From assembly GCF_002115785.1 (NCBI RefSeq), contig NZ_JFJY01000001.1:124001-188000 (forward strand): 64,000 nucleotides of DNA. The letters run 5' to 3'. Origin of the DNA: Thalassospira sp. MCCC 1A03138. GTDB lineage: Bacteria > Pseudomonadota > Alphaproteobacteria > Rhodospirillales > Thalassospiraceae. The position numbers were made by a program, and so were the translations under genes. Below are positions 1 to 64,000 of this stretch, piece by piece (the first letter of the stretch is position 1; each line of letters opens with the position of its first letter). Below the pieces are notes generated by a model, which had not been told where the DNA came from, made no database searches, and was given only the letters and a program-made list of their open reading frames with translations.

Positions 1-321
1 CGTACTGACCCAGGTGATCGCACCCAGCGCGATAATGATCGCAAGCGGGGCCGACCAGATGACAATTTCCAGCTTGGTGGAATGGTGCCATTCAGGATCG
101 TACTCTGCATCCTTATTGGATTGACGATATTTCCAGGCAAAGAACACTGTCAGCGCCATCACCGGAAGGATGATGATCAGCATCAGGATCGTGGAAACAA
201 CGATAAGGTCGGCTTGCTGTGACGCAATATCGCCAGACGGATCCATCACGACCAGATTACATCCGGTCAGTAACGTGAACACAGAAGCAATTGCGACGCC
301 GCGTGCAAGTTTTGAGAGCAT
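1..321 (-). CDS. cyoA: Cytochrome o ubiquinol oxidase subunit II, N-terminal part
   Basis: Partial gene cut by the left edge; 107 codons are visible from the ATG at 321 downwards. CyoA is the membrane-anchored subunit II of the proton-pumping ubiquinol oxidase of the inner membrane. The visible part has a basic N-terminus, a hydrophobic stretch ending in a lipobox (LLTGC, Cys about residue 21), a first membrane helix, the segment FAWKYRQSNKDAEYDPEW, which closely follows E. coli CyoA, and a second membrane helix. The rest of the cyo operon should lie to the left. Only a weak AGAAG precedes the start. Identification by recalled similarity to CyoA; very likely. Confidence 0.93.
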   Translation of the reverse strand, partial: MLSKLARGVAIASVFTLLTGCNLVVMDPSGDIASQQADLIVVSTILMLIIILPVMALTVFFAWKYRQSNKDAEYDPEWHHSTKLEIVIWSAPLAIIIALGAITWVST

Positions 322-734
322 GCGCTTCTACTTTGTCAGTCTCTGGAAGATGTTCTCACAAACAACCATATGCTTGCGAGCCGCATAACCAGCCCACCGG
401 ACCGGCACACGTCGTACCCCAACCGTAGCGGCATATAGGAATTAAAATTCCAAACTTCCACGGAAGAGACACAAATTTGGCGAACTTTTTTCTTAAAGAT
501 CACCAGCAGAAAATTTCGCTCACTAGCTATAGCTGCGCCGCAACAATGTCAAGCAGGCCGCCAAACATCGGTTGGTGTTTATGACAATTATCAAAAAGCT
601 GTAAACCATGCGTTGTGCAACGCAACACAATAATTGACACTGACGTTTGCAATTCACATGTCTATAATTAGACTCGATCCAATCAAGATGGGTCCAATGA
701 GAAGCAATGAAGTCAGATAATTAGGGAGACAGGC
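322..734. other. Divergent intergenic region, cyoA / MFS transporter
   Basis: A 413-bp gap that must hold the cyoA promoter (leftward) and the MFS promoter (rightward). I see no convincing gene. It contains a short palindrome GGAATT-AA-AATTCC at 438-451 and a stronger inverted repeat at 609-624 (listed separately). TTGACA at 634-639 and TATAAT at 663-668 are present, but 23 bp apart, too far for a normal sigma-70 promoter. Confidence 0.6.
609..624. promoter_or_regulatory. Inverted repeat, possible operator before MFS gene
   Basis: TGCGTTG-TG-CAACGCA: perfect 7-bp arms around a 2-bp spacer, about 110 bp upstream of the MFS start. No T-run follows, so it looks like an operator rather than a terminator. 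The regulator is unknown. Confidence 0.35.
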
Positions 735-2075
735 GTGAACCAACCCACTCATACCTTAGCGACCTCCACCTCCTCGGGACTGGAACGCGACGCACGCCAA
801 CACTCGGCTGGCACAGTCAACGACCCCGGACAGATCGCGCTTGGCGTGATTATCGGCCGGTCATCGGAGTTTTTCGATTTCTTCGTTTATTGCATCGCCT
901 CTGTGCTGGTGTTCCCCCAACTCCTGTTCCCCGGCGAAAGCGCGATCGTCGGCACCATCCATTCCTTCTTTATATTCTCGCTGGCTTTCGTCGCCCGCCC
1001 GATCGGCTCCCTCGTCTTCATGACGGTCGACCGCCGGTATGGCCGCGGCACGAAGCTGACGGTTGCCATGTTCCTGCTGGGCGGTTCAACCGCCGCGATG
1101 GCCTTTTTGCCAAGCTTTGACAGTGCGGGCATGTTTGCGATCTATCTGCTGTGCGTTCTTCGCTTTACGCAGGGGCTGGCACTTGGCGGCGCATGGGATG
1201 GTCTTGCCTCCCTGCTGGCACTCAACGCGCCTGATAATCGCAAGGGCTGGTATGCAATGATGCCCCAGCTCGGTGCGCCGCTTGGCTTCATTCTGGCATC
1301 CTCGCTGTTTGCCTACCTGATCCTGACCCTCTCGTCCGAGGATTTCCTCGCATTCGGCTGGCGCTTTGCCTTCTTTGTAGCCTTTGCAATCAACGTGGTG
1401 GCGCTGTTTGCCCGTCTGCGCCTGGTGGCAACGTCCGAATTCGGAAGCCTGCTTGAAAAGAACGAATTGCAGGCCGTCCGTGTCCGCGACACCATCCGCC
1501 ATAACGGCCGGACAGTGCTTCTTGGCGCGCTTGTACCGCTGGTAAGCTACGCGCTGTTCCATCTGGTCACCGTCTTCGCGCTCAGCTGGGTCGTGCTTTA
1601 TACCCCCGCCAATCCGGGTCAGTTCCTGTTGACCCAGGGTGTTGGTGCGGTGCTTTGCGCGCTTGGCATCATCGCATCAGGCTTCATCGCCGATCAGATC
1701 GGCCGTCGTCGCCTGCTGGGTTACTCGGCTGCCATCATTGCAGCCGGCGCCCTTCTGACCCCGCTTCTTTACGCCTATAACATCATCAATGAAGGCATGA
1801 TCGTTCTGGGCGGTTTTGCGGTTCTGGGTCTGTGCTTTGGTCAGGCGGCCGGCACACTGGCATCGAACTTCAAACGTGAATATCGCTATACCGGTTCTGC
1901 CCTGACATCCGATCTTGCATGGTTGCTCGGCGCCGGCTTCGCACCGCTGATTGCCCTTCTGCTCTGCGTGGCTTATGGCCCAATTGGCGTTGGGGCGTAT
2001 CTGCTTTCGGGGGCGGCGGTCACTCTGCTCGTCCTGCATTTCAACAAGCAGTTCGGACAGAAAAACACCGACTGA
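735..2075 (+). CDS. MFS transporter, metabolite:H+ symporter type
   Basis: A 446-residue inner-membrane carrier with about 12 hydrophobic segments, typical MFS length. After a hydrophilic N-terminal tail of about 35 residues comes EFFDFFVYCIASVLVFPQLL, the hallmark of the metabolite:H+ symporter branch (ProP/KgtP/ShiA-like). The loop after helix 2 (FMTVDRRYGRGTKL) resembles MFS motif A, RPIGSLVF precedes it, and RFTQGLALGGAWDG lies about residue 140. Substrate is probably an organic acid, aromatic acid or osmolyte; the sequence does not say which. The GTG start at 735 has AGGGAG at 723-728. It stands alone, ending in the terminator at 2101-2135. Confidence 0.85.
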   Translation: MNQPTHTLATSTSSGLERDARQHSAGTVNDPGQIALGVIIGRSSEFFDFFVYCIASVLVFPQLLFPGESAIVGTIHSFFIFSLAFVARPIGSLVFMTVDRRYGRGTKLTVAMFLLGGSTAAMAFLPSFDSAGMFAIYLLCVLRFTQGLALGGAWDGLASLLALNAPDNRKGWYAMMPQLGAPLGFILASSLFAYLILTLSSEDFLAFGWRFAFFVAFAINVVALFARLRLVATSEFGSLLEKNELQAVRVRDTIRHNGRTVLLGALVPLVSYALFHLVTVFALSWVVLYTPANPGQFLLTQGVGAVLCALGIIASGFIADQIGRRRLLGYSAAIIAAGALLTPLLYAYNIINEGMIVLGGFAVLGLCFGQAAGTLASNFKREYRYTGSALTSDLAWLLGAGFAPLIALLLCVAYGPIGVGAYLLSGAAVTLLVLHFNKQFGQKNTD

Positions 2076-2100
2076 TTGATCTTTCCCGATGTGAAACGAA

Positions 2101-2135
2101 ACACCCCCGGCAGTCGTCTACCGGGGGTGTTTTTG
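2101..2135 (+). terminator. Rho-independent terminator of the MFS gene
   Basis: Hairpin ACACCCCCGG, 10-nt loop, CCGGGGGTGT, followed by TTTTTG. It sits between the convergent MFS gene and a GST gene. Confidence 0.85.
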
Positions 2136-2149
2136 TTAAAACCGGATTA

Positions 2150-2842
2150 TCAGATGTAATTCGACGGGAACAGTGCACGTTTGGCAACGTCATCCATTTC
2201 CGATTTGAAGGCATGGTCACAGCCAACCTTGCGTGCCCTCTCCACCGCAGGGCGGGTACAGATGCCCTGATACCATTTTTTCAGGTTCGGATAGGGATCA
2301 AGCGGGGCATCATTTTTCATGACGAATGCCGCACGTTCGATCCAGCCCCAAAGCGACATATCGGCAATGGTGTAACTGTCACCGACAACAAATTCGCGCT
2401 GGGCCAAGTGATCATCCATCACCTTGTAATGGCGTTCGATTTCCTTGCGATAGCGGTTCACACCGTAATCGTTGCCCGCCGGTGCCACATGCTGAAAATG
2501 CACCGCCTGCCCGGAAAACGGGCCAAAGCCCGATGCAATGAACATCAACCACGACAGCAATTCACCGCGATCTTCCGCCGTACCAAGGAACTTTCCGGTC
2601 TTTTCAGCCAGATAAATCAGGATGGCATTCGAATCAAAAACGCGGGTTTCCTTTCCACCCGCCCCATCGGTGTCAACAATCGCCGGGACCTTGCCATTCG
2701 GGTTGATTGCCAGGAATTCCGGGCTGTGCTGTTCGCCCTTTTTGGTGTCAACCGGATGGATTTCATAAGGCAAACCAGATTCTTCAAGGAAAAGCGAAAT
2801 CTTGGCCGGGTTCGGGGTTGGGTGGAAGTAAAAGCGGATCAT
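2150..2842 (-). CDS. Glutathione S-transferase family protein
   Basis: A 230-residue cytosolic GST-fold protein. The N-terminal thioredoxin-like domain has FHPTPNPAKISLFLEE and the glutathione-binding stretch GKVPAIVD; the C-terminal all-helical domain has YTIADMSLWGW. The frame extends upstream to a TTG, but the ATG at 2842, preceded by AGGAG, aligns with the start of the divergent paralogue and is preferred. Substrate unknown; this subfamily includes disulfide reductases and dehalogenase-like members. About 150 bp separates it from the paralogous gene at 2994. Confidence 0.85.
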   Translation of the reverse strand: MIRFYFHPTPNPAKISLFLEESGLPYEIHPVDTKKGEQHSPEFLAINPNGKVPAIVDTDGAGGKETRVFDSNAILIYLAEKTGKFLGTAEDRGELLSWLMFIASGFGPFSGQAVHFQHVAPAGNDYGVNRYRKEIERHYKVMDDHLAQREFVVGDSYTIADMSLWGWIERAAFVMKNDAPLDPYPNLKKWYQGICTRPAVERARKVGCDHAFKSEMDDVAKRALFPSNYI

Positions 2843-2993
2843 CGAGGTCTCCTGATAAGGAGGCAAAACCGTGTTTTTCGCCTGCCCTTGAATTATGGAA
2901 CGATCAGTTTAAATTGACGTATCAGAAACGTGTTGGCAAGGTCATAGTTTGAGATGAGCCACACATCATGAAAGTCAAAGGAGGCTTCGCCCC

Positions 2994-3707
2994 ATGATTG
3001 ATCTTTATTACTGGCCAACCCCGAACGGCCACAAAATCACGCTTTTCCTTGAAGAGGCTGGACTTGAATACAAAATCCACCCGGTCAATATCGGTGCCGG
3101 GGATCAGTTCAAACCGGAATTCCTGGCCTTTTCACCCAATAACCGCATGCCTGCGATCATTGATCAGAACCCGGCAGATGGCGGTGATCCGATCACGGTT
3201 TTTGAATCCGGTGCGATCCTGCAATATCTGGCTGAAAAAACCGGCAAATTCCTACCGACCGATGTGCGGGGCAAGAAAACCGTGATGGAATGGCTGTTCT
3301 GGCAGATGGGCGGACTTGGCCCGATGGCCGGCCAGAACCATCATTTCAGCGGTTATGCGCCGGAAAAAATCCCCTATGCCATCACGCGTTATGTCAACGA
3401 AACCAATCGCCTTTATGGTGTGCTGAACAAGCGCCTTGAGGGTCGCACTTTTATCGCTGGTATCGCTGGTGACGATTATTCGATTGCCGATATGGCCTGT
3501 TATCCGTGGATCGTCAGCCATGAAAAACAGCAGCAGGACCTGAATGATTTCCCCAATCTGAAACGCTGGTTTGAAAACATCAAAGCCCGTCCGGCAACCA
3601 TCGCGGCCTATAAAGCCGGCGAAGGTCTTCGCAAGGAAGACGGACTGAGCGAGGAAGACAAGAAAGTCCTGTTTGGCCAGACGGCAAAAACCGGCAAAAA
3701 CGCCTGA
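2994..3707 (+). CDS. yfcG: YfcG-type GST, disulfide-bond oxidoreductase
   Basis: A 237-residue Nu-class GST. From recall it matches E. coli YfcG nearly throughout: TPNGHKITLFLEEAGL near the N-terminus, the PNNRMPAI glutathione-binding stretch, FESGAILQYLAEKTG, then WQMGGLGPMAGQNHHF and YSIADMACYPW. YfcG has glutathione-dependent disulfide reductase activity in the cytosol; the same role is inferred here. The C-terminus is about 20 residues longer than E. coli YfcG and highly charged. AAAGGAGG precedes the ATG. It is divergent from a second GST sharing its N-terminal pattern. Confidence 0.88.
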   Translation: MIDLYYWPTPNGHKITLFLEEAGLEYKIHPVNIGAGDQFKPEFLAFSPNNRMPAIIDQNPADGGDPITVFESGAILQYLAEKTGKFLPTDVRGKKTVMEWLFWQMGGLGPMAGQNHHFSGYAPEKIPYAITRYVNETNRLYGVLNKRLEGRTFIAGIAGDDYSIADMACYPWIVSHEKQQQDLNDFPNLKRWFENIKARPATIAAYKAGEGLRKEDGLSEEDKKVLFGQTAKTGKNA

Positions 3708-3725
3708 TCCCAACATCATCCATCT

Positions 3726-3757
3726 GCATCCCCCGTCCATTAAAGGGCGGGGGATGC
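3726..3757. repeat. Stem-loop after yfcG, without T-run
   Basis: GCATCCCCCG and CGGGGGATGC form perfect 10-bp arms around 12 nt. No U-tract follows on either strand, so it may be a REP-like palindrome or mRNA-stabilising hairpin rather than a classical terminator. Confidence 0.5.
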
Positions 3758-3935
3758 AAGGGTAATGGCGAATTCGACGTAATTGACTTACGATCGAACA
3801 CACCTTTAAACTGATCCGCAAATCATTGAAAACGTAAGCATTCACATTAGCCAACGCACTATCCGTCAGATCAGGTCGGAGGGAGCGTTTGTGACTCTCT
3901 GTCCGATGGCACGAACAAACATTGATGGAGGGCTC

Positions 3936-5090
3936 ATGCTTCCCCGCCTTTGTCTGCTGATTTCCGGTCTTTTGCTGATGGCATCCTGTGCGGTGCCCCC
4001 AGATTCCCCGCGCTTTGAACCTTCCACGGGTCTTCCACCCTTTGAGCAGGACAGTTTTGCGGACTATGTGCGCGAAAACCGCGCGTGGATTTCCAAACGC
4101 CGCGCCTTCATCAGCGACGACCACGATCTTGAAGTCGATATGAATGCGCCCTTTGAAATGCGCCCGAAAACCACACCAAGGCGCGGCATTCTGTTTGTGC
4201 ACGGGCTTGGTTCCAGCCCGTGGTATTTCATTGATATCGCAAATGCCATGGCAAAGGATGGATGGATTGTCCGGTCAATCCTTTTGCCCGGCCACGGGAC
4301 GAAATCCGCCGACCTGATGCTACCGGATCTGGAGGATTGGGAGAAAACGGTTGCCCATCATGCAAAGCTGCTCAAAAGCGAGGTTGATGAAGTCTGGCTG
4401 GGCGGGTTTTCAACCGGTGGAAATCTGATAACCAGCTATGCCACGCATGATCCCGACGTAAACGGTCTTCTGCTGTTTTCGCCCGGATTTTATCCGTCAA
4501 ACGGGTATCTGTTTCTCACGCCGGTAATTTCATATCTATGGGACTGGGTTGATATCGATACCGAAGATAATATTCCCAATTACCAATCCCTGCCGTCGCA
4601 CGGGGCCAGCCTGTATTATCAAACCGTCGGCAGGGTACAGGACGATCTGACCCGCGCGGATTTTAACCGCCCGGTGCTGATCACGATGAGCCAGCATGAC
4701 AGCGTCCTCGATCCCACTGCCACACTTGAAGCCTTCCAAAGCCGCTTCACCAATCCCCGGTCGCGTTTTGTCTGGTACGGCGAAACACCGCCAAACCTTG
4801 ACGCCCCCCGTGTGACCGTGCTTTCCAGTAATCTGCTTGATGACCGCATAAGCACCTTTTCCCACATGAACGTGCTGTTTGCGCCAGATAACCCCTATTA
4901 TGGCAGGCGTGGCAGTCACATCATTTTTGAAAACGGCCAGGAAGACATTCCCCTGCCAGAGGATTCAGAAACATTGTGGTTCGGGGCATGGGGCCAGATA
5001 ACGCCGGGCAAATATCACGCCCGCCTGACATGGAACCCCTATTTCAACAACCTGCTTGCCGATATCCGCACGGTTACCAGCCAGCCATGA
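3936..5090 (+). CDS. Alpha/beta-hydrolase lipoprotein
   Basis: A 384-residue predicted lipoprotein esterase/lipase-like hydrolase. From the ATG at 3936 the signal peptide is short with lipobox LMASC. The hydrolase domain has the HGLGSSPW oxyanion-side motif, the nucleophile elbow GGFSTGG (Ser159), a later HDSVLDP that can supply the acid, and FSHMNVL that can supply the His. An in-frame GTG at 3891 has a well-spaced GGAGGGAG and would add 15 residues; I prefer the ATG because it gives a normal lipoprotein leader, though its GGAGGG is only 3 nt away. Substrate unknown. Monocistronic by position. Confidence 0.72.
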   Translation: MLPRLCLLISGLLLMASCAVPPDSPRFEPSTGLPPFEQDSFADYVRENRAWISKRRAFISDDHDLEVDMNAPFEMRPKTTPRRGILFVHGLGSSPWYFIDIANAMAKDGWIVRSILLPGHGTKSADLMLPDLEDWEKTVAHHAKLLKSEVDEVWLGGFSTGGNLITSYATHDPDVNGLLLFSPGFYPSNGYLFLTPVISYLWDWVDIDTEDNIPNYQSLPSHGASLYYQTVGRVQDDLTRADFNRPVLITMSQHDSVLDPTATLEAFQSRFTNPRSRFVWYGETPPNLDAPRVTVLSSNLLDDRISTFSHMNVLFAPDNPYYGRRGSHIIFENGQEDIPLPEDSETLWFGAWGQITPGKYHARLTWNPYFNNLLADIRTVTSQP

Positions 5091-5215
5091 TCCTTGTCCT
5101 TGTCGCCATGCCCAGCCCTCATGCGCCGGCATGGCGATGACATCGTCACAGCGTTGATCCAGTATAGATCCCACCTAAGCATTTTCATTATTGCCTCATA
5201 TCTCAAAACCCGATA

Positions 5216-5239
5216 AATGTTATGTTATAACATAACATT
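5216..5239. promoter_or_regulatory. Zur-type operator, perfect 24-bp palindrome
   Basis: Half site AATGTTATGTTA is followed directly by its exact reverse complement, centred between 5227 and 5228 and ending 14 bp before the start codon at 5254. It matches the GTTATNNNATAAC style of proteobacterial Zur boxes, and the downstream gene is a zinc-chaperone GTPase, the usual Zur target. Site type is inferred from pattern plus context. Confidence 0.82.
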
Positions 5240-5253
5240 CAAAAGGAACCGCT

Positions 5254-6480
5254 ATGAAACGCCTTCCTGTTACGGTTCTGTCCGGGTTTCTTGGTGCGGG
5301 CAAAACCACCCTGCTTAATCATGTGCTGAACAATCGTGCCGGACTGAAAGTCGCCGTAATCGTCAATGATATGAGCGAGGTCAATATCGACGCCGACCTG
5401 ATCCGTGATGGCGGGGCAGCACTTTCGGCCATGGATGAAAAGCTGGTCGAAATGACCAATGGCTGCATCTGCTGCACGCTACGTGACGATCTTTTGATCG
5501 AGGTCCGCCGTCTGGCCGAAGAGGGCCGGTTTGACTATCTGCTGATCGAATCAACCGGCATATCCGAACCGCTACCAGTCGCCGCGACATTCGATTTTCG
5601 CGATGAAACCGGCCAGTCTCTTGGCGATATTGCCCGACTTGACACCATGGTGACGGTTGTTGATGCTGCGCGCATGATTGCCGATTACAGCAGCACCGAT
5701 TTCCTTAATGACCGGGGCGAAAGCCTTGGCGACGATGATGACCGCAGCATCGTCGATCTTCTGGTCGATCAGATCGAATTTGCCGATGTGATTGTGCTGA
5801 ACAAACTTGACCTGATTGGTGCAGACGAACGCAAAATCGTGCTTGGCATCATTCGCGCGCTCAATGCCGATGCCAAAATCATCGAAACGGATCATGGCCA
5901 GGTTGATCCGCGTGACATCCTGAATACCGGCCTGTTTGATTTCGACCGTGCACAGGATCACCCGCTTTGGGCCAAGGAACTATATGGCTTTGCTGACCAT
6001 CTGCCCGAAACCGAAGAGTACGGCATCAAAAGCTTTACCTTCCGCACCCCCTTGCCGTTTCACCCCAAACGATTTTACGATTTCATCCATTCCGAATGGC
6101 CGGGCATCGTGCGCGCCAAGGGGCATTTCTGGATTGCCACCCGCCCGAACTGGGTTGGCGAAATCAGTCAGGCCGGGGCTGCGGTAAAGCACGAGGCCCT
6201 TGGCACATGGTGGTGCGCCGTACCGCGTGATCGCTGGCCCGACAACAATGACTGGCGCGATAAAGTTTTATCAAACTGGGATCCGACCTTTGGCGACCGT
6301 CAGCAGGAAATCGTCTTTATCGGCCTTGCCGATCAGATGAACGAAGCCGCCCTGCGCGCACGTCTTGCAGACTGCCTGATAGACGAGGACGAGGCGATTA
6401 ATGCCGGAAAATTCGAACCCGCCCGCTATAAATCCCTGCCCGATCCCTTCCCGGTTTGGGGCCGCAAAGCCGGAGCATAA
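5254..6480 (+). CDS. CobW/COG0523 GTPase, zinc metallochaperone (ZigA/YciC type)
   Basis: A 408-residue G3E-family GTPase of the COG0523 group, thought to deliver zinc to client enzymes under zinc limitation. Walker [10 protein letters not shown] is at residues 10-18, the metal-binding CxCC motif at C71-I-C73-C74, [12 protein letters not shown] gives switch/Walker B features, and NKLD is at 183-186. The C-terminal CobW_C domain starts near residue 260 with [23 protein letters not shown] precedes the ATG. The perfect Zur-type palindrome in the leader argues for repression when zinc is plentiful and for a zinc rather than cobalt role. No other zinc-uptake gene is adjacent. It ends just before a terminator shared with the convergent chemoreceptor. 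Confidence 0.9.
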
Positions 6481-6513
6481 AAAAGCCGCCAGCCTCGTTA
6501 AAAGGCTGGCGGC
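6478..6513 (-). terminator. Terminator between COG0523 gene and chemoreceptor
   Basis: GCCGCCAGCC (6485-6494) pairs with GGCTGGCGGC (6504-6513). On the minus strand a run of T follows, making it a strong terminator for the chemoreceptor gene; it may also stop the rightward gene. Confidence 0.82.
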
Positions 6514-6539
6514 GTCAATGACCTTTGCGAACCCGCAAC

Positions 6540-8231
6540 TTAGGCGCTGCGAACCTCGGTCAGGAAGGCTTCGACGGCATCGTTCAGAACCGCCGCCTGA
6601 CGCCCAAGACCTTCGGCAAGGCCAAGCACCTCGTTCGAAAGCTTTTCAGCATCATCCGCGGCCGATGAAACGCCCGTGATGTTTTCCGAAACATCACGGG
6701 TGCCATGTGCGGCCTGTTCGACATTGCGTGCGATTTCCTGGGTTGCGGCACCCTGTTCTTCAACGGCGGCTGCAATCGTGGTTGTCGCACCGTCAAGACG
6801 GCGGATGGTTTCGGCGATCTCGGCGATTGCCGTCACTGCGTTGGATGTCGCAACCTGAATATCACCGACCTGGGATCGGATATCCTCGGTTGCGCGTGCG
6901 GTCTGGTTGGCAAGGTTCTTGACCTCGTTGGCCACCACGGCAAAGCCTTTGCCCGCATCACCGGCCCGTGCCGCTTCGATGGTCGCGTTAAGCGCCAGAA
7001 GGTTGGTCTGTTCGGCAATATCGGTAATCAGCGAAACGACCTCGCCAATCTGGTTTGCCGCCTCGGCCAGCAGTTCGATCTTCTGGTGGGTGTCTTCGGA
7101 TGTGCGAACCGCACCATTGGCAATGCTGGATGATTGCGCGACCTGATTGCTGATTTCCGCAATCGAGGCACTCAATTCCTCGGCTGCCGATGCAACGGTT
7201 TCCACGTTGCTCGACATTTCCTGCGAAGCCGCGGAAACAATGGTCGAACGCTGTCCGACCTGTTTAGAGGTATCGGTCATCGCATTGGCGGAATGCTGCA
7301 TGTTACCCGATGCCTGAATAACCTGTGCAACCACCTGCCCGACGCTGGCCTCGAAACTGTCGGCCATTTTGCGAAGTGCGGCGCGTTTTTCTTCCTCGGC
7401 AACACGCTCCTGCTCTTCACGCGCTTCGCGCATTTCTTCCATTTCGATTGTTTTCGATTTGAAGATATCCATGGCGCGGGCCAGATCGCCGATCTCGCTT
7501 TTCTGATCGGTATATTTGACGTCGATCTTGTGATCACCCTGCGACAGACGCAGCATGTTTTCCGAAATGGCATAAAGCGGACGGGTAATGCCCCGGCTGA
7601 TCATCAGCGAAACACCGACAACCGCACACAAGACCGCCAATGCCACAAGTCCCATCACCAGCATGCTCTGCATGAAGACGGCATTTACGTCATCAATGTA
7701 GATCCCTGTGGCAACAACCCAGCCCCACGGTTTGAACGCCTTGACGAAGGAAAGCTTCGGGCGAAGCTGATCAGAATTCGGCACCTGATAGGTGTAATCG
7801 ACAAAGCCCTGCCCCTCTTCTTTGGCGACACGGGCGAATTCGCGGTAATGGTGTTTACCCGATCCATCAACCGCATCACTCAGATTCTTGCCAACAAGAT
7901 CCTTCTTGATGTCATGGATCAGAACCACCGGCGTGTAATCAAACACAAAGAAATAGTTGGTTTCATCATACCGAAGGGCCGCCACCGCCGCCTTGGCCGC
8001 ATTTTGCGCCTGTTCGGTGGTCATTTCGCCGGACTGTTCCATTGCATGGAAATGCCCAATCAGGCTGATTGTTGATTCAACCAGATTTTTCGTTTTTGCC
8101 TTACGATCTTCAAGCATATTGCTGCGCAATTCGGTCAGACCGAACGCCCCAACCAGCAGTGCCGCAAGGATCGCCCCCGCGACGATGATCAGCATTCGCG
8201 TGCCGATCTTCATTGAATTCAGATTGAACAT
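6540..8231 (-). CDS. Methyl-accepting chemotaxis protein with sCache_2 sensor
   Basis: A 563-residue inner-membrane chemoreceptor. In order: short cytoplasmic N-terminus, TM1 (about residues 12-35), periplasmic single Cache domain with YFFVFDY and [11 protein letters not shown] signatures, TM2 (about 180-205), HAMP, and a cytoplasmic signalling domain with the conserved hairpin tip ([20 protein letters not shown]) and NEVKNLA. sCache domains usually bind small organic acids. The frame extends to an ATG at 8270, but that would lie inside a 28-bp palindrome; the ATG at 8231 follows GGGGA and reads [12 protein letters not shown], typical of this receptor group. No methyltransferase or CheW gene adjoins it. 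Confidence 0.88.
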
Positions 8232-8255
8232 TTCCATCCCCATAAGCCAGTGCCT

Positions 8256-8283
8256 AAACGTTGCCAACATGTTGGCAACGTTT
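8256..8283. promoter_or_regulatory. 28-bp perfect palindrome upstream of chemoreceptor
   Basis: Half site AAACGTTGCCAACA is followed immediately by its exact reverse complement, with no loop. It lies 25-52 bp before the preferred chemoreceptor start and lacks a terminator position. An operator is the most likely reading; the protein that binds it is unknown. Confidence 0.6.
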
Positions 8284-8516
8284 TGTTCTTTTCAAGTATC
8301 CCACCACCAGTGCACCGTATTTTACATTTCCAGCAGTGGGAATAATCAGATTATAGCAAGCGCATACAATATCCAGACATGTTTCAGCTGTGATACTAAT
8401 CACTTATGCGGCTATATTTATTGTGGCTTCATACCCGCGTGGTTTCCCTTCCCTTGCGGATAAGCCTTCTGGTCCGATCTATTGGATGTCCAATGGCAGC
8501 AAACAGGGATAAAACC

Positions 8517-9026
8517 ATGACCGATCACACCGGCACCATCTTCAACCCCAATCACCGCACGCGCGTTTTTGCGCTGATTGCGTTCATGGTACTGTGTCTG
8601 ATTATTTCGGCAGCAGGCGGGGCCGTCACGGCAACCAGCGTCCATGACTGGTATCCGACACTGGAAAAGCCGTTTTTCAATCCTCCAAACTGGCTGTTTG
8701 GTCCGGTATGGAGCCTGATTTATTTCCTGATCGCCTTTAGCGGCTGGCGCATCTGGCTTAAACGCGGGATTTACGGGGCAAAGGCCCCCTTTGCCATCTA
8801 CGCCGCCCAACTGACGCTGAACCTTTTGTGGTCGTTTCTGTTTTTCGGGGCGCAGTCACCATTTCTCGGGCTGGTCGATATCATCCCGCTTCTGATCCTG
8901 ATCATCATTAATTGCGCGATGTTCTGGCGGATTGATCGTCTGGCGGGGATGCTTCTGGTGCCCTATGCACTGTGGGTTGGCTTCGCTACATTGCTGAACG
9001 GATCGATTTATTTTCTTAACCCCTGA
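8517..9026 (+). CDS. tspO: TspO/MBR family protein
   Basis: A 169-residue five-helix membrane protein of the TspO/peripheral benzodiazepine receptor family, which binds porphyrins and in Rhodobacter modulates tetrapyrrole-linked gene expression. Diagnostic segments are WYPTLEKPFFNPPNWLFGPVW in the first loop and second helix, LNLLWSFLFF in the middle, and WVGFATLLNGSIYFLN at the C-terminus. The frame is open for 37 more codons upstream, but the ATG at 8517 has AGGGA at good spacing and removes a non-homologous extension. It stands alone. Actual ligand and role in this organism are not visible. Confidence 0.88.
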   Translation: MTDHTGTIFNPNHRTRVFALIAFMVLCLIISAAGGAVTATSVHDWYPTLEKPFFNPPNWLFGPVWSLIYFLIAFSGWRIWLKRGIYGAKAPFAIYAAQLTLNLLWSFLFFGAQSPFLGLVDIIPLLILIIINCAMFWRIDRLAGMLLVPYALWVGFATLLNGSIYFLNP

Positions 9027-9134
9027 AACCAGAGGGCTTTTGATATTCGACCGAAATCCGCCATTGCGAAATGACGGTCGGAATCCTACGTCGGGCACAT
9101 CTTAGCCTGCGTAAAACCGACCGAGGAGGCCCAG

Positions 9135-10148
9135 ATGAACATTGCAGCAAAGGAAATCCACCTTTTACATTACCCCGATGGCGTTCCCACCAGGGACGAC
9201 TTCGCGGTAAGAGACAGCGTCCTGCCAAGTCCGCTTGACGGAGAAGTCCTTATTGAAAATATCTGGATGTCGGTCGATCCCTATATGCGCGGTCGCATGA
9301 CCAAACGCAAAAGCTATATCCCGCCGTTCGAACTGAATGCCCCGCTTGAAGGTCACGCGATTGGCCGGGTCATACAAAGCCGCGACCCACGCTTTGCCGA
9401 AGGGTCGCTTGTTACCTCGATGACCGGCTGGCGCAGCCATGCGCTGCTTGAACGTGATTACCTGCATCCCATCCCCGATATGCCTGATATTCCACCCGAA
9501 AAGTTTCTGGGCGTGCTGGGCATGCCCGGCATGACGGCATGGGTGGGGTTGAACCGGATCGCTAATTGCAAGGCGGGCGATACCGTCTTTGTTTCCGCCG
9601 CCGCCGGGGCGGTCGGATCTGTGGTTTGTCAACTCGCCAAAGCCAAGGGATGCCGGGTTATCGGATCGACCGGGGATAGGGACAAGGCAAAATGGTTGCG
9701 CACCGAATTGAACGTTGATGCGGTAATAAATTACCGCGATACCGACGATCTTTCAGGAAGCCTTGGCGAAGTCGCCCCCCAGGGTATTGATGTTTATTAT
9801 GAAAATGTCGGTGGTGCGCATCTTGAGGCCGCCCTTGATCATATCAATACTGGCGGGCGGATTGCCGTATGCGGCATGATTTCACACTATAATGACGAGT
9901 CCCCGCAACCCGGCCCACGCAACCTGTTCCGATTGACGACACAACGCGCAAAGATGGAAGGCTTCATCGTCAGCGACCATTGGGGCAGTTACCCCGATTT
10001 CGTCCGCGAAGGGGCAGATCTGGTGCGAAGCGGGCGGCTCAAAAGCCGTGAAACCGTGATCGAAGGGCTGGAAAACGCCCCCGAAGCCTTTATCGATCTG
10101 TTCAGAGGTAAGAATACCGGCAAGATGCTGGTGAAGCTGGCTGATTGA
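9135..10148 (+). CDS. NADP-dependent MDR oxidoreductase, CurA-like
   Basis: A 337-residue cytosolic medium-chain reductase without catalytic-zinc ligands. VDPYMRGRM near residue 50 is typical of the prostaglandin reductase/CurA branch; the Rossmann motif AAAGAVGS is near residues 155-162, followed by IGSTGDRDKAKWL, and YYENVGG near residue 217. E. coli CurA (YncB) reduces curcumin; relatives reduce alpha,beta-unsaturated aldehydes and ketones. GAGGAGG gives a strong ribosome site. Single gene ending in a terminator. The specific substrate is unknown. Confidence 0.87.
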   Translation: MNIAAKEIHLLHYPDGVPTRDDFAVRDSVLPSPLDGEVLIENIWMSVDPYMRGRMTKRKSYIPPFELNAPLEGHAIGRVIQSRDPRFAEGSLVTSMTGWRSHALLERDYLHPIPDMPDIPPEKFLGVLGMPGMTAWVGLNRIANCKAGDTVFVSAAAGAVGSVVCQLAKAKGCRVIGSTGDRDKAKWLRTELNVDAVINYRDTDDLSGSLGEVAPQGIDVYYENVGGAHLEAALDHINTGGRIAVCGMISHYNDESPQPGPRNLFRLTTQRAKMEGFIVSDHWGSYPDFVREGADLVRSGRLKSRETVIEGLENAPEAFIDLFRGKNTGKMLVKLAD

Positions 10149-10171
10149 TCCGCCAGAGCATCCGAAAAGAC

Positions 10172-10205
10172 AAAGCCCCGCCCACATCAAAATGTGCGGG
10201 GCTTT
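10172..10205. terminator. Bidirectional terminator, CurA-like gene / DUF3750 gene
   Basis: AAAGCCCCGC and GCGGGGCTTT form 10-bp arms around a 14-nt loop between convergent genes. Confidence 0.8.
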
Positions 10206-10223
10206 ATCGTAGGATGGATGAAA

Positions 10224-11048
10224 TCAATACGCAGGCGCCGCACCGCCTGCATCCGCTGCTTTCACCGGCTCAACATCGCCAACCGGGGCAACATTATCCA
10301 TGCCCAACCGCCCGACAGACGGCAGGCGCAGGGCCGGGCGATTGAAGTCAATGCCAAGGTTAAGACCCAGCAGGTTCAACTCGATCCCTTCTTCAAGACC
10401 AATGGAAAAACCAAGCAGCCCCAAAAGATTGGCCTGAATACCCTGACCACTTGATGACAATCCGACAGGATCGGTGATCGCACGGAAATCCTTGCCAATC
10501 GCGTTCGCCGGCATATCAAGATCAAGGTCGGGCACGCTGCGCCCGATATGGGCGACAAAGGTGTTGCTGTTTGGCCCCGGATAGCTGCGATACTGATCCG
10601 GATAAGGATAATCCCTGATCGCGGTTTCGATCTGGTCAATCAGATCATCCACACCCTCGCCGCGATGATCGGCCAGAATTTGTGGCTCCGACCCGAACCA
10701 CAAGCCATCGGGCAAGGCATAATTCTTGCGCACGACATTGCCACCGCCCCAACCAACCACGTCATACCGCGTATAGCTGGTTTCACCGGCGCGTTTATAG
10801 ATGATCCACGGATGAACCGCGAAATAACCGCGCCAGCCATAGGTATGGGCTGCCATGACCTGCACAATCGCAATATCGGCATTTGCCGCTGGATCAGGAG
10901 CTACACCCGATGAATGTCGCGGCGCATTACGCCATGTCTGGCGTTTTTCGGCCTTCTCGGCGGGCGGGTCCTGCGCAAGGCTGATGCCAAACGGCAGCAC
11001 AAGCATCGCCAGAAGGCCCAGAATGAAATTTCTGCCTTTTCTCACCAA
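10224..11048 (-). CDS. DUF3750 family exported protein
   Basis: A 274-residue protein with an N-terminal hydrophobic signal-like segment (about residues 8-25). It matches the DUF3750 pattern as I know it: HTYGWRGYFAVHPWI, DVVGWGGG, DGLWFGSEPQILADHRG, YPYPDQYRSYPGPNSNTF, and a C-terminal GLLGFSIGLEEGIELNLLGL. Function of the family is not established. The first 60 residues after the leader are charged and poorly conserved in style. It sits alone between a convergent reductase and a same-strand AraC regulator. Confidence 0.8.
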   Translation of the reverse strand: MVRKGRNFILGLLAMLVLPFGISLAQDPPAEKAEKRQTWRNAPRHSSGVAPDPAANADIAIVQVMAAHTYGWRGYFAVHPWIIYKRAGETSYTRYDVVGWGGGNVVRKNYALPDGLWFGSEPQILADHRGEGVDDLIDQIETAIRDYPYPDQYRSYPGPNSNTFVAHIGRSVPDLDLDMPANAIGKDFRAITDPVGLSSSGQGIQANLLGLLGFSIGLEEGIELNLLGLNLGIDFNRPALRLPSVGRLGMDNVAPVGDVEPVKAADAGGAAPAY

Positions 11049-11190
11049 TCAATCCTGTCAGATGTCACGTTTCATTAATGTTACGATGTGAAACGACAAA
11101 TAAGATCAAAAAATGGCAATTGGTTTGCAAAGCAGCATCAAAAAACGGTGAGGCTTTGCGACAATTCTGCGACAATTGCCTTGCGTCCCC

Positions 11191-12186
11191 TTATGGCCAC
11201 GCGGCAAAGGTATGGTCGCGCGCTCGTTCCTCGGCCCGGCGCAAGCGGCGGTAAGCGCCCGGTGCCTCGCCCATGTAACGTTTGAAAAAACGGCTGAAAT
11301 AGGCCGGATCGCGAAAACCAAGCCCATAGGCGATCTGTGCGACCGCCAGCGGACTTTGTTCCAGCCGCATGCAGGCTTCGCGAATGACACGTTCATGCAC
11401 AAGCGTCAGGGGCGGCTTGCCCGTCGCCCGCATCACCGCTGACCCCAGCCGCCGCTCACTGACGCCAAGGGCCGTGGCATAATCGGCAATGTTCCAGTGT
11501 TCGCGAAAATGCAGCTCTACCGCCTGCAAAAACCGCTGAAACGTGATCGAACCGGGGCGATATTTGTCACGCTGTTCCATCACACCCTCGGTCAGACGCA
11601 GAACCATCGTCAGGATGATCTGAAGATGCGCACCGACCACCATCCCCGCCCCAAACGCGTTCTGCATAAGCTCCGCCCGGATCGCATCAAAACTGCGCGC
11701 CAGTAACGCCAGATTGTTACTGCCTTCGGCCGGGGTGACGTTATGAACCATATCGGCCGCAAACCGTAACGGTAGCCCCCCGCCGGGCAAGGGTGGTACG
11801 GATATGCTGGTTGAACTACCCCCGCAATGGCGCGCCACCAGATCATCCACAACCGACAGCAGATAGCCGTCCGCCCCGGCCGAAACCGAAATCGCCTGCG
11901 TTTCGCCCAGCGGCAACCACACAAGTGCCGGGGCATGACAGTCAATCGTGCCCTGACGCAACCGGATATGCGCCCGCCCCGACAGCATCAAAACCGCATG
12001 GCACCGGTCCCGACGCGCCCGGTCATTCATCACCCAGTCCTGGGACGACAATGCATGATCAAAACGGTACATCACTGCCTGTGTCGTGACCGGCACCCGA
12101 TCACCGAACGGTTGGATGCCAAACGCTTCCGGGCGTTGATTTTTTGCAATCACCGGCGTAACCATGCCTTTTTGATCCTGAAACAT
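11191..12186 (-). CDS. AraC family transcriptional regulator
   Basis: A 331-residue regulator. The N-terminal half is a cupin-like sensing domain (VLMLSGRAHIRLRQG; LVWLPLGETQ), and the last about 100 residues are two helix-turn-helix motifs, the second reading VAQIAYGLGFRDPAYFSRFF. It is divergent from the aldehyde dehydrogenase at 12553, so control of that gene is the natural inference; the inducer may be an aromatic acid or aldehyde. Two possible starts, ATG 12186 and ATG 12165, both have poor ribosome sites. Confidence 0.85.
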   Translation of the reverse strand: MFQDQKGMVTPVIAKNQRPEAFGIQPFGDRVPVTTQAVMYRFDHALSSQDWVMNDRARRDRCHAVLMLSGRAHIRLRQGTIDCHAPALVWLPLGETQAISVSAGADGYLLSVVDDLVARHCGGSSTSISVPPLPGGGLPLRFAADMVHNVTPAEGSNNLALLARSFDAIRAELMQNAFGAGMVVGAHLQIILTMVLRLTEGVMEQRDKYRPGSITFQRFLQAVELHFREHWNIADYATALGVSERRLGSAVMRATGKPPLTLVHERVIREACMRLEQSPLAVAQIAYGLGFRDPAYFSRFFKRYMGEAPGAYRRLRRAEERARDHTFAAWP

Positions 12187-12552
12187 TCCAAATGGTTATA
12201 TGTAAAATAGTACAATTTTTCGTCTTAAAATGTCAACTTGACCATCTTTACATCGGAACGCTTACAGCGCTTACTAATATTGCGGTCAAAGCAACCGCCA
12301 ATAACAACAAGACATATTGAACAATGCGTTTCCGTTATTTTGCACATGCGAGTAAACGGACAGGAGGATACGTCACATTTTTACTTTGAACATCAAAGTA
12401 GATAACAGATTTTCTGTATCCATCTTCCTGAGGTAACGCCAAAGCGGGAAAACCGGAATCTCTGCCCAAAGACCTTTCCGGGTCTTGCCCGGCGCAAAGC
12501 TGCCTTTCGCCGCCGCACAGCAGAACATAAAGAAGAAATCAGGAGAAACGTC
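12187..12552. other. Divergent promoter region, AraC regulator / aldehyde dehydrogenase
   Basis: A 366-bp gap, AT-rich next to the regulator. It contains the direct repeat CGCTTAC at 12259-12265 and 12268-12274, an inverted repeat at 12382-12400 listed separately, and a GGAGGA at 12363-12368 not followed by a usable start. I see no gene in it. Confidence 0.6.
12382..12400. promoter_or_regulatory. Inverted repeat upstream of aldehyde dehydrogenase
   Basis: TACTTTGA-ACA-TCAAAGTA, perfect 8-bp arms with 3-bp spacer, about 150 bp before the dehydrogenase start. The 3-bp spacer does not fit an FNR box (4 bp). Possible operator, factor unknown. Confidence 0.4.
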
Positions 12553-14010
12553 GTGAACGATGCCAAGCTATTGATCAACAACGAAGCCGTGAATGCCACC
12601 AACAACCGGACATTCGAACGCAAGAACCCGGTCACCGGCAAGGTCGCAACCTCTGCTGCTGCCGCCAGCCCCGCCGATGCGCGCAAGGCCGCCGATGCCG
12701 CCGCCGCCGCATTCCCGGAATGGTCAAAAATGGGTCCGGGCGCACGGCGCAAGATTTTGCTCAAAGCCGCCGACATCATGGAAGACAAAGGCGACGAGTT
12801 TGGTCGTCTCGTCCTTGAAGAAACCGGCAGTACGCGCATGTGGGGCGGTTTCAACGCCCATCTTGCGGCCAATATGCTGCGCGAGGCCGGTGCAATGACA
12901 ACCCAGATTCAGGGCAACCTGATCCCGTCCGACACACCCGGCCTGATGGCCATGGGCATTCGTCAACCGGTTGGCGTGGTGCTGGGCATTGCGCCATGGA
13001 ATGCGCCGGTCATCCTTGGCACGCGCGCGATTGCCATGCCGCTTGCCTGTGGCAACACGGTGGTGCTCAAGGCATCCGAACTGTGCCCCGCCCTGCATCG
13101 CCTAATCGGCGAATGCCTGGTCGAGGCAGGCGCCCCGGCCGGTGTCATCAATGTCGTGACCAACGCCCCGGAAGATGCCCCGGAAATCGTCGAAACCCTG
13201 ATCGCTCATCCGGCGGTGCGCCGCATCAACTTTACCGGCTCAACCCGCGTTGGCCGCATCATCGCCAAACTAGGGGCCGAACACCTTAAACCGGTTCTGC
13301 TTGAACTGGGTGGCAAGGCGCCGTTCCTTGTGCTCGACGATGCCGACATTGACGAAGCGGTCAATGGCGCGGCATTCGGGGCCTATATGAACCAGGGCCA
13401 GATTTGCATGTCGACCGAACGCCTGATCGTTGACAATGCGGTTGCCGATGATTTCGTGGCCAAACTTGCCGCCAAGGCCAAAACGCTGACCGCTGGCGAC
13501 CCGGCAAAGGCCGAACATATTCTGGGCGGTGTCGTGAATGTCGAAGCCGTCAACCGGATCGAAGAACTGGTTGAGGATGCCGTCTCCAAGGGGGCAAAAC
13601 TGGTCGCTGGTTCCGGCAAGGCGCGCGATGGCGTTCTGATGGATGCGACCCTGCTGGATCACGTCACCCCCGCGATGCGGATTTATGCCGAGGAAAGCTT
13701 TGGTCCGGTCTGTGTCGTCATCCGTGCCGGCAACGAAGACGAAGCGGTTCGCATCGCCAATGACAGCGAATATGGTCTGTCATCGGCGGTCTTTTCCACC
13801 AACATCCCGCGCGCGATGGAAGTCGCCAAGCGGATCGAAAGCGGCATCTGCCACATCAACAGCCCGACCGTTCAGGACGAAGCCCAGATGCCGTTTGGCG
13901 GGGTAAAAGCCAGCGGCTATGGCCGCTTCGGATCGCAGGCATCAATTGATGAATTCACCGAAATGCGCTGGATCACGATCCAAAGCGGCAAACGCCACTA
14001 TCCGTTCTAA
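12553..14010 (+). CDS. Aldehyde dehydrogenase, vanillin/salicylaldehyde type
   Basis: A 485-residue cytosolic NAD(P)+-dependent aldehyde dehydrogenase. PWNAP with Asn150, LLELGGKAP with the general base Glu251, and NQGQICMS with catalytic Cys285 are all present, as is FTGSTRVG for cofactor binding. The context MNQGQICMSTERLIV is characteristic of the vanillin/salicylaldehyde/benzaldehyde dehydrogenase branch, so an aromatic aldehyde is the likely substrate, though no ring-degradation genes adjoin. GTG start at 12553 with AGGAGA. Likely regulated by the divergent AraC protein. A hairpin with arms at 14077-14085 and 14104-14112 spans the stop codon of the convergent yaiI gene. Confidence 0.87.
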   Translation: MNDAKLLINNEAVNATNNRTFERKNPVTGKVATSAAAASPADARKAADAAAAAFPEWSKMGPGARRKILLKAADIMEDKGDEFGRLVLEETGSTRMWGGFNAHLAANMLREAGAMTTQIQGNLIPSDTPGLMAMGIRQPVGVVLGIAPWNAPVILGTRAIAMPLACGNTVVLKASELCPALHRLIGECLVEAGAPAGVINVVTNAPEDAPEIVETLIAHPAVRRINFTGSTRVGRIIAKLGAEHLKPVLLELGGKAPFLVLDDADIDEAVNGAAFGAYMNQGQICMSTERLIVDNAVADDFVAKLAAKAKTLTAGDPAKAEHILGGVVNVEAVNRIEELVEDAVSKGAKLVAGSGKARDGVLMDATLLDHVTPAMRIYAEESFGPVCVVIRAGNEDEAVRIANDSEYGLSSAVFSTNIPRAMEVAKRIESGICHINSPTVQDEAQMPFGGVKASGYGRFGSQASIDEFTEMRWITIQSGKRHYPF

Positions 14011-14091
14011 AGATATTAAGTTCCGCAGGGGGGAAGCCCGGTCGCACTCCCTCAGATGATCGGCAGGGACCTGTGGCAGGCCGCCTTACGC

Positions 14092-14574
14092 TTAACCGCG
14101 CAGGGCGGCCTGTATCGTGACTTCCAGCATGTTGGAAAAACGCGACCGGTCCTTTTGGGTAAAGCCCGCATTGCGGCCCTGCTCCCCGGTGACTTCGCGC
14201 ATATGGGCGGCGATTTCACGGCCGGCCAATGCATTGCCGATATTCGCCTCGGTAAATTCCTGACCATTCGGACGCAACACGCGCGCACCGATTTCAAGCC
14301 CTCGCGATGCCAGCGGAATATCGTTGGTCACGATCACGTCGTTCTTGACGGCATTTTCGGCAATCCAGTCATCGGCCGCATCGGGTTCCGGCGGCACAAT
14401 CACGATCCGGACCAACGGATTGCGCGACGGGCGAATACCGCCGTTTGACACCATGATCATTTCCAGACGATGGCGTTCGGCCACACGTTCGCATTCCGCC
14501 TTCACCGGGCAGGCATCCGCATCGACAAGGATACGCGGCCGCATCGCCGCTTTATTGGGTGTGTTTTCAGACAT
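14092..14574 (-). CDS. yaiI: UPF0178 family protein YaiI
   Basis: A 160-residue cytosolic protein of the UPF0178 (YaiI/YqxD) family, a NYN/PIN-like fold of unproven function. It has ILVDADACPVKAE near the N-terminus, VSNGGIRPSRNPLV, DDWIAE, VTNDIPLASRGL and the RPNGQEFTEANIG segment. Upstream TTG and downstream ATG starts are possible; ATG 14574 is chosen although no strong ribosome site is visible. Gap to the same-strand upstream MFS gene is short, so co-transcription is possible. Confidence 0.87.
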   Translation of the reverse strand: MSENTPNKAAMRPRILVDADACPVKAECERVAERHRLEMIMVSNGGIRPSRNPLVRIVIVPPEPDAADDWIAENAVKNDVIVTNDIPLASRGLEIGARVLRPNGQEFTEANIGNALAGREIAAHMREVTGEQGRNAGFTQKDRSRFSNMLEVTIQAALRG

Positions 14575-14612
14575 GGCGCGATAATCGTCACGCAAACAAT
14601 AAAGTCAAGCCA

Positions 14613-15908
14613 TCAGGCGATTGTTGGCATTTCATGTGCTGCCTTGGCATCCTTCATCATCATCAAAACAACCCCACCCAGCAGCGCAAACCCACCCGCG
14701 ACAAGAACGGTTGCCTGGAACGAATACCAGGTCGCGATAAAGCCGGTTGCAAGATTGGCAACAAGCCCGCCGACGAAAAGCGTACTGACATAGTAACTGG
14801 TCGCAACACCGGGGCGATCAGGGGCGAAGTTTTGCACGAAGGTCATACTGATTCCGGCAAAAATGCCATAATAAATCCCGTCCAGCGTCGCCAGAACCAG
14901 CACATCGGCAAGGCTGGTCGCGTTATAGATCAGCCCGAAGAAGACCGCGGCAAGCACGGCGGCCAGTATCATGCCGCCGCGCTCGCCGATCTTTCTGATC
15001 AGATGCGCGCAGTAATAAATCACCACCACCTCGACAAAGCATTTCACCGTCAGGGCAAAACCAGCCGCCGATGCGATTAGCCCCATTTCAGTCGTGAAAT
15101 AAAGCGGCATGGCGGTTACGAAAACAACATTCCCCGCCCCGATGAAAAACACCGGCACACAGGCCAGAAGCAATCCGAAATTGAACGGGATTTTCTTGCC
15201 CGTCACAAGCGAACCGGGATGATGGGTTTTGAACGCCGCCGGGACGATAAACAGACACACGACAAACCACACCGCCCCAAGGGTCGCGATGCTGTAATAG
15301 GTCACCGTAAAACCGAACGCACCAAACAGCGATAATGACGCCGCCGGGCCAACCATCCAGCCAAGCGATGTCTGCATCCGAAGGAACCCGTTGAATTTGA
15401 CAACGTCGCGCCCGGTCTGCTCGGCAAACAGTCGGCCAAACGAATACATCACCGAAAGCGCGCCAGACCCGACACCAAGCAGGATCGAAGCAAAGCAAAG
15501 ATAAACCCAGTAAATCTGAAACGTCGCAAGCATCGCCATACCACTGGCAAAACAGACAATACTGGTGATCAGAAGCGCCTTGATTGGCAACGCCCGGTCA
15601 ATCGCGCGGCCAAATGCCCGGTTGGTCAGAAGTGTGACAACAACCTGAACAATCGCCACCATGCTGACCCTCCATGGCGGCTCCCCCATGCCTTCGATGA
15701 TATAAAGCCCGCCAAGTGGCGCTGCCGAGGACGCGGTAAACGCCCCCATCAAAAGCAGGCCTAACACCAGAAACGGATAGCGATCCAGAAAGGCGGTTAC
15801 GCCAGATACCGGCCGAAGATTTCCGCTTTCAGGATGTCCATCACCCTGAGATGTACCGGTCTGATCGCGCAATTTCGTGCCCTCGCCCTCGACATAAGCC
15901 CAAGGCAC
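14613..15908 (-). CDS. MFS transporter, sugar-efflux (SetA/SotB) like
   Basis: A 431-residue membrane protein with about 12 helices after a hydrophilic N-terminal tail of about 40 residues. The pattern (GAFTASSAAPLGGLYIIEG in helix 1, LLTNRAFGRAIDR loop, SFGRLFAEQTGRD, FLRMQTSLGWMVGPA) resembles the SetA/SetB sugar efflux branch of MFS. Substrate is not determined. GTG start at 15908; no clear Shine-Dalgarno sequence. Downstream yaiI is on the same strand 38 bp away. Confidence 0.72.
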   Translation of the reverse strand: MPWAYVEGEGTKLRDQTGTSQGDGHPESGNLRPVSGVTAFLDRYPFLVLGLLLMGAFTASSAAPLGGLYIIEGMGEPPWRVSMVAIVQVVVTLLTNRAFGRAIDRALPIKALLITSIVCFASGMAMLATFQIYWVYLCFASILLGVGSGALSVMYSFGRLFAEQTGRDVVKFNGFLRMQTSLGWMVGPAASLSLFGAFGFTVTYYSIATLGAVWFVVCLFIVPAAFKTHHPGSLVTGKKIPFNFGLLLACVPVFFIGAGNVVFVTAMPLYFTTEMGLIASAAGFALTVKCFVEVVVIYYCAHLIRKIGERGGMILAAVLAAVFFGLIYNATSLADVLVLATLDGIYYGIFAGISMTFVQNFAPDRPGVATSYYVSTLFVGGLVANLATGFIATWYSFQATVLVAGGFALLGGVVLMMMKDAKAAHEMPTIA

Positions 15909-15985
15909 GTTTTAGATGATCAACCATCAACAGGAAATAGCCCTAATTGCAAACCTGTGAAATTGTCACAAATCGCACCACCGGC

Positions 15986-16714
15986 TCAGGCAAGCCCACC
16001 GACAAAGCTGGCAAGTTCCGGGGTTTTCGGATTGGCAAAAACATCTTCGGGGGCACCGCTTTCATGAATGCGGCCCTGATGCATGAAAACCAGTTTATCG
16101 CAAACCTCGCGCGCGAAACGCATTTCATGCGTCACCATCACCAATGTCATGCCCTCCTCGGCAAGCTGGCGCACGACAGCCAGAACCTCGTTCACCAGCT
16201 CTGGATCAAGGGCCGATGTGACCTCGTCACACAGCAACACACGCGGCTTCATGGCAAGGGCACGCGCAATCGCCACCCGCTGCTGCTGCCCGCCTGAAAG
16301 CTGATCGGGGTAATGCATCATCTTGTCGGCAAGCCCGACCTTGGCCAGCATTTCCTCGGCCACGTCCTTGGCTTCGGCCTTTGACTGCTTTTTCACGACC
16401 TGCGGCGACAGCATGACGTTTTCAAGTGCTGTGTAATGCGGGAACAGATTGAACTGCTGAAACACCATGCCAACGTTAAGCCGAAGCGTAAGCACATCCG
16501 TATCGCGGTCACCAACCTTCTTGCCCGCCACCATGATCGTCCCGTCATTGATGGTTTCAAGGCCGTTGATGGTGCGCAAAAGCGTGCTTTTGCCCGATCC
16601 GCTTTTCCCGATCAGGGCAATCACCTGCCCTTCCTCGATCTTAAGATCAATGCCTTTAAGGACTTCGAGCTCGCCAAAGCTTTTGTGGATAGCGTGCAGT
16701 TCAACGAGCGACAT
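15986..16714 (-). CDS. Polar amino acid ABC transporter, ATP-binding protein
   Basis: A 242-residue ATPase of the GlnQ/ArtP/HisP group that energises amino acid import. Walker A GKSGSGKST near residue 38, Q-loop VFQQFNLFPH, signature LSGGQQQRVAIARAL, Walker B VLLCDEVTSALDPE and the switch His in VTHEMRFARE are intact. The frame extends 10 codons further, but ATG 16714 with GGAAGGA is preferred; it overlaps the end of the upstream permease gene by 14 bp, consistent with translational coupling. Last gene of the four-gene operon. Confidence 0.93.
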   Translation of the reverse strand: MSLVELHAIHKSFGELEVLKGIDLKIEEGQVIALIGKSGSGKSTLLRTINGLETINDGTIMVAGKKVGDRDTDVLTLRLNVGMVFQQFNLFPHYTALENVMLSPQVVKKQSKAEAKDVAEEMLAKVGLADKMMHYPDQLSGGQQQRVAIARALAMKPRVLLCDEVTSALDPELVNEVLAVVRQLAEEGMTLVMVTHEMRFAREVCDKLVFMHQGRIHESGAPEDVFANPKTPELASFVGGLA

Positions 16715-17354
16715 GACGAAGTTTTCCTTCCAGATGGCGGGCATAAAGCGAAAGCGGGAAACAGATCAAGAAATACATGACGGCCACACAGCCATAGACC
16801 GTAAAGGGCGCATAGGTCGCATTGGTGATCATGGTCCCGGCCTTGGTAAGTTCGACAAACCCGATGATCGACGCAACCGCCGTCCCCTTGACCACCTGCA
16901 CCGAAAAACCGACCGTCGGCGGCACCGCAATACGAAGCGCCTGCGGCAGAATGATATAGCGCATCTGCTGGCGGAAATTCATGCCAAGGCTTGCCGATGC
17001 TTCCCATTGGCCAAGCCCTATGGATTCAACGCACCCCCGCCAGATTTCGGTCAGAAACGCACTGGTAAACAGCGTTAACCCCAACATCGCCGCGATCCAG
17101 GGCGACACATCAATCCCGATCAATGGCAGACCGAAGAACACGATGAATAACTGCATCAAAAGCGGCGTGCCCTGAAACAGTTCGACATAGCCGCGCACCA
17201 AACGCATCGCCCACGGATTACCGGCGGTCCGCACCATCAAAAGCAAAAGCCCGACAATCCCACCCAGCACAAAGGCGGTAAGTGACAGCAACACCGTCCA
17301 ACGTGCGGCCAGCAGCAGATTATAAACAATATCCCAAAGGCTGAATTCAGACAT
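16701..17354 (-). CDS. Polar amino acid ABC transporter, permease 2
   Basis: A 217-residue inner-membrane permease of the HisMQ type with about five helices. It has RGYVELFQGTPLLMQLFIVFF in the N-terminal half and the EAA loop near EASASLGMNFRQQMRYIILPQ. ATG 17354 (MSEFSLW) overlaps the upstream permease by 8 bp. Forms a heterodimer with permease 1. Substrate cannot be read from sequence. Confidence 0.92.
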   Translation of the reverse strand: MSEFSLWDIVYNLLLAARWTVLLSLTAFVLGGIVGLLLLMVRTAGNPWAMRLVRGYVELFQGTPLLMQLFIVFFGLPLIGIDVSPWIAAMLGLTLFTSAFLTEIWRGCVESIGLGQWEASASLGMNFRQQMRYIILPQALRIAVPPTVGFSVQVVKGTAVASIIGFVELTKAGTMITNATYAPFTVYGCVAVMYFLICFPLSLYARHLEGKLRHVAR

Positions 17355-18018
17355 GACTGCGCCGTTCAAACAGGAAGTTGCCAAATATCTTCAAACCCCA
17401 GCGCAGCAGTACCGACATCACCAGATAAAGTGCGGTCGCCACGAAATAGACCTCGAAGGCACGGAAATTGACGGCCTGGATATAGTTCGCCGCAAAGGTC
17501 AGTTCCTCGGCCGCGATCTGCGAACAGACGGATGATCCCAACATGACAATCACGATCTGGCTTGATAATGCCGGCCAGATTTTCTTGAGCGCCGGACGGA
17601 TAATGACATAGCGGAAAATCTGCACCCGGTTCATCGCAAGGCTTTGGGCGGCCTCGATCTGCCCCTTGGGGATCGCAAGGATACCCGCCCGGATGATTTC
17701 GGTCGAATAGGCCCCAAGATTGACGATCATTGCCAGAACCGCAGCCTGAAATTCACTTAGCTTCACGCCAAGCGCCGGGAGCCCGAAAAAGATAAAGAAC
17801 AACTGCACCAGAAACGGGGTGTTGCGGATCAGTTCCACATATATGCCGACGATCTGGCTGATGACGGGGGCACGCGATGCGCGTGCCCACGCCGCCAAAG
17901 TCCCCAGACTGACGCCAACCACAGCTCCGATGACGGTCAGTTCGGTTGTCAGGACAACCCCGTCAAGCAGCAATTGCCAATGCGGGACAATTGCACCGAA
18001 ATCGAATTCATAAGCCAT
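17347..18018 (-). CDS. Polar amino acid ABC transporter, permease 1
   Basis: A 223-residue HisMQ-type permease: VELIRNTPFLVQLFFIFFGLP, and the EAA loop EAAQSLAMNRVQIFRYVIIRP. Start at ATG 18018 (MAYEF) rather than the TTG three codons upstream. It lies 52 bp after the binding-protein gene and overlaps permease 2, so the order is binding protein, permease, permease, ATPase. Confidence 0.92.
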   Translation of the reverse strand: MAYEFDFGAIVPHWQLLLDGVVLTTELTVIGAVVGVSLGTLAAWARASRAPVISQIVGIYVELIRNTPFLVQLFFIFFGLPALGVKLSEFQAAVLAMIVNLGAYSTEIIRAGILAIPKGQIEAAQSLAMNRVQIFRYVIIRPALKKIWPALSSQIVIVMLGSSVCSQIAAEELTFAANYIQAVNFRAFEVYFVATALYLVMSVLLRWGLKIFGNFLFERRSHV

Positions 18019-18070
18019 TGAAACCAAGCAATCCGGTCAGGGGTGAAGCCATCAGTCAATCAAGTCAGGA

Positions 18071-18853
18071 TCAGAGCTTTTCCGGCAGCGGAATGCCAAG
18101 CCACTTTTCGGCAATCGCGTTCAGACGGCCATCGGCAATCGATGCCGCAATGATCTCATTGACCTTGGCTTTGAACGCGTCCTCTTCCTTGTTCAGCCCC
18201 ACATAGCAAGGCGAATTTTTGATCAGGAATTTCGGTTCCGGCTTGCGCGGCGGGTTGCGTTCGATGATGGCCGCTGCCGTGACATTGCCAGTCGCAATCA
18301 GATCAACCTGGCCTGAAAGGAAGGCCGAAATCGTGCCGTTATTATCCTCATAACGTTTGATTTCGAGATCCGCCGGGGCAATTTTGGTCAGTTCCAGATC
18401 TTCAATCGCACCGCGCGTCACACCAACCGAATGCCCCGCAAGGTCTTCGGCACCCTTGACATCGATATCAGCCGGACCAAAAACGCCGTTATAGAACGGT
18501 GCATACGGATCGGTGAAATCAATCACCTTTTCACGGTCCGGGTTTTTGCCAAGGCTGGAAATCACCAGATCGACCTTGCCGGTGGTCAGATACGGGATAC
18601 GGTTGCTCGATGCGACCGGCACCAGTTCAAGCTTCACACCAAGATCGTCTGCGATCAGGGCCGCCATATCGATGTCATAGCCTTTGGGCTGCATGTCGGT
18701 ACCAACGCTTCCGAACGGCGGAAAGTCCTGCGGCACGGCGACTTTCAAAACGCCGGCTTCCTTGATGCTATCAAGCGCCCCTGCTGATACGCCTGCCAGC
18801 GGGGCCGCAATCATGGCAATCGCGGCGATGGTTGATTTCAGAAATTTGTTCAT
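18071..18853 (-). CDS. Periplasmic amino acid-binding protein of ABC transporter
   Basis: A 260-residue family 3 solute-binding protein with a cleavable signal peptide ending near SAGA (about residue 25). Mature start GVLKVAVPQDFPPFG, then GYDIDMAALIADDLG, the ligand-contact stretch DLVISSLGKNPDREKVIDFTDPY and a central hinge region. The double C-proximal cysteine seen in many GlnH-like proteins is not present; only one Cys is visible (NSPCYVG). Lead gene of the operon. Its upstream region carries the direct repeats at 18899-18922 and lies divergent from a FadR-type regulator. Confidence 0.92.
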   Translation of the reverse strand: MNKFLKSTIAAIAMIAAPLAGVSAGALDSIKEAGVLKVAVPQDFPPFGSVGTDMQPKGYDIDMAALIADDLGVKLELVPVASSNRIPYLTTGKVDLVISSLGKNPDREKVIDFTDPYAPFYNGVFGPADIDVKGAEDLAGHSVGVTRGAIEDLELTKIAPADLEIKRYEDNNGTISAFLSGQVDLIATGNVTAAAIIERNPPRKPEPKFLIKNSPCYVGLNKEEDAFKAKVNEIIAASIADGRLNAIAEKWLGIPLPEKL

Positions 18854-18898
18854 TTGCCTCTACCCGTATGAAAGTGGATTATTAGACTTATTTTTAAT

Positions 18899-18928
18899 CT
18901 GCATAAAATAACTGCATAAAATTTATGC
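18899..18928. promoter_or_regulatory. Direct repeats and palindrome upstream of amino acid ABC operon
   Basis: CTGCATAAAAT occurs at 18899-18909 and again at 18912-18922 (13-bp period). The second copy merges into a perfect palindrome GCATAAA-A-TTTATGC at 18914-18928. Located 46-75 bp upstream of the binding-protein start, in an AT-rich stretch. Likely an operator or promoter element; the factor is not identified. Confidence 0.5.
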
Positions 18929-19029
18929 TATTGTCCATGGATAAATTTCGTACTTGCGAAAAATCACAAGCTGATTAAAGCTATAACCCTTAAATATATT
19001 GGATTTTTGCACCGGATAAATTTTGATAC

Positions 19030-19046
19030 AACTGGTCAGACCAGTT
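19030..19046. promoter_or_regulatory. FadR-type operator (perfect palindrome)
   Basis: AACTGGTCAGACCAGTT, 17 bp, symmetric about A19038, matching the TGGTCNGACCA pattern bound by FadR-subfamily GntR regulators. It ends 11 bp before the start of just such a regulator, which argues for autoregulation. Confidence 0.8.
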
Positions 19047-19057
19047 ATGGGAAACGC

Positions 19058-19735
19058 ATGACACGCACTGAAACCGCCCCGGAACGCGCCGCGCGCGCCA
19101 TTCGCAACCTGATTAAAAGCAACGGCTTAGGTCCCGGCGACTCTTTACCGGCCCAGCGCGAACTGGCCGCCACCCTTGGCATCAGCCGCGCCAGCCTGCG
19201 CGAGGCGCTCGCAACGCTTGAAGCCATGGGACTGATCCGGGTTCAGGCCGGCAAGGGCGCCTATGTCGCCGATCCCCATGACGGAATGCCGCGCGATGAC
19301 AATCAGAAACGTCAGGCCGCGCAGGTCTATCAGTTCCGCCTTGCGATCGAGCCCTATGTCGCGGGCCTCGCCGCACAGGCCCGCACCCGCGATCATCTGA
19401 TCGCCCTTCAACGCAGCATCGACGACATGCAAACCGCGTTCGAGGCTGACGACCTGATCACGGCCGCCAATGCCGATACCGAATTTCATGAAATCCTGCT
19501 GTCCGCATCGGGCAATCCGCTATTTGCCGCCGCGATCTTCCCGACGGCGCAAACCATCCATGAAAACCAGATGCTGCCCTTTGCCAATGCGGCCGCGATC
19601 AAGGCACCGTTGCGCGAACATGAACAGATCCTGCGCTATGTACGTGACCGCAATCCATCAGGTGCACGCGATGCCATGCATTTCCACGTACTCAGTGCCG
19701 CGACCCGGGCCAATATTGCCTTCCTGCGCCCGTAG
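19058..19735 (+). CDS. FadR/GntR (FCD) family regulator
   Basis: A 225-residue repressor-type protein. The N-terminal winged helix has LGPGDSLPAQRELAATLGIS followed by RASLREALATLEAMGLIRV; the C-terminal FCD domain is all-helical with metal-ligand-like residues in DTEFHEILLSASGNP and the late His in HFHVLSAATR. ATG 19058 follows GGGA; the frame is open 17 codons further, but that region is occupied by the operator. Divergent from the polar amino acid ABC operon, so control of that operon by the amino acid or a catabolite is inferred. Confidence 0.88.
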   Translation: MTRTETAPERAARAIRNLIKSNGLGPGDSLPAQRELAATLGISRASLREALATLEAMGLIRVQAGKGAYVADPHDGMPRDDNQKRQAAQVYQFRLAIEPYVAGLAAQARTRDHLIALQRSIDDMQTAFEADDLITAANADTEFHEILLSASGNPLFAAAIFPTAQTIHENQMLPFANAAAIKAPLREHEQILRYVRDRNPSGARDAMHFHVLSAATRANIAFLRP

Positions 19736-19767
19736 GGTATGGCCACGTAAAACGTACAGATAAAACA

Positions 19768-19799
19768 AAACCCCCACCCGGTTGCCCGGATGGGGGTTT
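19768..19799. terminator. Bidirectional terminator, FadR regulator / cspA
   Basis: AAACCCCCA and TGGGGGTTT arms enclose CCCGG-containing loop that can extend the stem; lies between convergent genes. Confidence 0.8.
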
Positions 19800-19836
19800 C
19801 GCAAATCAGCGCCCTCGCAAGCGAAGGCAAACCGAA

Positions 19837-20046
19837 TTAGGCAGCGGTCAGATCGTCAGCCGAAACGCGGCCCGAACGTGAGTCGGTGCGCAGTTCGTAG
19901 TTGATCTTGTCGCCTTCCTGCGGGTGATTCATGCCAGCGCGCTCAACGGCGCTGATGTGCAGGAATACGTCATTTCCGCCTTCGTCCGGCTGAATGAAAC
20001 CAAAGCCTTTGGTTGCGTTGAACCATTTAACGGTACCAGTTGCCAT
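19837..20046 (-). CDS. cspA: Cold-shock protein, CspA family
   Basis: A 69-residue single cold-shock domain protein, normal family length, an RNA chaperone that melts secondary structure. RNP1 is KGFGFIQP and RNP2 is DVFLHIS, preceded by GTVKWFNATKG. ATG 20046 has AAAGGAG; the longer upstream frame lacks homology. It follows the DEAD-box helicase gene by 78 bp on the same strand, making a two-gene cold-adaptation unit. Confidence 0.95.
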   Translation of the reverse strand: MATGTVKWFNATKGFGFIQPDEGGNDVFLHISAVERAGMNHPQEGDKINYELRTDSRSGRVSADDLTAA

Positions 20047-20124
20047 CTTTAAATCTCCTTTAGAGTGTCGATTGGCGTTACGGTGCATCCCGCGTGGATG
20101 CACCAATCAGTTTGGAAAGCTGCC

Positions 20125-21942
20125 TCAGGCGGTTTCACGCCTGCTGCGGTTTCCGGAATTGTTTTCAGAACGGCGTTCGCCATTCGGGCGCGCGCCCGGA
20201 CGACCACCTACTGGCTTGCCGGGGCGCGCACGACCAGGACGTGCGTTGCGGGCTGCCGGTTTGCCGGGCTGACCCGGCTTACCATTTGCAGTCGCACCGT
20301 TGCCGGTTGTGCGGCGCTCGTCCGAGCTGCCAAGGAATGAAAGGTTGGATGCAATGCGATTGTCACCGCCGCCCGTCCCGTTCGAAGTCACCTTTTTCGG
20401 TGTCCGAACCCGGTTATCGCCATTGGCGCTGCGGGTATCACGGGCATCGCGGCTATCACGACCTTCACGACGCGCGCCGTCTCGGGCCTGCGGACGGGCC
20501 GCTGCGGCGCGATCAGTACGCTCGTTATTGCGATCGTTGCGATCCGCACCCCCCTTGATGCCGCCCTTGTAACGGCCGGAATTTTCCGATCCGCTGGCGA
20601 CATCGCGCGTGGTTTCTTCGGTGCGACGACGATCATTGCTCCGGTCATTGCGATCATTACGACCTCGGGCGTCATTGCGCCCCTGACCGTTACGACCACC
20701 TGCACCCGGACGACCTCCGCCATTCCGGCCACGCCCATTGCCATTGCTGGCCCGACGATCGGGATTGGCATCGCGTTCGGCTTTTGAAATCGCGTCCTGC
20801 TCGGCGGCTGCCTTGGCATCGCGACGATCGATTACCGGGATCGACTGTCGGGTGGTTTTTTCGATATCACGCAGAAGACCGCGTTCTTCCTCGTCACAGA
20901 ATGCAATCGCCGAACCGCTGGCACCACCGCGGGCGGTACGACCGATACGGTGCACATAGCTTTCCGGGACATTCGGAAGTTCGAAATTCACAACATGGGT
21001 CACACCGTCGACATCAATACCGCGTGCGGCAATGTCGGTTGCGACCAGAACGCCGATCTGACCATCCTTGAACGCGTTCAAGGCACGTTCGCGCTGATTC
21101 TGGCTTTTGTTGCCATGAATCGCTGCAGCACTGATCTTGCAGCTTTCAAGATGACGCGCCACACGATCGGCCCCGCGCTTGGTGCGGGTGAAAACAAGGG
21201 TACGTTTGAAAAGCGGGTTATCAAGCAATTCTGCCAGAAGCTGACGCTTGCGGTTTTTCTCGATCATATAGACCGACTGCTCGACACGTTCCTGGGTCGT
21301 GGCAACCGGGGTCACCGAAACCTTGACCGGATCGGAAAGCATATCACCGGCAAGCTGACCAATCTGGGTCGGCATGGTGGCCGAGAAGAACAGGTTCTGA
21401 CGATCACGCGGCAACATCTTGATGATGCGTTTGATCGGCGGCAGGAAGCCAAGATCAAGCATGTGATCGGCTTCGTCGAGCACGACGACATCAACATTGT
21501 TAAGTTTCAGCTTGCCTGCATCAATGTGATCAAGCAAACGGCCCGGCGTTGCGACAAGAACGTCCACACCCGGCGTAATCGCCTTGATCTGCGGACCATG
21601 CGCAACCCCGCCAACAACAACAGCAACCGTGGTGTTCATGAAGCGGCCATAGGCACGGAAGCTGTCGCCAATCTGGGCGGCCAGTTCACGCGTCGGCGCC
21701 AGCACAAGCACACGGCATGATTTCGCCGGGGTACGGGTTTCGTTTTTGGAAAGACGGTCCAAGATCGGCAGTGCAAAAGCAGCGGTCTTGCCAGTGCCGG
21801 TCTGTGCGATCCCCAGAAGGTCTTTGCCTTCAAGGAGAGATGGGATGGCCTGTGCCTGGATCGGCGTTGGCGCATCATAGCCTTCATGCTTGAGAGCGCG
21901 AAGGACGGGCTCGGCCAGGCCGAGATCCGAAAATTGGGTCAA
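20125..21942 (-). CDS. DEAD-box RNA helicase with long R/N/G-rich tail
   Basis: A 605-residue RNA helicase of the RhlE/CsdA style. The core (residues 1 to about 385) has the Q motif with PTPIQAQAIP, Walker A AQTGTGKT, PTRELA, TPGRL, DEAD at 156-159 followed by His160, SAT, and HRIGRTARGG. Residues about 385-605 form a low-complexity basic tail rich in Arg, Asn, Gly and Asp, expected to be disordered and RNA-binding. Together with downstream cspA it probably restructures mRNA and ribosome precursors in the cold. Its leader is long and may hold a thermosensing structure. Confidence 0.92.
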   Translation of the reverse strand: MTQFSDLGLAEPVLRALKHEGYDAPTPIQAQAIPSLLEGKDLLGIAQTGTGKTAAFALPILDRLSKNETRTPAKSCRVLVLAPTRELAAQIGDSFRAYGRFMNTTVAVVVGGVAHGPQIKAITPGVDVLVATPGRLLDHIDAGKLKLNNVDVVVLDEADHMLDLGFLPPIKRIIKMLPRDRQNLFFSATMPTQIGQLAGDMLSDPVKVSVTPVATTQERVEQSVYMIEKNRKRQLLAELLDNPLFKRTLVFTRTKRGADRVARHLESCKISAAAIHGNKSQNQRERALNAFKDGQIGVLVATDIAARGIDVDGVTHVVNFELPNVPESYVHRIGRTARGGASGSAIAFCDEEERGLLRDIEKTTRQSIPVIDRRDAKAAAEQDAISKAERDANPDRRASNGNGRGRNGGGRPGAGGRNGQGRNDARGRNDRNDRSNDRRRTEETTRDVASGSENSGRYKGGIKGGADRNDRNNERTDRAAAARPQARDGARREGRDSRDARDTRSANGDNRVRTPKKVTSNGTGGGDNRIASNLSFLGSSDERRTTGNGATANGKPGQPGKPAARNARPGRARPGKPVGGRPGARPNGERRSENNSGNRSRRETA

Positions 21943-22263
21943 ATAAAAGTATCTCTTGGTATTGCGGCAGCAGAGGGAAGGGAATCGGCCCTTGAATGTA
22001 TTACGTCAGCTCTGCGCCTTGCATATTCTTTCGGAAAAGCCCGCGTAGTAGGGCCCTTCAATGCGGTTTTCCGGTAGATCACTCAACAGGCGAGGCCAAT
22101 AAAGTCCCCTCTACGCTTCTGGAGCGATCAGATAACAAGGGCAACATGCGCAGAGTTTTGTCTGCTTGTCAAACACCATGTTTGTCATGGGCCACGCTTA
22201 ATTTGCAAACAAGCCCGTCACTTAAGCAGCGCGGGCTTGTTTTGATTGCAAATATTCTTGTTC
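21943..22263. other. Long leader region of the helicase gene
   Basis: A 321-bp gap. On the minus strand TTGACA (22172-22167) could be a -35 element but no good -10 is obvious. The motif GGCCCTT(G/C)AATG recurs at about 21987 and 22055, giving two related segments in the putative leader. The left end of the NPC-protein terminator (22208-22241) also lies here. No gene seen. Confidence 0.5.
22208..22241 (-). terminator. Terminator of the sulfur/NPC-protein operon
   Basis: AACAAGCCCG and CGGGCTTGTT, 10-bp arms with a 14-nt loop, 22 bp after the NPC-protein stop; TTTGC follows on the minus strand. Confidence 0.75.
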
Positions 22264-22641
22264 CTAGTTGGCAGAACAAGGGCTCCCTGCCCCGCAAGGA
22301 TTATATGCCGCACACGGATTTTCTGCTGCGCACGGGTTAAACGCCGCACACGGGTTGGCACCGCACGGCGCTGCGGCACATGGATTTGCTGCGCAAGGAT
22401 TATAACCCGCACAGGGATTCGCAGCACATGGGTTATAGCCCGCACAAGGGTTCGCCGAACAGGGGTTCGATCCGCACGGATTACCCGCACACGGATTACA
22501 CCCGACCGCCGGATTGTTGGCCGGGTTCGATATTGCCGGTGGATTGGCGGGCGCGCTGGTGTGATGATAATGATCAAACGCCACCGCACCGCTGGCCGCG
22601 AGGAACACCGCGCCAAACAGGATTGTATTTTTCTCGCTCAT
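22264..22641 (-). CDS. Cys-rich NPC-repeat protein coupled to sulfur transporter
   Basis: A 125-residue protein with an N-terminal hydrophobic segment (about residues 7-22, anchor or signal), the His-containing DHYHHTS, a short Pro-rich linker, then about 78 residues that are almost entirely short Asn-Pro-Cys units (NPCA, GYNPCAA, AENPCA). I count 15 cysteines, all in this region and mostly in NPC context spaced 4-6 residues apart. I recognise no named family. Its ATG overlaps the TGA of the YeeE-like transporter gene (ATGA), so the two are translationally coupled; a tandem rhodanese gene is upstream. A periplasmic or membrane-tethered carrier of persulfide or metal is an inference from context only. 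Confidence 0.75.
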   Translation of the reverse strand: MSEKNTILFGAVFLAASGAVAFDHYHHTSAPANPPAISNPANNPAVGCNPCAGNPCGSNPCSANPCAGYNPCAANPCAGYNPCAANPCAAAPCGANPCAAFNPCAAENPCAAYNPCGAGSPCSAN

Positions 22642-23846
22642 GACTTTTTAAATCCGTCCATGCCAAATACTGGGCGCAGCGCAATACCGATCCAGCTACC
22701 GGCAAAGGCCATCACAAACCAGAGCCAACCATGCACGCTGCCCGAGGCGATGCCGCTAAACAACGCCCCGATATTGCAGCCAAACGCCAGCCGCGCGCCA
22801 TAGCCCATCAAAATCCCACCAACTGCCGCCGCCAGAAGCGACGCAAACGGCACCTTCACTTTGGGCGCGAATTTGCCCGCAAGGCTTGCGGCCAATGCCG
22901 CCCCGATCACGATGCCGAAATTCATCACCGACGTATTATCCGCCAGCACCGAATTTGAAAGCGCCTTGGCCGGACCGGCCCAGTTCCAGAATTCCCAGGT
23001 TTCAACCGGCATGCCGATACCTTGGGCGATCTTCGCCCCCCAAAGCCCGAACCCGAACGTGATCGACCACGGATGCCCCGCACTCAGAAGCGTTGCAACA
23101 TTAAGCCCGGCCAGAAGGATACCCGTCCCGACCAACGGCCACGGACCATGCAGCAACCGGGCAAAGCCCGCACGCGGTGCCACCGGTGCGGTTTCAATCG
23201 AACCATGGGCGCGTTTTTCAACCCAGATCGTGATCAACGCCACCAAAGCCAGACCGGCAAAGGTCACGCCCAACCCGCCCCAGATGCCAAATTCGGTTCC
23301 GAGGCTCATGGGCGGCATGGAAGGCAGTTCAAGCCACATCGGCAAATGTGCGGTGCCGATCACAGCGCCCACGATAAAGAACACAAGCGTCAGCAACATG
23401 CGCGCACTGCCGCCGCCAACCGTAAACAGCGTCCCCGATCCGCATCCGCCGCCAAGCTGCATGCCAAGGCCGAACATGAACGCGCCGACCAAAACCGAAA
23501 CACCAACCGGTGCCACCGCGCCGACAATCGGAGTGCCAAGTGGTGCGCCGATGGCAAGCAAGGGAATAAACGCCGCCGCGGCAATGCCGATCATCAAAAG
23601 CTGGGCCCGCATCGCGCGGCCGCGCTTTTCGACCGAAAACCGCCGCCAGCCGCCGGTAAAACCGAATGACGCATGATAAAGGGCAATGCCCAACAACCCG
23701 CCAAGGCCATAAAGCACGGCCTGATGGATATCGACGGCCTGCGCAATCAGCACCGCGACAATCACAAACAGGATCGCCGTGACGGCTGCGGGCCCTTTGT
23801 CAAAACTAAAGCCCGAAGTACGGACATTAAGGGTCGTTTCAGACAT
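22638..23846 (-). CDS. YeeE/YedE (TsuA-like) sulfur-compound transporter
   Basis: A 402-residue polytopic inner-membrane protein with roughly ten or more helices. It carries the two cysteine motifs of the family, LGGGCGSGT in the first half and FGCNIGALFSGIASGS in the second, which in the thiosulfate transporter TsuA line the conduction path. The early segment HASFGFTGGWR has Phe where some TsuA proteins have another Cys. Substrate is therefore probably thiosulfate or a related sulfur species. It lies between a periplasmic tandem rhodanese gene (106 bp upstream, with an intercistronic stem-loop) and the NPC-repeat protein gene, which it overlaps by 4 bp. Confidence 0.88.
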   Translation of the reverse strand: MSETTLNVRTSGFSFDKGPAAVTAILFVIVAVLIAQAVDIHQAVLYGLGGLLGIALYHASFGFTGGWRRFSVEKRGRAMRAQLLMIGIAAAAFIPLLAIGAPLGTPIVGAVAPVGVSVLVGAFMFGLGMQLGGGCGSGTLFTVGGGSARMLLTLVFFIVGAVIGTAHLPMWLELPSMPPMSLGTEFGIWGGLGVTFAGLALVALITIWVEKRAHGSIETAPVAPRAGFARLLHGPWPLVGTGILLAGLNVATLLSAGHPWSITFGFGLWGAKIAQGIGMPVETWEFWNWAGPAKALSNSVLADNTSVMNFGIVIGAALAASLAGKFAPKVKVPFASLLAAAVGGILMGYGARLAFGCNIGALFSGIASGSVHGWLWFVMAFAGSWIGIALRPVFGMDGFKKS

Positions 23847-23884
23847 GGTGGTGACGCTCTATCTGACTGGAAACCTGATAACGA

Positions 23885-23909
23885 ACGGAACCGGGCAAAC
23901 CGGTTCCGT
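23885..23909. repeat. Intercistronic stem-loop, rhodanese / transporter
   Basis: ACGGAACCGG and CCGGTTCCGT, perfect 10-bp arms with a 5-nt loop, in the 106-bp gap inside the sulfur operon. No T-run follows on the minus strand, so partial termination, processing or mRNA protection is more likely than full termination. Confidence 0.55.
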
Positions 23910-23952
23910 CAAAACATCGTGCATTATAGGGGTGTTACGCCGTATTTCCGAA

Positions 23953-24876
23953 TTATTCCGGAACAACCACGTCGCGCGACGGATCAGCCGCCCATTCGGT
24001 CATGGAGCCGTCATACATCCGGGTGTTTTTGTTGCCCATCACTTCCGAAAGGCCAAACCACGCAACCGATGCCCAATGGCCGGTATTGCAATAGGTGATT
24101 TCATCACCGTCTTTCGACACACCGGCATTTTCGACAAGGCCGCTGATCACATCGGATGCAACAAACTGGCCTTTCTGATCATCATAAAACGCCGACTGTT
24201 CGATATTGACCGCACCGGGGATTGCACCGGCACGCGCCACGACGGGGCTGGTCTGTTCACCGCGGAACTGTGCCGACGGACGCGCATCAACCAGCGCGAC
24301 GCCATTTTCACGCGCCTTGGCAACATCATCGGCCGTCGCCAGAAGCTCCGGGCGGAAATTGGCATTGAATGCCACAGCCTGCGGGGCGACCGCGTCGGTT
24401 GAAACCGGCTTGCCGGCTGCTTCCCAGGCACGCTGCCCGCCATCAAGAATGGTCACCGCATCATGGCCCAGCACCTTAAAGGTCCAGTAAACACGGGTCG
24501 CCGAACCAAAATCCGAGCTGTTCTGACCGGCCGGCACGACAACAACCTGTTTGTCATTATCAATGCCAAGGCTGCCGATCCGGGCCGAAATCACATCAAC
24601 CGGCGGCAACTGGCCGACAACATCACCCACCTTGGCACGCCAGCCGAACTTGCCATAGGGCGCAAAAACCGCACCGGGAACATGCCCGGCATCATAGGGG
24701 CTGCCTTCCTTGTTCAGCGACCGGATATCGACAACCACCAAAGACGGGTTATCAAGATTATCCGAAAGCCACGCGGCATCAACCAGCGGCTTTTCGGTCA
24801 GGCGCTCGGCCTGAGCGGCAGAACCCGCAAAGACAATCGCCACTGCCGCAACGGCAGAAAGAATAAGAGAACGCAT
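23953..24876 (-). CDS. Periplasmic tandem-rhodanese sulfurtransferase
   Basis: A 307-residue exported protein (signal peptide ending near AAQA, residue 22) with two rhodanese domains. The N-terminal domain (about 28-155) keeps structural motifs (VVDIRS, YDAGHVPGA) but has VVPAGQNSSDFG where an active loop would be, so it is probably inactive. The C-terminal domain (about 165-300) has DARPSAQFRGE and the active loop YCNTGHWAS with Cys263. It resembles thiosulfate/3-mercaptopyruvate sulfurtransferases. In the periplasm it could form persulfide from thiosulfate for the adjacent transporter and Cys-rich protein. First gene of the operon, with its own promoter at 24917-24946. Confidence 0.88.
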   Translation of the reverse strand: MRSLILSAVAAVAIVFAGSAAQAERLTEKPLVDAAWLSDNLDNPSLVVVDIRSLNKEGSPYDAGHVPGAVFAPYGKFGWRAKVGDVVGQLPPVDVISARIGSLGIDNDKQVVVVPAGQNSSDFGSATRVYWTFKVLGHDAVTILDGGQRAWEAAGKPVSTDAVAPQAVAFNANFRPELLATADDVAKARENGVALVDARPSAQFRGEQTSPVVARAGAIPGAVNIEQSAFYDDQKGQFVASDVISGLVENAGVSKDGDEITYCNTGHWASVAWFGLSEVMGNKNTRMYDGSMTEWAADPSRDVVVPE

Positions 24877-24916
24877 GGGGCCTGTCTCCGATGTGGTGAA
24901 TTAGAAATTTGTGAAA

Positions 24917-24946
24917 TCTATATAATCACCATACATCTGATGTCAA
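24917..24946 (-). promoter_or_regulatory. Sigma-70-like promoter of the sulfur operon
   Basis: On the minus strand TTGACA (24946-24941) is followed after 16-18 bp by TATATA/TATAGA (24924-24917), about 40 bp upstream of the rhodanese start. Surrounding DNA is very AT-rich. Confidence 0.55.
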
Positions 24947-25022
24947 TTAATATATAATAACAGTTATTTTTTGTTATAATGACAAACATTAGTGATTGAG
25001 CATCCCCCGCAACCTTTAAACG

Positions 25023-25748
25023 CTAGGGCCGCAACCCATTAAGATACCGCGCATATTCGCGCGCAAACGCGCCATGGGTTTCGCTGTTGCGCAAGGCAGG
25101 CGGGCGGGTCAGGAAGCCATGCAGGGCAGCGATGATGAATTCTGCCACCGAAGACGGTTCGATATCGGTGCGGATGGTTTTATTGAACTGTCCATGGCCC
25201 AGATGCAGCGCCAGACCGCGCCGCCAGTATCGGTAAACTCCATCAATCCGCTTGCGCAGATTTTCATCAAGTTCCGCCGCCCCCGACGCCAGCCGTGCCA
25301 GCGGACAACCGCCTTCAAGCAGTTTCGGCGCATCCTTGGTACCAAGGCAATCCACCTGCCCCATCATCACCGGCAGGATATCATCCGCCCCGTCAAGCGG
25401 CCGCAGCCAAACATCATCAATATATTGCGGCAGGCATTCCTCGATCACGGCATGGGCAAGTTTGGCCTTGCCGGGGAAATGATGATAAAGCGCGCCCTTG
25501 GTCGTGCCGGTCCGTTCCAGGATCTGATTGATCGATGCCCCGGCAAACCCGGCCATGCGGATTTCATAAAACGCCGCATCAAGGATCAGCTTGCGGGTTG
25601 CCTGCGGATTGCGGGGCTGTCGGGTCGTCGCCAGCGCATTTTGCGCATGGTCGGCAATGGCATTTTCAATCGTGCCCTCATCGACCGGATCATCCGGATG
25701 GGAGATCCGGGCCAGTGCGGCAGTAATGCTAAAGGGCGGTTTGCTCAT
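25023..25748 (-). CDS. TetR family transcriptional regulator
   Basis: A 241-residue regulator. Unusually, about 45 hydrophilic residues precede the DNA-binding domain, which reads ATRKLILDAAFYEIRMAGF then GASINQILERTGTTKGALYHHFPGK. The remainder is a helical ligand domain with LEGGCPLARLA. The open frame runs to 25853, but ATG 25748 is preferred; a strong ribosome site is not evident. It is on the same strand as and 146 bp upstream of the sulfur operon, which has its own promoter, so its target may be that operon, its own gene, or something elsewhere. Confidence 0.85.
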   Translation of the reverse strand: MSKPPFSITAALARISHPDDPVDEGTIENAIADHAQNALATTRQPRNPQATRKLILDAAFYEIRMAGFAGASINQILERTGTTKGALYHHFPGKAKLAHAVIEECLPQYIDDVWLRPLDGADDILPVMMGQVDCLGTKDAPKLLEGGCPLARLASGAAELDENLRKRIDGVYRYWRRGLALHLGHGQFNKTIRTDIEPSSVAEFIIAALHGFLTRPPALRNSETHGAFAREYARYLNGLRP

Positions 25749-26062
25749 GATTTTTATATCTTGTGCCATGTTCGATAAGGCTGTCCAAGGTTCCCCTGTT
25801 TTTGCCCCAAGGTCAATATGAGAGCACATCGAACCCAACGTGACCTTGCGCACAGTATCCCCGCGCGTGCGATGATCCAGCCCCTTGCAATTACATGTAA
25901 ACCAGTCTCTATTACGGGATTGCGGGCCGGTGATACGGCCCCCATATCCGGCCAGAAATAAAACCGGAAACGTTCAGAACCACGCCCGGAACCACGCCCA
26001 ACGCCACCCTGACACGATTATGGTGGCATGCGATCACAGGATCGCATTCGATCGGAAAGCAG
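25749..26062. other. Divergent intergenic region, TetR / nadK
   Basis: A 314-bp gap without a gene. It contains CAAGGTCA (25808-25815) and TGACCTTG (25841-25848) as separated inverted arms, the palindrome TTACATGTAA (25891-25900), a 12-bp tandem repeat of GAACCACGCCC near 25976-25999, and the inverted repeat at 26028-26047. Confidence 0.5.
26028..26047. promoter_or_regulatory. Inverted repeat in the nadK leader
   Basis: ATGCGATC-ACAG-GATCGCAT, perfect 8-bp arms with a 4-nt loop, 16 bp before the nadK start and just upstream of its GGAAAG ribosome site. Could be an operator or an mRNA hairpin limiting translation. Confidence 0.5.
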
Positions 26063-26830
26063 ATGCATATTCATTCCATCGCCTTTGTCGCCGCCGACAC
26101 CAAAATTGCCCAGGACGCGATGTACCGGTTAAAGCATCGCTATGGCCATGTCTCGCCGGAAACGGCGGATGTGATTGTCGCACTTGGCGGGGATGGCTTC
26201 ATGCTGGAAACCCTGCATCGCTATATGGGGCGCAAGGTGCCGATCTATGGCATGAACCGGGGCACGGTCGGATTTCTGATGAATGAATTCCGTGAAATGG
26301 ACCTGCCCGAACGCATTGCCGAGGCCCAGACCGTGCAACTGCACCCGCTTCAGATGGAAGCCCACACCATGCAGGGCGAAAGCATGTGTGCGCTTGCGAT
26401 CAACGAAGTCTCGCTTCTGCGCGAAACCCGGCAGGCGGCAAAACTGCGCATCAAGATCGACGGGGTCGAACGGCTGGCCGAACTGGTGTGCGATGGCGCA
26501 CTGGTCTGCACACCGGCCGGAAGTACGGCCTATAACCTGTCGGCCCACGGTCCGATCCTGCCGATGGGAAGCGGCCTTATGGCCCTGACCCCGATCAGCC
26601 CGTTTCGCCCGCGTCGCTGGCGCGGCGCGCTTCTGCCGCATGGGGCCGAAGTCGTTTTTGATGTGCAGGATCCGCAAAAACGTCCGGTTTCCGCCGTGGC
26701 CGATTATACCGAGGTTCGCGATGTCTCGCGCGTGATCATCCGCGAAGACAGCAACATGAAAATCAAATTGCTGTTCGATCCCGAACACAATCTGGAAGAA
26801 CGCATTCTTAAGGAACAATTCGTCGAATGA
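26063..26830 (+). CDS. nadK: NAD kinase
   Basis: A 255-residue cytosolic NAD kinase that makes NADP+ from NAD+ and ATP, the usual length for alphaproteobacteria. The GGDG motif is at residues 42-45 in [13 protein letters not shown], followed by [16 protein letters not shown], the conserved NEVSLLR, and the [17 protein letters not shown] segment that forms the NAD site. GGAAAG precedes the ATG. Its stop codon overlaps the start of argE by 4 bp, so the two are coupled. Confidence 0.95.
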
Positions 26831-28014
26831 GTGCCGCCAACACCACCGCTATGCCGTCTGCTGCAACCCTTGACTGGCTTGCCAAACTGATCAGCCATCC
26901 AAGTGTCAGCCTGACCCCGAACCTTGCCCTGATCGAACAGGCGCAAAGCTATCTGGAAAGCCTTGGCTATCTGTGCGCGGTCGTGTTTGACGAAACCAGA
27001 AGCAAGGCCAACCTGTATGCCACCATCGGCCCGGCGGTCGATGGCGGCGTGATCCTGTCAGGTCACAGCGACGTGGTCCCGGTCGAAGGCCAGAACTGGG
27101 CATCCGACCCGTTCACCACCGATATCCGCGGCGACAAACTTTATGGCCGCGGGGCCTGCGATATGAAGGGTTTCCTGGCCTGTCTGCTGGCCAAGGCAGA
27201 AATCTTCAAAAATGCCGATCTGCGCGTGCCGATCCATCTGGCCTTCACCTATGACGAAGAAGTCGGCTGCCTTGGTGTGCCAAGCCTGGTCGAGGCGATC
27301 AACGCCCTGCCCCATAAGCCCGCCATGTGCATCGTGGGCGAACCCACCAACATGCAGGTCATCACCCAGCATAAAGGCAAATATTCCGCCCGCGCGCATT
27401 TCACCGGCCGATCGGGCCATTCGTCGCTGCCGGGCGAAGGTGTCAATGCGGTTGAATTCGCATCCGAATTCGTGGTGTTCCTGCGCCGCCTTGGCCAAAA
27501 ATTCCGCAATGAAGGCCCGCATGATGATGAATTCGTGCCCAATCACACGACCTTCCACAGCGGGGTTATCCATGGTGGCACACAGCTCAACATCATTCCG
27601 CAGAATTGCTATGTCGATTTCGAATTCCGCAATCTTCCCAATCATGATCGCAACGAACTCAAAGGTCTGATTTTCGATTACCTCGACAACACCCTTATCC
27701 CGCAAATGCGCGAAACCTATGACGATGTCGGGGTCGAAATCGAAGTCGTCTCCGACATGCCGGGCCTCGCCACCGGCGATGACGAGGAAGTCACAAAACT
27801 GGTCATGGAACTGACCGGGGCCAACACCACCGGCAAGGTCAGCTTCGGCACCGAAGCCGGTGTATTCTCGGCGATGGGCGATATCCCTACCGTCGTCTGC
27901 GGCCCCGGCAGCATCGAACAGGCCCACAAACCCGACGAATTCATCGAACTCGACCAGCTCGCGCGCTGCGAAAAGTTCCTCGACAAGCTTTTGGCAGTAT
28001 TGGTACGAAAGTAG
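26827..28014 (+). CDS. argE: Acetylornithine deacetylase
   Basis: A 395-residue zinc metallopeptidase-family (M20) enzyme that removes the acetyl group from N-acetylornithine in arginine synthesis. Metal ligands are visible as GHSDVVP (His80), GACDMKG (Asp112), DEEVGC (Glu about 144), GEPTN and the late AHKPDEF His; the dimerisation domain lies about residues 180-290. Length and motifs fit ArgE better than DapE, but other M20 amidohydrolases cannot be wholly excluded. Starts by ATGA overlap with nadK and ends in a strong terminator. Confidence 0.88.
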
Positions 28015-28037
28015 CAAATCACCTGCCAAACAAACGT

Positions 28038-28065
28038 AAAAGCCCCCGAGTTGGGGGCTTTTTTA
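28038..28065 (+). terminator. Terminator of nadK-argE
   Basis: AAAAGCCCCC, 5-nt loop, GGGGGCTTTT followed by TTATT. Confidence 0.9.
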
Positions 28066-28151
28066 TTGAAAAACTATCAAGGAATTGGCCCCGGAATGAC
28101 CTTTGCCTTGTGCAAGCGACTTGACGTCCATCGGCGTTACGGTCAAAACAA

Positions 28152-28178
28152 AAGGGCCGGTGCAATGCACCAGCCCTT
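28152..28178. repeat. Stem-loop between argE and acrB terminators
   Basis: AAGGGC/GCCCTT arms with an inner GGTGCA-A-TGCACC stem (one bulged position). Lies in the 270-bp convergent gap; purpose not clear. Confidence 0.4.
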
Positions 28179-28248
28179 CTTACGCACGCGCAACGGCGGG
28201 GTCGGGGGACTGCGCAGACAAGTCTGCAACCGTCGCGAGCGCGCCGAC

Positions 28249-28278
28249 AAAGCCGGTCTGTTAATTCAGACCGGCTTT
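28249..28278 (-). terminator. Terminator of the RND efflux operon
   Basis: AAAGCCGGTCTG and CAGACCGGCTTT, perfect 12-bp arms with a 6-nt loop, 10 bp after the acrB-like stop codon. Confidence 0.85.
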
Positions 28279-28288
28279 GCTTTCTGGT

Positions 28289-31200
28289 TCATTCCGCCGG
28301 ATGTTCGTGGGCGGCCTTGACGTCGCCGCGTTTCGAACGGCTTTTGGCAAAGGTGCCAACAATCAGCACGAAGAACAGCGGCACGAAGAAGATCGCAAGG
28401 ATCGTGGCCGCAATCATGCCGCCCATCACCCCGGTCCCCACCGCGATACGCGCCCCCGCACCGGCACCGGTACTGATCGCAAGCGGCAGAACACCAAGCG
28501 TGAAGGCCATCGAGGTCATGATGATCGGACGCAGACGCTGGCGCGCGGCCTCGACCGTTGCCTCAAGCAGGCCCATCCCCTGATCATAAAGCTCGCGTGC
28601 GAACTCGACGATCAGAATGGCGTTCTTGGCCGACAAACCAATCGTGGTCAGGATCGCCACCTGGAAGTACACGTCATCGGGAAGCCCGCGCAGCAAGGCT
28701 GCAATCACGGCACCCAAAACGCCCAGTGGCACGACCATCATCACCGAAACAGGAATGGCCCAGCTTTCATACAATGCGGCAAGGCACAGGAAGACCACGA
28801 TCATCGACAGGGCATAAAGGGCCGGGCCCTGTTCGCCTGCCTCGCGTTCTTCATAGGAAAGCCCCTGCCATTCAAGGCCGATGCCACCCGGAAGCTTGGC
28901 AACGATTTCTTCCATTGCCTTCATCGCATCACCCGATGCAACGCCCGGTGCCGCCTGCCCCTGAATATTGACGGACGAAAGACCGTTAAAGCGTTCCAGC
29001 CGCGGCGAGCCATAAGTCCACTGCGTGGTCGAGAAGGCCGAAATCGGTACCATCTCGTCATAGCTGTTGCGGACATACCAATGATCCATATCTTCGGGCA
29101 TCATGCGATATTTCGCATCTGCCTGCATATAGACGCGCTTGACACGGCCCTTCTCGATGAAGTCGTTGACATAGCTTGAGCCCCAGGCAGTTGCCAGCGT
29201 GCGGTTGATGTCGGCGATATTGACACCCAGCGCACTGGCCTTTTCCTGATCGATATTGATGTCAAACTGCGGCGTGTCATTCAGGCCGTTCGGACGCACC
29301 CCGACAAGGCGCGGGTCCTGTGCCGCCATGCCAAGCAACTGGTTCCGTGCCGCGATCAGGGCATCATGCCCCGCACCACCACGGTCCACCAACTGCATAT
29401 CAAAGCCGTTCGCCGTGCCCAGTTCGATAATCGCAGGCGGGGCAAAGGCAAAGACCATGGCTTCGCGGATCTGGGCAAAGGCACCATAGGCCCGCCCGAT
29501 CACCGCCTCAACCGACTGACCGGGCGATGTCCGTTCCGACCAGTCTTTCAGGTTGACGAAGGCGATACCCGCATTCTGACCACTCCCGGCAAACGAGAAA
29601 CCAGCCACGGTAAAGATACCGTTCACCACTTCCTTCTCGTCTTCCATGAAGTGCTTTTCGAGCTTCTTGAGAACCTCGACCGTACGCTCCTGCGAGGCAC
29701 CGGCCGGCAGCTGAACCATGGAGAACATGATCCCCTGATCCTCTTCCGGCAGGAACGAACCCGGCAGACGCACGAACAGGAAGGCCAAAGCCCCGACAAG
29801 AATGCCATACACGAACAGGTAACGCCATTTGCGGTTCACAACATGACCGACACTGCCCTGATAGAAATTGTTGGTCTTATCAAACCCGCGATTGAACCAG
29901 CCAAAGAACCCCTTCTTGGCATGCGGATCGCTTTTGGAAGGCTTAAGCATCGTCGCGCAAAGGGCCGGTGTCAGGACAATCGCCACGATCACCGACAACA
30001 CCATCGCCGAAACAATGGTGATCGAGAACTGACGATAAATCGCCCCGGTCGACCCGGCAAAGAACGCCATGGGCACAAACACGGCCGAAAGAACCAGCGC
30101 AATACCAACAAGCGCACCGGTAATCTGGCTCATGGATTTGCGCGTTGCTTCACGCGGCGGCAAGCCGTCTTCATGCATCACGCGTTCGACGTTTTCGACC
30201 ACAACGATGGCGTCATCGACCAGAAGACCAATCGCCAGCACCATGCCAAACATGGTCAGCGTGTTGATCGAATATCCGAACGCCGCCAGAACGCCGAATG
30301 TACCGAGCAAAACCACCGGCACAGCAATCGTCGGGATCAGGGTCGCGCGCCAGTTTTGCAGGAACACGAACATCACGACGAAGACAAGCGCGATGGCTTC
30401 AAACAGGGTCCGGACCACTTCCTCGATCGAAACCTTGACGAACGGGGTCGTGTCATACGGATAAACAACTTCCATCCCCTGCGGGAAGAAAGGTTTAAGC
30501 TCCTCAAGGCGGGCTTTCACCGCCTCGGCGGTGTCAAGCGCATTGGCCCCGGTCGCCAGGTTGATACCAATACCAGTTGCGGCCTGTGCATTATAACGCG
30601 CAACGACCTCGTAGCTTTCGCCACCGATCTCGATGCGCGCCACATCGCCCAGACGGACCTGCGAACCATCCGTATTCACACGCAGCAGAATATTGGCGAA
30701 TTCGTCAACGGTCGTAAGCTTGCTTTGCGCCGTAATCGTCGCGTTGATCTGCTGGCCCGGCACCGACGGCGCACCGCCGATCTGACCGGCCGTGACTTCC
30801 GTGTTCTGCGCTTCGATTGCCGAACTGACATCGGAAACCGTCAGGTTATAGGAAATCAGCTTGTTCGGATCGAGCCAGATGCGCATCGCATGCTGGGCCC
30901 CAAACACCTGAACCGAACCAACACCGTTCACACGTGCAATCGGGTCTTCGATGGTCGATACCACAAAGTCCGAAAGGTCTTCGGCATTCATCGAACCATC
31001 GGCCGACACAAAGCCCGCCACCATCAGGAACGAACCGCTCGATTTCGAAACCGTGATGCCCTGCTGCTGAACTTCGCTTGGCAGGCGCGACATGGCAGCC
31101 TGCAACTTGTTCTGCACCTGCACCTGCGCGATATCGGGATCGGCTTCGGGTTCAAAGGTCAGGGTGATGGATGCACTACCCGTCGCACTACTGTTCGACG

Positions 31201-31435
31201 ACATATAGCGCAGGAAATCCAGCCCGTTCATTTCCTGTTCGATGACCTGCGTCACCGTGTTTTCAACGGTTTCCGCCGAAGCACCTGGATAGGTTGCCTC
31301 GATCTGCACCGATGGCGGCGCAATCGACGGATATTGCTCGATCGGCAGCTGCAAAATGGACAGCCCCCCCGCCAGCATGATCACCAGGGCCACAACCCAG
31401 GCGAAGACGGGGCGATCAATAAAAAACTTTGCCAT
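28289..31435 (-). CDS. acrB: RND multidrug efflux pump, AcrB/MexB type
   Basis: A 1048-residue HAE1-family proton-driven exporter, the inner-membrane engine of a tripartite drug pump. It begins [20 protein letters not shown], has two large periplasmic loops and 12 helices, and keeps the proton-relay pair Asp407-Asp408 in [28 protein letters not shown] and the GFAGSG-type loops are present. AAGGACGA precedes the ATG. The fusion-protein gene is 24 bp upstream. No outer-membrane channel gene follows, so it probably uses a TolC encoded elsewhere. A 690-codon open frame on the opposite strand is a codon-bias shadow. Confidence 0.95.
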
Positions 31436-31459
31436 TAGAAATCGTCCTTAATCGTCAGC

Positions 31460-32650
31460 TTACTGGGCTGAACCCTGGGCGGCACCCTGGCCAGCATTCG
31501 CATTCTCGACAGGCTGCGCCGTTACCGGCGCCCCCGGTGCGATACGCTGAATGCCATCAACGATCAGCTGTTCGCCATCCGAAACACCGTCTGTCACGAC
31601 CCAGTTCTCGCCTTGCGACTGTTCGATCTGGACATCCTTGGAAACGACCTTGCCGTCACCGATGGTGTAAACATATGCCGTGCCATCCGGACGGCGCATC
31701 ACGGCTTTCTGCGGCACAAGGAAGGCCCCATCAAGTTTGCCCTGACGCACCTGTCCACGCACGAACATGCCCGGCAGCAACACACCATCCGGGTTCGGGA
31801 AAACCGCACGCAGGCGGATCGTTCCGGTGGTTTCATTCACCGATACGTCGGAAAACTGCAAAGTCCCGGTATGGGGATATTCAACACCGGTCGCATCAAT
31901 GATCAGGGCAACTTCGATCTTGCCGTTTTCAACACCCTGAATGCGGCCGTTCTGGATCGCCTGCTTGATCTTCATTAACCGGCCACCCGCCTGCGTCACA
32001 TCGACATAGATCGGGTCCAGCTGGGTGATCGTGGTCAGTGCTTCGGTCTGGTTGGCGGTCACAAGCGCACCTTCGGTCACATCAGACGAACTGATCTGGC
32101 CGGAAATCGGGGCGGTTACGGTGGTGTACTCAACATTGATACGTGCTTGATCGACCTGCGCGCGTGCTGCGGCAACCGCTGCTTTCGCCTGTGCTTCTGC
32201 CGAAATCGCATCGTCAAAGGTCTGCTCGGAAACCGCCTGGGTTTTCACAAGACTTTCGTATCGCTTGCGGGTTTTCGTCGTCTGATCAAGGGTCGCGCGC
32301 TGCTTGGCAAGTTCCGCCTGTGCCGCGTCAAGTTCCGCCATGTAAACTGCCTGATCAATCATATAAAGCTGCTGACCGGCTTCAACAAACGCGCCTTCGG
32401 TAAAGTTGCGTTCCTTGATGATACCATCGACCTGCGGGCGCACGGCAGCCTTGCGGAAGGCAACGGTACGACCCGGCATTTCCTCGATCAGACCAATGGT
32501 CTGCGCTTCAAGTGTCAAGGTACCAACCGGCGTTGCCTGCGGCTGCTGCTGTGCGCTGGCATCCGACTGCTGCGCTTCTTTCTGCTCGTCACAGGCCGCA
32601 ACCATCAATGCAAGCACAGCAACGCCTGCAAGTTTCAAACAAGATCGCAT
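31460..32650 (-). CDS. acrA: RND efflux membrane-fusion lipoprotein, AcrA/MexA type
   Basis: A 396-residue periplasmic adaptor that joins the RND pump to an outer-membrane channel. From ATG 32650 it has a lipoprotein signal with lipobox VAAC (Cys20), a split lipoyl domain, a coiled-coil hairpin about residues 95-160 (DAAQAELAKQRATLDQTTK onward), a beta-barrel region and a Gln/Ala-rich C-terminal tail. The frame is open to 32725, but that ATG lies about 12 bp from the operator and probably at or before the transcription start. A TTG two codons upstream of 32650 has the better-spaced AGAAGGA and is an alternative. Confidence 0.92.
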   Translation of the reverse strand: MRSCLKLAGVAVLALMVAACDEQKEAQQSDASAQQQPQATPVGTLTLEAQTIGLIEEMPGRTVAFRKAAVRPQVDGIIKERNFTEGAFVEAGQQLYMIDQAVYMAELDAAQAELAKQRATLDQTTKTRKRYESLVKTQAVSEQTFDDAISAEAQAKAAVAAARAQVDQARINVEYTTVTAPISGQISSSDVTEGALVTANQTEALTTITQLDPIYVDVTQAGGRLMKIKQAIQNGRIQGVENGKIEVALIIDATGVEYPHTGTLQFSDVSVNETTGTIRLRAVFPNPDGVLLPGMFVRGQVRQGKLDGAFLVPQKAVMRRPDGTAYVYTIGDGKVVSKDVQIEQSQGENWVVTDGVSDGEQLIVDGIQRIAPGAPVTAQPVENANAGQGAAQGSAQ

Positions 32651-32737
32651 CGACAAAATGATTTTCCTTCTCACAGTCCTGTAAGCAGCGCTGCCGTGCC
32701 GGGGAATATCAGGCAGCTTTGCCATTGAATTATTAAA

Positions 32738-32754
32738 TACTGTACGGTACAGTA
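32738..32754. promoter_or_regulatory. Palindromic operator between acrA and its TetR repressor
   Basis: TACTGTACGGTACAGTA, 17 bp, symmetric about G32746, with further TGTAC repeats overlapping. It sits in the divergent promoter region as expected for an AcrR-like repressor site. Confidence 0.75.
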
Positions 32755-32815
32755 CACATTGTGCGCTGCACGATCAAGAGCCAAAAGAAACGTCGACAGA
32801 AAAGATCGAAAAACC

Positions 32816-33487
32816 ATGAGCGAAACGTCAGAAATCCAAGGAAAACAATCCAGTCGCGGCTTCGCACGGCGACGCGCGATGATGGATGCTGCATGGCAGC
32901 TTTTGCTGGAGAAAGGCTTTTCTGGCGTTACGCTAAATGACGTAATTTCTCGATCCGGTGGCTCACGTACAACTCTCTACGAGGCATTTGGCGGAAAGGA
33001 TGGGTTGCTGACTGCCGTCATGACAGAACGGTGCATGGAATTTTCCGCGGAACTGCATATTTCGCTGGAATCCAATCTCCCTCCTCGTGACGCTTTGACC
33101 GACTTCGCCTTTAAACTATCGACCAAGATACTAACCGAGGAAGCCGTTCGCTTCACGCAGATTCTGTTCTCCGAAGGACAGCATTTTATACCAATGGTTG
33201 AGAAATTCCTTGAAGTCGGTCCCGAAAGCACGCGCAAACGCCTTGCAAACTACCTGAAACGCCAGAATGACCTTGGTAATCTTGTCATCGACGACCCTGA
33301 TCATTATGCCGAAATCTTCGATGCAATGATTGTCGGCGACTGGCAGAATCAGGTGATGAAAATGATCTCCCCGCCCAAACTCAGCGAGGAAGAGATCACA
33401 ATAAGGGTCAAACGCGCCGTCGATGTCTTCCTGTGTGGTGTGACCGTCGAAAGCAAGCGCGACAAAATCGGCTGCGCCACCGACTGA
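32816..33487 (+). CDS. TetR/AcrR family repressor of the efflux pump
   Basis: A 223-residue regulator with an N-terminal helix-turn-helix (MMDAAWQLLLEKGFSGVTL then VISRSGGSRTTLYEAFGGKD) and a C-terminal ligand domain of the type found in RND-linked repressors (TILTEEAVRFTQILFSEG). ATG 32816 is preferred over the longer frame from 32759. Divergent from acrAB with a palindrome between them, so repression of the pump and relief by a drug-like ligand is inferred. Codon choice looks less GC-biased at third positions than its neighbours in the first half; I did not compute this. Confidence 0.87.
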   Translation: MSETSEIQGKQSSRGFARRRAMMDAAWQLLLEKGFSGVTLNDVISRSGGSRTTLYEAFGGKDGLLTAVMTERCMEFSAELHISLESNLPPRDALTDFAFKLSTKILTEEAVRFTQILFSEGQHFIPMVEKFLEVGPESTRKRLANYLKRQNDLGNLVIDDPDHYAEIFDAMIVGDWQNQVMKMISPPKLSEEEITIRVKRAVDVFLCGVTVESKRDKIGCATD

Positions 33488-33565
33488 TCGTCAACCCGGA
33501 CCGCTCCCCACCAGCCGCACTCAGCCGCAACATACCCCATGCTTTCCAGATGACAGTTCGGGAAA

Positions 33566-33587
33566 GATGTGATCCATTTCACATTTG
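33566..33587. promoter_or_regulatory. CRP-type binding site
   Basis: TGTGA-TCCATT-TCACA at 33568-33583 has perfect CRP half sites with 6-bp spacing, and the flanks (AGA before, TTT after) also fit. It is 116 bp upstream of the secreted-protein start. Confidence 0.65.
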
Positions 33588-33698
33588 CGCGTTTCGGGGG
33601 CCTTCGGCATGCTGATACCGCAATCCGTGCCCCATCTTCACCAAATTTGCACGACACACTGGAACCGTTCAAACCATTACCCAAAAGGGGCTTCGATC

Positions 33699-34859
33699 AT
33701 GCCTGTACGCCGTATTGTCATCGGCATTGGTGTTTCTCTGATTTCAATTTGCGCCACGGGCGCGAATGCCTTTGCGCTTGAAACGCAGAGGGCGCGCGAA
33801 ATCATGGATGGAATCCTGATGCAAAACGGCATTTCCGCAACCGAAACATCCGCGGAAAACAGCAATGGCGACGTCACCTTTACCTATGACGGTGTGCGCC
33901 TTGATCTCAGCGGTTACAGTACCGCGCGTGAACTGGCCCTTGAAGGTGTCCGCGTGACGCTCAAGGATACCGATATCGCCAATCAGGTCGATATCGACAT
34001 TGCCCTGCCCGAACGCGGAAAAATGCTGGCCGATGCCACCAGTGACCAGCGCGAACTGACCATGCGCAAGGCCGTTGGAAGCCTGCGGTGGAACCATGTC
34101 AATGGCACCGCGGTCAATTTCACGGGTGCGGCCGATTTCCTGATTGGCGATGAACCGATCACGCGCAAACACTGGCTGATGAACGGGCTTGTCATTCGCT
34201 GGATGCCCGACGAAGCCCGCATTTCCTGGCAGGCCGCCGAATGGACCGGACCGAACCGGGAAAAACTTGGCGCAGTCAAATCGACAAGCTTCCTGCTTTA
34301 TCCCGGCCCCAACGGTGAAACCCATCTTGATTACGCCCATGATGGTCTGTGGTTGCCAAGCCTGCTGCAACCCCGCACCGTGCGCATCAAAAGCAGCAGC
34401 ACCGGCCTGCCCTGGGCCGAAGCCAAGCCAATCGTTGAAAAGGGCTTCAATGATATGCTGACCGGCCTTGCCCCGCGCGCCGCACGTCGCCAGATCGCCA
34501 ATGACCTCTGGCAAAAGGCCGCCGACAATGGCGCACCGGTCAAGATTGATGAAATCTATGTCGAAGGCCGCGGCCTCGAAGCATTGGGCAAGGGTGAATT
34601 CATCGCCCAGAAAGCCGCCCGTTATGGATTTTCGGGCCAACTTGACGTCGACCTGATCGGGCGCGAACGCCTTCAGGATCTGATCGGCACCCCGCAAAGC
34701 CCGACCCTGCTGGGCGCGCTGGTGCCCTTTGCCGTCGATGGCCTTGCCGCTGGTGAACCGGGCAAACAGGGCATGACGAATTATGATGTAGAACTGTTGC
34801 GCGATGGCAGGATTGTCGTGAATGGCGTCACGGTATTCAGCGCCGCAAGTGGCAGCTGA
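33699..34859 (+). CDS. Exported protein of unknown function
   Basis: A 386-residue protein with a clear signal peptide (cleavage after about residue 26, ANAFA). The mature part looks beta-rich and contains VTFTYDGVRLDLSGYS, repeated pairs of acidic and hydrophobic strands, and a C-terminal YDVELLRDGRIVVNGVTVF. I do not recognise a family with confidence. ATG 33699 follows AAAAGGGG; the upstream frame is not signal-like. It has a CRP-type site upstream and is followed after 17 bp by a VOC protein gene, so the two may form an operon. Confidence 0.75.
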   Translation: MPVRRIVIGIGVSLISICATGANAFALETQRAREIMDGILMQNGISATETSAENSNGDVTFTYDGVRLDLSGYSTARELALEGVRVTLKDTDIANQVDIDIALPERGKMLADATSDQRELTMRKAVGSLRWNHVNGTAVNFTGAADFLIGDEPITRKHWLMNGLVIRWMPDEARISWQAAEWTGPNREKLGAVKSTSFLLYPGPNGETHLDYAHDGLWLPSLLQPRTVRIKSSSTGLPWAEAKPIVEKGFNDMLTGLAPRAARRQIANDLWQKAADNGAPVKIDEIYVEGRGLEALGKGEFIAQKAARYGFSGQLDVDLIGRERLQDLIGTPQSPTLLGALVPFAVDGLAAGEPGKQGMTNYDVELLRDGRIVVNGVTVFSAASGS

Positions 34860-34876
34860 TAGCAACGGAAAACCTG

Positions 34877-35245
34877 ATGCCGACAACATGCAACCGGGTC
34901 GTGATCTACACGAAAAAGATCGACGAAATGATCCATTTCTACTGCGATCTTTTCGTCTATCAGGCCATCCGCCTCGAAGGTGACCGCATCGTCGAACTCA
35001 GACCCGCCCTTGATGGACTGATCCTGATGCTCCATCCCGCGGGCAAGGGCCAGAAAGAAGGCCAGTCGCTCATCAAACTGGTCTTTGACGTCAAGAATGT
35101 TGAAGTCTTCCGCAAACAACTGGTTGCCCACGGCGTTGATGTCGGCCCGATCCATCAGGCGGATGGCTATCAGTTCGCCAATATGAAAGACCCGTCCGGA
35201 AATCCGGTTTCGATTTCCAGCCGGGCCTTTGCAGTCGGTTCCTAA
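34877..35245 (+). CDS. VOC (glyoxalase/bleomycin resistance) family protein
   Basis: A 122-residue single-copy VOC fold protein: NRVVIYTKKIDEMIHFYCDLF at the N-terminus, a central strand LDGLILMLHP, and a C-terminal DGYQFANMKDPSGNPVSI. These proteins usually dimerise to bind a metal and act as lyases, dioxygenases or drug-binding proteins; the exact role is unknown. Start 17 bp after the exported-protein gene; ribosome site is weak (GGAAAA). Confidence 0.82.
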   Translation: MPTTCNRVVIYTKKIDEMIHFYCDLFVYQAIRLEGDRIVELRPALDGLILMLHPAGKGQKEGQSLIKLVFDVKNVEVFRKQLVAHGVDVGPIHQADGYQFANMKDPSGNPVSISSRAFAVGS

Positions 35246-35251
35246 CGGGGC

Positions 35252-36007
35252 TTAGATACCCTGCCCGCCGGAAACCTCGATCCGCTGGGCATTGACCCAG
35301 CGATTGTCTTCTGACAGCAGGCTGGCGATCATCGGCCCGATATCATCAGGCACGCCCACCCGGCCAAGGGCTGTCATTTCGGCAAATACCTTGTTCAGAT
35401 CCGGGGTATCGCGCACCGCACCGCCAAGGAAGTCGGTTTCAATCGCGCCCGGTGCGACCGTATTGACCGCAATGCCGCGTACCCCAAATTCCTTGGCCAT
35501 GTAAAGGCTCAGCACCTCGACCGCGCCCTTGACCGCCGAATAGGCGGAAAATCCGGGGAATGCCCCCTTGGTCAGCCCGGAAGACAGGTTGACGATCCGT
35601 CCGCCATCGGCAATCAGCGGCAACAGAGCCTGCGTCAGGAAGAAAACCCCTTTGAAATGCACATCAACCAGCTTGTCGAACTGTGCCTCGGTGGTTTCGG
35701 CAATCGACGCCATGTCACCATGACCGGCATTATTGACAAGATGGTCAAACGTGTCCCGGCCCCAGACGTCGCGCAATCCGATGCGCAGGTTTTCGGCAAA
35801 ACCGGCAAAGCTGGAAATGTCAGCAACATCAAGCTTCAAGGCCAATGCCTTCCGTCCCATTGCCTTAATCTCCGAAACCACCGCATCGGCATCGTCAGAT
35901 CGGCTGTGATAGGTCACGATCACATTCCCGCCATGGCGGGCGATGGCAAGGGCGGTATTACGGCCAAGGCCACGGCTGGAACCGGTTACAATTGAAATCT
36001 TGGTCAT
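35252..36007 (-). CDS. Short-chain dehydrogenase/reductase
   Basis: A 251-residue classical SDR. Cofactor motif TGSSRGLG at residues 8-15, NNAGHG near 91, catalytic Ser in NLSSG (about 143), Tyr156 and Lys160 in YSAVK. The C-terminal pattern VNAQRIEVSGGQGI is common in FabG-like members. Substrate unknown. GGAGTT-type ribosome site. It is divergent from an AraC regulator at 36166, which probably controls it; this SDR/AraC pairing is common in proteobacteria. Confidence 0.9.
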   Translation of the reverse strand: MTKISIVTGSSRGLGRNTALAIARHGGNVIVTYHSRSDDADAVVSEIKAMGRKALALKLDVADISSFAGFAENLRIGLRDVWGRDTFDHLVNNAGHGDMASIAETTEAQFDKLVDVHFKGVFFLTQALLPLIADGGRIVNLSSGLTKGAFPGFSAYSAVKGAVEVLSLYMAKEFGVRGIAVNTVAPGAIETDFLGGAVRDTPDLNKVFAEMTALGRVGVPDDIGPMIASLLSEDNRWVNAQRIEVSGGQGI

Positions 36008-36111
36008 CGGACAACTCCTTGGTTTGGTGATGTTGGTTCACGCTGTTTGGTGTTGTCCGTTATACTGCTGCCCCCTCCCGCCCGTCGTTGCCGGAACCTC
36101 GGCATACTTAG

Positions 36112-36157
36112 CCTAATCCTCCAAACCATATTTACGACGATATCAATCGGGATTAGG
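36112..36157. promoter_or_regulatory. Inverted repeat between SDR and AraC genes
   Basis: CCTAATCC (36112-36119) and GGATTAGG (36150-36157), perfect 8-bp arms separated by 30 bp, in the divergent promoter region next to the AraC start at 36166. Candidate regulator site or sites. Confidence 0.4.
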
Positions 36158-36165
36158 ATCACGGC

Positions 36166-37068
36166 ATGTCAAACGCGCTTCTCACCTCGGTCCGGTCCTG
36201 GCTTGATACCCGTGCCATCGACAGCGGACTGGCCCAGACGCCCATTCCCGGCCTGACTACCATCCGGTCGGTCACGCCAAGCGGGCTGGATTATGCGATC
36301 TCGCGCCCGCTGGTTTGCCTGATCCTTCAGGGCTGCAAACAGGTTGCCCTTGGCAATCGGACCTTCACCCTGCGCCCGGGTGATACCCTTCTGATCACGG
36401 CCGATGTCCCGACCGTAAGCCAGATTACCGATGCCAGTCCCGATACGCCCTATATGTCGCTTGTGCTTGATCTTGATCCATCGGTTATCGCCGACCTGTC
36501 ATTGCAGATGGGCACCCCGCCGCAAAGCGATGATGCCGCCGTCATTGTCGCCCCCACCGATGCCGAGGTCGCCGATACTGCCCTTCGCCTGATGCGTCTG
36601 CTTGATCGTCCCGATGCCGTTCCGATGCTCCATCAATCCCTGATCCGCGAACTGCATTACTGGCTTCTGACCAGTCGGCATGGTGCCGCCATCCGCCAGC
36701 TTGGCTGGCCCGACAGCCACAGCCAGCGCGTGGCACGTGCGGTCGCCATCCTGCGCGAGGAATTCAGCAAACCCCTGCCGGTGGATCGGCTTGCCGCAAC
36801 TGCTGGCATGAGCCCATCCTCGTTTTATCAGCATTTCAAAACCGTCACCTCGCTATCCCCGCGACAGTTCCAAAAACAGCTCCGCCTGATCGAAGCGCGC
36901 CGCCTGATCATGGCCGAAGGCATGACAGCAAGCAGTGCGGCCTACCATGTCGGTTATGAAAGCGTGTCACAATTCACCCGCGAATATCGCCGCATGTTCG
37001 GCATGCCGCCCGCCACCGACCGCGATAGCGCAAAGGAACAAATCCCCGCAACAAAGGCCGCCGAATAA
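36166..37068 (+). CDS. AraC family regulator (AraC_N type)
   Basis: A 300-residue regulator with an N-terminal sensing domain of the AraC_N/YqhC type (RPLVCLILQGCKQVALGNRT; PGDTLLITADVPTVSQI) and a C-terminal double helix-turn-helix from about residue 185 (VDRLAATAGMSPSSFYQHFK; AAYHVGYESVSQFTREYRR). YqhC relatives activate divergent aldehyde or ketone reductases, which fits the adjacent SDR gene. Start has no strong Shine-Dalgarno sequence (GGATCACGGC). Confidence 0.9.
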   Translation: MSNALLTSVRSWLDTRAIDSGLAQTPIPGLTTIRSVTPSGLDYAISRPLVCLILQGCKQVALGNRTFTLRPGDTLLITADVPTVSQITDASPDTPYMSLVLDLDPSVIADLSLQMGTPPQSDDAAVIVAPTDAEVADTALRLMRLLDRPDAVPMLHQSLIRELHYWLLTSRHGAAIRQLGWPDSHSQRVARAVAILREEFSKPLPVDRLAATAGMSPSSFYQHFKTVTSLSPRQFQKQLRLIEARRLIMAEGMTASSAAYHVGYESVSQFTREYRRMFGMPPATDRDSAKEQIPATKAAE

Positions 37069-37203
37069 CAACATTCCCTTTTCCTGATAATTGTACACCC
37101 GATCATGTGACATCCTGTTGACGGGCCGTGCCGAACTTCGCATGATCCGGTGGCACGGTCGGCCTGCCACATGCCGACCCAATAAATCAGGGAGCCTCAT
37201 TCA

Positions 37204-38190
37204 ATGAAACTTTTCAAATCCGGTGCGCTTTCAGGCCTTCTGATCGCGGGCACAATGATTGCCGCCATGAACAGCGCATCCGCCGAACCGATCAAGGTCG
37301 GCATTGCCAATTTCGGTGAACATCCGCAGCTTAACGCGTCCATCGCGGGCTTCAAGGAAGCCATGGCCACCAACGGCTTTGCCGAGGGCACCGACGTTGT
37401 CTATTCCGAAAGCCACACCAATTTTGATACGTCTCTGGTGCCCCAGATGATCGCGAAATTGCAGGCCGAAAACCCCAAACTGATCTATACCATCACCACC
37501 CCGGTCTCCCAGATCGCCAAAAAGGCACTGGCGGGTTCGGGCATTCCAATCGTGTTTTCCGCCGTGACCGATCCGGTGGCCGCCAAGCTGGTCCCGTCAT
37601 GGGATAAGGGCGACGAAGGCATGACCGGCGCGTCCGATCTTCAGGACATCGCAGCCGTTCTTGAATTCACCCACAAATTCCTGCCCGATGCCAAACGCCT
37701 TGCCGTGCCCTATAACCCGGGCGAAGCCAATGATGTTGCCCTGCTTGAAAAGGTACAGGAACTCGCCCCCGCCGCGGGCTTTACCGTTGTTCCGGTCGGC
37801 ATCGATAACGTCAATGACATACAGCAACGCATCACCGCCGTGGCGGGCAAGGCTGATGTCATCTATACCCCGGCATCAAATCTGATCCAGCCGGCAATTG
37901 CTGCGGTATCCGCCGCTGCGCGTCAGATCGGCGTTCCGATTGTCAATTCCGATAGCTCCGCCGTTGCCAATGGCACCGTGCCCGCCAGCTTCTCGGTCGA
38001 TTACGAACAGGTCGGCCTGAATGCCGGTAAGATTGCGGCCGAAATCCTCAATGGCAAGGACCCGGTGACCATTCCGCCATCCGCACCATCCTATGAAAAC
38101 CATGCCCCGATGATTTCGAAAAAGGCCTCCGCCGCCTTTGGCATCGAAATCCCGGCCGAATTCAACGATTGCGGTTGCATCGTCGAATAA
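37204..38190 (+). CDS. TrpX-type ABC substrate-binding protein
   Basis: A 328-residue periplasmic protein of the ABC_sub_bind (TrpX) family with signal peptide ending near ASA (residue 27). Segments GIANFGEHPQLNASIAGFKE, YSESHTNFDTSLVPQMIAKL, IYTITTPVSQIAKKAL, FSAVTDPVAAKLV and VNSDSSAVANGTVPASFSVDYE are typical. Known members bind aromatic amino acids; the true ligand is inferred only. The C-terminus ends CGCIVE. First gene of a three-gene operon. Upstream 135 bp has TTGACG near 37119 and the GGGAG ribosome site. Confidence 0.88.
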   Translation: MKLFKSGALSGLLIAGTMIAAMNSASAEPIKVGIANFGEHPQLNASIAGFKEAMATNGFAEGTDVVYSESHTNFDTSLVPQMIAKLQAENPKLIYTITTPVSQIAKKALAGSGIPIVFSAVTDPVAAKLVPSWDKGDEGMTGASDLQDIAAVLEFTHKFLPDAKRLAVPYNPGEANDVALLEKVQELAPAAGFTVVPVGIDNVNDIQQRITAVAGKADVIYTPASNLIQPAIAAVSAAARQIGVPIVNSDSSAVANGTVPASFSVDYEQVGLNAGKIAAEILNGKDPVTIPPSAPSYENHAPMISKKASAAFGIEIPAEFNDCGCIVE

Positions 38191-38270
38191 GTTCCGGCCT
38201 TGTCTTTTTGTTGGCGCCCCGCATTCCGGCCTGTCCGGGGGGCGCCAATGTTGCTTTACGGAGGATACGG

Positions 38271-39050
38271 ATGCTTGAAATCCGGTCTGCACGAAAAACC
38301 TTTTACAAAGGCCAGCCCGACGAAAAGATCGCGCTGGACGACCTGTCGCTCACTCTCCAGACCGGCGAATTCGGTGTTGTCATCGGCTCCAACGGAGCGG
38401 GCAAAAGCACGATGCTAAACGCCGTTTCCGGCGCGATGCCCCTTGATCGCGGCCAGATTCTTATCAATGGCGATGATGTCACCAACACGCCCGTGCATAA
38501 ACGTGCCATGCGCATTGCGCGTGTGTTTCAGGATCCGATGCTGGGTACTGCTGCCAGCATGACGGTTGCCGAAAACATGCTTCTGGCCGAACTGCGCAGC
38601 AAAAGCCGCACCTTCGCCTGTGGGCTGAATGCCAAACGCCTTTCGGATTACAAGGAACGCCTGTCGATCCTGGGTCTTGGCCTTGAAAACCGGCTTGATA
38701 CCCGTGTTGAACTGCTATCTGGCGGGCAACGTCAGTCTCTGTCGCTCATCATGGCGGTCGGCGGATCGCCCGATCTGCTGCTGCTTGATGAACATACCGC
38801 CGCCCTTGATCCGCGCACTGCCGATCTTGTCATGGGGGCAACCGTGCGCGCGGTTGATGCGCTTAAACTCACCACCCTGATGGTCACCCATAACATGCAG
38901 CACGCGGTTGATTACGGCCACCGCGTCATCATGCTGGACGCGGGCAAGGTCAAACTGGAAATCGGCGGCGAAGAAAAGGCCGATGTCACGGTGGCAAAGC
39001 TGATCGATCATTTCTCGGTCAAGTCTGACGCCATGTTGCTGGGGGCCTGA
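38271..39050 (+). CDS. TrpZ-type ABC transporter ATP-binding protein
   Basis: A 259-residue ATPase. Walker A GSNGAGKST near residue 38, Q-loop VFQDPMLGT, signature LSGGQRQSLSLIMA, Walker B LLLLDEHTAALDPR, switch His in VTHNMQHAVDYG. The signature QSLSL in place of QRVAL and the order of genes fit the TrpXYZ group. Start at ATG 38271 with GGAGGA, 80 bp after the binding-protein gene; the open frame begins earlier, inside that gene. Confidence 0.9.
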   Translation: MLEIRSARKTFYKGQPDEKIALDDLSLTLQTGEFGVVIGSNGAGKSTMLNAVSGAMPLDRGQILINGDDVTNTPVHKRAMRIARVFQDPMLGTAASMTVAENMLLAELRSKSRTFACGLNAKRLSDYKERLSILGLGLENRLDTRVELLSGGQRQSLSLIMAVGGSPDLLLLDEHTAALDPRTADLVMGATVRAVDALKLTTLMVTHNMQHAVDYGHRVIMLDAGKVKLEIGGEEKADVTVAKLIDHFSVKSDAMLLGA

Positions 39051-39053
39051 TTG

Positions 39054-39980
39054 ATGATGGAATTCCTCTCTTCGACCTTCACAAGCTATGTGGCACTGGT
39101 CCCGGTAACATTGGCCCAAAGCCTTATTCTGGCTTTCGTCGTTATGGGCATCATGATCCCGTTCCGCACCCTGCATTTCCCCGACCTCACCAGCGAAGGC
39201 GCCTATCCGCTGGGCGGCTGTGTTGCCGGGGTTCTGATTGCCGCCGGGGTCAATCCGGCCCTGGCGATCGTCGCCGCCCTTCTGTGCGGTTTTGCTGCGG
39301 GGTGCTGTACCGCGCTTATTCATCTGCGGTTTCGCATTCACACGCTTCTGGCCGGTATCCTGATGATGACGATGCTTTACAGCATCAATCTGCGCATCAT
39401 GGGCAAATCAAACCTGTCGATCTTTGGCACCGGTTCGGTCTTTGACTGGGCGCCCTTCGTCACGCCGGGCTTCCCGGCGGCCAAAATCATCATTGCCGGG
39501 ATCATCGGGGCTGCGGTGTTCGTTGCGCTCAACTGGTTTTTCAAAACCGAAAAGGGCACGGCCATGCGCGCGGTCGGGGCCAACCCGGCCATGGCCGAGG
39601 CCCAAGGCATTTCCGTCTGGGTTTCGACCATCGGCGGCGTTGGCCTCGCCAGTGCCTTTTCGGCCACCAGCGGCGCGCTTATGGTCCAGTCACAGGGCTT
39701 TGCCGATGTGAATATGGGCCTTGGCATCCTGATCAATGGCTTGGCCGCACTCATGATCGGCGAGGCGATTGTTGGCAAACACAGCGTCTTCCGACAGCTC
39801 CTCGCCCCGTTTGTCGGCGCGATCATCTATTATCAGCTGGTGTCGCTCTGCCTGGCGGCGGGTATGCCTCCGCCCGATCTGAAACTGGCAACCGGGCTTT
39901 TCGTGCTCGCCATGCTGGCCCTGCCCAGCCTCAAACGCGGTCGCGGCGGTGCCCCAGCCCGCGAAAAGTTCCGCGAATAG
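39054..39980 (+). CDS. TrpY-type ABC transporter permease
   Basis: A 308-residue permease of the BPD_transp_2 group with about eight to nine helices. Features: FRTLHFPDLTSEGAYPLGG, LAGILMMTMLYSINLRIMGKSN, the cytoplasmic EAA-like GTAMRAVGANPAMAEAQGI, and MGLGILINGLAALMIGEAI. ATG 39054 follows the ATPase stop by 3 bp; a TTG at 39051 is possible. Ends the operon at the terminator 39986-40016. Confidence 0.9.
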   Translation: MMEFLSSTFTSYVALVPVTLAQSLILAFVVMGIMIPFRTLHFPDLTSEGAYPLGGCVAGVLIAAGVNPALAIVAALLCGFAAGCCTALIHLRFRIHTLLAGILMMTMLYSINLRIMGKSNLSIFGTGSVFDWAPFVTPGFPAAKIIIAGIIGAAVFVALNWFFKTEKGTAMRAVGANPAMAEAQGISVWVSTIGGVGLASAFSATSGALMVQSQGFADVNMGLGILINGLAALMIGEAIVGKHSVFRQLLAPFVGAIIYYQLVSLCLAAGMPPPDLKLATGLFVLAMLALPSLKRGRGGAPAREKFRE

Positions 39981-39985
39981 AAAAC

Positions 39986-40016
39986 AAAGGGCGGGGTCAC
40001 ATGATCCCGCCCTTTT
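39986..40016. terminator. Bidirectional terminator, Trp-type ABC operon / methyltransferase
   Basis: AAAGGGCGGG, 10-nt loop, CCCGCCCTTTT, between convergent genes. Confidence 0.85.
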
Positions 40017-40031
40017 GCTATTTTGCTGCTA

Positions 40032-40667
40032 TCAACCACGCTGCAAAAACAGCACGATATCCTTCACTTCCGCTTTCTCCCCCTCCGGCCCGGTAACGTT
40101 GCGCACCGCGTACCCGGCCTTGTGCAAAATCCACTCATCGGGTCTAAGATCAAGCCCGTCGAGCTCTTCCTGAAGGGTCGGGAATTGGTGTTCGCCATTT
40201 CCCTTCCGCCACGGCGGGGCCGATGCATGCGCGATACACAGGAAAGATCCGCCCGGCACCAGCTTTGCCATCGCACGCCGAAGGATGTCGGCCCGTGCAA
40301 GGGCCACCGGCGACTGGAAATAGGATGCGGTGACAAGGTCATATTCCCCGTCCGGCATCTCGCGTTCCAGATCGCAGGCAACAAACAGCACCCGGCCAGA
40401 AAAATCACTCCCCACCAGACGCTTCTGCGCCCGCTCTATCGCGGTTTGCGAAATATCCACCCCCGTCACATCCCAACCCCGCCCGGCCAGCCAAAGCGCA
40501 TCATCCCCATGCGAACAGCCAATATCCAATGCCCGCCCCGGCGTCAGGTCGGCCACATACCGCACCAGCAATTCCCCCGGATTGCCGGAATAATCGGTCT
40601 TTTTTGTCCGGTAATGATCTTCCCAGAATTCAACCGGGTTTTCCGCCCTTTCGGTCGCGTTTTGCAT
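40032..40667 (-). CDS. Class I SAM-dependent methyltransferase
   Basis: A 211-residue cytosolic methyltransferase. Motif I is ALDIGCSHGDDALWLA, motif II VTGVDISQTAIERAQ, followed by DLVTASYFQSP and LVPGGSFLCIAH. The N-terminal FWEDHYRTKK resembles thiopurine/tellurite (TehB-like) and thiol methyltransferases, but the acceptor is unknown. ATG 40667 with AAGGAG is clearly better than the longer frame. Confidence 0.85.
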   Translation of the reverse strand: MQNATERAENPVEFWEDHYRTKKTDYSGNPGELLVRYVADLTPGRALDIGCSHGDDALWLAGRGWDVTGVDISQTAIERAQKRLVGSDFSGRVLFVACDLEREMPDGEYDLVTASYFQSPVALARADILRRAMAKLVPGGSFLCIAHASAPPWRKGNGEHQFPTLQEELDGLDLRPDEWILHKAGYAVRNVTGPEGEKAEVKDIVLFLQRG

Positions 40668-40760
40668 CGGAAATGCTCCTTCATCACAAGCCATATTAAA
40701 TCACGTAACTTATGATGTATCGTAAAAGCCGTTCCCGTCAAGCACACATCGAAAACAAAA

Positions 40761-40790
40761 CAGCCCGGCGGAATATTGGCCGCCGGGCTG
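40761..40790 (-). terminator. Terminator of the YghX-like hydrolase gene
   Basis: CAGCCCGGCGG and CCGCCGGGCTG, 11-bp arms with 8-nt loop; TTTTGTTTTC follows on the minus strand. Confidence 0.87.
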
Positions 40791-40817
40791 CTGCGAATGT
40801 GCGGGCTGCACCGCAGC

Positions 40818-41708
40818 CTAGCTCAGATATTTATTAAACCACGCAATCGTGCGATCCCACGCAAGCTTGGCCTGCTCCTCGTCATAGCGAGGCGTTGAAT
40901 CATTATGGAACCCGTGATTGGCACCGGGATAGATATAGGCCTCATAGACCTTGTTATGTTCCTTCAATGCCGCCTCATAAGCAGGCCATCCTTCATTGAT
41001 CCGCTCGTCAAGCTCGCCAAAATGCAACAGCAACGGCGCCTGAATGCGCGGCACATCGGCCACGTCCGCCTGACGGCCATAGAACGGCACCGCCGCCCCC
41101 AGTTCCGGATAAGCCACCGCCGCCGCATTCGAAACACCCCCGCCATAACAAAAACCGGTTATGCCGGTTTTGCCCGTTGTCGCCTCATGCGCGGTCAGGA
41201 ATTCGATGGCGGCAAAGAAATCATTCATCAATTTGGTCGGGTCGACCTGACGCTGCAATTCGCGCCCCTTGTCATCATTGCCGGGATAGCCGCCAACCGA
41301 TGTCAAACCATCCGGGGCAAGGGCAATGAAGCCCGCCTTGGCCACCCGGCGCGCGACATCCTCGATATAGGGATTAAGCCCGCGATTTTCGTGCACCACC
41401 ACCACACCGGGCAGCTTGTCGGTCGCGTTCGCCGGTTTGACGAAATAGCCACGCACCTCGCCATGGCCGTTGGGCGACGGATACATGATATATTCGGCAA
41501 CAATATCGGGATCGGTAAACTCGACCTGTGTCGCAAGCGCATAATCCGGGCTAAGCGACGCCAGAACCGACATCGCGGTGACCCCGCCGACGGTATATTT
41601 CGCGGCCCGGTCAAGGAATTCGCGCCGCGAAATGATTCCGTGCGCATAAAAATCATAAAGCTCAAGCAATTGCGGCGAGAAATCTTTGGCCGTCAAACGG
41701 TTCATCAT
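40818..41708 (-). CDS. yghX: Dienelactone hydrolase family protein, YghX type
   Basis: A 296-residue alpha/beta hydrolase that matches E. coli YghX from recall almost end to end. The N-terminal SRREFLDRAAKY looks like a twin-arginine motif followed by a moderately hydrophobic stretch, so export is possible. VVVHENRGLNPYIEDVARRV gives the oxyanion side, the nucleophile is Cys187 in GFCYGGG, HFGELDERINEGW supplies the acid and GANHGFHND the His. Natural substrate is not known. AGGGAG precedes the start (41708; second ATG follows directly). Confidence 0.9.
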   Translation of the reverse strand: MMNRLTAKDFSPQLLELYDFYAHGIISRREFLDRAAKYTVGGVTAMSVLASLSPDYALATQVEFTDPDIVAEYIMYPSPNGHGEVRGYFVKPANATDKLPGVVVVHENRGLNPYIEDVARRVAKAGFIALAPDGLTSVGGYPGNDDKGRELQRQVDPTKLMNDFFAAIEFLTAHEATTGKTGITGFCYGGGVSNAAAVAYPELGAAVPFYGRQADVADVPRIQAPLLLHFGELDERINEGWPAYEAALKEHNKVYEAYIYPGANHGFHNDSTPRYDEEQAKLAWDRTIAWFNKYLS

Positions 41709-41862
41709 AGGCTCCCTTCGGTATTAACCGGGGCGGAAATCATGAGTTTGGTGGCAGGAATGCGAAAAGTTTTCTGCATTCCCGGCCATCACACAAATCA
41801 CAAATCCGCTATCGGTGAACCAGTTCACTTCCTACCCATTCCGGCGCGAAAATTCGCAAACC

Positions 41863-41890
41863 AAAACGGCCGCCCCGATGGGACGACCGT
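41863..41890 (-). terminator. Terminator of the TonB-dependent receptor gene
   Basis: In the minus-strand RNA ACGGUCGUCCC pairs with GGGGCGGCCGU using two G-U pairs, followed by TTTTGG; 38 bp after the receptor stop. Confidence 0.65.
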
Positions 41891-41927
41891 CTTTTGCAAA
41901 CCGGTGGATGCTTCAAAGCACCTTGGC

Positions 41928-44357
41928 TTACCAGCTATATTTCAACGTCGCCAGAACCGTGCGGCCCTCGCCATAGAAACGGCTGCCGAACGTGTTGGAC
42001 GATACATATTCCCGGTCAAGCAGGTTGGTCGCATTGACCGCAAGGCTGACATTGTCCGTCACCATGTAATTCACCATGGCATCAACCACCGTGTTTGATC
42101 CAAGCAGATCGGTATTGGCGTCGTTGTTATAGCGTGACCCGACAAAACGGACACCACCACCAATCGTCAGGTCGCCAAACACCCCATGTTCGGGAATGGT
42201 GTAATCCAGCCACGCCGATGCATTATGTTCAGGAACGTTTGACGGACGATTGCCGACATTCCCGCGAACCACATCGTCTTTGATTTCGGCATCAAGATAG
42301 GTATAGGCCAGCGTCAGATTGGTCCGCTCATCAAGCGACATCTTGCCTTCAAGCTCAAGCCCGCGCGAATTGATCTCGCCAATCTGCTGATAGGTCGCCG
42401 AAGTCGAATTCCATTGCGAAACGTTTTCCTGCGTCAGGTCAAACAGGGCCGCAGTAAACATCGCATCAATCGCCGTCGGCTGATATTTGACGCCGATCTC
42501 ATACTGCGTGCCTTCCTGTGGTGCGGTTCCATTCGGGCGGGATGCGGCACTGCCATAAACCGGCTGGAAGGATTCCGAATAGTTCCCGTAAACCGAAACC
42601 TCGTCCGTCGCCTTATAGGTCAGGCCGACGCGCGATGTGAATTTATGGTCATCGCGTTCCTCGGTTGCTCCGCTGCTAAGTGTATCCGTATCGCTTTGAA
42701 CATAATCAAAGCGCCCGCCCACGGTCGCGATCCAGTCATCGGCAATCGTCAACTGCTCTTGCGCATAAAGACCATAGGCCGCCTGCGTGATTTCCGTGTC
42801 CGAGGTGAAGTTCATATTCACACACGAAAGCCCGCAATAAACCGGGTTATAGGGATCAATCGGCGATGCCGACCCGTCATAACGCTTTTCGCGGTTCTGA
42901 TCACGGTTGAAGTCAAAGCCCACCAGCGTCTTGCTGTCGAAGGTATCATTCAGGGCAGTGTCATATTGCACCTGGTTGTCGACAGCGAAACGGTCAAGCT
43001 CGCCGTAAATCGCAAAAGCCCAACGATTGCCAAGCGGCGTGGTGTCGTTCAGATAAACCGTCTCGTAATCCAGATCGACATGGGTATATCGCGCATTCTG
43101 GCGGAATTGCAGTTTGTCGGTAATCTGGTGCGAGAACTCATACCCGATATTGGTTTCTTCGGTATCAAAACGGTTGAAATCCGGTTCACCGAAAAACGCA
43201 TTGCGGCTGGTTTCGATCCCGGTCGGGAAGCCATACCCCAAGCTGCTTTCGCGGTTGCTGTAACTGGTCAGGATCGTCAGTTCCGTTCCCGCCTTCGGCT
43301 TATAGGTAAAGGCCGGCGCAATATACACACGGTCATCCTGCGAATAATCCTGTTCGCGTTCCGCATCCTGCCAAAGCCCCGTCAGGCGATATGTCCAGTT
43401 GCTGTCTTCCGCGACCGGGCCGGTAACATCACCGCCACCCCGTACGTGATCTTCGCCGAATGTGGTGAAAACCTCGCCACCGGCTTCGTCCTGCGGGCGT
43501 TTGGTAATCAGGTTGACCAAGCCTCCCGGCCCGTTCATGCCAAACAGGCTTGATGTCGATCCTTTCAGGATATCGACCTGCTGAAGCCCATAGGGCTCCT
43601 GGCGGGCGGTCGTGAAGTTATAGTTCCGTGACGACAATCCATCGCGATAGGTCGAAAGCGACGAATAAAACCCACGGATACGGATATAGTCATACCGCAC
43701 ATCCGATCCGTATTCACCCGCCTGCACGCCTGCACTATAGGCGACCGCCTGCTGCACGTCCTGCACATTGCGGGTTTCCAGTTCCTTCTGCGTCACGACC
43801 GACACGGCGGCGGAATCATCAAGGATCGGCGTATCGGTTTTCGATGCCGTGCGCGACCGGCTGGCAACAACACTATCCTTTATCGGGCCCATCGGGCCAT
43901 AGACCCCCTCTGCATTGCCCTCAACCCGGATCGGATCAAGAACCTCGCCTTCTGCCGCCGCCGCACCGGTTGCGATCTGTTCGACCACCACGGTGCCGTC
44001 ATCGGAAATGTTATAGGTCAGGCCACTTCCGGCAAACAGCCGATCCAGCGCCTGCTGCGATGTCATGCTGCCGCTGACCGCTGGCGCATCAACCCCGCGC
44101 ACAAGTGCGCCATCAACCGTGATCTGAAGGCCGGACTGCTGCCCGAACAGGGTCAGCGCGCTGGTCATGGATTGCGCCGGAATCTCAAATGCATGTGACG
44201 CGGCAAGGACCCCCGCCCCGCTTTGCGCCACCTGTGCCTGCGCCATCGCCGGTGCCGCGATCAATACCGGCACCAATGCGCTTGTCACCAAAAGCGCGCT
44301 TGCAAAAACCGTCTGTCTGCTGCGGCTCCGCATACCCGCCTTACCCCCTGTGGTCAT
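41928..44357 (-). CDS. TonB-dependent siderophore receptor with STN domain
   Basis: An 809-residue outer-membrane receptor. Signal peptide to about residue 40 (APAMAQA), secretin/TonB N-terminal (STN) signalling domain about 55-115 (FEIPAQSMTSALTLFGQQSG), plug about 165-280 with IRIRGFYSSLSTYRDGL and LKGSTSSLFGMNGPGGLVNL, then the 22-strand barrel ending in YSW. The STN domain means it is a transducer: ligand binding signals through the upstream FecR to the FecI sigma. Siderophore unknown. GGAGATCC precedes ATG 44357. Separately transcribed: a terminator follows fecR and an inverted repeat lies before the gene. Confidence 0.93.
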   Translation of the reverse strand: MTTGGKAGMRSRSRQTVFASALLVTSALVPVLIAAPAMAQAQVAQSGAGVLAASHAFEIPAQSMTSALTLFGQQSGLQITVDGALVRGVDAPAVSGSMTSQQALDRLFAGSGLTYNISDDGTVVVEQIATGAAAAEGEVLDPIRVEGNAEGVYGPMGPIKDSVVASRSRTASKTDTPILDDSAAVSVVTQKELETRNVQDVQQAVAYSAGVQAGEYGSDVRYDYIRIRGFYSSLSTYRDGLSSRNYNFTTARQEPYGLQQVDILKGSTSSLFGMNGPGGLVNLITKRPQDEAGGEVFTTFGEDHVRGGGDVTGPVAEDSNWTYRLTGLWQDAEREQDYSQDDRVYIAPAFTYKPKAGTELTILTSYSNRESSLGYGFPTGIETSRNAFFGEPDFNRFDTEETNIGYEFSHQITDKLQFRQNARYTHVDLDYETVYLNDTTPLGNRWAFAIYGELDRFAVDNQVQYDTALNDTFDSKTLVGFDFNRDQNREKRYDGSASPIDPYNPVYCGLSCVNMNFTSDTEITQAAYGLYAQEQLTIADDWIATVGGRFDYVQSDTDTLSSGATEERDDHKFTSRVGLTYKATDEVSVYGNYSESFQPVYGSAASRPNGTAPQEGTQYEIGVKYQPTAIDAMFTAALFDLTQENVSQWNSTSATYQQIGEINSRGLELEGKMSLDERTNLTLAYTYLDAEIKDDVVRGNVGNRPSNVPEHNASAWLDYTIPEHGVFGDLTIGGGVRFVGSRYNNDANTDLLGSNTVVDAMVNYMVTDNVSLAVNATNLLDREYVSSNTFGSRFYGEGRTVLATLKYSW

Positions 44358-44394
44358 TCCATGGATCTCCGTTCTGCGTCATATACATGATCAC

Positions 44395-44421
44395 AAATGA
44401 GAATAACAACGCTTCTCATTT
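44395..44421. promoter_or_regulatory. Fur-like inverted repeat before TonB receptor
   Basis: AAATGAGAA, 9-bp spacer, TTCTCATTT; perfect 9-bp arms. The inner 19 bp (44399-44417) has Fur-box spacing but only partial match to the consensus. It lies 38 bp upstream of the receptor start. Confidence 0.5.
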
Positions 44422-44495
44422 GCGCTTAAAACACAAAACGCGCCTCGGGGATTTTTTTTCAAAAAAACTTCGGAAAATTTTTCAGATTTTTGCCA

Positions 44496-44516
44496 AACGG
44501 CCTGTTTCAGGCCGTT
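44496..44516 (-). terminator. Terminator after fecR
   Basis: AACGGCCTG-TTT-CAGGCCGTT, perfect 9-bp arms, immediately after the fecR stop codon; TTTGGCAAAAATC follows on the minus strand. It separates regulator and receptor transcripts. Confidence 0.65.
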
Positions 44517-44517
44517 C

Positions 44518-45561
44518 TCAGGATGCCGACACCAGCAAAACCCACGGCGTCACCTGCCGCACCACCGCATTTTGCGCCCGTGCAATCCCGCGAAGAGCCG
44601 CCAGCGGATCGGCAAGGTTATAGACCCCCGTAACCGGCCGGGTCGCCAGCGCATCATCGGTGATGATGATCCGGCCCGGATAATAGCGCCGCAGCCCGTC
44701 AATCACGGTACCCAACGGCTGATCCTGTGCAATCAACTGGTTCTGCCGCCATGCGGCAATCTGACCTGCGGGCAATTGGCCACGCGCCACCGCCCCCTGC
44801 CATGTTACGCTGGCACTTTGCCCGGCTTCCAGCAACTCTGCGACCGGCGGGGTGATCTGATCAAACCCGACCCGCACCAGACCATGCTCGACCGCAACAT
44901 CTGTGCCCGCTTCATTGCGCCGCACGTCAAACCCGGTGCCAAGTACCGTCACGCCAACCTCGTCGGCAAAAACCGTAAAGGGCCGTTCGGCATCCGGGGT
45001 GACCTCAAAAAACGCCTCGCCGCCCAAAAGGTCGATATGGCGCTCGCCCGCCTCGTAACGCACCCGGATCGCACTTTCGGGTGCCATCGTCACCGTGCTG
45101 GCATCGGCAAGGGTGATGGTGCGCATCTCGGCGGTATCGGTCACATAATCGGCCTGCCAGCCGGTGACGGCACGGGTAACGATCCCCGGCCCGATTACTG
45201 CTGCAAAAAGCGATGCGGCAATGGCAAGCCCGCCACCAAGCCACATCTTTCGCCGCCCGAAAGCCGGGCGCACGACATTGTCTTTGCGCGATGATGATGA
45301 AACAGACGATCCTTCACCCCCCGTTCGCATCTCACGAACGAAGGGCTGCCAGCGATCAGCATGTTCAGGCGCGCCTGCCGCCATCACATCCGCCGCCCGG
45401 CGCGTGGCATTCCATGCCTGCATATGTGCGGGGTCACGTTCGCACCATTCCGCAAATGCGCGCAGAATATCCTGATCGTCCGGCTCTTCCTGCAACAGGA
45501 TCAGCCAGTCGGTCGCCTCCCGTGAGGCCTGCGGCGGGATCGCATCTGTGTTCGCTGCCAT
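44518..45561 (-). CDS. fecR: FecR-type anti-sigma/sigma regulator
   Basis: A 347-residue inner-membrane signal relay. The cytoplasmic N-terminus (about 1-95) has EATDWLILLQ and FAEWCERDPAHMQAWN of the FecR anti-sigma domain, a membrane helix lies about 105-125, and the periplasmic FecR domain includes TITLADASTVTMAPESAIRV and VAVEHGLVRVG. The last about 70 residues (LGTVIDGLRRYYPGRIIITD) form an STN-like module, the partner type for the receptor's STN domain. ATG 45561 is preferred over the TTG/ATG extension. Located between sigma and receptor genes, same strand. Confidence 0.92.
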   Translation of the reverse strand: MAANTDAIPPQASREATDWLILLQEEPDDQDILRAFAEWCERDPAHMQAWNATRRAADVMAAGAPEHADRWQPFVREMRTGGEGSSVSSSSRKDNVVRPAFGRRKMWLGGGLAIAASLFAAVIGPGIVTRAVTGWQADYVTDTAEMRTITLADASTVTMAPESAIRVRYEAGERHIDLLGGEAFFEVTPDAERPFTVFADEVGVTVLGTGFDVRRNEAGTDVAVEHGLVRVGFDQITPPVAELLEAGQSASVTWQGAVARGQLPAGQIAAWRQNQLIAQDQPLGTVIDGLRRYYPGRIIITDDALATRPVTGVYNLADPLAALRGIARAQNAVVRQVTPWVLLVSAS

Positions 45562-45681
45562 TCTCGTCTCTATTCCCGGTCGGTATCGCAGATTGCGGGT
45601 GCGCACCGGCCTGCCCCGAAAACTCCTACAACTACTAAACGCATTTGCGGAACTTTTTTCTATAAATATTGTGAACCCGGC

Positions 45682-46254
45682 TCATGCCTGATCCAGCCGT
45701 TGTTTGCAATGCTCGATCCCGTCCGCCACCAGCTTGTGCGCCAGCGGCACGGAAATATCGAGGAAGGCGGCAATTTCCTTAAGCTTCGCGCCACCAAACC
45801 GATGCATCTCGCATGCAATGCGGGTGCGTTCGGGCAATTCATCCATCGCCGCCATCACGATCGCATATTCATCCTTGTAAAGGGCAACGGTTTCCGGGTC
45901 CGGGGCGATATCGGCCGATATCCGGGCCGCCTCGTCAAAATCCCCGGCACTGGTCACGCGGTTTTCCCGCGCCAGCCTGCGTTTGCTATCGAGCGCCAGG
46001 TTGCGCACGATCCGGTAAAGATACCCCGTCGCATCCTCGATCAGCCGCCGGTCCGATGCCGCGTCAAACCGCAACCATGCTTCCTGCACCAGGTCTTCGG
46101 CCTGCACGCGATTGCCCGTGATGCTGCTGGCATAATTCACCAGTGCCGGGCGATGCGACATGAACAGGACAAGGGCATTGGGGTTCGCGGACAAAGCCGT
46201 ATCTTCCTTCTGGACCGGCACAAACAATGGCGTATCGGAAACCAGAAACGTCAC
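45682..46254 (-). CDS. fecI: ECF sigma factor, FecI type
   Basis: A 190-residue RNA polymerase sigma factor. Region 2 contains YASSITGNRVQAEDLVQEAWLRF and region 4 CEMHRFGGAKLKEIAAFLDISVPLAHKLVADGIEHC. It should direct the receptor promoter when FecR is triggered. The GTG at 46254 has no ribosome site; a TTG at 46194 preceded by AAGGAAG at good spacing is an attractive alternative giving 170 residues, the common FecI length. A Fur-like box lies just upstream. Confidence 0.92.
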   Translation of the reverse strand: MTFLVSDTPLFVPVQKEDTALSANPNALVLFMSHRPALVNYASSITGNRVQAEDLVQEAWLRFDAASDRRLIEDATGYLYRIVRNLALDSKRRLARENRVTSAGDFDEAARISADIAPDPETVALYKDEYAIVMAAMDELPERTRIACEMHRFGGAKLKEIAAFLDISVPLAHKLVADGIEHCKQRLDQA

Positions 46255-46265
46255 TAGCAGATATT

Positions 46266-46284
46266 AAGACTGATTATCAATATC
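46266..46284 (-). promoter_or_regulatory. Fur box upstream of fecI
   Basis: Minus strand GATATTGATAATCAGTCTT matches the 19-bp Fur consensus GATAATGATAATCATTATC at 15 of 19 positions, ending 12 bp before the fecI GTG. Iron repression of the cascade is inferred. Confidence 0.72.
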
Positions 46285-46367
46285 TTTCGCAATATTGCCA
46301 CCATCTTCGAAAACGTTCCTTTACCAAATGGCCCTATCATCGCGGCAAAGACCAAAGGGGAACCGCC

Positions 46368-46757
46368 ATGATACGCAAAAGCAGCCTTGTCATCCTGATC
46401 ACGGGGGCCGCCGCCGCCACCTTCCTGATCGTCAGCAACCAGCTGGCCCATCGCGGCGAGGAACAGGGCGATATCGCGCGCGGCAAATCGATTGCCGAAC
46501 AGACCTGCCTGCGCTGTCATATGGAATTTGCCGGTGATCCCTATCCCGACCCGGCGATCACCACCGCCCCGCCACTCGCAAGCTTCGGTCAGCGCTGGCC
46601 GATTGAAAACCTCGAAGAGGCCCTTGCCGAAGGCATCACCGTGTCGCACGATCAACTGACCATGCCGGAATTCACCTTCACCCCTGAAACCATCGCCGAT
46701 CTTCTCGCCTATCTTGACGATCTCTCCCAACGGGCCGATGCCAGACTGGCGAACTGA
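46368..46757 (+). CDS. Small monohaem cytochrome c
   Basis: A 129-residue exported class I type cytochrome c. N-terminal hydrophobic segment (about 7-24, anchor or signal), then haem attachment C47-L-R-C50-H51, and a distal Met candidate in LTMPEFTFTPE, followed by the final helix IADLLAYLDDLS. It is likely a periplasmic electron carrier. Start ATG 46368 follows AAAGGGG; the open frame extends over the Fur box and is not used. Divergent from fecI; whether they are co-regulated by iron is unknown. Confidence 0.87.
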   Translation: MIRKSSLVILITGAAAATFLIVSNQLAHRGEEQGDIARGKSIAEQTCLRCHMEFAGDPYPDPAITTAPPLASFGQRWPIENLEEALAEGITVSHDQLTMPEFTFTPETIADLLAYLDDLSQRADARLAN

Positions 46758-46820
46758 TCCCGAATAATCCGGCCCGGCGGATGGTCTTTTTATCTTTGAA
46801 AAACCTGCCAAATATCCACT

Positions 46821-46848
46821 TTGCGCAACCCCTTATCCAGATTGCGCA
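46821..46848. promoter_or_regulatory. Direct repeats 21 bp apart before autotransporter 1
   Basis: TTGCGCA at 46821-46827 and 46842-46848, start to start 21 bp, about two helical turns. A similar TCCAGTTGCGTA occurs at 51805-51816 before autotransporter 2. LytTR regulators bind direct repeats with such spacing, and one is encoded between the two genes, but the motif itself is not the LytTR consensus. Confidence 0.3.
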
Positions 46849-46949
46849 GAATAAAGCCTAAGGCCCCAGATAGCGGGTTGTCCCCTTGGCAAAAGTCGCC
46901 CAAAGGAATGGGAACCCCTTATTTCTCATGACCAAAGGCGTGCTGTTAC

Positions 46950-49900
46950 ATGGATCCGCATCAACCATCCCGGCGGGCACGTCAATTCTCGTGCTGGCGC
47001 GGTATCTTTGCGCACACCCGATACGGTCTTGTCCCCCTGATCCTGTTATCCACCGCGCCAATCGGATCGGCACAGGCCGCAACGTTCAATGTCACCAACA
47101 CCGCCGATAGCGGTGCCGGTTCCCTGCGGCAGGCGATTTTTGATGCCAACGCTGCGGGCGGCACCAACACCATCGATGTCCAAAATGGCCTGGGCACCAT
47201 TACGCTGACCAGCGGCGATCTGAACGCGTTAAACAGCAACATCACGCTGAACGGTAATGGCAATACGCTCAGTGGTAATAACGCGTTTCGCGGCCTGTTT
47301 GTGTATTCCGGCACCGTGGCAATCAACGACCTGACCATTGAAAACGCCGTTGCTTCGGGCGGCGATGCAGGTCAGGCCGCCGGCGGCGGGGCCGGGCTTG
47401 GCGGGGCGCTGTTCGTCAAGGATGGCGCCAATGTCACCATCAGCAACCTTGTCGCGCAAAACAACGCAGCAACCGGCGGTGATGGCGGTGCACAAACCAC
47501 AGCGGGGATCACCGGCGGCGGCGGCGGCATGGGGGGTGATGGCGGCGTTGCTGTCGCTGGCAACTCCGGCGGGGGTGGCGGCCTTGGCAGCGGGGCAACC
47601 GGTGGATCAAATGTTGGAAATGGTGGTGACGGGATCGCCCAGGGCGAAGGTGCCGGTGGGGATGGCGCCGATCTCGGCGGCGGCGGTGGTACGGGCGGCA
47701 ACAATGGCGGTGGCGGTGGATCTGGCGACCAGTCGATCGGCGGCGGCGGTGTCAACGGCATTGATGGCACGTTTACCGACGACCCCGATGGCGGCTTTGG
47801 CGGCGGCGGCGGCAAAGCCGGTAATGGCGGTTTTGGCGGCGGGGGTGGCGCATTCCGGAGCGATGGCGGTTTTGGCGGCGGGGGTGGCGGCGGCGGCCTG
47901 ACCGCCGCTATCGGTCAGGGCGGATTTGGCGCGGGCAACGGTGTCTCAAGCGGCACCATCTCTCAGGCCGCCGGGGGTGGTGGCCTTGGTGCCGGGGGTG
48001 CCATCTTTGTCATGGATGGCGCAACCCTGACAATCGCCGGAACCCTGACCGTCAATAACAACACTGTCACCGGCGGAAACGGCGGAACCGGTGCGGCGGG
48101 CACGGCCGAGGACGGCTCTGCCTTTGGCGACGGCGTTTTCCTGCAAGGCAGCGGCACCCTGACCTTCAATCCTGATACCGGCGATACACAAACCCTTGCC
48201 AATACCATCACCGATCAGGCCGGATCGGGCGGCACCGGAAGCTGGGCACTGACCAAAAACGGCGCAGGCACCCTGACACTCAGTGCCGCCAACACCTATA
48301 CCGGCGCAACAAACCTTTCGGCGGGAACATTATCCCTGTCAGGATCGGGAACACTCGGAAATGCCGCAGGCGCACTTAACCTCACCGGCGGCACGCTTGA
48401 TCTCGGCACGACGACACAGACCCGAACCGGCACCATCACACTCAATGGCGCAACCGTGTCAAACGGCACATTGTCATCATCGGGAACCTTCGATACCCAA
48501 TCAGGCACCATCAGTGCCGTTCTGACCGGAACCGGGGCGCTTGCCAAAACCGGCACCGGCACCGTCACGCTGAGTGCTGCCAACACTTATACCGGCGCGA
48601 CAACTCTTTCGGCGGGCACATTATCCCTGTCAGGATCGGGAACACTCGGGGATGCCGCAGGCACACTTAACCTGACCGGTGGAACGCTTGATCTCGGCAC
48701 GACAACACAGACCCGCACCGGCACCATCACACTCAATGGCGCGACCGTGTCAAACGGCACATTGTCATCATCGGGCACTTTCGCGACCCAGTCGGGCACC
48801 ATCAGTGCCGTTCTGGCCGGGACCGGCGCACTGACCAAAACCGGAACCGGCACCGTAACACTCAGCGGGGCCAACACCTATTCCGGGACCACGACCGTCT
48901 CTGCGGGCCGCCTTTCGGTCAATGGATCAATTGCCTCTGCCGTCACGGTCGCGAACGGTGCCACCCTTGGCGGCACGGGAACCGTCGGGGCAACCAGCAT
49001 TTCATCAGGCGGCATTCACGCGCCGGGTAATTCCATCGGCACACAAACCGTCAATGGCGCCTATGTTCTCAATGCCGGTTCGATCCTTGAGATTGAGGTG
49101 GATAGTGCTGGCAATTCCGACAAGGTCATCGTGACTGGCACGGTCGATATCACCGGCTCGACGCTGCGGGTCAAAGGCGTATCGGGGAACAGTTTCTCCG
49201 GTCAAACGACCTATAATTATGTGATCATCGAAAATGATGGCGTTGATGCAATTACCGGCGATTTCGCAGCGATTGACAATCAGCTTGCCTTTTATGACGC
49301 CGCCCGTTCAACCGTCGGCGGCACCGGCAATGATGTCTCCCTGACACTGACCCGCAACGCCAACGGCTTTACCGACATTGCCACGACCCCCAATCAAAAA
49401 GCCGTCGCAGGCCAGGTCGGCAACCTTTCGGGCACGGACGGCACCACCATCAGCAACGCCATTCTCGGCCTGACGAATGCCGGGGCACAGCACGCCTTTC
49501 AACAGCTATCGGGCGATATCTTTGCCTCGGGCCCCACCATGAATGCCCGCATCACCCATCAGGCCACCGGCCAGATCGGCGCGCGCCTTGCCGATCTGAA
49601 CCGCAACCGCGGCGTTACCGAAACCACCAGTGGCTCCCTTGTTGCCGCCAGCACCCTGTCCCCCGCCGAACTTACCGGCTTTGCCCGTTCCGGCCCGATG
49701 GCAAGTGACAGCGAAATATATGCCAGTGATGCAAACATGCTCTCGCTGGGGGCTGAAAATGCACCACAGGCCGCATCCGCCATCTGGCTTCAGGCCATCG
49801 GCGCAACCGGCCGGATCGATGGTGATGGCAATGCCGACATCACCGATTACCAATGGACCGGCATGGTTGGCGGCTTTGACACACAGCTTTCCGATACCAC

Positions 49901-50606
49901 CATTCTGGGGGTCTATTTCGGTTATGCCGACGCCACGAACCGTCAGGCTGGCCGGGATGCCACCCTCGATAGCCGTAATTTCATGGCCGGGCTTTATGGC
50001 ACGCGTGACCTTGGCGATGATTTGCGGCTTTCCGGGCAGGCCGGCTGGACCCGAACGGCAAATGACAGCCGCCGTAATCTTGTTTTTGGCGGTATTGATC
50101 GTACCGCCACGGCGGATTACACCGACAATGCGCTCAATGCCAATCTTGAACTGGCAAGGGGATTTGACGTTGCCCATAACTGGCGGGTTGTGCCCTATGG
50201 CGCGCTGGGCGTGCTCTGGAACGATCATGACGCCTTTACCGAAACCGGGGCCGGCTCGGCCAATCTGTCACGCGCATCTGACAGCACCCTGACCGGAACC
50301 GCAAGCCTCGGGCTAAGGATGGCGGGCATGTTTGAAACCGGCAATGGCAAAACCCTGATCCCGCAATTCCGGCTTGGCTGGGACCATCACCTTGGCCCGA
50401 CAGCCAACAGCACCACATTGGCCTTTACCGGCACATCCTCCTTCACCGTCGCAGGCAGCGAAACCGATCGCGATACACTGGTCGGCAATCTCGGCATGAC
50501 CCTTGCCGATGACGATGGCTGGAGCTTCTATGCAGATTACCAGCCCTCGATCTCCAAAAGCCGCCGCGAACATGCCGCCAGTGCCGGGTTCAGAATGAAA
50601 TTCTAA
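46950..50606 (+). CDS. Autotransporter 1, Gly-rich and PATR-repeat passenger
   Basis: A 1218-residue type V secreted surface protein. Long signal peptide (about 43 residues, basic start, ending SAQAA). Passenger: a segment with GAGSLRQAIFDANAAGG typical of beta-helix surface proteins, a Gly-rich block about residues 141-347 packed with GGGG runs, then PATR-type repeats (GTLTLSAANTYTG...) about 434-650 including a 97-residue tandem duplication. C-terminal beta-barrel about 940-1218 ends in FRMKF. The last about 580 residues closely parallel autotransporter 2. Function is probably adhesion or biofilm. ATG 46950 has only AAAGG about 12 nt upstream. Confidence 0.88.
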   Translation: MDPHQPSRRARQFSCWRGIFAHTRYGLVPLILLSTAPIGSAQAATFNVTNTADSGAGSLRQAIFDANAAGGTNTIDVQNGLGTITLTSGDLNALNSNITLNGNGNTLSGNNAFRGLFVYSGTVAINDLTIENAVASGGDAGQAAGGGAGLGGALFVKDGANVTISNLVAQNNAATGGDGGAQTTAGITGGGGGMGGDGGVAVAGNSGGGGGLGSGATGGSNVGNGGDGIAQGEGAGGDGADLGGGGGTGGNNGGGGGSGDQSIGGGGVNGIDGTFTDDPDGGFGGGGGKAGNGGFGGGGGAFRSDGGFGGGGGGGGLTAAIGQGGFGAGNGVSSGTISQAAGGGGLGAGGAIFVMDGATLTIAGTLTVNNNTVTGGNGGTGAAGTAEDGSAFGDGVFLQGSGTLTFNPDTGDTQTLANTITDQAGSGGTGSWALTKNGAGTLTLSAANTYTGATNLSAGTLSLSGSGTLGNAAGALNLTGGTLDLGTTTQTRTGTITLNGATVSNGTLSSSGTFDTQSGTISAVLTGTGALAKTGTGTVTLSAANTYTGATTLSAGTLSLSGSGTLGDAAGTLNLTGGTLDLGTTTQTRTGTITLNGATVSNGTLSSSGTFATQSGTISAVLAGTGALTKTGTGTVTLSGANTYSGTTTVSAGRLSVNGSIASAVTVANGATLGGTGTVGATSISSGGIHAPGNSIGTQTVNGAYVLNAGSILEIEVDSAGNSDKVIVTGTVDITGSTLRVKGVSGNSFSGQTTYNYVIIENDGVDAITGDFAAIDNQLAFYDAARSTVGGTGNDVSLTLTRNANGFTDIATTPNQKAVAGQVGNLSGTDGTTISNAILGLTNAGAQHAFQQLSGDIFASGPTMNARITHQATGQIGARLADLNRNRGVTETTSGSLVAASTLSPAELTGFARSGPMASDSEIYASDANMLSLGAENAPQAASAIWLQAIGATGRIDGDGNADITDYQWTGMVGGFDTQLSDTTILGVYFGYADATNRQAGRDATLDSRNFMAGLYGTRDLGDDLRLSGQAGWTRTANDSRRNLVFGGIDRTATADYTDNALNANLELARGFDVAHNWRVVPYGALGVLWNDHDAFTETGAGSANLSRASDSTLTGTASLGLRMAGMFETGNGKTLIPQFRLGWDHHLGPTANSTTLAFTGTSSFTVAGSETDRDTLVGNLGMTLADDDGWSFYADYQPSISKSRREHAASAGFRMKF
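48279..48872 (+). repeat. 291-bp in-frame tandem repeat in autotransporter 1
   Basis: Equivalent positions of the AACACCTAT element lie at 48291, 48582 and 48873, exactly 291 bp (97 codons) apart. Two nearly identical full units are followed by the start of a third, more divergent one. High DNA identity suggests recent duplication or ongoing recombination. Confidence 0.85.
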
Positions 50607-50700
50607 AGCATTCCATGGCGACACACCGCGCACTGACCTCTTGCGATCCACTCGCAAACGTGTAACCATCTGAAAAAATTCAGGTTGGGTAACACAAGCC

Positions 50701-51687
50701 ATGCTATTGGACGCGTCGCATTCCGGCACGCAGGTTTTAGCGCGCCCGTCTTTCGAAATTTCCGACCTGCCATTGTCGCCCGATTGCCGAAACATTCAGG
50801 ATGCCCGGTGCGACGAATGGGTTTTCCAAACGGCACAGATGCTGCTGGCAGAACCGTGTGATCAGGCAATTACCGGTATTCTGGAACTGACCGGACTTGC
50901 CGCCGGGGCGGACCGGGCATGGATGTTCGAATATGACGCAACGCTTTTGCGCTTTCGCAACACCCATGAATGGAGCCGCGAAACCGTTACCTCGCACGTC
51001 ACCGATCTGCAGGACACCCCCGTTACCATGATCGCCTGGCTGCAACAATACATTGCGGCCAATCAGGCCGTCATGATTAACGATGTCAGCACCCTGCCAC
51101 GTCCCGCCCGCGATCTTCAGGCCGAAATGCTGCGCCAGAATGACAAAAGCGTCCTTTGCATCCCGGTCTTTTTCGAAGACCGCCTGCGCGCCTGTATCGG
51201 TTTTGATGCCACCCGCATACATACGCATTGGGATGGCGCAATCACATCACAGCTTTACCGTTGTGCGAACCTGATTGCGCTTGCGCGCTATGGCAACAAC
51301 ATCCCCGCCCAACAAAACAGACAACCGGTTGCCCGCCTGTCAGCCGATCCGCTGATCTATATCCGTACCTTCGGGCGGGTCCGGGGTGTAACATCGGCTG
51401 AAATCGTCTGTTTGCGCTCGGCACGGGATTATACCACCCTGTTTCTCTCGGACGGGTCGTCCATGACGGACCTGCGCCCTCTTTCGGTTTGGGCGGGAAT
51501 GCTCCCGCCGGGCCATTTTCACCGCATCCACCGCACCACGATTGTCAATCTGCATCATGTCGCGGAACTCAACCGCCATGCAGGCAGCAGCGGCGACCGA
51601 TGGGAAGTCAGCCTGCGTATTCTTGATCAAACTCGAAGCGTCTCTCGCCCCTACCGCCAGGAACTGCGCAGCAAGCTCGGCGTCTGA
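50701..51687 (+). CDS. GAF-LytTR transcriptional regulator
   Basis: A 328-residue regulator. A GAF-like sensing domain spans about residues 45-195 (ILELTGLAAGADRAWMFEY; SVLCIPVFFEDRLRACIGFD), and the C-terminal LytTR DNA-binding domain about 225-328 (IVCLRSARDYTTLFLSDG; FHRIHRTTIVNLHHVAEL). It has no receiver domain, so it is a one-component sensor and not a two-component response regulator. It lies 94 bp after autotransporter 1 and 232 bp before autotransporter 2, same strand; control of one or both is the obvious inference. Ribosome site is weak (no clear purine run). Confidence 0.86.
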   Translation: MLLDASHSGTQVLARPSFEISDLPLSPDCRNIQDARCDEWVFQTAQMLLAEPCDQAITGILELTGLAAGADRAWMFEYDATLLRFRNTHEWSRETVTSHVTDLQDTPVTMIAWLQQYIAANQAVMINDVSTLPRPARDLQAEMLRQNDKSVLCIPVFFEDRLRACIGFDATRIHTHWDGAITSQLYRCANLIALARYGNNIPAQQNRQPVARLSADPLIYIRTFGRVRGVTSAEIVCLRSARDYTTLFLSDGSSMTDLRPLSVWAGMLPPGHFHRIHRTTIVNLHHVAELNRHAGSSGDRWEVSLRILDQTRSVSRPYRQELRSKLGV

Positions 51688-51919
51688 ATCGCATTTAGGG
51701 CTTTCAGCCCCTCCCCATCCAGTCCAGCCGCCAAATACCCTATCTGATTGATTTTGATGTACCGTTTTGTCGGTTCGTCGAAACTGCATGTTCGTTGGTC
51801 CATTTCCAGTTGCGTATCTTTTCCCCGCCGCCTAAAGCCGAACACGGGACAGTCGGGAAACAACCCGGAAACAAAACTGCCCGACTTGGGGACTATTTGG
51901 GACTGACGGGCAGATAACC

Positions 51920-54391
51920 ATGCAAAATCCACTATCGATGCGCCACCTTCGTGCTGCGCTGCGCGATATCACTGTGCTCTGCTGTATTTCTGCTGCCGGG
52001 GGTCTTGGCATCCTTGCGACGCCGCACGCGGTAAAAGCTCAATCGATCATAAATGTACCCGACGGCGATACCCATACCGTTCCCAACCAATATCCTGCCG
52101 GTGATTTCAACGGTGGCACCATCCAAAGCGGCGGCACGCTTGAAGCCAATGACACCATGAACAATATCGGCACACTGACCAATAACGGCACCTTCGATGT
52201 TAGCGCGACGCTGAACAATAGCGGGACTCTGGTCAACAACAGTTACATGACGATCAGGGCCACGGTGAACAATACCGGCACCTTCAACAACACCGGCACC
52301 GCCGCGGTAAACGGGGGTCAGTTAATCGGCGACATCGTCAATACCGGCACCTTCACCATCACATCCACCAGTTCCGGTACTTATTCTGGCGTCATGTCGG
52401 GCAATGGGCAGTTCAACAAGAACGGCAACCATACGCAAATCCTGACCGGCGATTCATCTGGCTTTACCGGCAACAACTATGTCGGACAGGGAATCCTGCA
52501 GATCGGCAATGGCGGCACCACCGGGGCCCTTGGCGGGAACTTCAACGTCACCAGCCTCGGAACACTTATCTTCAATCGCAGCGATAACCAGACCTATGCC
52601 AGTGTCATTTCCGGCGCTGGCAATGTCATCAAAGTGGCGGCAGGAACACTGACCCTGTCAGGGACCAACACCTATACCGGTACCACCACCGTCTGGGGCG
52701 GCACCTTGCTGGTCAATGGCGCGGCCAGTTCCTCGGCTTTCACAATCCGGAGCGGCGCCACCCTTGGCGGGACCGGTCCTGTTGGGGCGACCACTCTGCA
52801 ATCAGGCGGTATTCACGCCCCAGGCAATTCGATTGGAACCCAGACCGTCAATGGCAACTATACCCTTAACAGTGGCTCGATCCTCGCGATCGAAGTCAAT
52901 GCCGCAGGCGATGCCGATCAGGTGATCGTCAACGGGGCGGTTGATCTTGGCGGCGCGACGCTTCGCATTCTGGGCCTGCCCGATAATGATATGTCCGGTC
53001 AGGACAATTATACCCACATCATCATCGCCAATGACGGGGTGGATGCAGTTGTCGGTACTTTCAACAGCATCAATAACCAGCTTGCCTTTTATGATGCCTC
53101 TGTTGCCTATAGTGGCGGCACCGGCAACGATGTAACACTTAGCCTCACACGCAACGACACCGATTTTACCGATCATGCCGTCACCGGCAACCAGTCGGCG
53201 GTCGCCGCTGTCATCGATGATCTTCCGGGGGCTGATGGTGCCACCATCCGTGCCGCCCTTCAGGGGCTGACCACCGCCGAAGTCCAGCGCGCCTATGAAC
53301 AGCTTTCGGGCGACGTTCACGCCAGCACCACCGCCATCAACGGCCAGATCGCCCGTCAGGCCGGCGGGCAGATCGGCGGTCGTCTGGCCGCCCTTAACAG
53401 CAACAGCGGCACTTCCGGAACCCTCGTCGCCGCAGGCACACTTTCGCCCGCCGCACTGGCGGGGTTTGCTTCCGCCGGTCCGGCCGCGTCCGACCATGTC
53501 GCAACCGATGCGGACACGCCCCTTCTGGCCCTTGGCAATGACGGCATATCCCAGACCGGTTCTGCCATCTGGCTTCAGGCGATTGGCGGCAAAGGCCGGG
53601 TTGACGGCGATGAAAATATCGATGCCACCGATTACAAATGGGCCGGCATGATCGGCGGCTATGATACCCGCCTGTCGGAAACCACCACCATTGGCATCTA
53701 TTTCGGCTATGCCGACGGCAACAGTCGCCAAAGTGGCCGTGACGCCACCCTTGATTCCGCCAATCTCATGGCCGGGATCTATGGCACCCATGATCTCGGC
53801 GATGACTGGCGCCTGTCCGGGCAGACCGGATGGACCCGCATTGGCATCGACAGCAGCCGCAACCTTGACTTCGGCAGCATCGACCGCACCGCCACGGCGG
53901 ACTATACCGACAATGCGCTCAATGCCGATATCGAACTGGCAAAGGGCTTTGCGCTTGCGCCAAACTGGCGGGCGGAACCTTATGGCGGGCTTGGCGTGAC
54001 CTGGAACCGCTATGGCAGCTTTTCCGAAACCGGGGCTGGCTCGGCCAATATCTCGCGCGCGGCCGATGACGACCTTTCAGGCACCGCAAGCCTTGGCGTG
54101 CGCTTCGCTGGCATGATCGATACCGGCGATGGCAAAACCCTGATCCCGCAATTCCGTCTGGGATGGGATCATCATATCGGCCCGGTTTCCAACAGCACCA
54201 CGCTTGCCTTTACCGGAACCCCGTCCTTCACCGTCTCGGGCAGCGAAACCGACCGCGACCGGCTGGTCGGCAATCTCGGCTTTGCCCTTGCCGATGACGA
54301 CGGCTGGACCCTTTACGCCGATTACCAGCCCTCGATCTCGGAAAACAGCCACGAACATGCCTTCGGTGCCGGGTTCAGGATGAAGTTCTGA
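51920..54391 (+). CDS. Autotransporter 2
   Basis: An 823-residue type V secreted protein. Signal peptide about 40 residues, ending VKAQS. Its own passenger is short (about residues 41-240), with Asn/Thr/Gly repeats such as NNIGTLTNNGTFDVSATLNN, suggesting a beta-helix. From about residue 244 it runs parallel to autotransporter 1 (GIHAPGNSIGTQTVNG; SAIWLQAIGGKGRVDGD), with the barrel about 547-823 ending FRMKF. It has no Gly-rich block. Same strand as the LytTR gene; ends in the terminator at 54425-54457. Ligand or adhesion target unknown. Confidence 0.88.
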   Translation: MQNPLSMRHLRAALRDITVLCCISAAGGLGILATPHAVKAQSIINVPDGDTHTVPNQYPAGDFNGGTIQSGGTLEANDTMNNIGTLTNNGTFDVSATLNNSGTLVNNSYMTIRATVNNTGTFNNTGTAAVNGGQLIGDIVNTGTFTITSTSSGTYSGVMSGNGQFNKNGNHTQILTGDSSGFTGNNYVGQGILQIGNGGTTGALGGNFNVTSLGTLIFNRSDNQTYASVISGAGNVIKVAAGTLTLSGTNTYTGTTTVWGGTLLVNGAASSSAFTIRSGATLGGTGPVGATTLQSGGIHAPGNSIGTQTVNGNYTLNSGSILAIEVNAAGDADQVIVNGAVDLGGATLRILGLPDNDMSGQDNYTHIIIANDGVDAVVGTFNSINNQLAFYDASVAYSGGTGNDVTLSLTRNDTDFTDHAVTGNQSAVAAVIDDLPGADGATIRAALQGLTTAEVQRAYEQLSGDVHASTTAINGQIARQAGGQIGGRLAALNSNSGTSGTLVAAGTLSPAALAGFASAGPAASDHVATDADTPLLALGNDGISQTGSAIWLQAIGGKGRVDGDENIDATDYKWAGMIGGYDTRLSETTTIGIYFGYADGNSRQSGRDATLDSANLMAGIYGTHDLGDDWRLSGQTGWTRIGIDSSRNLDFGSIDRTATADYTDNALNADIELAKGFALAPNWRAEPYGGLGVTWNRYGSFSETGAGSANISRAADDDLSGTASLGVRFAGMIDTGDGKTLIPQFRLGWDHHIGPVSNSTTLAFTGTPSFTVSGSETDRDRLVGNLGFALADDDGWTLYADYQPSISENSHEHAFGAGFRMKF

Positions 54392-54424
54392 TTTCCTCCA
54401 ACCCTGTTGTCCCTTCAACAATCG

Positions 54425-54457
54425 AAAACGCGCTGCATTCTTCTGCGGCGCGTTTTT
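54425..54457 (+). terminator. Terminator of autotransporter 2
   Basis: AAAACGCGC and GCGCGTTTTT arms with an inner GC pair and short loop. Confidence 0.8.
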
Positions 54458-54675
54458 ATTCGGCCCAAAGAGGTGAACGATGATCAAGGCCTAACTCGTC
54501 ATTTCCGCCGAAGCCACGACCACAACAACCCACCGCAACTACCATCTCACGCTCATGTGATCTCACGTGATTAAATCGCACACGATTTAATATTGCACGA
54601 TCATAAATTCACGGCTACAAGCATCTCATCGAAACAACGTTTGGCCGGTCACCGGCGAAACCGGGAAAAGGGAAG

Positions 54676-55494
54676 ATGAAAATGCTGAATGTGAAAAACC
54701 TGCTCAAGGCGACCGCTTTTGCTTTTGGCCTGATGGCCGCGCAATCTCCGGCCTTCGCGGCTGACACGGCGGCCGCGAATGCCGCCAACACCAAACCGAC
54801 CATCCTTCTGGTCCACGGCGCCTTTGCCGCCTCTGATAGCTGGGATGGTGTCGCGCCGATCCTGCAGGACGAAGGATATCGCGTCATCAGCGTCGCCAAC
54901 CCGCTGCGCAGTGTATCCGGCGATGCCGCCTATACCCGCTCGCTTATCGACAGCATTCCGGGTGAAGTCGTTCTGGTCGGTCATTCCTATGGCGGGCCGG
55001 TCATCAGCAACGCCGCAACCGGTGCAGCCAATGTCAAGGCACTGGTCTATGTCGCTTCTTTCGCCCCGGAAAAGGGTGAAACCATTGCCGAACTGGCTGG
55101 AAAATTCCCCGGCGGCACCCTGGGTGAAGCCCTGGCAGCCCCGGTTCCGCTCGGCAACGGTGTGAATGACCTTTATATCGATCCGGCGAAGTTCCACGCG
55201 CAATTTGCCGCCGACGTTCCGGCTGAAAAGGCCCGCCTGATGGCGATTGCCCAACGCCCGGTCACCGACTTTGCGCTGAACGAACCGTCTGGCGATATCG
55301 CATGGAAGGATGTGCCGTCCTACCACATCTATGGCACGGCCGATAAAAACATCCCGCCCGCCGCAATGGAATTCATGGCCAAACGCGCCAATTCAAAGGA
55401 AACCGTTGTGATTGATGGCGCATCCCACGTCGTCATGGTGTCCCACCCCAAGGAAGTTGCCGACCTGATCCTCAAGGCCGCCAACGCCAACTGA
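54676..55494 (+). CDS. Exported alpha/beta hydrolase
   Basis: A 272-residue periplasmic or secreted hydrolase. Signal peptide to about residue 28 (SPAFA). LLVHGAFAASDSW is the oxyanion-side motif, the nucleophile elbow is VGHSYGG, the acid is probably in IYGTADKNIP, and His in DGASHVVMVSHP. This is the AB hydrolase_6-like group that includes esterases and salicylate-esterase-like proteins. Substrate unknown. AGGGAAG precedes the ATG. Own terminator follows. Confidence 0.86.
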   Translation: MKMLNVKNLLKATAFAFGLMAAQSPAFAADTAAANAANTKPTILLVHGAFAASDSWDGVAPILQDEGYRVISVANPLRSVSGDAAYTRSLIDSIPGEVVLVGHSYGGPVISNAATGAANVKALVYVASFAPEKGETIAELAGKFPGGTLGEALAAPVPLGNGVNDLYIDPAKFHAQFAADVPAEKARLMAIAQRPVTDFALNEPSGDIAWKDVPSYHIYGTADKNIPPAAMEFMAKRANSKETVVIDGASHVVMVSHPKEVADLILKAANAN

Positions 55495-55931
55495 CCCTTA
55501 ACGCCTGCCTCCCTCAACATCTGCCCAACTTCACGCGCCGCATCCCCCATGCGGCGCGTTTTTTATGCCACGCTGCTCGTTCCCCTTCAGCCCACCTCTC
55601 CATCGGCACCGTCGGCACCATCGCTCCGATCCTCACCGCCAGATCTCGCTGCCCTTTGCACCGACTCCCTGCCGCACGCACGCCGTTTAACGGAATCTTT
55701 CGGTCAAACGCCCCGAATCATCCGGATTTGCAGCGCACCCACCGCACCATTCCGCTCCCCGCCAAAGGCCTGAAAACCGGTACGCTGCCGCCATTCGCGA
55801 TTGCAAAACATCATCGTTCTTTTCATTTCCGCTTGACTTGAACCGATTCAATTCCAAAATTGGTCTGACGTCTGATGGCTGACCACATAACCGGTCGCCG
55901 GGGCGATGTAAAAATCAGATAAAGGTGTGAA
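55495..55931. other. 437-bp gap before the FadR/PLP/ABC unit
   Basis: It contains the hydrolase terminator (55534-55564) and, near the right end, a likely promoter and operator zone. TGGTCTGACG at 55861-55870 is an imperfect FadR-type half-palindrome 62 bp before the regulator start. The C-rich middle (55580-55760) shows no gene I can support. Confidence 0.5.
55534..55564 (+). terminator. Terminator of the exported hydrolase gene
   Basis: CGCGCCGCAT, 5-nt loop, ATGCGGCGCG followed by TTTTTT. Confidence 0.92.
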
Positions 55932-56651
55932 GTGTCGCAATCGGCAGGTGCCACTATCCGACCCATACAGACATCGGGGCGTCGCGATGCGATCCTTGAA
56001 TCCCTGACGCAATTCATCGTGCAGTCGGATTTGAAACCCGGCGATCAATTGCCACCCGAACGCGAACTGATGGCGGGCCTTCAGGTCGGCCGATCCAGCA
56101 TCCGCGAGGCAATCGGCCATATGCAGGCCCTTGGCATCGTCGAAATCAAACGCGGATCGGGCACCTATCTTAAACGCCCGGTCAGTGAACAGACCCTGTT
56201 CATGCCGCTTTCCATCGCCACCCAGCGTGATGGGTTGCTGCAAACTCTTGAAGTCCGCCGCGGCCTTGAAGTCGAAGCCAGCATGCTGGCCGCCAAACGC
56301 GCAAGCGATGCGGATATCGAAGCAATGCGCGCCGCCCTTGATGCGATGGAAGCCGAACATCTGGAATTTGGCACCGCCGGCCAGGCCGATCTTGTCTATC
56401 ACCTCTCGATCTACAAGGCGTCGGGCAATCCCCTGTTTGAACAGTTGCTGGGTCAGATGCGCGAAGCGTTTGAAAGCTTCTTTGCCCAGCCGTTCAACCG
56501 CCCGGACTTCGCCAAGGAATCCTTTGAATTTCATCGCATGCTGTTTGACGCGATTGTCGCGCGCGACCCCGAAGCCGCCCGTCAGCACACGCTTGCCATC
56601 CTTGAAATCGTCGAAAACGACATCGTGAGAATGTCCAATGAACAACAATAA
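55932..56651 (+). CDS. FadR/GntR (FCD) family regulator
   Basis: A 239-residue repressor-type protein. Winged helix: LKPGDQLPPERELMAGLQVG then RSSIREAIGHMQALGIVEI; FCD domain from about residue 100 with DLVYHLSIYKASGNPLFEQ and the late HTLAILEIVEND. GTG start at 55932 preceded by AAAGGTG. It overlaps the following PLP-enzyme gene by 14 bp, so regulator, enzyme and importer form one transcript. Likely represses the operon until the imported compound or its product binds. Confidence 0.88.
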   Translation: MSQSAGATIRPIQTSGRRDAILESLTQFIVQSDLKPGDQLPPERELMAGLQVGRSSIREAIGHMQALGIVEIKRGSGTYLKRPVSEQTLFMPLSIATQRDGLLQTLEVRRGLEVEASMLAAKRASDADIEAMRAALDAMEAEHLEFGTAGQADLVYHLSIYKASGNPLFEQLLGQMREAFESFFAQPFNRPDFAKESFEFHRMLFDAIVARDPEAARQHTLAILEIVENDIVRMSNEQQ

Positions 56652-57837
56652 TTCCGATAAACCGGCAAACAGCAGAAATGAAAACGAGGTCCTGTCCCCC
56701 TCGACCCGGCTTGCCTATGACGAAACCCATTTCGCCAATGCGGTCGTACCGCCGATTTTCCAGAACTCGCTTTTCGTGTTCGAAAACTTCGCCGAAATGG
56801 TCGAAACCTACGCCGGGCGCAAAACCCGCCCGGTCTATTCGCGCGGCCTCAACCCGACCGTCCGCGCGTTCGAGGAAAAAATCGCCGCCCTTGAAAAAAC
56901 CGAAGACGCCCTGGGCACCGCCAGCGGCATGGCCGCAATATCATCCGCCGTCCTGTCGGTGGTCCGCCCCGGGGACCGGATCGTTGCGGTCGAACATCTT
57001 TATCCCGATGCCTTCCGGTTTTTCGAGATGTTCCTGCGCGATATGAATGTCACGGTCGATTATGTCGATGGCCGCGATATCGATGCGGTGCGCGCCGCCA
57101 TTCCCGGTGCCAAGGTCCTCTATCTTGAAAGCCCGACAAGCTGGACCTTCCACACCCACGATATCAAAACCCTTTGCGATATTGCGCGTGATGCCGGGGC
57201 GGTATCAATCATTGATAATAGCTGGGCATCGCCGATTTTCTGCCAGCCCGCAACATTGGGCTGCGATGTCGTGGTTCATTCCGCATCCAAATATCTTGGC
57301 GGGCATAGCGACGTCGTCGCAGGCGTGATTGCCGGATCGGCCGAATTCATCGGCAATGTCCGCACCACCATCCTGCCCTATCTGGGGGCCAAGCTTTCGG
57401 CCTTTGACGGCTGGCTTTTGCTGCGCGGGCTTCGCACCTTGTCGGCCCGCATGCATGAACATGAAAGATCGGGGCTGGCCATTGCCGGTTTCCTTGCCGA
57501 CCACCCCGAAGTCATCGCGGTTCACCATCCGCGTCTGGGCGGGCAAACGCCCCCCGGCCTGACCGGATCATCCGGTCTGTTTTCGTTCGAGTTCACCCCG
57601 AATGTCGATATCCCGAAATTTGTCGATGCGCTGCGCATCTTCAAGATCGGCGTGTCATGGGGCGGACACGAAAGCCTGATTGTGCCTGCGCTGGTGACGC
57701 GCGCACAAGTCGGCGGGCCCAATTCCGCACTGCGCTTTGGCGTACCGGAAAATCTGGTCCGCCTGCATATCGGCCTCGAAAGCCCGGAAGACCTCCGGGC
57801 GGACCTGACACAGGCGATCGGGGCAAGCCTGAAGTAA
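56638..57837 (+). CDS. PLP-dependent Cys/Met metabolism enzyme (cystathionine beta-lyase-like)
   Basis: A 399-residue PLP enzyme of the trans-sulfuration family. YSRGLNPTVRAFEEKIAALE binds the cofactor phosphate of the neighbouring subunit, SGMAAISSAV is the aromatic-stacking loop, IDNSWASPIFCQP holds the PLP-N1 Asp, and the Schiff-base Lys is in SASKYLGGHSDVVAG. The HSD after the Lys resembles MetC-type lyases more than gamma-synthases. Uniquely here it is embedded in a sugar-type ABC operon and overlaps the regulator gene by 14 bp, so it probably acts on the imported compound; substrate unknown. Confidence 0.85.
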   Translation: MNNNNSDKPANSRNENEVLSPSTRLAYDETHFANAVVPPIFQNSLFVFENFAEMVETYAGRKTRPVYSRGLNPTVRAFEEKIAALEKTEDALGTASGMAAISSAVLSVVRPGDRIVAVEHLYPDAFRFFEMFLRDMNVTVDYVDGRDIDAVRAAIPGAKVLYLESPTSWTFHTHDIKTLCDIARDAGAVSIIDNSWASPIFCQPATLGCDVVVHSASKYLGGHSDVVAGVIAGSAEFIGNVRTTILPYLGAKLSAFDGWLLLRGLRTLSARMHEHERSGLAIAGFLADHPEVIAVHHPRLGGQTPPGLTGSSGLFSFEFTPNVDIPKFVDALRIFKIGVSWGGHESLIVPALVTRAQVGGPNSALRFGVPENLVRLHIGLESPEDLRADLTQAIGASLK

Positions 57838-57867
57838 GAATACTCTTTAAAAACAGGGAACTTCACA

Positions 57868-59136
57868 ATGAACTGGAAAACAACATTACTAGCAGGTGTG
57901 ACCTCTCTCGTTCTGACAAGTCAGGCCCATGCCGATACCACGCTGAAACTTGTCGAAGTCATCACAAGCCCGGAACGCACCGAAACGCTCAAAAGCCTGG
58001 TCGCGGAATACGAGGCGGCAAATCCCGGTGTGACCGTCGAAATCACATCCCTTCCATGGGGGCAGGCCTTTGAAAAATTCGCCACCATGGTATCGGCCGG
58101 ACAAACCCCCGATATCGTTGAAATGCCCGATACGTGGCTGACCCTCTATGCCAATAACGGCGCGCTCGAAAGTCTCGAACCTTACATCAAGGAATGGGAC
58201 GGCGGCAAAACGCTTAATGACCGCGCGCTTGAATTTGCCCGCTCGGCCAACAACACCGCCTATATGCTGCCTTATGGCTTCTATCTGCGCGCGATGTTCT
58301 ATAACAAAAAGCTGTTTGAAGAAGCCGGTGTGACCGAAGTCCCGGTAACGCTCGATGACTTCCGCGCGGCTGCCGAAAAGGTATCCGCCCTTCCCGGCAA
58401 ATATGGCTACTGCATGCGCGGCGGGCCCGGCGGGCTGAATGGCTGGGTGATGTTTGGCGCGACCGCCGCCGGATCGAACGAATTCTTCACCGAAGACGGC
58501 CAAAGCACCTTTGCCACCGAGGGCTGGACCGACGGTCTTGAATATCTGATCGATATCTACAAGGACGGACTGGCCCCCAAAGACAGCCTGAACTGGGGCT
58601 TTAACGAAATCGTCGCCGGGTTCTATTCCGGCACCTGTGCGATGCTCGATCAGGACCCCGACGCCCTGATCGCGATTTCAAGCCGCATGAAGGAAGAGGA
58701 TTTCGGCGTAACCACCATGCCAAAGGGCCCGTCGGGTAAGGCCTTCCCGACCATCGGCTATGCCGGCTGGTCGATGTTTGCCAACAGCGAACACAAGGAC
58801 GAGGCATGGGACCTCATCGCCCATCTTGAATCCAAGGACAGCAACCTTGCCTGGAACAAGCGCATCGGGGCATTGCCGATCCACAATGGTGCCGAAAGCG
58901 ATCCGTTCTTTGCCAGCCCGCAATTCGAAGGCTGGTTTAACGAACTGTCCGATCCTGACGTTCATCCGACCGTCATGCCAACCCATCTTGAAGAATTCGC
59001 CTTCTTCAAGGACAGCCTTGTGATCCGCACCAGTCAGGAAGCCATGCTTGGCCGTATCACGCCCGAAGAACTGGCGAAACAGTGGGCAGAATACCTGACC
59101 CCGGCACAGAAAAAATGGATGGCGGCAAATCAGTGA
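57868..59136 (+). CDS. CUT1-type ABC transporter substrate-binding protein
   Basis: A 422-residue periplasmic binding protein of family 1 (MalE/UgpB-like) with signal peptide to about residue 22 (SQAHA). LVAEYEAANPGVTVEITSLPWGQAFEKFATMVSAGQTPDI is the classic N-lobe, here quoted in part only by type; AMFYNKKLFEEAG and GKAFPTIGYAGWSMFANSEHKD follow. It starts 30 bp after the PLP enzyme gene, with AGGGAA. Its ligand is nominally a sugar or polyol, but the lyase gene suggests something containing an amino acid or sulfur moiety. Confidence 0.9.
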   Translation: MNWKTTLLAGVTSLVLTSQAHADTTLKLVEVITSPERTETLKSLVAEYEAANPGVTVEITSLPWGQAFEKFATMVSAGQTPDIVEMPDTWLTLYANNGALESLEPYIKEWDGGKTLNDRALEFARSANNTAYMLPYGFYLRAMFYNKKLFEEAGVTEVPVTLDDFRAAAEKVSALPGKYGYCMRGGPGGLNGWVMFGATAAGSNEFFTEDGQSTFATEGWTDGLEYLIDIYKDGLAPKDSLNWGFNEIVAGFYSGTCAMLDQDPDALIAISSRMKEEDFGVTTMPKGPSGKAFPTIGYAGWSMFANSEHKDEAWDLIAHLESKDSNLAWNKRIGALPIHNGAESDPFFASPQFEGWFNELSDPDVHPTVMPTHLEEFAFFKDSLVIRTSQEAMLGRITPEELAKQWAEYLTPAQKKWMAANQ

Positions 59137-60074
59137 CCACTGCAATGCAGGCCGGAAAACTCCCCGTCGAAAGGCGGGGGGTGATCTCCAGAAGACTGTC
59201 CGGCATTCTTGAACCCTATCTTTATGTTTCCCCCGCCCTGATCCTGATCATCGCGGTGATGCTGATGCCCCTTGTTCTGGGGCTAAGCTATGCCTTTCGC
59301 GATATCCGTATCCTCAATCCGTTCAGTGGCGGCTTTGTCGGCACGGCCCATTTCCAGACCCTGATCACCGACGATGCGTTTCTTGGCGCATTGGTCAATA
59401 CCGCGTGGTGGACTTTCGGCTCCCTGTTATTCCAGTTCACGCTTGGCCTGATCCTTGCCCTGTTGCTTAACCGGGATTTCCTTGGACGTCGGCTGGTTCA
59501 GGCGCTGGTCTTCCTCCCATGGGCCGTGCCGACCTTTTTGTCGGGCCTGAACTGGGCATGGATGTTCAATCCCGTCGTCGGACCGCTGCCGCACTGGTTT
59601 ACCGCCCTTGGCCTGATGGAAACCCCGTTTAACATCCTGTCCGATCCGGACCTTGCGATGTGGGGGCCGATTGTTGCCAATATCTGGTTTGGTATTCCGT
59701 TCTTTGCCATCACCCTTCTGGCCGCCCTGCAATCCATCCCCAAGGAACTGTACGAAGCCGCCTCAATCGATGGCGCGACCACCCGCCAGCAATTCATCAG
59801 CATCACCCTGCCGTTTCTGGCCCCGACCATTGCGATCACGCTGATGCTGCGCACCATCTGGATTGCCAATTTCGCCGATCTGATTGTCGTCATGACCAAT
59901 GGCGGCCCGGCGGATTCAACCCAGATCGTCGCCTCCTACATCTTCACCCAGGCCTTCCGCCGCCTTGATTTCGGCTATGCCTCGGCGATTGCAGCCGTCC
60001 TTCTGGTTCTGCTGCTGGCCTATGCGCTGGGTGTGATTGCACTGCGCCGCGCCATGACGCATGCCGACAGCTAG
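59133..60074 (+). CDS. CUT1-type ABC transporter permease 1 (MalF/UgpA-like)
   Basis: About 313 residues, six helices. The N-terminal helix begins near EPYLYVSPALILIIAVML, and the EAA loop is ELYEAASIDGATTRQQFISITLP. I place the start at GTG 59133, overlapping the binding-protein stop (GTGA); ATG 59145 and ATG 59115 are in frame and cannot be excluded. Pairs with the permease at 60093. Confidence 0.88.
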   Translation: MTTAMQAGKLPVERRGVISRRLSGILEPYLYVSPALILIIAVMLMPLVLGLSYAFRDIRILNPFSGGFVGTAHFQTLITDDAFLGALVNTAWWTFGSLLFQFTLGLILALLLNRDFLGRRLVQALVFLPWAVPTFLSGLNWAWMFNPVVGPLPHWFTALGLMETPFNILSDPDLAMWGPIVANIWFGIPFFAITLLAALQSIPKELYEAASIDGATTRQQFISITLPFLAPTIAITLMLRTIWIANFADLIVVMTNGGPADSTQIVASYIFTQAFRRLDFGYASAIAAVLLVLLLAYALGVIALRRAMTHADS

Positions 60075-60092
60075 GGCAAGGGATCAAAGAAC

Positions 60093-60944
60093 ATGAACGT
60101 TTCCGGAAATTCACCCGCCCGCAAACTGGTCTATTGGGGCAGTCATTATCTGATGATCGGGGCCTTTGTCGTCTTTGCCCTGTTCCCGCTTTACTGGCTG
60201 CTCAAGGTATCGGTCACCCCCAACGACATCCTGTATACCGAAGGCGTGCGGATGTGGCCGTCACGCACCACGTGGGAAAACTATTTCTTCGTCCTGACCC
60301 AAAGCAACTTTCCGCATTATTTCCTGAATTCCGTGATCGTTGCGGGCACCACCGCGATTGTGACCACCATGGTCGCCGCCGTGACCGGCTATTCATTTTC
60401 GCGCTTTGCCTTTCGCGGCAAGGTGATCATCGTCGCCCTGATGCTGATCACCCAGATGTTCCCGCTGGTCATGCTGATTGCGCCGATCTTTAAAATTCTG
60501 GCCCCGCTTGGCCTGACCGACAGTCTGACCGGACTGATCATCGTCTATACGGCGTTCAATGTGCCGTTCGCGACCTTCCTGATGCAGTCCTTCTTTGACG
60601 GCATTCCCAAGGATCTCGAAGAAGCCGCGATGATCGATGGCAATACCCGCTTTCAGGCCTTCCGCCGCATCATTCTGCCGCTTACCCTTCCCGGTGTGGC
60701 GGCAACGCTCGGCTTTGTTTTCACCGCCGCCTGGAGCGAGCTTCTGTTCGCCCTGATGCTGGTCAGCAGCGAAAGTGCCTCGACCTTCCCGGTCGGTCTG
60801 CTGTCATTCGTTTCAAAATTCAGTGTTGATTTCGGTCAGATGATGGCCGCCGGTGTGCTGGCCCTGATCCCGGCCTGTGCGTTCTTCCTGCTGATCCAGC
60901 GTTATCTGGTGCAGGGGCTTACCGCTGGCGCTGTGAAAGGATAA
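60093..60944 (+). CDS. CUT1-type ABC transporter permease 2 (MalG/UgpE-like)
   Basis: A 283-residue permease with six helices. [19 protein letters not shown] near the N-terminus, [29 protein letters not shown] here named only in part, and the EAA loop [20 protein letters not shown]. It follows permease 1 by 18 bp and precedes the ATPase by 10 bp. Confidence 0.9.
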
Positions 60945-60954
60945 GAGGACCCAA

Positions 60955-62076
60955 ATGGCTTCCATTGAAATTTCAAATGCCGTCAAAAGCTATGGCGCGG
61001 TCGATGTCCTGCATGGGATCGACCTTGATATCCAGGATGGCGAATTCATCGTTCTGGTCGGCCCGTCGGGCTGTGGCAAATCGACCCTGCTTCGCATGAT
61101 TGCCGGGCTGGAGGACATCACATCAGGCGCGATTTCCATCGGCGGCACGGTGGTCAATGAATTGCAGCCCAAGGACCGCGACATCGCCATGGTGTTTCAA
61201 TCCTATGCGCTTTATCCCCATATGTCGGTCGCCGAAAATATGAGCTACGCGCTCACATTGCGCAAAACCGCGCGGGAAAAAATCACAGATGCGATCACCA
61301 ATGTCGCCGAAATCCTTGGCCTGACCGCCCTTCTCGAACGGCGGCCAAAGGCACTTTCGGGCGGGCAGCGCCAACGTGTTGCCATGGGACGCGCCATTGT
61401 CCGCAAACCACAGGCCTTCCTGTTTGACGAACCGCTATCCAACCTTGATGCCCGGCTTCGCGAACAGATGCGCACCGAAATCCGCAAACTGCACCGCCGC
61501 CTTGGTGCGACCTCGGTCTATGTCACCCATGATCAGATCGAAGCCATGACCATGGCCGACCGGATCGTTGCCATGCATGACGGCATCATTCAGCAGGTCG
61601 GAAGCCCTGTCGAAATCTATGACCGCCCCGCCAACATCTTTGTCGCCAGCTTCATCGGATCACCGGCGATGAACTTCCTCAAAGGTGCCTATGAAGTCGC
61701 CCAGAACGGCACGGCTGGCATCCGCCTGACCGACGGGTCTTTTGTACCCGTCCTGCCCGCACGTGGGGCAACGGCCAATCAGGCCGTCACCCTTGGCGCA
61801 CGTCCCGAACATATCGCGATTGCTGCCGATGAAAATGGTGAAAATGGAGGCATTCCCGCCCGGGTCGAACTGATCGAACCGATGGGGCTTTCAACCCTTG
61901 TCCATGTCTCACTCGCGGGCAATCCGGTCAAAATCTTTACCCTCGACCGTCCGGATTTCGCCGTCGACAGCTTCATCCATATCGCGTTCGACATGGAAAA
62001 AATCCACGTCTTTGACACCGAAACCGAATTGCGCCTGCCCCCGGAAAACGAACCCCACGGCCCCCAAACGGCCTAG
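60955..62076 (+). CDS. CUT1-type ABC transporter ATPase (MalK/UgpC-like)
   Basis: A 373-residue ATPase with the extra C-terminal TOBE regulatory domain of sugar importers. Walker [10 protein letters not shown] near residue 38, Q-loop [12 protein letters not shown], signature [14 protein letters not shown], Walker [14 protein letters not shown], His in [13 protein letters not shown]. The TOBE part (about 240-355) includes [10 protein letters not shown] and [20 protein letters not shown] precedes the ATG. Last gene of the operon; the terminator lies at 62134-62170. Confidence 0.93.
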
Positions 62077-62133
62077 GCACGCACCCGATTTTCCCGCGCC
62101 GTTTGCACCCTTCGAACCACGGCGCATCTGCTC

Positions 62134-62170
62134 AAAGGCCGCAGCTCTCCCTCTGCGGCCTTTGTCTTTT
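62134..62170 (+). terminator. Terminator of the FadR/PLP/ABC operon
   Basis: AAAGGCCGCAG, 8-nt loop, CTGCGGCCTTT followed by GTCTTTT. Confidence 0.85.
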
Positions 62171-62288
62171 GCATTTGCCCCTGCAAAGTTCTTTTGCCTT
62201 ACCCATATACAATGGAACACACGGTTGAATTGCGGCCCCCCAAAAAACGCCGCAGCCAATCGCCCGGGGTACCGGGAAAAGGACACGG

Positions 62289-63092
62289 ATGACATTTTTT
62301 CGCAAAATTGGGCTAGCAGCCGCCCTTTTGCTGCTAACCCAGACAAACGTTCAGACGCACGCCAACGCGCATGAACTGCCATCGGCACATGCAGATGAAA
62401 CGCTGGTGATCGTCACCAACGATTACCCGCCCTATGCGCATGCCGACGCGGATGGAAGCTTCCTGCCCGATCTGTTTGAGGCCATCGGCCATGAAATGAA
62501 TGTCACGTTTGAATTTCATTTCAAACCGTGGAAGCGCGGCGAACAGGATGTTGAAAATCTCGAAGCATGGGGCACGCTGCCCTATCGCCGCACCGAAGAA
62601 CGCGCGCGAAAATTCAATTTCTCTGATGCACTCTATATCGAAGATTCCCCGTTTTTCGCCTATAACGCGAACGGTCGCAAACCGGCCATTCACTATGAAG
62701 AACTCTCCGATCTCAAACCCTACCGCCTTGGCGGGATACAGGGATATTATTATCAGCCATGGTTCGAAGAAGCCGGGCTTTCCGTCGAATATGCCCTGTC
62801 CGAAGAACAGAATTTCAAAATGCTGCAACTGGGCCGGATTGACCTGTTCTCCACCGCGCGCTCCGTCGGCTGGTACACCATCCGAAACCTGTTTCCACCC
62901 GAAGAAGTCGAAAAATTCTATACAATTGAAAAACCGCTGCTTGAAGGATCGGGGCTTTTCCTGATGACCTCAAAGGATTACCCGAACGGCGATGAACTGC
63001 TCGAACGCTTCAACGCCGCCCTTGCCACCGTCAAGCAGAACGGCACGTTTGAAAGCCTGATGAACCGGCATGAATTGACGGTCAATTACTGA
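62289..63092 (+). CDS. Orphan periplasmic family 3 solute-binding protein
   Basis: A 267-residue exported protein with signal peptide (about residues 1-30, ending near ANAHE). It has the SBP family 3 layout: VIVTNDYPPYAHADADGSFL, then DLFEAIGHEMNVTFEFHFKPW, TLPYRRTEERARKFNFSDAL and a C-terminal FNAALATVKQNGTFESLM. The usual Arg for the ligand carboxylate may be in RRTEERARK. No permease or ATPase adjoins it, so it could serve another transporter or a sensor. AAAGGA precedes the ATG. Confidence 0.82.
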   Translation: MTFFRKIGLAAALLLLTQTNVQTHANAHELPSAHADETLVIVTNDYPPYAHADADGSFLPDLFEAIGHEMNVTFEFHFKPWKRGEQDVENLEAWGTLPYRRTEERARKFNFSDALYIEDSPFFAYNANGRKPAIHYEELSDLKPYRLGGIQGYYYQPWFEEAGLSVEYALSEEQNFKMLQLGRIDLFSTARSVGWYTIRNLFPPEEVEKFYTIEKPLLEGSGLFLMTSKDYPNGDELLERFNAALATVKQNGTFESLMNRHELTVNY

Positions 63093-63102
63093 CCCCACAT
63101 GC

Positions 63103-63131
63103 AAAAGGGCCGCAGCACTTTGCCACGGCCC
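63103..63131 (-). terminator. Terminator of the N-acetyltransferase gene
   Basis: GGGCCG (63107-63112) and CGGCCC (63126-63131) form the stem; TTTTG follows on the minus strand. Confidence 0.65.
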
Positions 63132-63157
63132 CTGAATATTTGCATTTCCTGGCGTTC

Positions 63158-64000
63158 TTACCCCTGCTTGCGCACGGCCTCCGCACTGGCGACCACATCT
63201 TCAAGGTAACTCCGCCACGAAGGATCAACCGTAATCCCGAAAATATCGGTCAATGTCTGCTCGACATCGCCTACTGAAAGGTGATGTACCTCTTCCTCGC
63301 CCGTGCGCAGCCGGATGGTCAGGCGATTGTTCAGCAACGTGAACCTTGCATGCGGGGCGCTTCGCGCCACCATCAGAACCTTGGCAAAGCCGCTTTCGGG
63401 ATGGGTGCTGGCGTAAAAGTTCATCACCTCGTAATCGATATCCTCGACCGGAACGATATCGACCTCATGCACCGGCTTCCACACACCATCGCGTTCAAGC
63501 TCCGTCAGGTAACGGCCATTGCGTTCCCGCACCCGGAAGGTATCATGCGGGGAGACCTGTGGCACCGAAACGCCCAGCAAAAGCGGCGCGGTCGGTACAC
63601 AGCCACCCAGCCCGACATCAACCAGCCACGCCTCGCCATCCAGCGTGACGCGCATCGCCATGTGGCAGCGCGGCCGCGGGCCATCGCCCTCGTTATAACC
63701 CCACAAAACCCGCCCGGCGAGGCTTTCGACCTCAAAGCCAAGGCTGCGCAACACGCGGCGGAAAAGGCCGTTCTGCTCGAAGCAATAACCACCGCGTCCT
63801 TCAAGAATGATCTTGCGGTCGATATCCTCTGGCGCAAGGCTCACGCCCTTGCGACACAGCACATTGATCGCCTCGAACGGGATATGTGCAGGATGCAGCG
63901 CATGCAGATCGCGCAAAACCTCAAGGCTCGCCTCGCGCGGGCCGTCATAGCCGATCCGGGCAAAATAGGCATCCAGATCGACCTGCGGCTCAGGCAGCGG
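63158..64000 (-). CDS. nat: Arylamine N-acetyltransferase, 5' end missing
   Basis: Partial: the 5' end runs off the right edge; 280 codons are visible and the frame continues through 64000. NATs transfer acetyl from acetyl-CoA to arylamines and hydrazines via a cysteine. The catalytic triad is intact: Cys in GRGGYCFEQN, His in RPRCHMAM and Asp in LVDVGLGG. The N-terminal DLDAYFARIGYDGP and HIPFEAINVL are typical. Only a few N-terminal residues should be missing. Ends at a terminator. Confidence 0.92.
   Translation of the reverse strand, partial: PLPEPQVDLDAYFARIGYDGPREASLEVLRDLHALHPAHIPFEAINVLCRKGVSLAPEDIDRKIILEGRGGYCFEQNGLFRRVLRSLGFEVESLAGRVLWGYNEGDGPRPRCHMAMRVTLDGEAWLVDVGLGGCVPTAPLLLGVSVPQVSPHDTFRVRERNGRYLTELERDGVWKPVHEVDIVPVEDIDYEVMNFYASTHPESGFAKVLMVARSAPHARFTLLNNRLTIRLRTGEEEVHHLSVGDVEQTLTDIFGITVDPSWRSYLEDVVASAEAVRKQG

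Follow-up and report, generated by a model that had tools for sequence, protein, structure and literature searches.

A cysteine-tailed protein behind a YeeE-family channel and an exported rhodanese in Thalassospira as a candidate outer sulfur donor

Within a window of 64,000 nucleotides from Thalassospira sp. MCCC 1A03138 (contig NZ_JFJY01000001.1, positions 124,001 to 188,000), three genes form an operon on the minus strand, in the order exported tandem rhodanese, YeeE-family channel and 125-aa NPC protein. They lie where an earlier note on this DNA had placed them. The features are, in window positions:

22264..22641, minus strand: P0001, predicted membrane-anchored PC-repeat protein of 125 aa with 15 Cys and NPC units
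22267..22500, minus strand: Cys tail of P0001 (residues 48-125), NPC/APC/SPC units, predicted to be periplasmic
22576..22626, minus strand: N-terminal hydrophobic helix of P0001 by hydropathy (approximately residues 6-22), followed by Asp-His (23-24)
22638..22641, minus strand: ATGA in which the YeeE stop codon and the P0001 start codon overlap; the two genes are probably coupled in translation
22638..23846, minus strand: P0002, YeeE/YedE-family channel of 402 aa (PF04143 Sulf_transp)
23953..24876, minus strand: P0003, exported tandem rhodanese of 307 aa, first gene of the operon, with PF00581 in two stretches
25023..25853, minus strand: TetR-family regulator 5' of the operon and on its strand; GTG start uncertain

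The ATG of the NPC protein lies on the TGA of the YeeE gene, and the start likewise reads ATGA at every one of the 23 loci, of Thalassospira type or from Martelella, in which it was located. A homologue of the TetR-family regulator is present at all 22 Thalassospira-type loci, in four of them a few kb away (L015, L018, L019, L020), and absent from both Martelella loci. Promoter and terminator scans gave figures near those of shuffled sequences. The gene 3' of P0001 was named by eye as a DEAD-box-like helicase.

The description of P0003 as a periplasmic tandem rhodanese with one live active site agrees with its sequence: it has two rhodanese domains with the predicted catalytic cysteine in the second, C263 (codon 24088-24090, within CNTGHWA), which is the sole cysteine of the protein, and a signal peptide as judged by eye. 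This cysteine is kept in 56 of 56 aligned rhodanese rows, P0003 counted.

P0002 matches PF04143 with an E value of 8.6e-74 (249.3 bits against a cut-off of 27) and contains exactly two cysteines, C135 (23442-23444) and C357 (22776-22778), the two core residues that the earlier note had reported. Their aligned equivalents in the solved TsuA/YeeE of Spirochaeta are C91 and C293, and each of the two positions holds Cys in 99 of 100 aligned YeeE rows, the odd rows in the two counts being L078 (cut) and L059 (broken). P0002 thus belongs to the same Sulf_transp family as TsuA/YeeE of Escherichia coli and Spirochaeta thermophila, which works with YeeD (TsuB), and keeps both cysteines that are essential in that channel, but it lacks C22, the residue on the cytoplasmic side that is described as meeting YeeD in TsuA (PMC11073785). 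The corresponding position is Gly62 (23661-23663), and the column holds Gly 94 times, Ser five times and one gap among the 100 rows; L158 has a Cys three columns before it. The lack of C22 is shared with YeeE rows without a Cys-tail partner and is hence not specific to the trio. Scores of P0002 against the NCBIfam TsuA models were far below the cut-offs (67.4 bits against the equivalog cut-off of 400, and 48.3 against 645), and the model for the YedE/FdhT selenium membrane protein (NF033796) gave 125.4 bits against 350. Where TsuA systems have YeeD, no YeeD/TusA partner gene adjoins P0002, whose neighbours are the rhodanese and the PC-repeat gene. The former label 'TsuA-type' is too narrow, because the YeeD-facing cysteine is missing and the TsuA models are not approached.

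The 125-residue protein with its 15 cysteines in NPC units and its start overlapping the YeeE stop was found as previously described. P0001 can be aligned from residue 1 in 28 of 28 genomes of the genus, with a conserved N-terminus and a total length that varies from 125 to 233 aa (25 genes). Across these tails, 454 Asn-Pro pairs have Cys as the next residue and 11 have a different one, while all four Pro codons and both Cys codons are in use; cysteine spacing is mostly 5 or 6 residues (222 and 222 of 533 intervals). A chance repeat or frame artefact is ruled out by the conservation of the N-terminus, of the start position over the YeeE stop and of the Cys codons. No Pfam or NCBIfam model, the bufferin precursor domain included, matched P0001 at E values up to 1, and a search of open-licence literature found no paper on the Cys-tail protein. 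The only match to a solved structure, P1 nuclease at E 0.51, was taken as noise.

P0001 is an expanded form of a small protein with one N-terminal helix, followed by an Asp and a Cys-bearing tail, and like the other members of this YeeE-linked Cys-tail family it is encoded directly behind YeeE. Among 29 chosen members, the Asp after the helix and one tail Cys column are invariant, and Lys/Arg are more numerous on the N side of the helix in 21, equal in eight and fewer in none, so that the helix is predicted to lie N-in/C-out. In four genomes from three families (L131, L132, L156, L157), the tail ends in a Gly/Ser-rich GSGxxxxGGxC with a single cysteine.

The trio extends well beyond Thalassospira, across classes. 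The search for further genomes proposed in the earlier note located the Cys-tail gene behind YeeE in 21 of 21 non-Thalassospira genomes with a rhodanese directly before YeeE (duplicates removed, two Martelella added), and additionally in Sinorhizobium meliloti 1021, whose YeeE gene lies at NC_003078.1:1089210-1090370. Among 43 alphaproteobacterial YeeE loci, the third gene follows all nine readable rhodanese-YeeE pairs (eight by the common rule, L098 found separately); it follows eight of eight readable pairs among 26 gammaproteobacterial loci, and six of six in a rhodanese-led set of 14, the remaining eight of which have no adjacent YeeE. By the same rule it was found at none of 32 rhodanese-less alphaproteobacterial loci, although at one of these, L059, the gene is present behind a broken YeeE. 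For L016, the lack of an adjacent rhodanese was judged from distance alone, and L013 is cut before the third gene. The rule required a tail cysteine, so Cys-less forms could be missed.

In a tree of 77 of the 100 YeeE rows (left out were L059, L078, the duplicates L138 and L128, and 19 Thalassospira-type rows; L091 had given no row in the alignment), partner-bearing YeeE proteins lie on one side of a branch with 97/97 support, where 36 of 38 have the partner, and the partner state changes three times against 25.9 in shuffles. The two branch rows without a third gene by rule are L143, for which no candidate was found, and L090, in which an NPC-repeat frame starts just before YeeE instead. A profile built from the small family (A2) gave eight matches in 387 alphaproteobacterial genomes, each directly behind YeeE, of which six were training rows and two near relatives; with at most 17 candidates scored per genome and known short forms missed, this profile says little on absence elsewhere.

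But, what could a cysteine tail beside such a channel be good for? Sulfur import to the cytoplasm, and how sulfur is presented from outside, have been called poorly understood (PMC11582611). Since the Cys-tail protein recurs beside the channel in distant bacteria, it is probably a functional component, which would deliver sulfur to the channel. We tentatively read the operon as a sulfane-sulfur import unit, in which a tethered thiol carrier passes sulfur from the rhodanese to the channel, and give this reading somewhat less than an even chance. The exported rhodanese would receive the outer sulfur atom of thiosulfate, or sulfur from another sulfane donor, as a persulfide on Cys263. The small protein would sit beside the channel in the inner membrane via its single helix, and its periplasmic tail would accept the persulfide sulfur and hand it to C357, the outer cysteine of the channel; by way of C135 the sulfur would then reach the cytoplasm. 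The growth of the Thalassospira tail to many PC units would raise capacity or reach. Here, persulfidation of the tail, its physical contact with the other proteins, the direction of transfer and the substrate are all parts that we infer.

Three precedents favour such a carrier. Sulfane sulfur made by the periplasmic PspE is reported to end up in the cytoplasm (PMC10215317). YedE1E2 (PmpAB), with a two-Cys channel like that of P0002, is reported to import zero-valent sulfur, although it is split into two four-helix proteins and encoded beside persulfide dioxygenase and ArsR-type genes (PMC10812762). The YeeE-like SoxT1A/SoxT1B of Hyphomicrobium denitrificans, an alphaproteobacterium as well, are proposed to take sulfane sulfur from the periplasmic carrier SoxYZ, and passage from the SoxY cysteine to the SoxT cysteines is called conceivable; they differ from P0002 in having three conserved cysteines instead of two and in working with Sox proteins (PMC11582611). 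Several observations speak against the carrier. Periplasmic thiols would face oxidation, and eight gammaproteobacterial members of the family lack an adjacent rhodanese. Direct Cys-to-Cys transfer through the channel was doubted by the authors of the SoxT study on account of a spacing of about 7 A (PMC11582611), and the single-chain YedE3 of Cupriavidus and E. coli, expressed together with a dioxygenase, is reported not to have sped up polysulfide oxidation (PMC10812762). Finally, exported proteins encoded at a distance from YeeE carry NPC repeats too.

These other occurrences cluster around DUF6969, a domain found in 96 of 377 sampled alphaproteobacterial genomes. In a survey of 80 of these 96 (a single DUF6969 place per genome, in some cases truncated by the end of a contig), NPC-type repeats, called by a motif rule, lay near 33 of 80 DUF6969 loci, with none at the other 47, and only three of the 33 had YeeE in range. 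Control loci gave 0 of 24; these were originally 28 YeeE or rhodanese loci, unmatched by taxonomy, of which the four with NPC repeats (G340, G138, G199, G280) were removed as lying at DUF6969 places or within about 2 kb of them. Cytochrome P460-like or FGE-like genes often accompany the repeats at DUF6969 loci, and in some proteins the repeats are fused to P460-like domains. The sulfur role beside the channel that the earlier note had proposed thus fared unevenly: the protein belongs with channel and rhodanese, but the note's own counter-case, that such repeats would lie for the most part outside sulfur-gene neighbourhoods, has in part come true, because those near DUF6969 seldom have YeeE close by and NPC repeats also occur in P460-like fusions.

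The earlier note had left a choice between sulfur carrier and soft-metal binder. PC tails that bind a soft metal, likeliest Cu(I), either as a buffer near thiol enzymes or for delivery to redox proteins, the sulfur genes being protected or fed with metal, are in our view rather unlikely. Similar-looking PC-repeat proteins do adjoin P460-like, c-type cytochrome, FGE-like and weakly cupredoxin-like genes, the tail cysteines mostly lie 5 or 6 residues apart and a His adjoins the helix; moreover, FGE enzymes are cuproenzymes, and bufferins, copper-binding exported peptides with Cys motifs, include a recorded bufferin-cytochrome c-FGE fusion (PMC12452194). On the other hand, none of four operon-region proteins matched a copper family in Pfam, the cupredoxin match in the other context was below cut-off, and the YeeE-linked family includes single-Cys members, whose tails fit a carrier arm better than a metal store.

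That PC tails are substrates of a Cys-modifying DUF6969 in the manner of RiPPs, the modified tail doing the work either free or tethered to the channel, appears quite unlikely. DUF6969 does track many-PC tails, which makes a Cys-modifying or metal-loading role possible. It lies behind the third gene in eight of eight gammaproteobacterial loci with PC[GST]L-type tails (five by Pfam, three by signature) and likewise follows the third gene in Martelella, S. meliloti 1021, Ciceribacter thiooxidans and three alphaproteobacterial genomes; all five genera with many-PC third genes have it, compared with 61 of the 256 genera in total (P 7e-4, the test having been chosen after the fact). It was not seen near eight of eight short-tail loci checked, mostly in 1.5-kb flanks. 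HxH and GHxH are invariant in 80 of 80 DUF6969 rows, as is typical of a metal site, and the excess of NPC repeats over the controls likewise favours an enzyme and its substrate. Against this, two of the many-PC third genes examined (L056 from Thalassospira, and L061) had no DUF6969 near them, though their genomes have it elsewhere, and 47 of the surveyed loci have no such repeats. No fold or relative with known chemistry emerged: a sequence search against solved structures gave nothing below E 0.39, a model from two Martelella sequences only reached a mean pLDDT of 42, too poor for use, and no paper with the word DUF6969 was found in the open-licence literature. Bufferins and other MNIO-modified peptides are also exported with a conserved enzyme adjacent (PMC12452194), but P0001 has no Pfam match and the recurring enzyme in the present case is DUF6969. 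CefA (NF038108), a RiPP with Cys at every fifth position, resembles the NPCAA units; its model gave no match for P0001 at E up to 1 and scored a second NPC protein of the Thalassospira genome at 14.6 bits, below the cut-off of 30.

A bolder combination, which we regard as unlikely, is that DUF6969 and the PC-repeat proteins together make up a bacterial system not recognised so far. In it, a metal-dependent enzyme would assemble or charge a chain of reactive cysteines carried by an exported scaffold. The scaffold would come in two formats, one free or fused to P460-like domains and one tethered beside the YeeE-family channel as an outer sulfur-delivery arm replacing the inner YeeD acceptor.

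The helix with its Asp-His might itself be the functional part, the protein then being a small subunit with a role in channel assembly, gating or sensing and the tail being secondary. The invariant Asp fits this, as does the 56-residue one-helix protein near soxT1A of Hyphomicrobium, described as containing no Cys (PMC11582611) where the small protein of Thalassospira is Cys-tailed. A tail Cys is, however, present in each aligned member and the repeats seldom lose theirs, although members were found by a Cys rule; we judge this distinctly unlikely. Low-complexity drift of a tail with no role of its own, to which the variable length within one genus might point, is very hard to reconcile with 454 of 465 Asn-Pro units ending in Cys despite synonymous codon variation and with a neighbour conserved across classes.

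Returning to the thiol carrier, the Cys-tail protein follows one YeeE branch from 1.2-Mb genomes to rhizobia and gammaproteobacteria, which makes it a well-defined candidate for the role of outer donor. The existence of single-Cys and many-Cys forms renders the donor idea testable by point mutation. The link between PC repeats and DUF6969 provides a first handle on an uncharacterised domain. The genetically tractable S. meliloti 1021 carries the trio cassette, with DUF6969 behind it, on pSymB.

The rhodanese, transporter and NPC protein genes, which the earlier note had placed in one operon, indeed follow one another on the minus strand from 24876 to 22264, together with a regulator gene upstream:

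23953 to 24876, minus strand: exported tandem rhodanese
22638 to 23846, minus strand: YeeE-family channel
22264 to 22641, minus strand: NPC protein with a Cys-rich tail
25023 to 25853, upstream of the operon: TetR regulator with two invariant cysteines, C140 and C183, in 23/23 aligned rows

We read this operon as a unit for import of the YeeE type whose outer partner was previously undescribed within the open-licence literature searched, in which no description of the Cys-tail protein was found. YeeE (PMC11073785), SoxT (PMC11582611) and YedE1E2 (PMC10812762) have already been described, according to the available parts of these papers; one of them mentions, near soxT1A, a 56-residue Cys-less one-helix protein to which its authors could assign no function (PMC11582611, available part).

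The rhodanese contains a single cysteine, C263, within CNTGHWA, and its homologues on Thalassospira contigs are 76–92% identical. The 4.56 Mb Thalassospira genome, of which the window is G000:C1:124001-188000, yielded a single match to the window YeeE. Channel stop and NPC start are joined by the overlap noticed earlier, an ATGA, which is also the NPC start in 23/23 Thalassospira-type and Martelella loci where the start was found. A homologue of the TetR regulator, which may act as a sensor of reactive sulfur, occurs in 22/22 Thalassospira-type loci (a few kb distant in four); its GTG start may be too early.

Conservation at the sequence level indicates that the NPC protein is a real gene product under selection. 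Matches to it begin at residue 1 in 28/28 genomes of the same genus, and across 25 NPC genes the N-terminus is almost invariant while protein length varies between 125 and 233 residues and Cys content between 14 and 31. Of the Asn-Pro pairs in their tails, 454 precede a Cys and 11 a different residue, with every Pro codon and both Cys codons used. The helix is predicted to have its N-side inside and its C-side outside; among 29 chosen family members, the N-side has more Lys/Arg than the C-side in 21, as many in 8 and fewer in none.

Counterparts of the NPC gene behind YeeE (‘third genes’) were sought with one fixed rule: a start −30 to +160 from the YeeE stop, 45–270 residues, one helix followed by Asp, and Cys in the tail. 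YeeE searches covered 387 alphaproteobacterial genomes (43 matching at E 1e-60) and 370 of the gammaproteobacterial class (26 at E 1e-50), and a rhodanese search across the phylum covered 397 genomes (19 matching, 14 regions read). Where the rhodanese lies directly 5' of YeeE, the third gene was present at 9/9 alpha loci (L098 counted by an earlier reading), 8/8 gamma loci and 6/6 loci of the rhodanese-led set. Third genes, whose NPC-repeat forms beside YeeE the earlier note had proposed to seek in other genomes, were thus present in 21/21 non-Thalassospira genomes with the rhodanese-YeeE pair (duplicates removed, two Martelella added). Without an adjacent rhodanese, the rule returned a third gene at 0/32 alpha loci and 8/18 gamma loci. 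One of these 32, L059 (G323), does carry a third gene behind a broken YeeE: in-frame stops interrupt the channel, and the Cys-tail gene and DUF6969 3' of it are still open. Third genes are also present at L078, a locus cut upstream, and immediately 3' of YeeE in S. meliloti 1021 and Ciceribacter thiooxidans. Plasmids of Azospirillum and Caballeronia encode YeeE homologues (L163 and L161) that are 52–56% identical, with no third gene among the listed ORFs.

Tails range from NPC, SPC or APC repeats in alpha members to CAPCGAPC in many gamma members and PCGL or PCSL repeats in others, one PCG (L075, L076, two 1.2-Mb genomes) and a single Cys in GSGxxxxGGxC (L131, L132, L156 and L157, three families). 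Across 29 chosen aligned members, two residues never vary: the Asp that follows the helix and one Cys of the tail. Position, helix and Asp, not sequence scores, are the grounds for homology between the shortest and the longest forms, and Cys is required by the rule itself.

A tree built from 77 YeeE sequences places all third-gene carriers to one side of a branch with support 97/97, where 36/38 YeeE have the gene. The third-gene label needs 3 changes, compared to a shuffled mean of 25.9 (0/500 shuffles as low), on a tree rooted by midpoint only, in which the clustering is increased by near-copies, for example six Thalassospira rows. Of the two YeeE on this side that lack the gene, L143 had no third-gene candidate, and L090 (G138) shows yet another arrangement: an NPC-repeat frame (4145) lies just 5' of YeeE (4396-5586), in the same orientation. 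Each of the two channel cysteines, from the core Cys motifs reported earlier for the transporter, is kept in 99/100 aligned rows, the odd rows being cut or broken. At the position of TsuA C22, these 100 rows have Gly (94), Ser (5) or a gap (1). The available part of PMC11073785 places C22 at the YeeD interface of the solved YeeE-YeeD complex, adjoining the YeeD active Cys; hence, the known cytoplasmic hand-over cannot operate identically in the window channel. YeeE rows without a third gene share the loss of C22, which therefore characterises the larger group rather than the partner branch.

We favour the NPC protein as a tethered thiol carrier. The rhodanese would form a persulfide in the periplasm, the Cys tail would take it over, and C357 and C135 of the channel would carry the sulfur inward. 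Genes, order, conservation and Cys retention are established and the topology is predicted, while we infer transfer chemistry, contact, direction and substrate. One of the two strongest rivals is metal binding by the tail; the best argument for a carrier is the single-Cys tail of four genomes, which could hand on sulfur but hardly store metal. The other rival is that the tail is a Cys-modified peptide made by DUF6969 (PF22308), a protein often encoded 3' of third genes with many PC units. It was found at 8/8 gamma loci whose tails are of the PC[GST]L type (by Pfam in five, by an EHGHFH signature in three) and also in Martelella, S. meliloti 1021, Ciceribacter, G379, G242 and G323. It was near 0/8 short-tail loci checked (mostly 1.5-kb flanks), and near neither L056 (Thalassospira) nor L061, both of them many-PC loci that were checked; it is present elsewhere in both genomes. 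Overall, 61/256 genera have DUF6969 versus 5/5 with many-PC third genes (P 7e-4, post hoc test). HxH and GHxH are invariant in its alignment (80 loci), which suggests a candidate metal site.

PC repeats, DUF6969 and YeeE combine in more than one arrangement. NPC-repeat loci other than the window operon include:

G000:C28, L046:4117-6994 (Thalassospira, outside the window): DUF6969 adjoining a second exported NPC protein, an FGE-like protein and a c-type cytochrome
L047:6282-7118, L048:6478-7464, L224:6129-7223 and L238:6467-7645: NPC-P460-like fusions with a CxxCH-type site
L224:4980-9118 (G280): co-directional run of five genes, for YeeE, a weakly cupredoxin-like protein, an NPC-P460 fusion, a small NPC protein and DUF6969

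The C28 locus probably has a function related to the window operon. Cytochrome P460-like domains are fused to NPC repeats in several genomes (of four fusions scanned by Pfam, one scored above the cut-off and three just below), and a small NPC protein adjoins the fusion in some. Around DUF6969, read at one place per genome in 80 of 96 genomes, NPC-type repeats occur at 33/80 loci, P460-like genes at 24/80, FGE-like genes at 24/80 and a related cytochrome c at 27/80; control loci had NPC repeats in 0/24, after dropping four that coincide with DUF6969 places or lie no more than about 2 kb from them. The earlier note's link between NPC repeats and sulfur genes holds in part: arrangements with YeeE exist, but YeeE is in range at only 3/80 DUF6969 loci. 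That most PC-repeat/DUF6969 loci lack a YeeE within range argues most strongly against a role in sulfur import alone. In this other context, metal binding or a Cys-modified peptide is favoured by the FGE-like neighbours and by the bufferin precedent (PMC12452194, available part). Neither need exclude the carrier, since a tail that is modified or loaded with metal could still act for the channel.

The ends of FGE-like ORFs at 23 loci among L194-L241 carry GGSWDD(K/S/R)GCG(V/I)CR in 23/23 cases. The CxxC in this motif differs from the C-x4-C that classical FGE has.
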